Positions 1 through 22,500 of a stretch of 22,500 nt of DNA are shown here, one piece after another. This DNA comes from Neocallimastix lanati (nom. inval.). Taxonomy: Eukaryota > Neocallimastigomycota > Neocallimastigomycetes > Neocallimastigales > Neocallimastigaceae. The DNA lies in the NCBI GenBank assembly GCA_016946835.1, contig JACVTC010000066.1:77501-100000 (forward strand). Reading direction: 5' to 3'. A program made the position numbers and the translations under genes. The notes under the pieces were generated by a model. That model was not told the origin of the DNA. It saw only the letters and a list, made by a program, of their open reading frames with translations, and did not search any database. Numbering within the stretch: the stretch's first letter is position 1; every line of letters starts with the position of its first letter.

Positions 1-115
1 ATTCAATAAAGAATGTGCCATTTCATGTTTTCATGTTATTTATAATCATTTTTTCTATAACAGTCTAACATTATGGGTAACATTTAACGTTATACTACAG
101 GATACTATCAAATAA
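1..115 (-). repeat. Partial copia LTR (3' LTR of minus-strand element)
   Basis: This stretch aligns by eye, with small gaps, to 2711-2814. Both share a core like CATGTTATTTAT, then a stretch resembling CATTTAA, and both end in a conserved TATCAAATA. A CA dinucleotide at 109-110 matches the CA at 2808-2809 and would be the complement of the usual TG start of an LTR. The window begins inside this copy, so its full length is unknown. No clear polypurine tract is visible next to it. Confidence 0.6.
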
Positions 116-430
116 AAAAATTTTATATTTAATAAGGTAGTTTAATGTACAATGTAATTAAACACATGACTGCTATATTTATCATTCCCTTTACATAGGT
201 ATTTTCCACATTTCCATGATGAAATAGGCAAAGTAATTAAACTTGGGTCCACAAATACTTTTGGTTAATATTAATGGATCTGCCATCACTTAGTTAGAAT
301 CAATGAGTGGTAATATAATTTCATTTTTTTTTTTTTAATCCCATCTTGAACATGCTTGCATTTTATGTCCATATATTTGCATCGTCACTTTTTGTTTTTA
401 TTCTCAATTATATATCCTTACATGATTTAT
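116..430. other. AT-rich interval with possible copia 3' remnant
   Basis: No open frame of useful length is present. The stretch lies between the RNase H remnant and the left LTR, where a copia element would carry the last pol codons and untranslated 3' sequence. The minus-strand translation of about 350-470 is broken by stops and only vaguely resembles the copia C-terminus. I see no other feature. Confidence 0.4.
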
Positions 431-1135
431 TACCTATTTTAATATTAATTCTAATATGTTTTATTGAATAATTCATTTACTAATCTTCTTATCCATATAG
501 CTTGTTTTGTACATTTTATTAAAATTGAATATTCGACTTCTGTAGTTGATAAGGCTACATTTTTCTGAGTAATTGATTTCCATTATTAAACTATTGCCTA
601 GTACGAAGATATATCCTAAAGTGGATCTTCTTTTAATTTCTCCATCAGCTCTTAAAATTTTCTTTTCAATATAGCGATTTGAACAATCGTTTGTACTTTT
701 AAGATATTTTCTAATTTGAATACCTGCATTCAAATTAGCCTCTGTTGGATTCTCAGATAATCTTTCAGCTTGGTTTACTGCAAATGCTATATTTGGTCCT
801 GTTTTTGTCGATACATATAATCGAGATCCAATCAATCTTTTATAGCTATTTTTGCTAATTTTTCTAGAATTTTCTCTATCGTTTAATTTTACATTAAAAC
901 GTGGTGTTCTAGTAATTTTAATATTGTTTATATAATAATTAGTTAATTTTCTTTCAATATAATTCTTTTGGTTACTTCTGTAGTTCTTATTTGTTTTAAT
1001 TACATTAATTCCAATTATTTTGTCTACTGGTTTATCTGTGGAAGCTTTGTCTTTATGTTTTACCTTTGTAACAACTTTGGTAATTTCTTTATTCTCTCCT
1101 GAAATTAATATATTATCAACATAAAGTTTCTAGTA
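430..1135 (-). pseudogene. Copia pol fragment: RT catalytic loop and RNase H, frameshifted
   Basis: On the minus strand, about 1135-865 reads as the end of a copia RT, starting with LYVDNILISG where active elements have YVDD, so the second catalytic aspartate is replaced by Asn. A frameshift near 860 leads into an open stretch (835-473) with the hallmarks of the following region: GSRLYVSTKTGPNIAFAVNQ, SENPTEAN, an IRKYLKST-like segment and RRSTLGYIFVLGNS. A second frameshift near 580 restores a WKS...VALSTTEVEY motif, the usual copia RNase H signature, in another frame. This is a dead fragment. The family assignment is firm; exact ends are not. Confidence 0.8.
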
Positions 1136-1199
1136 ATTAGTATAATTTATTATTTTTTATTTTTACTAAAATAAACAATTATCTATAAAAATTTTGTAA

Positions 1200-1290
1200 T
1201 TCTTTGTTTATTGTATCTTTCCATATGAAAGTATTGTCTGAATTCATAGCTTCCATGTAAGTCTTTAAAATTAATGTATTAATATTATTA
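1200..1290 (-). pseudogene. Copia RT N-terminal scrap
   Basis: The minus strand encodes a short stretch with TYMEAMNSDN followed by W-K-D-T-I-N-K-E-L. This matches the typical start of a copia RT domain (P-x-T-Y-x-E-A...W..A...E). It ends in a stop, and the catalytic-loop fragment follows within about 70 bases, so most of the RT palm has been deleted. It is short, so the assignment leans on its position next to the RNase H remnant. Confidence 0.5.
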
Positions 1291-1425
1291 ATTCTATTTC
1301 TATTTCTCTTACGGCTTTCATTAAGTAAATCAAAAAAAAATTGATTTATTTAATGTAGATGTTCTACCCTTCTTCATTTTTCTTTCTTTATTTGTTTTAT
1401 AATTTTTTCTTCTCCTTTTTTGGTT

Positions 1426-1459
<34 letters not shown>

Positions 1460-1460
<1 letters not shown>

Positions 1461-2460
1461 CAATTTTTGTCATTTTTGTTTATTTGCTTATTGATAATTT
1501 TATTATTCAGTTTAATAATAAATTTTATATCCTTTTCTTTAGTTTTCCTTGGTTTTCTTTTAACAAAAATTTCCAGATCACTATAGTTGTCTTCAGATTC
1601 ATTTTTCAGAATGATAGTCTTTAATTTTAATATTTTCATATATTTCACTATTTTTCTAAATTTGATTTTTCATCCTTCGTATCAACCAGATTTTTTATGG
1701 TTATTTTTCAATTTTATATTTAATAATATTCTGGTTTACAATTTCATAATTATTAAGATTTGAAATTTTTAATTTATTCTTAAATTTAAAATTTTTTTTT
1801 ATTAATAAAACTTTTTTTTCACATTTTTGTTTATATTTTCATTTTTTATAATTTTTGTTGTTGTTTCTATTAGTAATACCATTATTTTCATTGATTTTTG
1901 TTATTATCATGTAGAATTTTGTCATGGCTTTTTATATATTCCTTTATACATAACATTTTTTTATATATTCCTTCGTACATACTCTTTTTGTAAATTCAAT
2001 CGGATTGCCCATTCCTAAATAGGCAATCCGATTGAATAATTCCTCTATTAGTAACTTTTTCAATGTTTGATTGTGTTTTTGCAATTTTGGATAAGTTAAT
2101 TCCTGTCCTACTATCAATGATTCAAGACTCTTTGGGGTTATTTTCTTTACCATTATTTTCTTCTTTTATGATTTCAGCCTTTATTTTATTTACCTTTATG
2201 TTTCAAGGAGTTATTAAATTGTTATTATAATTATTTTCTATATTATTAGTTATTATATTGAAACAGAAGTCGAATGATGGATCTGAAATATGGAATTATA
2301 ATATGAAATAATTTGAATATGAAATTTATTAATTGTATTTGTTTGAATATTTGGAGGTTCTTCTTCAACAGGAACATCATTTATTGTTGTGCTTGATGTA
2401 TTTGTTGTCTTTACTGACTTTGCTATCTTTGTTGAAGTTTTTTTTTTTTTTTGAAAAACT
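1460..2460 (-). pseudogene. Probable copia integrase-RT linker remnants
   Basis: The minus strand of about 2440-2320 reads as a Ser/Thr-rich then Pro/Glu-rich stretch (TTNTSSTTINDVPVEEEPPN) followed by Asn-rich sequence. A charged ESEDNYSDLE...KRKPRKTKEKD segment occurs near 1610-1510. Both look like the low-complexity linker between integrase and RT in copia pol. Frames are interrupted by stops and T-runs (for example about 1430-1458). The segment at 2153-1944 (69 codons open) is not recognised; it contains the inverted repeat described separately and two diverged 23-bp direct repeats at 1932-1954 and 1961-1983. Confidence 0.45.
1994..2037. repeat. Perfect 16-bp inverted repeat (hairpin)
   Basis: Positions 1994-2009 (ATTCAATCGGATTGCC) are the exact reverse complement of 2022-2037, separated by 12 bases. 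The arms are richer in G and C than the surroundings, so this is not AT-background pairing. It lies inside the decayed copia element. Its function is unknown. Confidence 0.9.
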
Positions 2461-2710
2461 ACCAGTGGCTATTGAATTTTCTGACTTAATTATTTTAATG
2501 TGACTGCTTATATTTCTTTATTTTAATATTTAATGAATAGCTAATTTATTATATAAAATACTGAATTTTGATAATAACAATTATTAATGAATTATTGAGT
2601 CAATGAGACTCTTAATCACTTAAATATAACACTTAGAAAACAGATATAATATTTATATTTTATTATGTCTTTATTTATTTATTTTATTGCTTTTACATTA
2701 AAAAAGATCT

Positions 2711-2814
2711 ATTCATTTAAGAATATGTCATAACATGTTATTTATATTCATTTATCTATAATAGTTTAATATTAATGGTATCATTTAATCTTACACTATG
2801 ATATTATCAAATAT
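2711..2814 (-). repeat. Partial copia LTR (5' LTR of minus-strand element)
   Basis: This is the second copy of the sequence at 1-115, ending with the same TATCAAATA block. It lies at the upstream end of the minus-strand copia remnant, as a 5' LTR should. The LTR probably extends leftward into about 2510-2710, but there is nothing in the window to compare that part with. Divergence between the copies implies an old insertion. Confidence 0.6.
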
Positions 2815-2892
2815 TGTAAAATTATAAAAAGTAATGAATGAAGATATATATACAAATTTATTTATTTATCTATATATTATTAACTTTTTTCT

Positions 2893-2924
<32 letters not shown>

Positions 2925-3103
2925 CTTTGCAACAAATATATAAAATTTTCTTAAAACAAAATAACATTAATATATATTACAATTTACAATTTAATAACAA
3001 TAGTAATAATAATAATAATATAATTATATTAGAAAGATAGATATTAATATAAAAATAAATTTTCAATTATTAATATTTAAAATTTTATTTAATCAAATAT
3101 ATT
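2815..3103. other. Low-complexity AT-rich spacer
   Basis: The stretch holds a poly-T run of about 30 bases near 2895-2924, a short AAT-type microsatellite near 3000-3020 and otherwise near-pure A/T. Open frames here are artefacts of low complexity. I see nothing functional. Confidence 0.7.
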
Positions 3104-3177
3104 AAAAATATACTATCTTTATTTATTGTATTAATTTTATTTAAAATTAATGCAATAAATAAAGGTAGTATTTTTTT
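3104..3177. repeat. Imperfect long inverted repeat, about 35-bp arms
   Basis: The left arm 3104-3138 and right arm 3143-3177 are near-perfect reverse complements with a 4-base loop. They pair around CTTTATTTATTGTATTAATT, with a few mismatches, and weaker pairing continues outside the arms. Such a structure could be a miniature inverted-repeat element, a transcribed hairpin or a bidirectional terminator. The GC-richer island starts about 20 bases to the right. Confidence 0.75.
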
Positions 3178-3195
3178 AATAGATATATTAGAAAA

Positions 3196-3425
3196 TAATA
3201 AGGAAGTTAGGAACTGCAGAAGCACTCCGAGAAAAAGTGTACTAAAAAATTCTCAGCGATATAATATGCATGTTAGAGTGCCAATGTTGAAAACTCAGTA
3301 AAGCCGTCCAGCAGGGACAATATCCACCAAAATAAAAAAACATAAGGAAGTGTTGTGACTATCTCAATATTCCTATACCTTGAGGAGGAGGGACTGAAAA
3401 TAAGGGTGGTGCACACCGGAAGTAA
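3196..3425. other. GC-richer unknown island, possible ncRNA or TE relic
   Basis: This block of about 230 bases has visibly more G and C than anything nearby outside the V-ATPase exon. It has no long open frame on either strand. Local self-complementary pieces include CACT...AGTG near 3223-3240, CTCAA...TTGAG near 3363-3384 and a GGTGCACACC near-palindrome near 3406. I compared it mentally with 5S rRNA, tRNA, U1, U2, U4, U5, U6, SRP and RNase P hallmarks and found no convincing match. It could be a diverged structural RNA, a transposon untranslated region or captured sequence. Confidence 0.45.
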
Positions 3426-3693
3426 TTAAATATGACTTTTATTAAAATTTAAATTTAAGCCTTATTCAACATTTACTTATTTAAATTAATCAAATTAAAT
3501 TATTACGCCTTTCACTTTAAAAAAAAAAAAAAAAAAAAGCATCTGTTTTATGATATTTGTTTAAGTTTTTATTAAATTATTTATACAAATAATTATTTAT
3601 TAACTTTAAAATATATAATTTATACAAAACTATTTTTATTAAAATGAAAGGAAAATTATTAAAATACTTAAATTATAAATATTTTAATTCATT

Positions 3694-3729
<36 letters not shown>

Positions 3730-4077
3730 GGTAATGATTATCAAGGTTTAGTAGTTTATAAATATATATGTATTAATTCTACCTTTTTTTTTCTTTTTTT
3801 TTTATTGTTCCATTGAAAATATAAAAATAAAAATAAAAAAAAAAAAAAGGAAAATATTAGTATGAATAAAATAATAACCTTTTATAAAAAAAAATTATTT
3901 GCATTATTATAGAGAAATAAAGACAATAATTAATAATAATTAAATAATTAAATCTTTAGTATTCATGAAAACTATGAAAGCTATATCTCTATAATAACAT
4001 TACCTTTTATAAATTATATTTTAAATTTTTTTTCTATTGTATACTTTAAAAATTTTAATTGCTATAAAAATATTAGA
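3426..4077. promoter_or_regulatory. Upstream region of receptor gene, A/T tracts only
   Basis: The interval before the receptor start codon consists of poly-A and poly-T tracts (A-run near 3520-3538; T-run of about 28 bases near 3698-3725; A-runs near 3830-3848) and AT-rich sequence. A promoter must lie here if the gene is expressed. In such AT-rich DNA no TATA box or other element can be picked out above background. Confidence 0.35.
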
Positions 4078-7000
4078 ATGGAAATAATACTTCTTTGTAT
4101 CTACTATCTTATAATAAATATTTTTTATATTCCAAAAATTTATGCAAAAGAATTTATAATTAAAAATAATGATGAAAACTTTTATAATTTAAACAATTTT
4201 TTAAATAGTAATCAAAATAGCAATGAACTGGTATTGTATTTTGTTGATAATTCTTATGATATGAGTTTATTAAAAGAAACAAGTATTGAAGTATTAATTC
4301 AAACTAATGTATCTTTTATTGGTAATAAAAATGGAACCATATTTGACTATAAAAATGGAAGAAAAGGAAATTTATATTTTATATTAAATAACAATAAAGG
4401 AGAAGTAGTAAAAATTGAAAATATCATATTTAAAAATTATTATATAGAATATTACAGTTTTGTATTCAGTATAGCGGTATCAGCATATTCAGATTTTTAT
4501 CACATAATATTTGAAAATTGTATTTTTGAAAGCAATTATGGAGAAATACTTACTTTTATGACATATTGTGTTGAACAAAAACAGATGGAACCACAAATTC
4601 AATTTAATAGATGTAAATTTATGTATGTTTAAAATTTTGATTTACAATTATTTTATAAAAATATATTTAGTATTTTTAAATATATATAGATATATATATT
4701 ATTTAAAAAAAAATGAAAAAATAAAAATGAAATAAAATGAAAAAAAAAAAAAAAAAAAAAAAATAAGTTAAATTAAAAATCTTATCTAAATTAAATTATA
4801 TTTTATACAATAACAAGTAATAATTATGGAAGACTAATATATGGAAGTCATTTCATTGATAAATTTAATTCTGAACCGTATAAATGTTCAGTAATAAAAT
4901 TGACTGATTGTAAATTTATAAGTAATGATATTTATTTTTATTTATCCGGATTCAAATTTATTTTTGAAAACTGTGAGTCCTATACATTTTCATATAATAT
5001 TTTGATCAATATAATAATAAAAAAAAGTATATAATAAATAATTTTATAAAAAAAAAAAATTTTATAGGTTATTTTACAAAAATAAATGGCAATCAGAATA
5101 CTATACCTCCATTATTTATGTCAGAGAATTCGTACAATTTTATAAGATTTAATAATACAATATTTAAAGATATACATGCAAAAAATAAATTACCATTGAT
5201 ACATAGTAGCAAATCAATAATTGAGTAATATAAAATATTATATTATAATAATACTATCATATAAAATAATTGAACTTTTACCATAAAAAAATATATATAT
5301 ATATAAATATATATATTATATATTTTTTCCATTTTATTAAATCATTTCATTTATTTCATCATTTAAAAGAATAGAAAATACTATTTTTTCAAATTGTTCG
5401 TCAAATTATGGTTATTTATTTGATATTAAAAGACATAAGAATTTTCAATATATTATGATAAACAATTCCACTTTTACAAGTACATATTTATTCATTTTTG
5501 AATTAATCTATATTAAATAACTATATTAATATTAAATATACTTTTTATTCTTATAAATAAATTAAAATTAAATAGATGTTTGTTCAATATTTTATGGTGA
5601 ATATACAAATTTCAATATTACAAACTCTCTTTTTAAAAATATAAATTTAAAGAATTCAATAGTAGCTATTATTGATTCAAAATATTCAAATATTAAAATT
5701 AAAAATTGTGATTTTTATAATTTAACGTAATAACTAAAAAAAAAAAAAAAATTGAAGTATTCATAAAGATTTAGTATTACATAATAATATATGATATAAA
5801 TTAACTATTTTGTATATTTATTAACTCATAAATAATATATTTAAAAATAGATTATCAAATTCATTGTTTGAGAAAGAATCTTTTATAACTATGGATAATG
5901 TAAAATTTAAAAATATAAAGTCAAATTCAAAAACTGTTTTATACACTTTACATAATGATATAGCTATGAATAATATTGAAGTAGATAACGTATCATGCAT
6001 TGGAGATAGTGGAGATTCCTCATTTATATTATTCAATTCAAATGAAACCAACAAAAAAATAACAATAAAAAATTTCTATGCTAAAAACTGTATATCAAAT
6101 GGTTCATTTATTACTATCATTGGTAATTCAAATCAACTTGTAATTACTAATTCAACACTACTTAAAATACAATCATATGGACCAATTATTGAAAATTTAT
6201 CCCTTATGGTAAAATAGTAAATATAAATAAATATGAATGAATTAACATATTATCATAACTTTCATATATTATTCTACTAATCCATTTAATTATATATTTT
6301 TTATTTATTTATTTATTTATTTATTTACTTACTAATTTATTTATTTACTTATTTATTTATAATTTTATTTTATTTTATTTTATTTTATTCAATCTGTATT
6401 TTATATTTATATTCTACTATTTATTTTATTTTATTTTATTTTATTCAATCTGTACTTTATATTTATATTCTACTATTTATTTTATTTTATTTTATTTTAT
6501 TCAATTTGTACTTAATTATTCATATTTCAACTATTAATTTTATATATAATTACTTTATTTATATATATATTAATTGATTGATTTAAAGGAAAATATTATT
6601 ATGTCTGAAGTTAATATTATCAGTAATATTAACAATAATAAGTTAAAATGTGGAATAATACACTTTAGAAATAATTTAAATATATCAATTAAAAATTCAA
6701 ACTTCAGCAACAATCATAATAAAAGTAACGGAGGAGCAATGTAAATTAAATAAATATTTATAAATTTAAAAAAAAAAAAAAAATAAAAAAAAAAATAAAA
6801 AATATATATATATTATATTCATTTTATTAAAAAAAATTTTAAAAGATGTATAGATCATATTATTAATGTAGGATTAGAACTAATTTCAAATACATGCAAC
6901 AATAATTTCGCCATTAATGGTGGTGCACTCTACCTAGAAGATGGGATTAACATTGATAAACATAATAACAAAGATATTACTATAAAAAATAATGTTTTTA

Positions 7001-9393
7001 ATGAAAATACTGCTTATAATTTTGGGGGTGCAATATACTCTAAATTTAGTAAATTATATTTAGCTACTTCTGAAAATAATATAATTATTAATAATAAAGC
7101 AGGAATTATGGGTGGAGGAATATATTCACCAAACTTAATTAAATATAATGTTCTTAATATTAATAATAATTGTACTATTAAAAATAATACAATAAATTCC
7201 TTTGAAAACAATTATGCTTCAAAACCATCATATATTCTATTAAAATCCTTATCTAATCCTGAATTAAATAATATAAATGTAGATGATTATATAAACAATT
7301 CAAAAAATAAACCAGATAAATATAAATTCAACATTACATCTGGAGACCATTTGCCTCTATCATTTTTTTTATATGATGAATTTAATAATATTGTTAATGA
7401 TATAACCAAGTATTACTCATCACTTGTATTAAAATTAACAGTGACACCTTCAACTAATCTTGATAAAGAAGAAACTTCAAGAATAAATAATTTATATTCG
7501 TATTTATCGGGTAATATTGGTTCATTTTTAAATGGTAATAAAAATTTTTTCTAAGTAAAAATATCAATATAATATCAATATAAAAACAAAAAAATTATTT
7601 ATTAATTAAAAAAAATAATGAAAAATAAATATAGGTACATGCGAGTTTAGAAATTTTAAAATTAATGCAATCCCGGGTATCTATAACCTAAATATAATCA
7701 TTGAAAATTATAATGATTATATAGAAATTATACCTAAAAATATAGAAATAACTGTTAATGAATGTAATAATAATCAAATAACAATGTATTATAAAAAAAG
7801 TATAATAAGTTGTATAAATCCGATTTGTAATTCAAGATGTAAAAAAGAGGCATCAATATGTAAACCGTATTATAAAGAAAACATTAATGATATTAATAAA
7901 AATATTTGCTTATGCTTAAAAGGATGGAAAGGAACTTTTTGTGAAGAGAAAGAAATCATGAAATTTGAGTAATATATATTATTCATATTAATTAAATAAT
8001 TTATTATTAGTTAAATCAATTTTACTATCTCTAATTAATAATATTTTATTATATAAATATATTTCAATTTTATAATCATTTGATTTACTTTATATATATA
8101 TATATATATAGTAATATAAATAAATTTGCAAGAATTATTTTTATTATTATAGCTTTAGTGATTTTCATATATATTATTTTTATATCATTAAATAAAAAAC
8201 AAAAAATAATTAGTGATTGTGGTTACTACAAAATGCTAATGTTATCTTTTGGATCAGTATTAACTTGTTGTAGTTATTTATTTATATCACGTAATAATTT
8301 TATTAATTGTTCACTATACTTTATAGTGAAAAACATTGGAATTTCGATAATACTTCTTTATTATTATATAAATATAATACTTGCGAACAAATTGGGAATT
8401 AAAATGATAAAGTTTGGTAAAGAAGAAATTAAAATAAATAAATATAATAGCAAAGCAGAATTAAATACATTCAATTTAGGAAATGAATGTTCATATAATA
8501 AAAATATATCATATATGAATTTGAATACTATTACTGATAATTTTAGAAATAATAATATAATTAATAATAATGTTAATAATAACGATTTTAATTCTAAAAT
8601 CGATGATACTTCATTAAATTCTTTTTGTGTAGAAACACATAAAATTTATATAATAAATAATACAAAAAAAATAATATATAGGACAATAATTATTTATATA
8701 ATTTATGTCGTAGTTTTATTTTTTATTTTTTTAAAAAATATTTTAAGCTATAAAAATGAAATATCAAATTTAATACAAGATGACAGTCAAAATTGGAGAT
8801 TTAATTGTAACTTTGAAAATTCTGATTTAATATTAAATTTATTATATTCTGTAATATTTACATTTATTGCATTTATTGGAAATGCAATTTTAAAATACGA
8901 CTGTATATTTGTATTTATTCAATATATCATATATTCATCTATTATATCAGCTATATCCAGTGCTCTAATTGGTGTAATTGCTTAAATAAATAAATAAATA
9001 AATAAATAATACATTATATTACTTATAAAATTTATAAATTAAAAATTTAAAAATTATTTTCTTATATATAATAAAAATTAGGTTTCTTCCTATATTATTT
9101 TTAGGAATAATTATATAACAAAAATTTTTTATGAATTAACTATTAACACCATTGCTTATATAACACTATTTTTATTATTGTCGTGGGATAAGATTTATTA
9201 TATTATAAAGAAAAAAGGAAATGATCCTACTGTCTACTTTATATATAAAAGGCATGAACTATGTTTAACTCATAACTCGAATAGATGTGGATGTAAACTT
9301 ACTATTTCAAAAGAATTGCTATTAAATAATATTGAACAATATATAAATATATATAAAAAATCATCAAAATTTGTACTAAAAGAAGATAAATAA
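4078..9393 (+). CDS. Beta-helix / EGF-like / class C GPCR-like receptor, 11 exons
   Basis: This is a cell-surface receptor-like protein of 1,292 residues, assembled from 11 exons whose ten junctions all keep frame. Residues 1-23 form a signal peptide ending IYA before KEF. Residues about 30-690 are short beta-strand repeats (IxFENCIFESN, ITNSLFKNI, IKNSNFSNN) that end in FNEN...GGAIYS and GGGIYS motifs like chlamydial PMP repeats, indicating a right-handed parallel beta-helix. About 690-835 is a beta-rich stalk with conserved-looking blocks (FFLYDEFNNIVNDITKYYSS). Residues 850-893 form a Cys-rich EGF-like module ending CLCLKGWKGTFC. Helices at about 908-928, 941-961, 969-993, 1090-1113, 1140-1162, 1165-1188 and 1209-1225 form a seven-helix domain. 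Cys968 at the top of helix 3 and Cys1134 in the second outer loop fit the class C GPCR disulfide. Ligand and coupling are unknown. Confidence 0.85.
4623..9081 (+). other. Splice structure of the receptor gene: ten GT-AG introns
   Basis: Exons: 4078-4622, 4818-5026, 5068-5224, 5370-5479, 5576-5726, 5851-6208, 6589-6740, 6846-7534, 7635-7968, 8112-8973 and 9082-9393. Donors read GTATGT, GTATAT, GTAATA, GTACAT, GTAATA, GTAAAA, GTAAAT, GTAATA, GTAATA and GTAATT; every acceptor is AG after AT-rich sequence. Introns run from 41 to 380 bases, most about 100-200. Each intron is close to pure A/T and begins within a few codons of an in-frame stop. Coding sense resumes in family-like motifs at each junction, for example GTCEF at the eighth junction. 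The last junction (8973/9082) is the least certain because two donors overlap there. Confidence 0.82.
6290..6520. repeat. Intronic TTTA microsatellite and 56-bp minisatellite
   Basis: Inside the 380-base sixth intron, a (TTTA)n tract near 6296-6360 is followed by a 56-bp unit repeated about two and a half times. The anchor TATTCAATCTGTA recurs at 6386, 6442 and, with one change, 6498. Each unit consists of a TTTTA run, the anchor and TTATATTTATATTCTACTA. This accounts for this intron being much longer than the others. Confidence 0.88.
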
Positions 9394-9640
9394 AAATAAA
9401 TATATTATAATATATTTATAATAAAAGTACAGAAAAAATAATAAAAAATGAAAATAAAATTAAAAAATAAATATAATAAATAAATAGGAATAATAATTAA
9501 TTAGAAGTATTAATTTTATTAATATTTTTAATTAATAAAATTTTCTTTAATATAAAAACTTATTAATATTAAATATAAATTAAACTATTCTTATTATATA
9601 AAAATACTACTCCAAAATATAATATCTTTTCTATAATATT
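9394..9640. terminator. 3' region of receptor gene, AT-rich
   Basis: Downstream of the TAA at 9391-9393 the sequence is almost pure A/T with several AATAAA-like hexamers (for example near 9395 and 9473), so a cleavage and polyadenylation site is plausible. The exact signal cannot be singled out in this base composition. No other feature is visible before the LINE debris. Confidence 0.35.
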
Positions 9641-9641
9641 A

Positions 9642-9900
9642 CTATTTTAACTGATGGTTTAAATCTTGATTATTTAATTTCATAATTAATTCCAAAATAT
9701 CATAGCCAATTTCATTTCCACTTGAATCTCTAGTAATAATTCCAACTACTTCACCATGACAAGAGGAAGAAGAGAACTCAACTGAAGTGACATCTACTTC
9801 ACCATGACAAGAGGAAGAAAAGAACTCAACTGAAGTGACATCTACTTCACCGAAATCCACATTAGAGATACTAATCTCTTATTATTGTTATAAACAAAAG
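9642..9900 (-). pseudogene. LINE C-terminal end relic with tandem 48-bp repeat
   Basis: The minus strand reads GIITRDSSGNEIGYDILELI before a stop. This resembles the C-terminal end of the long LINE in this window (EIITRNNGRCVIIEEWEKLE, about 15200-15130). Upstream of it is a 48-bp direct repeat encoding two copies of a SCHGEVDVTSVEFSSS-type unit. The 72-codon frame is therefore probably a piece of a dead LINE ORF and not a small host gene. Similarity is modest, so this is inference. Confidence 0.5.
9746..9851. repeat. Tandem repeat, 48-bp unit, about 2.2 copies
   Basis: Units start at 9746 and 9794, with a partial third at 9842. Each begins CTACTTCACCATGACAAGAG and ends in CTGAAGTGACAT. The two full copies differ at one base (AAGAAGAG versus AAGAAAAG). 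The period is a multiple of three, so the repeat stays in frame on the minus strand. Confidence 0.95.
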
Positions 9901-9967
9901 TATGACCTAAATCATTAGTAGATATACAATTTAATTATATATAATAAAATTTAATACCAAAAAATCC

Positions 9968-10800
9968 TTTTTTTTTTTTTTCTTAAACTTGAAAATGAAC
10001 ACACTTCCATTGTTCTATTTCATTAATAATCAAAAGTATTAAAATAATGATTATATTAAAAAGCAATAAAAACTTTATAATTTTATAGAAAGTAAAAATA
10101 ATGTTAAAGTAATATAATAAAAATATAATGAACATTATAAAGAAATTAAAGGTATAATGTGAATTTAGATCATTTCTAAAAAGAGAATTTAATATAATAA
10201 GACAAAGAAGTAAAATTTGATAAATAAAAAAACAATACATTAAAAAAATAATATTATTAATTTTACATTAAATTTTTTAAATTAATATATATATATATAT
10301 ATTTATGTAAAAGCAATGTTATGAATTTCGAGAACGAAAGGATCTTTAACTATTCCTATTCATTGATGATAACTCCTTGAGAATTAATATTATTAACATT
10401 TATATATTTATCAGAATTTCTTCTTTGTTTTATTGTTTGGACTTCGACACTCTTGAACAACAGTAGTTCTTATAGTATACAATTTTATCATAGTATGAAA
10501 ATCACTAATTCAAATGGACATATCATTAATAAGATATTTCTGAAAGTCTCACAAAATGTGAAATTGAATAAGAAGACTTTCTAGAAGGTATTTAAAAAAA
10601 TATTATTAACAAATCCCCTTCTTTCCTCCACTACCGATATATAAAGTTTTATATACAACATTTCCGTCAAGAAGGAAAGTTTCTATAAATATATATAAAA
10701 TCAACAAATCAATAATTACTATTTAAATTATATCTAGTAATACCCAAAGTTAGATCTCTATATTGTTCAGTATAACAGGCTAATTGATATTTAGGAGTTG
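9968..10800 (-). mobile_element. Truncated LINE 3' end
   Basis: The left end is a poly-T run (9968-9980, the complement of a poly-A tail), then CTTAAACTTGAAAATGAACACACTTCC-type sequence like the other LINE 3' ends here. From about 10330 to 10690 the sequence aligns by eye to the ORF end of the long LINE. The segment ATCTTTAACTATTCCTATTC at about 10343 matches 15138-15165, GACTTCGACACTCTTGAAC at about 10440 matches 15258, and CTAATTGATATTTAGGAGTTG near 10780 matches about 15788. All frames are broken. No target duplication was identified. Confidence 0.65.
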
Positions 10801-10802
10801 TT

Positions 10803-11529
10803 ATTTTTTTTTTATTTTCCCATTTAGACTAGGAATAAATTTTATTTAATAATATTTACTTTAAAAAATTCATTAAAATAAAATTCATGAAATAAAGATA
10901 AAATTCTAACCATTTATATTTAGTATGCTGGATAAGATATTAACCATTGATTAACCGTAACCAATTTATTTCAGGAGATACAATATTCCGCCCTTTCTTT
11001 GATTTGATAACAGTAGAAAAAGTAGAGGAGTATGACGGTTTAAGCAAATTGAACGTTTTTTTTCTTGGACTAGTAAATTCAAAATTTCCATAAAATCGTT
11101 GTGTAAAGAACAATTATTACTATTTGTAAAAAATGTACTAGGAGGACAAATAATAAAAATTCTTCTTTGCCGTATCAGTTCGACATTGACACTTTTGGTT
11201 GTGAAAGTTTTTTTTTTATATCAATCAAAGAGTAACTCAAAATAGATATAAAAGACTGGTAGAGTGTTGTTGAGGCTAACTATATAGGGAACGTTAGACC
11301 TGTAATTCTTTTATAGAAGTTCTTTTAATTTTCTTTGTTTCCCATAATTGAATTGCAGCTCATCTAAAGATAAAGTTCTCTCAAGAAGGAACATAAAAAT
11401 ATATTCATTGAGTTGCATTTCACAATCTAAAATAGATGAAAAGGAAGAAAATAATGGTAATTTCCTTATTTTACTTCCAAACAATATATAAAGGGCATTA
11501 ATGAAATCAGATGATTTCTATTTAATAAC
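10803..11529 (-). mobile_element. Second degraded LINE 3' end
   Basis: A T-rich run near 10803-10815 is followed by TTAGACTAGGAATAAATTTT, resembling the AGACAGGGAAGAGAATACAC start of other LINE 3' ends. At about 11169-11205 the GCCGTATCAGTTCGACATTGACACTTTTGG block matches the GCCTTATCATTTCGACGTCGACGCTCTTGG block of the long LINE (15246-15275). Coding sense is lost. Boundaries are approximate. Confidence 0.5.
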
Positions 11530-11900
11530 TTTTATTTTTTTTTTTTTTTTTTTTTAGATTAAAAAGAGAATACATTTCTATTGCTTAATTTATTAATTAT
11601 TATAAAATATTAATATATTGTATGCATTTAAGTGTAAAAATATATTATAAATATTTCAAGATCAAAAATAATATATAAAATATGTATTAAATAAAAAAAA
11701 TATTAATAATAAAATATAATTAAAAAATAAAGTTATATAATACAATGTAAATAAAGAGAAAATTCTAAAAGTTATTATGATTATGATATGTTTAGAGTCA
11801 TTTCTTCTAAAAAATATTTAATAAAATAAAACAAAGAAGTATCATCTTTAAAGTAAATAGTGTTGAGATCACTAAACTCTCCCTAGAACCAATTAATAAC
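11530..11900 (-). mobile_element. Third LINE 3' untranslated end
   Basis: A poly-T run ending near 11554 precedes AGATTAAAAAGAGAATACAT, and near 11830-11890 the sequence reads ACAAAGAAGTATCATCTTTAAAGTAAATAGTGTT...CACTAAACTCTCCC. That block recurs at about 13750-13805 and 19978-20025 in other LINE copies. This is a 5'-truncated insertion carrying only untranslated sequence. Confidence 0.65.
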
Positions 11901-11904
11901 TTGT

Positions 11905-11939
11905 TTGTAATCTATATTATTTATTAATATAGATTACAA
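11905..11939. repeat. Perfect 14-bp inverted repeat
   Basis: TTGTAATCTATATT at 11905-11918 is the exact reverse complement of 11926-11939, with a 7-base loop. Shorter self-complementary pieces (CAATTGCAATAAACAATTG and a CATTGTACAATG palindrome) follow immediately to about 11985. It may be the footprint of a small inverted-repeat element; no terminal inverted repeats of a transposon were found. Confidence 0.8.
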
Positions 11940-12107
11940 GCAATTGCAATAAACAATTGTAATAAAAACAATCATTGTACAATGTTTGTTTTTTTTTTAC
12001 TATCACCCTAAGTACCACGAGAATTATTTTGATCTTCTCTACTGATTCTCCATTTTCTTTATTATTTGCTTAAAGCTGTAATTACTACGAATTTAATTTA
12101 CTCAATT

Positions 12108-12680
12108 ATTTATTTATTCATTTATTCATTTATTCATTTATTCATTTATTCATTTATTCATTTATTCATTTATTCATTTATTCATTTATTCATTTATTCA
12201 TTTATTCATTTATTCATTTATTCATTTATTCATTTATTCATTTATTCATTTATTCATTTATTCATTTATTCATTTATTCATTTATTCATTTATTCATTTA
12301 TTCATTTATTCATTTATTCATTTATTCATTTATTCATTTATTCATTTATTCATTTATTCATTTATTCATTTATTCATTTATTCATTTATTCATTTATTCA
12401 TTTATTCATTTATTCATTTATTCATTTATTCATTTATTCATTTATTCATTTATTCATTTATTCATTTATTCATTTATTCATTATTCATATCATTTATTCA
12501 TTTATTCATTATTCATTTATTCATTTATTCATTTATTCATTTATTCATTTATTCATTTATTCATTTATTCATTTATTTTATTCATTTATTCATTTATTCA
12601 TTTATTCATTTATTCATTTATTCATTTATTCATTTATTCATTTATTCATTTATTCATTTATTCATTTATTCATTTATTCT

Positions 12681-12771
<91 letters not shown>

Positions 12772-12790
12772 TTATTTATTTATTTATTTA
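12108..12790. repeat. Octanucleotide satellite (TTCATTTA)n passing into (TTTA)n
   Basis: From about 12108 to 12679 the unit TTCATTTA repeats roughly 70 times with very few errors, broken only by short indels near 12481-12510 and 12573-12580. From 12680 to about 12790 it becomes a pure (TTTA)n run with one slip near 12772. The 8-bp unit is TTTA plus a one-base variant, so it probably grew from the tetranucleotide run. The 241-codon open frame across it is a repeat artefact (HLFIYSFI repeats), not a gene. Confidence 0.97.
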
Positions 12791-12949
12791 GTAATTAATT
12801 ATATGTTTATATCTTAAAAAAAAATTTTTTTTTATAAAAAGAATATTATTTTAATAGAAATGTGAAATAAAAGTAATATTACAAATAAAATGAATAAATA
12901 AATAAATAATGAAAGAAGTTCATATACAACGAATTTAGCCACCAAATTA
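12791..12949. other. Short AT-rich spacer
   Basis: A/T runs and a short AATAAATA tract separate the satellite from the next LINE remnant. No coding or structural signal is visible. Confidence 0.6.
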
Positions 12950-13450
12950 TAAGATTTCAGTTTAAAGGAAATCTTATTCCAGATTAGGATTTAAATTGAC
13001 TATCCGAAAGAAATTATGATCTTCTCCTTTCAGAGGCATTGGCCATGCTAGTCTTTCTTACTGCATTTTCAGCCTTGACGCTCCTGGTTGGTTTGTGCTT
13101 ATACTTTCAGAATAGTAACCCTTGTCGAGTACTAGCCTGAGGTATAATTTTTGTAAAGAGAACAGCAGATTACACAAAGAATGGCGTTTTTGAATAATCA
13201 CCAGAAATGATTTGGTTCTTAAACAAAACATCCTATTTGTTTTATAATTTAAATCAATAATATCTGCATCTCTTCCACCAAGAAGGAAGTTATATAATCG
13301 ATACCACGTCACATATATATTTACACACTTATTATTTCAAAAAATTACTTAAATTAACACGATTTTCACAAATTGAACTATTCATTACATTATTAGTAAC
13401 AATACTATTATTTTCACTATCATTAATATTAATATTCCTATTCAATCCAG
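12950..13450 (-). pseudogene. LINE C-terminal ORF fragment (copy C)
   Basis: The minus strand from 13312 to 13058 is open and encodes YRLYNFLLGGRDAD near its start and STNQPGASRLK near its end. These match the VFNFLFGGRSIN and SVNAEE blocks of copy B, and the TTTTCAGCCTTGACGCTCCTGG block at 13067 matches 13870. It is the last part of a LINE ORF without RT. Its 3' tail is not preserved, and its left part runs into AT-rich DNA. It is not a host gene. Confidence 0.65.
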
Positions 13451-13846
13451 TTTTTTTTTTTTTTTTAAACTATGAAGAGAATACACTTCCAGTACTATAT
13501 TAAATAGATTAAAATATTTTTATATATTTCATTCAATAAATAAATTACATTAAATAATTTAAAAATAAAAATAAAATGTATGTAAAAGATTAATAAAATA
13601 AAAATTAATAATAAATTTAAAATAACAAATTTTAATTAATCATAGAAAATTTAATGCAATAAAAAATAAAAATAAGTTTAAAAGTTAAAAAAATTTCGAT
13701 GTGATGTATACTTCGTGTAGTAACATGATCACCAGTTAAATCTAAAATAATAAAACAAAGAAGTAACATCTTTAAAATAGATAGTGTGGTATCCACTAAA
13801 CTTTCCCTTGAACCACAAGAATGATCATCAAAAGTTGAATTACTTA

Positions 13847-14990
13847 CTATAGTTTCTGTCTTTCTGTTTCTTCAGCATTGACGCTCTTGGTAGTAGTAGT
13901 ACGATTCGATTTGAACCTATTGAATAAAGACCATTGCTGGTCAATAGCAATAGGTATAATCGATTGAAGAAGTGCCGCAGTAACCACCAAGAATGGAGTA
14001 TCAGAATAAGCACCTGATTTCATCTGGCACTTAAATAGATTCTTCCATTCCCTTGTACTGTTATTAATACTTCGACCTCCAAAAAGGAAATTAAACACTT
14101 TTTTACACACACTAGAATCAACATACACATTATTTTCAATACTATTACTAACATTACTAAAAATACTATTACTAATATTACTATAACTATTATTACTGTT
14201 GCTATTATCATTATTACTATTAACAATATCATTTTGTTAGGTTGCCACGGTTAAAAGCATTATATAAAAATAAAATTTTATCATTAACTTTACTACGAAT
14301 ATGATTGAAAAATGGACAATCGATTAACCTATGACTTATCCATTGTTTATTACTTTTACAACAGGGACAAAAATTAGGACACATTTGATCTGTTATTTTT
14401 TGCAGCTTTAGCAATTCTAGCATCTAATCTATATCCGCTTCGTACTCTCAATAGCCATATGAAAGATCAGGATATTCATAACAAAGTTTTATAAAATTTG
14501 ATGTTTCCTCGAATCGATTTTTGTCGTAAAATTCAGCTTTAATAGAAATGATTTTCATATCTCTTTTCCAATAAAAATACTTGATTTTATTATCGTTATT
14601 ACCTCTTTTTTCTAGTTTACGTTTAAGAGTTCTACTTTCTTTCGTCCATGTATATTTTCTAGATTTTGGAATATTATTAACTAAATAGGAAATAATACAA
14701 TTTGAATCTTTCCATTTATCAAGACATTTGACTTGAAACAAAGCACACTTAGCTGACAATGGAGGAATATTTAAATCTTTTGAGATAGAATATTTGGCTT
14801 TTTGTAAACCTGCAATCCATCTTAATCCTTTATTAATTAATTTCTGAGTATTATTAGTTCTCGCTTTATTTGAATCAAGTAAAGGTGCAAAGTAAGAGAC
14901 TTTACTAAGTACATAGGAGTTAATTATAATCTTCTTAAATGGAATAATGAAATTTTTATATTCTAAAAAATTAGAATAAGAAGGAAGCAA
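13847..14990 (-). pseudogene. LINE B ORF remnant (connector, Cys-rich motif, C-terminus)
   Basis: Open stretches at 14990-14448, 14423-14229 and 14128-13847 together follow the C-terminal half of LINE A. They show LNIPPLSAKCALFQVKCLDK (A: MRIPPLSAICAISQLRCFRK), NIPKSRKYTWTKESRTLKRK (A: NIPTMSHYSWTKESRILDKK), FYWKRD, then a Cys/His cluster CPNFCPCC...SHRLIDC, and finally FGGRSINNS. Frameshifts lie near 14450 and 14375. The Cys/His cluster is the zinc-finger-like motif commonly found downstream of RT in LINEs. The gene is dead. Confidence 0.75.
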
Positions 14991-14994
14991 GGAA
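14981..14994. repeat. Left target-site duplication of LINE A
   Basis: AAGGAAGCAAGGAA at 14981-14994 abuts the poly-T start of LINE A and recurs perfectly at 20178-20191. A 14-bp direct repeat is typical for target-primed reverse transcription. Confidence 0.8.
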
Positions 14995-15111
14995 TTTTTT
15001 TTTTTTTTAGACTAAGAGAGTAACTATTTTTAATTTATAATAATAATAAAATTACATGATTTTAAAAAAAAAAAATAAAATACATGAAATAAAATATTAC
15101 ATATTATAAAA

Positions 15112-17448
15112 TTATAAAAGTGCGTTAGAAGCAATAGCCTCTAACTTTTCCCATTCCTCGATAATAACACAACGTCCATTATTGCGAGTAATAATTTCAG
15201 TATTAGTATTATCAAACGAATCTGTATCTGGAGGTGAAAATCCATGCCTTATCATTTCGACGTCGACGCTCTTGGAAACGATAGATTCAATGGAATACCA
15301 TTTCATCATCAATCTAAAAGATCGACAAATTAATGGTATTACGTTTGTTAAAAACTCCGCAATCCCCACAAAATACGGAACAGTTGACGAAGTTGAACTT
15401 TGTTTAAAAATATTGTCAACTAATTGTCTTTGTTCCCCATCATTAACTTTAATTTTTGAATATATTGAACGCCCATCAAAAAGAGCACTCATATAATAAT
15501 AAATATTATTATCATAATCCTTTTCTGAATCTAAAGAAACATTCAAGGATTTTTGTTCAATTATCATTGCAAACTTCAAAAAGAGATCATCTAGAAAAGG
15601 TAAAGATTTATTTCTGTAATTTTCCAATTCTTTACAGGCAAAGATCCAGTGAGAAAAGCTAGGTACACTAACACCACAACAAGGGCAACATTTAGGGCAA
15701 TCTTTTGATACGATTTTTCTTTTAATGGAAATACTAATATCAAATTTAAAACCACACCTAATTCGAGAAATCCAAAAGAATCCCAACTGATACTTAGGAT
15801 ATTGAAATGTTGAATTTCTGATTTCTGAAATAAATCCAAAATCATTCTCCTTGTAAATAATTTCTTTTTTAGCTTTTGAGGATTTGAAGACATCTCTTTC
15901 CCAATAAAACTTTTTTATTTCACTTGGTTTTTTACTATTCAATTTCTTATCCAAAATCCTTGATTCTTTAGTCCATGAGTAATGTGACATAGTAGGAATA
16001 TTATTAGTGAGATGATTAATAATACATGATGAATTTTTCCATTTTCTAAAGCATCGTAATTGAGAAATTGCACAGATAGCTGAAAGAGGAGGTATTCTCA
16101 TTTCAAGAGTAATATCATAGAGACTAACAGAAGAATTGCGAGATTTAAATCCATAACTCCAATAAAGTCCTCTATTAATAATTTTTTGAGCTTTAAAACA
16201 TCTGTTCTTATTTAAACCAAAGAGAGGAGCATAATATATAACAAGACTAAGAATAAACGAAATTAAAACATATTTCTTCAATGGGAGAGGAATAGATTTA
16301 TTAATAAGAAATCGAAAGTACAAATTTAACTTGATATTTAAATTACTGTTTAATTTGGATTGTATAGGTTTCAATGATAAAGATTTATCAAAAGGAATAC
16401 CAAGATAGGTATAGTTGTCAGTTTTAGGTAATTTGTTACTACCAATAAAGAAAGATGGATCTTCATAATTTATCGGTTTAACAAAGTTAATCGGTTTTAC
16501 AACAAGAATAGCACACTTATTAATTCCAAAAGTCATTTCATTTTTAATAGCCCATTCATGAACTTTATTCAAAATTTTCTTAAGAGCTTGTTTAGATGGA
16601 GCAACTAAAGCAATATCATCCGCAAAAAGTCCACCACAACAATATTGAGAATCTAAATATACGCCATACTTATCACAATTATCCAGTATATCATTAATGA
16701 ACAATTTGAATAAAATAGGAGATAGAGGGCATCCTTTGTCGAACACCACGATTAATCGAAAATTCATCTGAGAGATTACCATTAAAAAAAGCACGAGCTT
16801 AAGAGGATAGGTAAAGATTCTTTAAAAACAGATGACATTTATCTCTAATTCCTAAGTTATATAATTTGGTCAAAATATTAAAGATAGGTACTGAATCATA
16901 GGTTTTTTTAAGATCGAGAAAAGCAAGATAAGTAAAATTTCCTTGAAATTTTCTTCTTTGACATATCTCTCTAATTGAAATATATAAACTTATGCATTCT
17001 TCTTTATTTCTAAATTCAAATTGTTCATGTCTAACAAATTTATGTTCAAGGGCATATTTAGCAATTCTATTAGTAGCAAAGAGGAATATTTATCGTCATC
17101 AACTGAAGAATCATTTTGATTATCGGATAAATTAGATTTACCAAAGAAGGCTTTAAAAAATTCAATCGAAATACCATCGGGTCCAGGAGCTTTATTATTT
17201 TTCATTTCAAGCACAGTGTTTTGAATTTCTTCCATAGTAATAGAATCATTAATATCCCAAGTAGGATTATTATTAGGATTAGTTCCAAATAAACTTACCC
17301 AATCTTCATTATCCAAACTGTGTTGAGTAACATCAGAAGCTAGTTCACTATAATGTTCAGCAAATCGATTTAATTGATCCGAATGAGAAAATAAAAAGTT
17401 ACCCTGCTTGTCCTTTAAAACACTTGACGAAATAGAATTAGAGTACAT
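15112..17448 (-). pseudogene. LINE A reverse transcriptase and C-terminal region, broken
   Basis: RT motifs appear in order on the minus strand but in different frames. NNKAPGPDGISIEF lies near 17200-17160; a frameshift follows near 17090. FLDLKKTYDSVP (motif A with its catalytic Asp) lies near 16925-16890. A TAA stop is near 16800, then a frameshift near 16740 between the GVRQ part and CPLSPILFKLFINDI (motif B region). GGLFADDIALVA carries the catalytic FADD at 16626-16615. The last open stretch (16794-15112, 560 codons) continues through the thumb and connector to a Cys/His cluster (C366, C369, C372, C373, H382, C387 of that stretch) and a C-terminal domain. Three lesions make it non-functional. 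Confidence 0.88.
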
Positions 17449-17471
17449 AGGGTGAGATAGCTTCTTTAATT

Positions 17472-19025
17472 TTAACCAAGCACTCCTAGCATTTTTATTA
17501 CGAAAATCATTACATCAGATTCTATTGACTGATGAAATTGTTTTGATTTAATAGAAAACTTAATTGACCTGACTTTACCACATATATTTTTATACTCACG
17601 AAGCAAATTTAAAAATTCATCAAGGTTTTCGAGATTAGAACCTAAAGAAAAATTTTTGATTACATTAAATGCAACATGCTTTTCATGAGAAAGTTTCTTG
17701 ATATAATAAGGGCAGTGGAAAGTTGAGCCTTTAAGATCACAAGGAACTCTAGCATGAACTTTATCACCAACTTTATTAGCTGTTTCTATAAATTTATTGA
17801 CCATTTCATTAGAACTTAGGTCTTCATTATCATCAAATTCATTAAGAAGAACTAAGAAGTAGTTACTTGAGAATATTTCATTTTGCTTTTCATTACACAT
17901 GTGTTGGGACCATTTGAATCTTCTAGAAGGAGAAGGAGCACGAAAACCTTCTGAGTCATCTTTCTTACAGGAAAGGATAAGAGGGATGTGGTCAGATATA
18001 TCATTAAATGTACTACAAACAGATACCTTATTAATGTATTTCTTCATTTTACAATTAAATAAAACATGATCAATACAAGACGATCTACCGTCCCGAGCCC
18101 ATGTGAAAACAAGACCTGATAAGTTTTTAGTGAACCATTGATGTGATGATTTATAAAGTAAACTATCTAATTGAGATTTAGACATATTAAAGTCACCTAC
18201 AAGAATAGAAGGTGTATTAATATGTTTCTTTATCCAATTAGTAATTTCTGAAAAGGCATTCTTTCTTTCTTCCTTATGAGTGACCGTAGGAACATAAATA
18301 TTACCAATAGTGCATTTAATTCCCCAAAAAGAAGTAATGTTGAGAGAAATGATATACTTATATTCAAAAGGATCAGGAGAAAATGAACAAGAACGATGTA
18401 CACTTATACTAAGACCTCTCATACCGGGTATATTTGGATTAGATTTTCGTAAAATTGTATTATAGTGACAAAGAAATGGGTAATTATTTGAATGTACATT
18501 AAGGTATTGGTTATTACCGACCTCTTTCAAGCAAATACAGATGGGTTTAAAAGTTTCATTAAAGTATCTAATACCATCACGTTTTTCATCACTCCATCCA
18601 TTAATGTTCCAACTGATACAAAGATTAAAGAACTGAGTAGACGGTGAGTAAATACTACTATAAAGAAAATCTTTAACCATTGATTTAGTTTCAAAAGAAG
18701 AAAATTTGTTGTTAAATTTCTTAACTTCACTGAAAGTTCTGATTTTGTTGGTTTGGATCCAATTAATTTTATAGATTGGAAGGCAATGGGTAAGAAGAAA
18801 TAAAATATTTAGGTAATAAGTGGGTTTATCATAGTTTATCCTTAAAATGAAGTAATTTTCCATATTAGGTGTGTGTTTTTTTGTAATTCCATGAACTATT
18901 TCATTGCAATTGGAAATACGTTTACTAAGAAATTCCCAAAGTTTACTAACAGACCATGATTGAAGATCATGAATAAAGATAAGAATGAAATCTTTATTCT
19001 GAATATCGTATATCGAAGGCCACAC
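17472..19025 (-). pseudogene. LINE A apurinic-type endonuclease ORF
   Basis: This 517-codon open stretch carries an endonuclease/exonuclease/phosphatase fold at residues about 133-352. Its residues are SWNINGW (catalytic Asn, 139-144), LKEVG (metal-binding Glu at 168), GDFN (277-280), IDHVLF (319) and SDH (344-346), so the known catalytic positions look intact. It nicks target DNA in LINE retrotransposition. The first 130 residues are unassigned. There is no ATG at the open end; an ATG at about 19060 lies in another frame, so the start is either lost or frameshifted. The stretch ends in a frameshift near 17500 before the RT region, so the original single pol ORF is broken. Confidence 0.85.
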
Positions 19026-19069
19026 CGCAAAACAGGTATAGTTGCTGAATTTGAAGAAGTATTATTCAT

Positions 19070-19154
19070 TTCAAGAAAGCCTAAAAAATAAAATAAAAGA
19101 AGAATAAAATAAAAAATAATAAAATAAAAATAATAAAAAATAGATAAAAAAAAA

Positions 19155-19188
<34 letters not shown>

Positions 19189-19747
19189 TATAATAAAATA
19201 TAATAAAAATAAAAGGAAAAGTAAATTCCCTTTAAATAGTATATAAAAAATATTGGTGTTGAATATATGAAAGCTTGAAATATATAATTGTTCTTGATGA
19301 TTTAATAGATTTTAGATTTTGTAAATAATTGATTTTATCCTGTATAACTGATATAATATTTATAAATTTACTCAAGGGTTAGTAATTTATTGATACAAAA
19401 TTACTTGTATATACTGTTAAAATGAATAATTGTTTCTTTTTATCTTTTGACTGATTGTAATTCTTTCAATTAATAAAGCACTTTAAGATGTTAAAAATTT
19501 TATGTTGAATAATCATAAATTAGCTAAAAGTATATTTAAAAAAGAAAAAATATTAGTAGAGAAAGACTATAAAAAAGATTCCCATCCGTTAAATATTGTC
19601 TTAAACACAAGCTTTGGAGTGAATCAATCTCCTACATTTCCATTTTACAATAGCTACATGAAAGTATAAATAATACTATAGAAAAATACATATACAAAAT
19701 AATACTAAAGTAAAAAATACAATAGATTCATTACAATGATAATATGT
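19070..19747. other. Presumed 5' region of LINE A
   Basis: The stretch holds AAATA-type low complexity, a T-run near 19155-19180 and AT-rich sequence without a usable frame. On the minus strand near 19650-19620 a C-x2-C motif (CSYCKMEM, then a stop) might be the trace of a lost nucleic-acid-binding first ORF, but this is weak. The region belongs to element A only by inference from the flanking 14-bp duplication. Confidence 0.4.
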
Positions 19748-19760
19748 AGAAACTACATGA
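19748..19760. repeat. Left target-site duplication of LINE D
   Basis: AGAAACTACATGA at 19748-19760 is repeated perfectly at 20121-20133, directly flanking the poly-T-started LINE fragment. Confidence 0.88.
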
Positions 19761-20120
19761 TTTTTTTTTTTTTTTTTAGACAGGGAAGAGAATACACTTC
19801 CAAAACTTTATTAAATTTTATTTTAAAAAATACATGTAGGTGAAAAGTACATTTGAAATTAAAAATAAAAAAATAAAGAATAAAAAAATAAAAAAGCTCG
19901 AAAATACTATGTATTTCGGCAAGTTGTACTATGCGGGAATTTTTCCCTTCCTATCAAATAAAAAAGAAATAAAACCTAGAAGTAACATCTTTAAAATAGA
20001 TAGTGTGGTGTCCACTAAACTCTCCCCGGACTCATCATTTATTGAACTACTAGGGAGAGATTCATCCTTCGTAGCAATAGATGACGATCCTGTATTATCA
20101 TTATGCCTTATCAGTACGAC
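19761..20120 (-). mobile_element. Short 5'-truncated LINE insertion D
   Basis: A 17-T run (19761-19777) starts a minus-strand LINE 3' end: AGACAGGGAAGAGAATACAC, then the AAGTAACATCTTTAAAATAG...GTGTCCACTAAACTCTCCCC block shared with copy B (about 13758-13805). It stops at 20120 within sequence matching the ORF end (CTTATCAGTACGACAG, compare 15249). It carries no enzyme. A perfect 13-bp direct repeat flanks it, so both ends are defined to within a base or two. The 97-codon plus-strand frame across it is a shadow. Confidence 0.85.
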
Positions 20121-20133
20121 AGAAACTACATGA
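20121..20133. repeat. Right target-site duplication of LINE D
   Basis: This is the second copy of AGAAACTACATGA, immediately after the truncated 5' end of insertion D. Confidence 0.88.
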
Positions 20134-20177
20134 TATTATTAATTATACAACTCCAATGTTACTACATATCCAGTTTA

Positions 20178-20191
20178 AAGGAAGCAAGGAA
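20178..20191. repeat. Right target-site duplication of LINE A
   Basis: This is the second copy of AAGGAAGCAAGGAA (left copy 14981-14994), immediately before older LINE sequence that resembles copy B. Confidence 0.75.
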
Positions 20192-20392
20192 AGATTCCTT
20201 ACTTTATTGGTATAATCGATTGAAAAAAAGCCGCTGCAACCATCAAGAATGGAGTATCAGAATAAGTACCTGATTTCATCTGGCACTTATATAGATCCTT
20301 CCATTCCTTTTGTACTGTTATTAATACTTCTTCCATTAAGAAGGAAATTAAACACTTTCTCACAAACACTAGAATCAACATACAAATAATTA
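20192..20392 (-). mobile_element. LINE ORF fragment E, close relative of copy B
   Basis: Positions 20207-20390 align closely by eye with about 13952-14125, including ATAATCGATTGAA, AATGGAGTATCAGAATAAG, TGATTTCATCTGGCACTTA and ACACTAGAATCAACATACA. This is the C-terminal ORF segment of the B-type LINE, with indels that break the frame. It has no 3' tail of its own because sequence to its left belongs to element A. It is part of the older LINE-rich target into which A inserted. Confidence 0.8.
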
Positions 20393-20916
20393 AATTATTT
20401 GAATTTTTTTATTATTATTTATTATTAGTTTAGTTTTTTTTTTAAAAAAAAATAGATTTTTATTAATTTCTTTTTTTTTTATATTATTTTTATTTTATTT
20501 TAATTTTTTTTTATTTTTTATTTGTATATGTGTTTTGTTTATTAATTATTTTATTTTTATCTTAATATATTCCCTCTTTAAACGTATATTAATTTTTTTT
20601 TATTTTATTTTTTACTTAGTAACTAATTTCTTATTTGGTTATTTTTATTTATTTTTTAATTTTGTTTTTAATAATTATTTTTTTATATTTTAAAATATTA
20701 TTATTAAATTTTCCTCTATTTGATTCATATTTTTTTAAAAAAAAAAAATTATTTTATTATTAATAAAATTTAATAAAATTATGATGGCATATAATTTTTT
20801 TTCTTAATAAAAAATAATTTAAAAAATAAAAACAAAATTTACATATATTTTCTTTCTATTATTTTAAATTATCCTCTAAATTATTATTTTAATAAATGAT
20901 TTTTGTATTAAATAAT
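20393..20916. terminator. T-rich 3' flank of the V-ATPase gene
   Basis: The interval consists of long T-rich, low-complexity sequence (A-rich on the coding strand) with no open frame. Because the V-ATPase gene runs leftward, its 3' untranslated region and polyadenylation site should fall in the right part, where several AATAAA hexamers occur on the minus strand (TTTATT on the plus strand). No single signal stands out. Confidence 0.4.
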
Positions 20917-22434
20917 CTAATCCAAGAGAGCTCTGAATTGTTCTTCAATTTCCTTTTGTAACTTAGCATATCTTTCCTTAATAACTTCTTCACCATCAGC
21001 TGGATCTTCGAATTTCATGGAAGAAAGCTTGTAGATAACATCAGACATACTGTCACGAATCTTGTTCCAAGTAATTTGGTTGGAAGAAGCTTCAACAGCG
21101 TGAATAGATTGATCGTAGAAGTACATCATGTTTCTGAGCATACCGACGGTCTTGTAGAATGGACAGTAACGATCGTAGGTAGAGTAACCGTTTTGTTGAA
21201 GGAAATCATCCTTAATAATTCTAGCAACTTCTAAAGTAATCTTATCACTTTCAGCAAGAGCAGACTTACCGACTAATTGAACAATTTCAGAAAGATCTTC
21301 TTCTTGTTGAAGAATTTCTCTGGCCTTAGTTCTAAGACTAATGAAATCTGGATCGAAGGATTCGTAGAATGGTTCTAAAGCCTTAGTGTACTTAGAGTAA
21401 GAAAGATTCCAGTTAACAGATGGGAAGTGCTTACGTTGAGCTAACTTCTTATCTAAAGCCCAGAATACTTGGACAATGGAAAGAGTAGAGGTAGTAACGG
21501 TATCAGAGAAATCACCACCTGGTGGAGATACGGCACCGACAATAGAAACGGAACCAGTACGGTTTGGAGAACCAATAGCAGTAACCTTACCAGCTCTTTC
21601 GTAGAAGGAAGCAAGACGGGCACCAAGATAAGCTGGGTAACCAGAATCAGCTGGCATTTCAGCTAAACGACCAGAAATTTCACGAAGAGCTTCAGCCCAA
21701 CGAGAAGTAGAATCAGCCATCATAGCGACATCACGACCTTGATCACGGAAGTATTCAGAAAGAGTAATACCAGTGTAAATGGAAGCTTCACGAGCAGCGA
21801 CAGGCATGTTAGAGGTGTTAGCGACTAAAGTAGTACGCTTCATAATTGGTTCTTGACGACCATCAACAGTAAGAGTTAATTCTGGGAATTCCATAAGTAC
21901 TTCAGCCATTTCGTTACCACGTTCACCACAACCGACGTAAATAATAACATCAGAGTTAGAGTACTTAGAAAGAGATTGGGAAATGACAGTCTTACCACAA
22001 CCGAAAGCACCTGGAATAGCAGTAGTACCACCTTGGACACATGGGAAAAGAGCATCAAGGACACGTTGACCAGTTAATAATGGGTAGTCAGCAGCTAACT
22101 TTTCAGCACATGGACGTGGAGTACGGACAGGCCATAATTGCATCATAGTGAATTTGGACTTTTCACCTTCGAATTCAGTTTCAAGAACAACATCTTCTAA
22201 AGTGTAAGAACCCTTTGGAGCAATGTAGGTAATAGTACCACAAGCCTTTGGTGGGAGCATAATGTAGTGAGTAATTAAAGAGTTTTCAGCAACCTTACCG
22301 TAAATATCACCACCAGTAATGTGGTCACCAACCTTGAAGTTTTGTGGTTCAAAGTCCCAAGAAACCTTCTTATCTAATGATGGGGTGTTAATACCACGTG
22401 GAAGATAGATAGACTTGGAAATTTCGTGAATACC
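20917..22434 (-). CDS. VMA1: V-type proton ATPase catalytic subunit A, last exon (5' partial)
   Basis: This is the catalytic A subunit of the V1 sector, which hydrolyses ATP to drive protons into vacuoles and other acidic compartments; it alternates with subunit B in the hexameric head. The exon encodes the last 505 residues of a protein usually near 615. It has the barrel-to-core region [10 protein letters not shown], then HITGGDIYG, the P-loop GAFGCGKT (22011-21988), [50 protein letters not shown] and [20 protein letters not shown], ending ALLD-stop. No intein interrupts it, unlike in baker's yeast. Coding sense continues upstream of the first Met at 22260 to an AG acceptor at 22436-22435, so the exon starts at 22434 and about 110 N-terminal residues lie outside the window. 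Codons are strongly biased toward C-ending and GGT types, as in highly expressed genes. Confidence 0.97.
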
Positions 22435-22500
22435 CTATTTAATTTCGTTTATAAATTTATTATTTATTAATACTTCCTATTTTTTATTCCATTTCATCAA
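22435..22500 (-). other. 3' part of a V-ATPase gene intron
   Basis: On the minus strand this AT-rich stretch ends in TAAATAG just before the GGT-ATT-CAC coding sense. It does not encode the subunit A residues expected immediately upstream, so the intron continues past the right edge and its donor is not visible. Confidence 0.7.

Follow-up and report, generated by a model that had tools for sequence, protein, structure and literature searches.

Class C GPCRs are marked by a pair of cysteines, one topping TM3 and the other lying in the second outer loop, and by a short third inner loop, and their G-protein interface includes the second intracellular loop. In animal adhesion (class B2) GPCRs, the seven helices bear a long, adhesive ectodomain that includes EGF modules. 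Adhesion GPCRs are discussed by Seppala et al. (2016; PMC5168858), who reported that anaerobic gut fungi have class C receptors carrying pectin-lyase/beta-helix and EGF-like domains, found in transcriptomes by BLAST and InterPro annotation keywords together with a count of TM helices. A first-pass annotation of the DNA analysed here had pointed out, correctly, that class C GPCR-like proteins with unusual ectodomains had been noted in gut fungi, and most of the novelty of the architecture is gone because the 2016 paper, in the part of its text available, already reports it. Here we describe a gene from Neocallimastix lanati (nom. inval.) that we judge, with some assurance, to encode one receptor in a set of about 50 single-chain paralogues that constitute a divergent branch of class C, the fibre-sensing mechanism proposed below included.

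Results

The window, that is the whole stretch of DNA analysed, comprises 22,500 nt (GCA_016946835.1, contig JACVTC010000066.1, positions 77,501-100,000 of the forward strand). The receptor gene lies at 4078-9393 (+) and has 11 exons and 10 introns, all GT-AG. Its join is open from the ATG at 4078 to the TAA at 9393 and yields a product of 1,292 aa, thus returning the ten introns, intact frame and length claimed by the first-pass annotation. A hydropathy scan gives a signal peptide and seven hydrophobic helices, and the domain order from the N to the C terminus is signal peptide, PMP-type repeats, stalk, EGF-like knot, seven helices and tail:

Exon 1, 4078..4622 (+): signal peptide (about aa 1-23) and first predicted beta-helix rungs
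Exon 2, 4818..5026 (+): predicted beta-helix repeats; outside the match to paralogue L052
Exon 3, 5068..5224 (+): predicted beta-helix repeats; preceded by the 41-bp intron
Exon 4, 5370..5479 (+): predicted beta-helix repeats; both borders present in L052
Exon 5, 5576..5726 (+): predicted beta-helix repeats; both borders present in L052
Exon 6, 5851..6208 (+): predicted beta-helix repeats; both borders present in L052
Exon 7, 6589..6740 (+): predicted beta-helix repeats; first appearance of the GGA motif
Exon 8, 6846..7534 (+): GGAI repeats of PMP type, as far as about 7261, and the opening portion of the beta-rich stalk, from about 7321 on
Exon 9, 7635..7968 (+): remainder of the stalk, followed by the EGF-like Cys knot at about 7763-7948
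Exon 10, 8112..8973 (+): TM1-TM6, with a long, variable intracellular loop 2, the Cys at the top of TM3 and W-x3-C in ECL2
Exon 11, 9082..9393 (+): TM7 (W-D-K-I-Y-Y-I) and cytoplasmic tail, including the stop codon
Tail motif C-x2-H-x-S-x2-C-x-C, 9262..9294 (+): aa 1250-1260; candidate metal site

Exon 8 is taken to end at 7534 because paralogues continue with ..GNIGSFxNGxCEx.. across this 3' junction; an end at 7510, which would give 1,284 aa, is ruled out by their reading through to 7534. A chance join or a decayed gene is ruled out by open-frame probabilities and conserved introns. With a stop probability of 0.106 per codon at this base composition, the chance of an open frame is 7.8e-12 for exon 8 (229 codons) and 1.2e-14 for exon 10 (287 codons), values so low that chance is excluded. 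The phase-2 intron at aa 561 is present in 13/13 paralogous loci aligned, the phase-1 intron at aa 791 (aa 783 in the 1,284-aa numbering) in 9/13 (two are without it, one has a different arrangement and one alignment ends early), and the phase-0 intron between TM6 and TM7 in 11/12 (one off by one residue) and in 7/10 additional loci. Paralogue L052, whose match runs from aa 228 on, has 8/8 aligned introns at the identical residue and phase, and the reverse projection recovers the same eight plus one spurious extra intron in a variable stretch. For intron 1, support comes from paralogue matches that stop at aa 181-183 in several loci, and the 41-bp intron 2 is the least well supported of the ten.

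The genome holds approximately 51 related loci, counted as position clusters in which matches less than 3.5 kb apart were joined (C249 and C394 have identical match rows) from a search in which 36 of 5,286 candidates were scored; 35 of the loci have matches to both stalk and TM domain. One of the 51 clusters overlaps the places in the genome that match PF00003 (at least 131, with 150 of 303 candidates scored, so that the overlap may be understated). Viral contigs searched for relatives contained 28 pattern stretches, none of them related. Among the family alignments, A2 omits L008, L009 and L019, whose domains are incomplete, and A3 omits L055 and L057 (deviating tail frame; stops in the contiguous exon).

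Judged from its sequence, the ectodomain of the window gene is made of PMP/GGAI-type repeats. Exon 8 matches Chlam_PMP (PF02415) at 21.9 bits in a Pfam scan, above the cut-off of 20.6, and the whole 1,284-aa version scores 15.3 bits, under that cut-off. Chlam_PMP also matches 8/9 paralogue repeat segments, and ten bacterial genome loci match part of exon 8 at 23-47% identity. A pattern of the I-x-I-x-N-x-x-F type, picked after inspection of the sequence, occurs eight times where 1.0 is expected, and 0/2000 shuffles reach eight. A whole-genome Chlam_PMP search returned no match at E<=0.001, and autocorrelation of hydrophobic or Asn/Asp positions gave no rung period in the ectodomain. Of the PMP-like beta-helix that had been proposed for this gene, the PMP repeats stand in exon 8 and in the paralogues, but no solved beta-helix was retrieved at E<=1 in a PDB profile search with the repeat segment, which returned EGF chains only.

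The Cys-rich knot that follows the stalk was rightly called EGF-like, since all 23 PDB matches of the family knot profile are EGF-type (best E 0.0084); single-sequence Pfam EGF matches are under the cut-off. The knot has six cysteines with C-x-C and a G-W/Y turn ahead of the last, and its Cys columns are invariant in all nine rows of alignment A5. The stalk-EGF module is also, as its alignments indicate, homologous to that of L005 (C101), a PF00003 receptor of the same genome with a different outer domain and a 7tm_3 match at 6.8e-36: a single BLASTP comparison gives 1e-10 over 179 columns, and tblastn over the whole genome gives 1.6e-5. A search of the genome with the L005 module as query found itself and three weak places (E 0.006-0.009), the window gene not being among them. 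Reading the long listed frames L063-L065 by eye gave no receptor joining a beta-helix to PF00003. Pfam matches were found neither for a Venus-flytrap (ANF) ligand domain, in whose stead PMP repeats stand, nor for a nine-cysteine domain ahead of TM1, in whose stead the EGF-like knot stands.

The membrane domain had been called class C GPCR-type, which the family as a whole bears out by reaching 7tm_3 (PF00003), but the TM domain of the window gene alone matches no Pfam family at E<=1. Seven of the 21 family TM domains scanned match 7tm_3, the best at E 9.8e-7 and 29.1 bits against a cut-off of 33.5, which none of the 21 reaches; no other receptor family is matched. These matches sit at corresponding profile positions, the best stretch covering TM1-3 in six members and TM4-7 in one. 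Aligned by hhalign to 17 PF00003-positive domains, the family profile (19 sequences) scores 41.5, the best of 60 block-shuffled controls 25.5 and reversed profiles 16, which rules out an unrelated TM protein. The confident local alignment spans 82 columns, TM1-3 only, the global one 236 columns with a weak later part, and the probabilities are 32-65%. An HMM built from the 17 domains reached 2/12 family members, weakly, and 0/108 controls. A PDB profile search with the TM domain gave an ABC transporter (E 0.72) as best match and a GABA-B receptor at E 6.3, both insignificant. In alignment A1, Cys66 (top of TM3) and Cys232 (second outer loop) are conserved in 90% or more of 12 sequences and W228 is invariant; the third inner loop, read by eye, has about five residues.

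It is conceivable that these proteins are seven-helix receptors of a kind other than class C, their likeness to 7tm_3 reflecting hydrophobic convergence. The sub-threshold individual scores, the absence of any match between the family profile and the L005 TM domain alone (E 0.38) and the restriction of the confident profile alignment to TM1-3 would fit such a scenario. However, all matches are to one Pfam family, at corresponding positions and in both halves of the domain, the shuffled and reversed controls score far lower, and a PF00003 receptor has a homologous juxtamembrane module, so that we regard convergence as highly improbable. On the available sequences, the family is a divergent class C (7tm_3) branch, a remote assignment that is carried by the family as a whole.

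The cytoplasmic tail contains the motif C-x2-H-x-S-x2-C-x-C, five positions of which are invariant in 11/11 family tails; few elements of the TM-tail alignment are as well conserved. The form C-x2-H-x4-C-x-C was seen in 16/22, then 1/2 and then 2/2 further loci, in total in 30/37 tails read. None of 20 control PF00003 loci shows it (0/17 with a visible tail; three frames stop before TM7). The conserved Cys and His residues may hold a metal ion and thereby fix or couple the tail. The motif is apparently undescribed so far.

Conservation is uneven along the chain, and mean identity in ten pairs of five genes bears on what the seven helices do. A polytopic adhesin, whose beta-helix fibre grips plant or bacterial surfaces and whose helices are a degenerate, non-signalling anchor, would explain why the last beta-helix exons (51.8%) are more alike than TM1-3 (39.8%) or TM4-6 (32.7%) and why the TM domain has drifted beneath Pfam recognition. 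However, TM7 (52.1%) and the tail (42.2%) with its invariant positions are conserved, and an inert anchor needs neither; moreover, the stalk-EGF module ahead of TM1 is common to a clear 7tm_3 receptor. An adhesin is thus unlikely. The prominence of the tail motif and the very variable second intracellular loop (21.8%) could alternatively mean that the tail recruits partner proteins (arrestin-like, a kinase or a metal-dependent scaffold) rather than that the helices switch a G protein. Such a recruiter has no known partner, however, and the genome does contain G-alpha matches, one near-complete and stop-free and many at exon level; we consider recruitment in place of G-protein switching a distinctly poor prospect.

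Discussion

Signalling by a divergent class C receptor with a fibre-like outer domain is the scenario that we favour. The repeats would fold as a right-handed beta-helix fibre projecting from the cell and would bind a ligand displayed on a surface; a polysaccharide of plant walls or microbes is the likeliest candidate, although polysaccharide as the ligand is speculation. The stalk and EGF knot would relay the binding or the pull to the bundle of helices, which would then switch a heterotrimeric G protein, with the tail perhaps fixed or coupled through metal binding. A bolder version, which we entertain with considerable doubt, is that some 50 class C-like receptors form a hidden clade whose helix bundles have slipped beneath what domain libraries recognise and whose signature is a cytosolic C-x2-H-x4-C-x-C site directly after TM7. 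This site would be a metal-bound knuckle that couples mechanical load on the fibre to signalling, and the outer domains would be swapped on a fixed stalk-EGF-7TM chassis.

Receptors whose outer domain resembles a fibre are obvious candidates for the sensing or gripping of plant fibre by anaerobic fungi. Receptor counts based on the Pfam 7tm_3 cut-off would overlook this group because all of its scanned TM domains fall below it. The tail motif offers a precise residue target for functional tests.

Among known systems, chlamydial polymorphic membrane proteins (PF02415) and bacterial GGA-repeat proteins share GGAI/FxxN repeats with the window gene, a likeness at the level of the repeat only that is not evidence of shared origin. 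Adhesion (class B2) GPCRs resemble it in their way of working only. The beta-helix receptors of the 2016 gut-fungal set, 30% of it, come closer: compared by description, they and the predicted product have a large ectodomain of beta-helix repeats followed on one chain by seven helices assigned to class C, with an EGF-like domain in the window gene and in a few of those receptors (PMC5168858), and with neither an ANF ligand domain nor a nine-cysteine domain in the product or, in the available part of that report, in the receptors. The window group differs from them in that 21/21 of its domains lie below the 7tm_3 cut-off, and neither its tail motif nor the shared chassis is among the features found described in that part of the text. 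The most direct comparison is with L005, which has a homologous stalk and EGF-like knot immediately N-terminal of TM1 and a strong 7tm_3 match but, unlike the window gene, no PMP match, a weak match to Peripla_BP_2 (E 0.044) and no tail motif. With one stalk-EGF module beneath two different outer domains, domain exchange becomes testable. The protein looks like a fixed stalk-EGF-7TM chassis bearing an outer domain that can be exchanged.

Gene model and genomic surroundings

The receptor gene has a GC content of 17%; such low GC, together with the gene content, is consistent with an anaerobic gut fungus as the probable source. The gene lies in a window (C621:77501-100000) of a 199 Mb assembly of 762 contigs, alongside the following features:

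473-1129 (-): copia-type reverse transcriptase fragment (RVT_2 5.7e-6, 26.5 bits, under the cut-off of 31.6)
4078-9393 (+): receptor gene
9746-9851: 48-bp unit in 2.2 copies (98% match), immediately downstream of the receptor gene
12096-12788: 8-bp repeat ATTTATTC in about 88 copies, with three frames open, an artefact of the FIHLFIYS type
14448-15011 (-): open frame, no Pfam match
15112-16821 (-): reverse transcriptase open frame (Pfam)
16990-17514 (-): open frame, no Pfam match
17472-19061 (-): endonuclease open frame (Pfam)
20917-22434 (-): V-type ATPase catalytic subunit A, judged by three ATP-synthase Pfam domains, in the GC-richer end of the window

The pieces at 14448-19061 (-) belong to a LINE-like element.

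Eleven exons, joined across ten GT-AG introns, encode 1,292 residues, and open frames as long as these exons are not expected by chance. Paralogues and the partial tandem neighbour upstream of the window read GNIGSFxNGxCEx across the junction, which settles the exon 8 end in favour of the first-pass annotation. In a splice-aware alignment from residue 228, the fungal paralogue L052 has counterparts of introns 3-10, all eight agreeing with the window gene in residue position and phase; the query was the joined window protein, which hence guided the alignment, and GT-AG sites cannot be invented by a script. Projecting the L052 prediction back onto the window returns the same eight introns plus a spurious one. 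Elsewhere in the family, 13 of 13 loci share the phase-2 intron at residue 561 and 9 of 13 the phase-1 intron at residue 791; the phase-0 intron preceding TM7 is present in 11 of 12 loci and in 7 of 10 of a further set. The tandem neighbour (L106:49-2418) sits on the same contig, some 2.6-5 kb before the window begins, and has beta-helix, stalk and EGF exons; a run of N comes after this sequence, hiding the membrane part.

Ectodomain

Exon 8 by itself matches Chlam_PMP, the PMP repeat family, with 21.9 bits (cut-off 20.6), and the whole chain scores 15.3 bits, under that cut-off; eight of nine paralogue segments also match. A pattern of the I-x-I-x-N-x-x-F type, picked post hoc from sequence already inspected, occurs 8 times versus 1.0 in shuffles, none of 2000 shuffles reaching as high. 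Comparable GGA-repeat stretches occur at ten loci in bacterial genomes, with 23-47% identity to part of exon 8; this is a likeness of repeats and no proof of bacterial origin. Two results count against the beta-helix fold that we infer for the repeats: a repeat-segment profile retrieves no solved beta-helix from the PDB at E<=1, and a search of the ectodomain for a rung period saw none.

Repeats and TM1 are linked by a module that a nine-row alignment shows to be well conserved, its cysteines being invariant, and all 23 PDB hits of its profile at E<=1 are EGF-type chains (best E 0.0084). A homologous module (BLASTP 1e-10, 179 columns) precedes TM1 in L005, a clear 7tm_3 receptor (E 6.8e-36) with no PMP match. 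Used as a whole-genome query, the window's module reaches L005 at 1.6e-5; the converse search, with the L005 module as query, misses the window gene. Given this homology, one stalk-EGF-7TM chassis appears to be common to both receptor types, whose outer domains differ.

Membrane domain and tail

At E<=1, Pfam offers no match for the helices of the window gene. Among 21 family TM domains scanned, seven give hits to 7tm_3 that agree in profile position (best E-values 9.8e-7 for L105 and 6.1e-6 for L062), and none exceeds its cut-off. Compared with 17 PF00003-positive domains from this genome, profiles of smaller family sets give E 3.7e-4 and 5e-4, and a 19-sequence profile gives E 6.3e-5 with a score of 42 over 82 columns, corresponding to TM1-3; the highest score is 25.5 among 60 block-shuffled controls and 16 among reversed profiles. 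When a global alignment is forced, it extends over 236 columns (query 5-345, template 1-251). However, several results count against a class C assignment: the probabilities of the profile comparison are no better than 32-65%, the family profile finds nothing against the TM domain of L005 alone, an HMM built from the PF00003 set picks up just 2 of 12 family members (and 0 of 108 controls), and hits of the TM-domain profile in the PDB are all insignificant. On balance, we take the membrane domain to be a divergent class C bundle. Its second intracellular loop is long and variable.

Directly behind TM7 lies C-x2-H-x-S-x2-C-x-C, with five positions invariant in 11 of 11 aligned sequences. The form C-x2-H-x4-C-x-C is kept in 16 of 22 further loci and in L100, L056 and L060, though not in L101, amounting to 30 of 37 family tails; the 17 PF00003 loci whose tail is visible all lack it. 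The motif is a candidate metal site, and the literature searched, including passages of PMC5168858, yielded no description of it. Another PF00003 receptor pair, L006 and L007, carries a distinct cysteine cluster, CQIINNELQCPDCGC, at the C-terminal ends.

Family size and possible function

The whole-protein, TM-part and stalk matches listed form about 51 position clusters, 35 of them with both stalk and TM parts; tandem clusters with 5-12 kb spacing occur on contigs C721, C69 and C554. One of the 51 overlaps a PF00003 place, among at least 131 listed (150 of 303 candidates scored). Because the genome holds 51 exon-level G-alpha matches, signalling partners for these receptors are plausible. Our best guess is that the window gene encodes a fibre-tipped contact receptor, whose ligand would be a surface polysaccharide and which may transmit contact by coupling to a G protein. 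The sequence data show the gene itself, its repeats, the homology of the module, the helices and the conservation of the tail; fold, ligand, transmission and coupling are inferred.

Comparison with known receptors

For three gut fungi, PMC5168858 reports class C receptors numbering about 100, of which about 30% have a pectin-lyase fold; some of the latter have parallel beta-helix repeats and a few an EGF-like domain, and an ANF domain is reported there as not found. PMC8665504 reports up-regulation of class C receptors on Avicel and xylan when a methanogen is present. Since beta-helix/EGF class C receptors of gut fungi thus feature in PMC5168858, the architecture of the window gene is already known. 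What is added here is the size of the group, its position under the Pfam cut-off, a stalk-EGF module that recurs beneath a different outer domain, and the tail motif.
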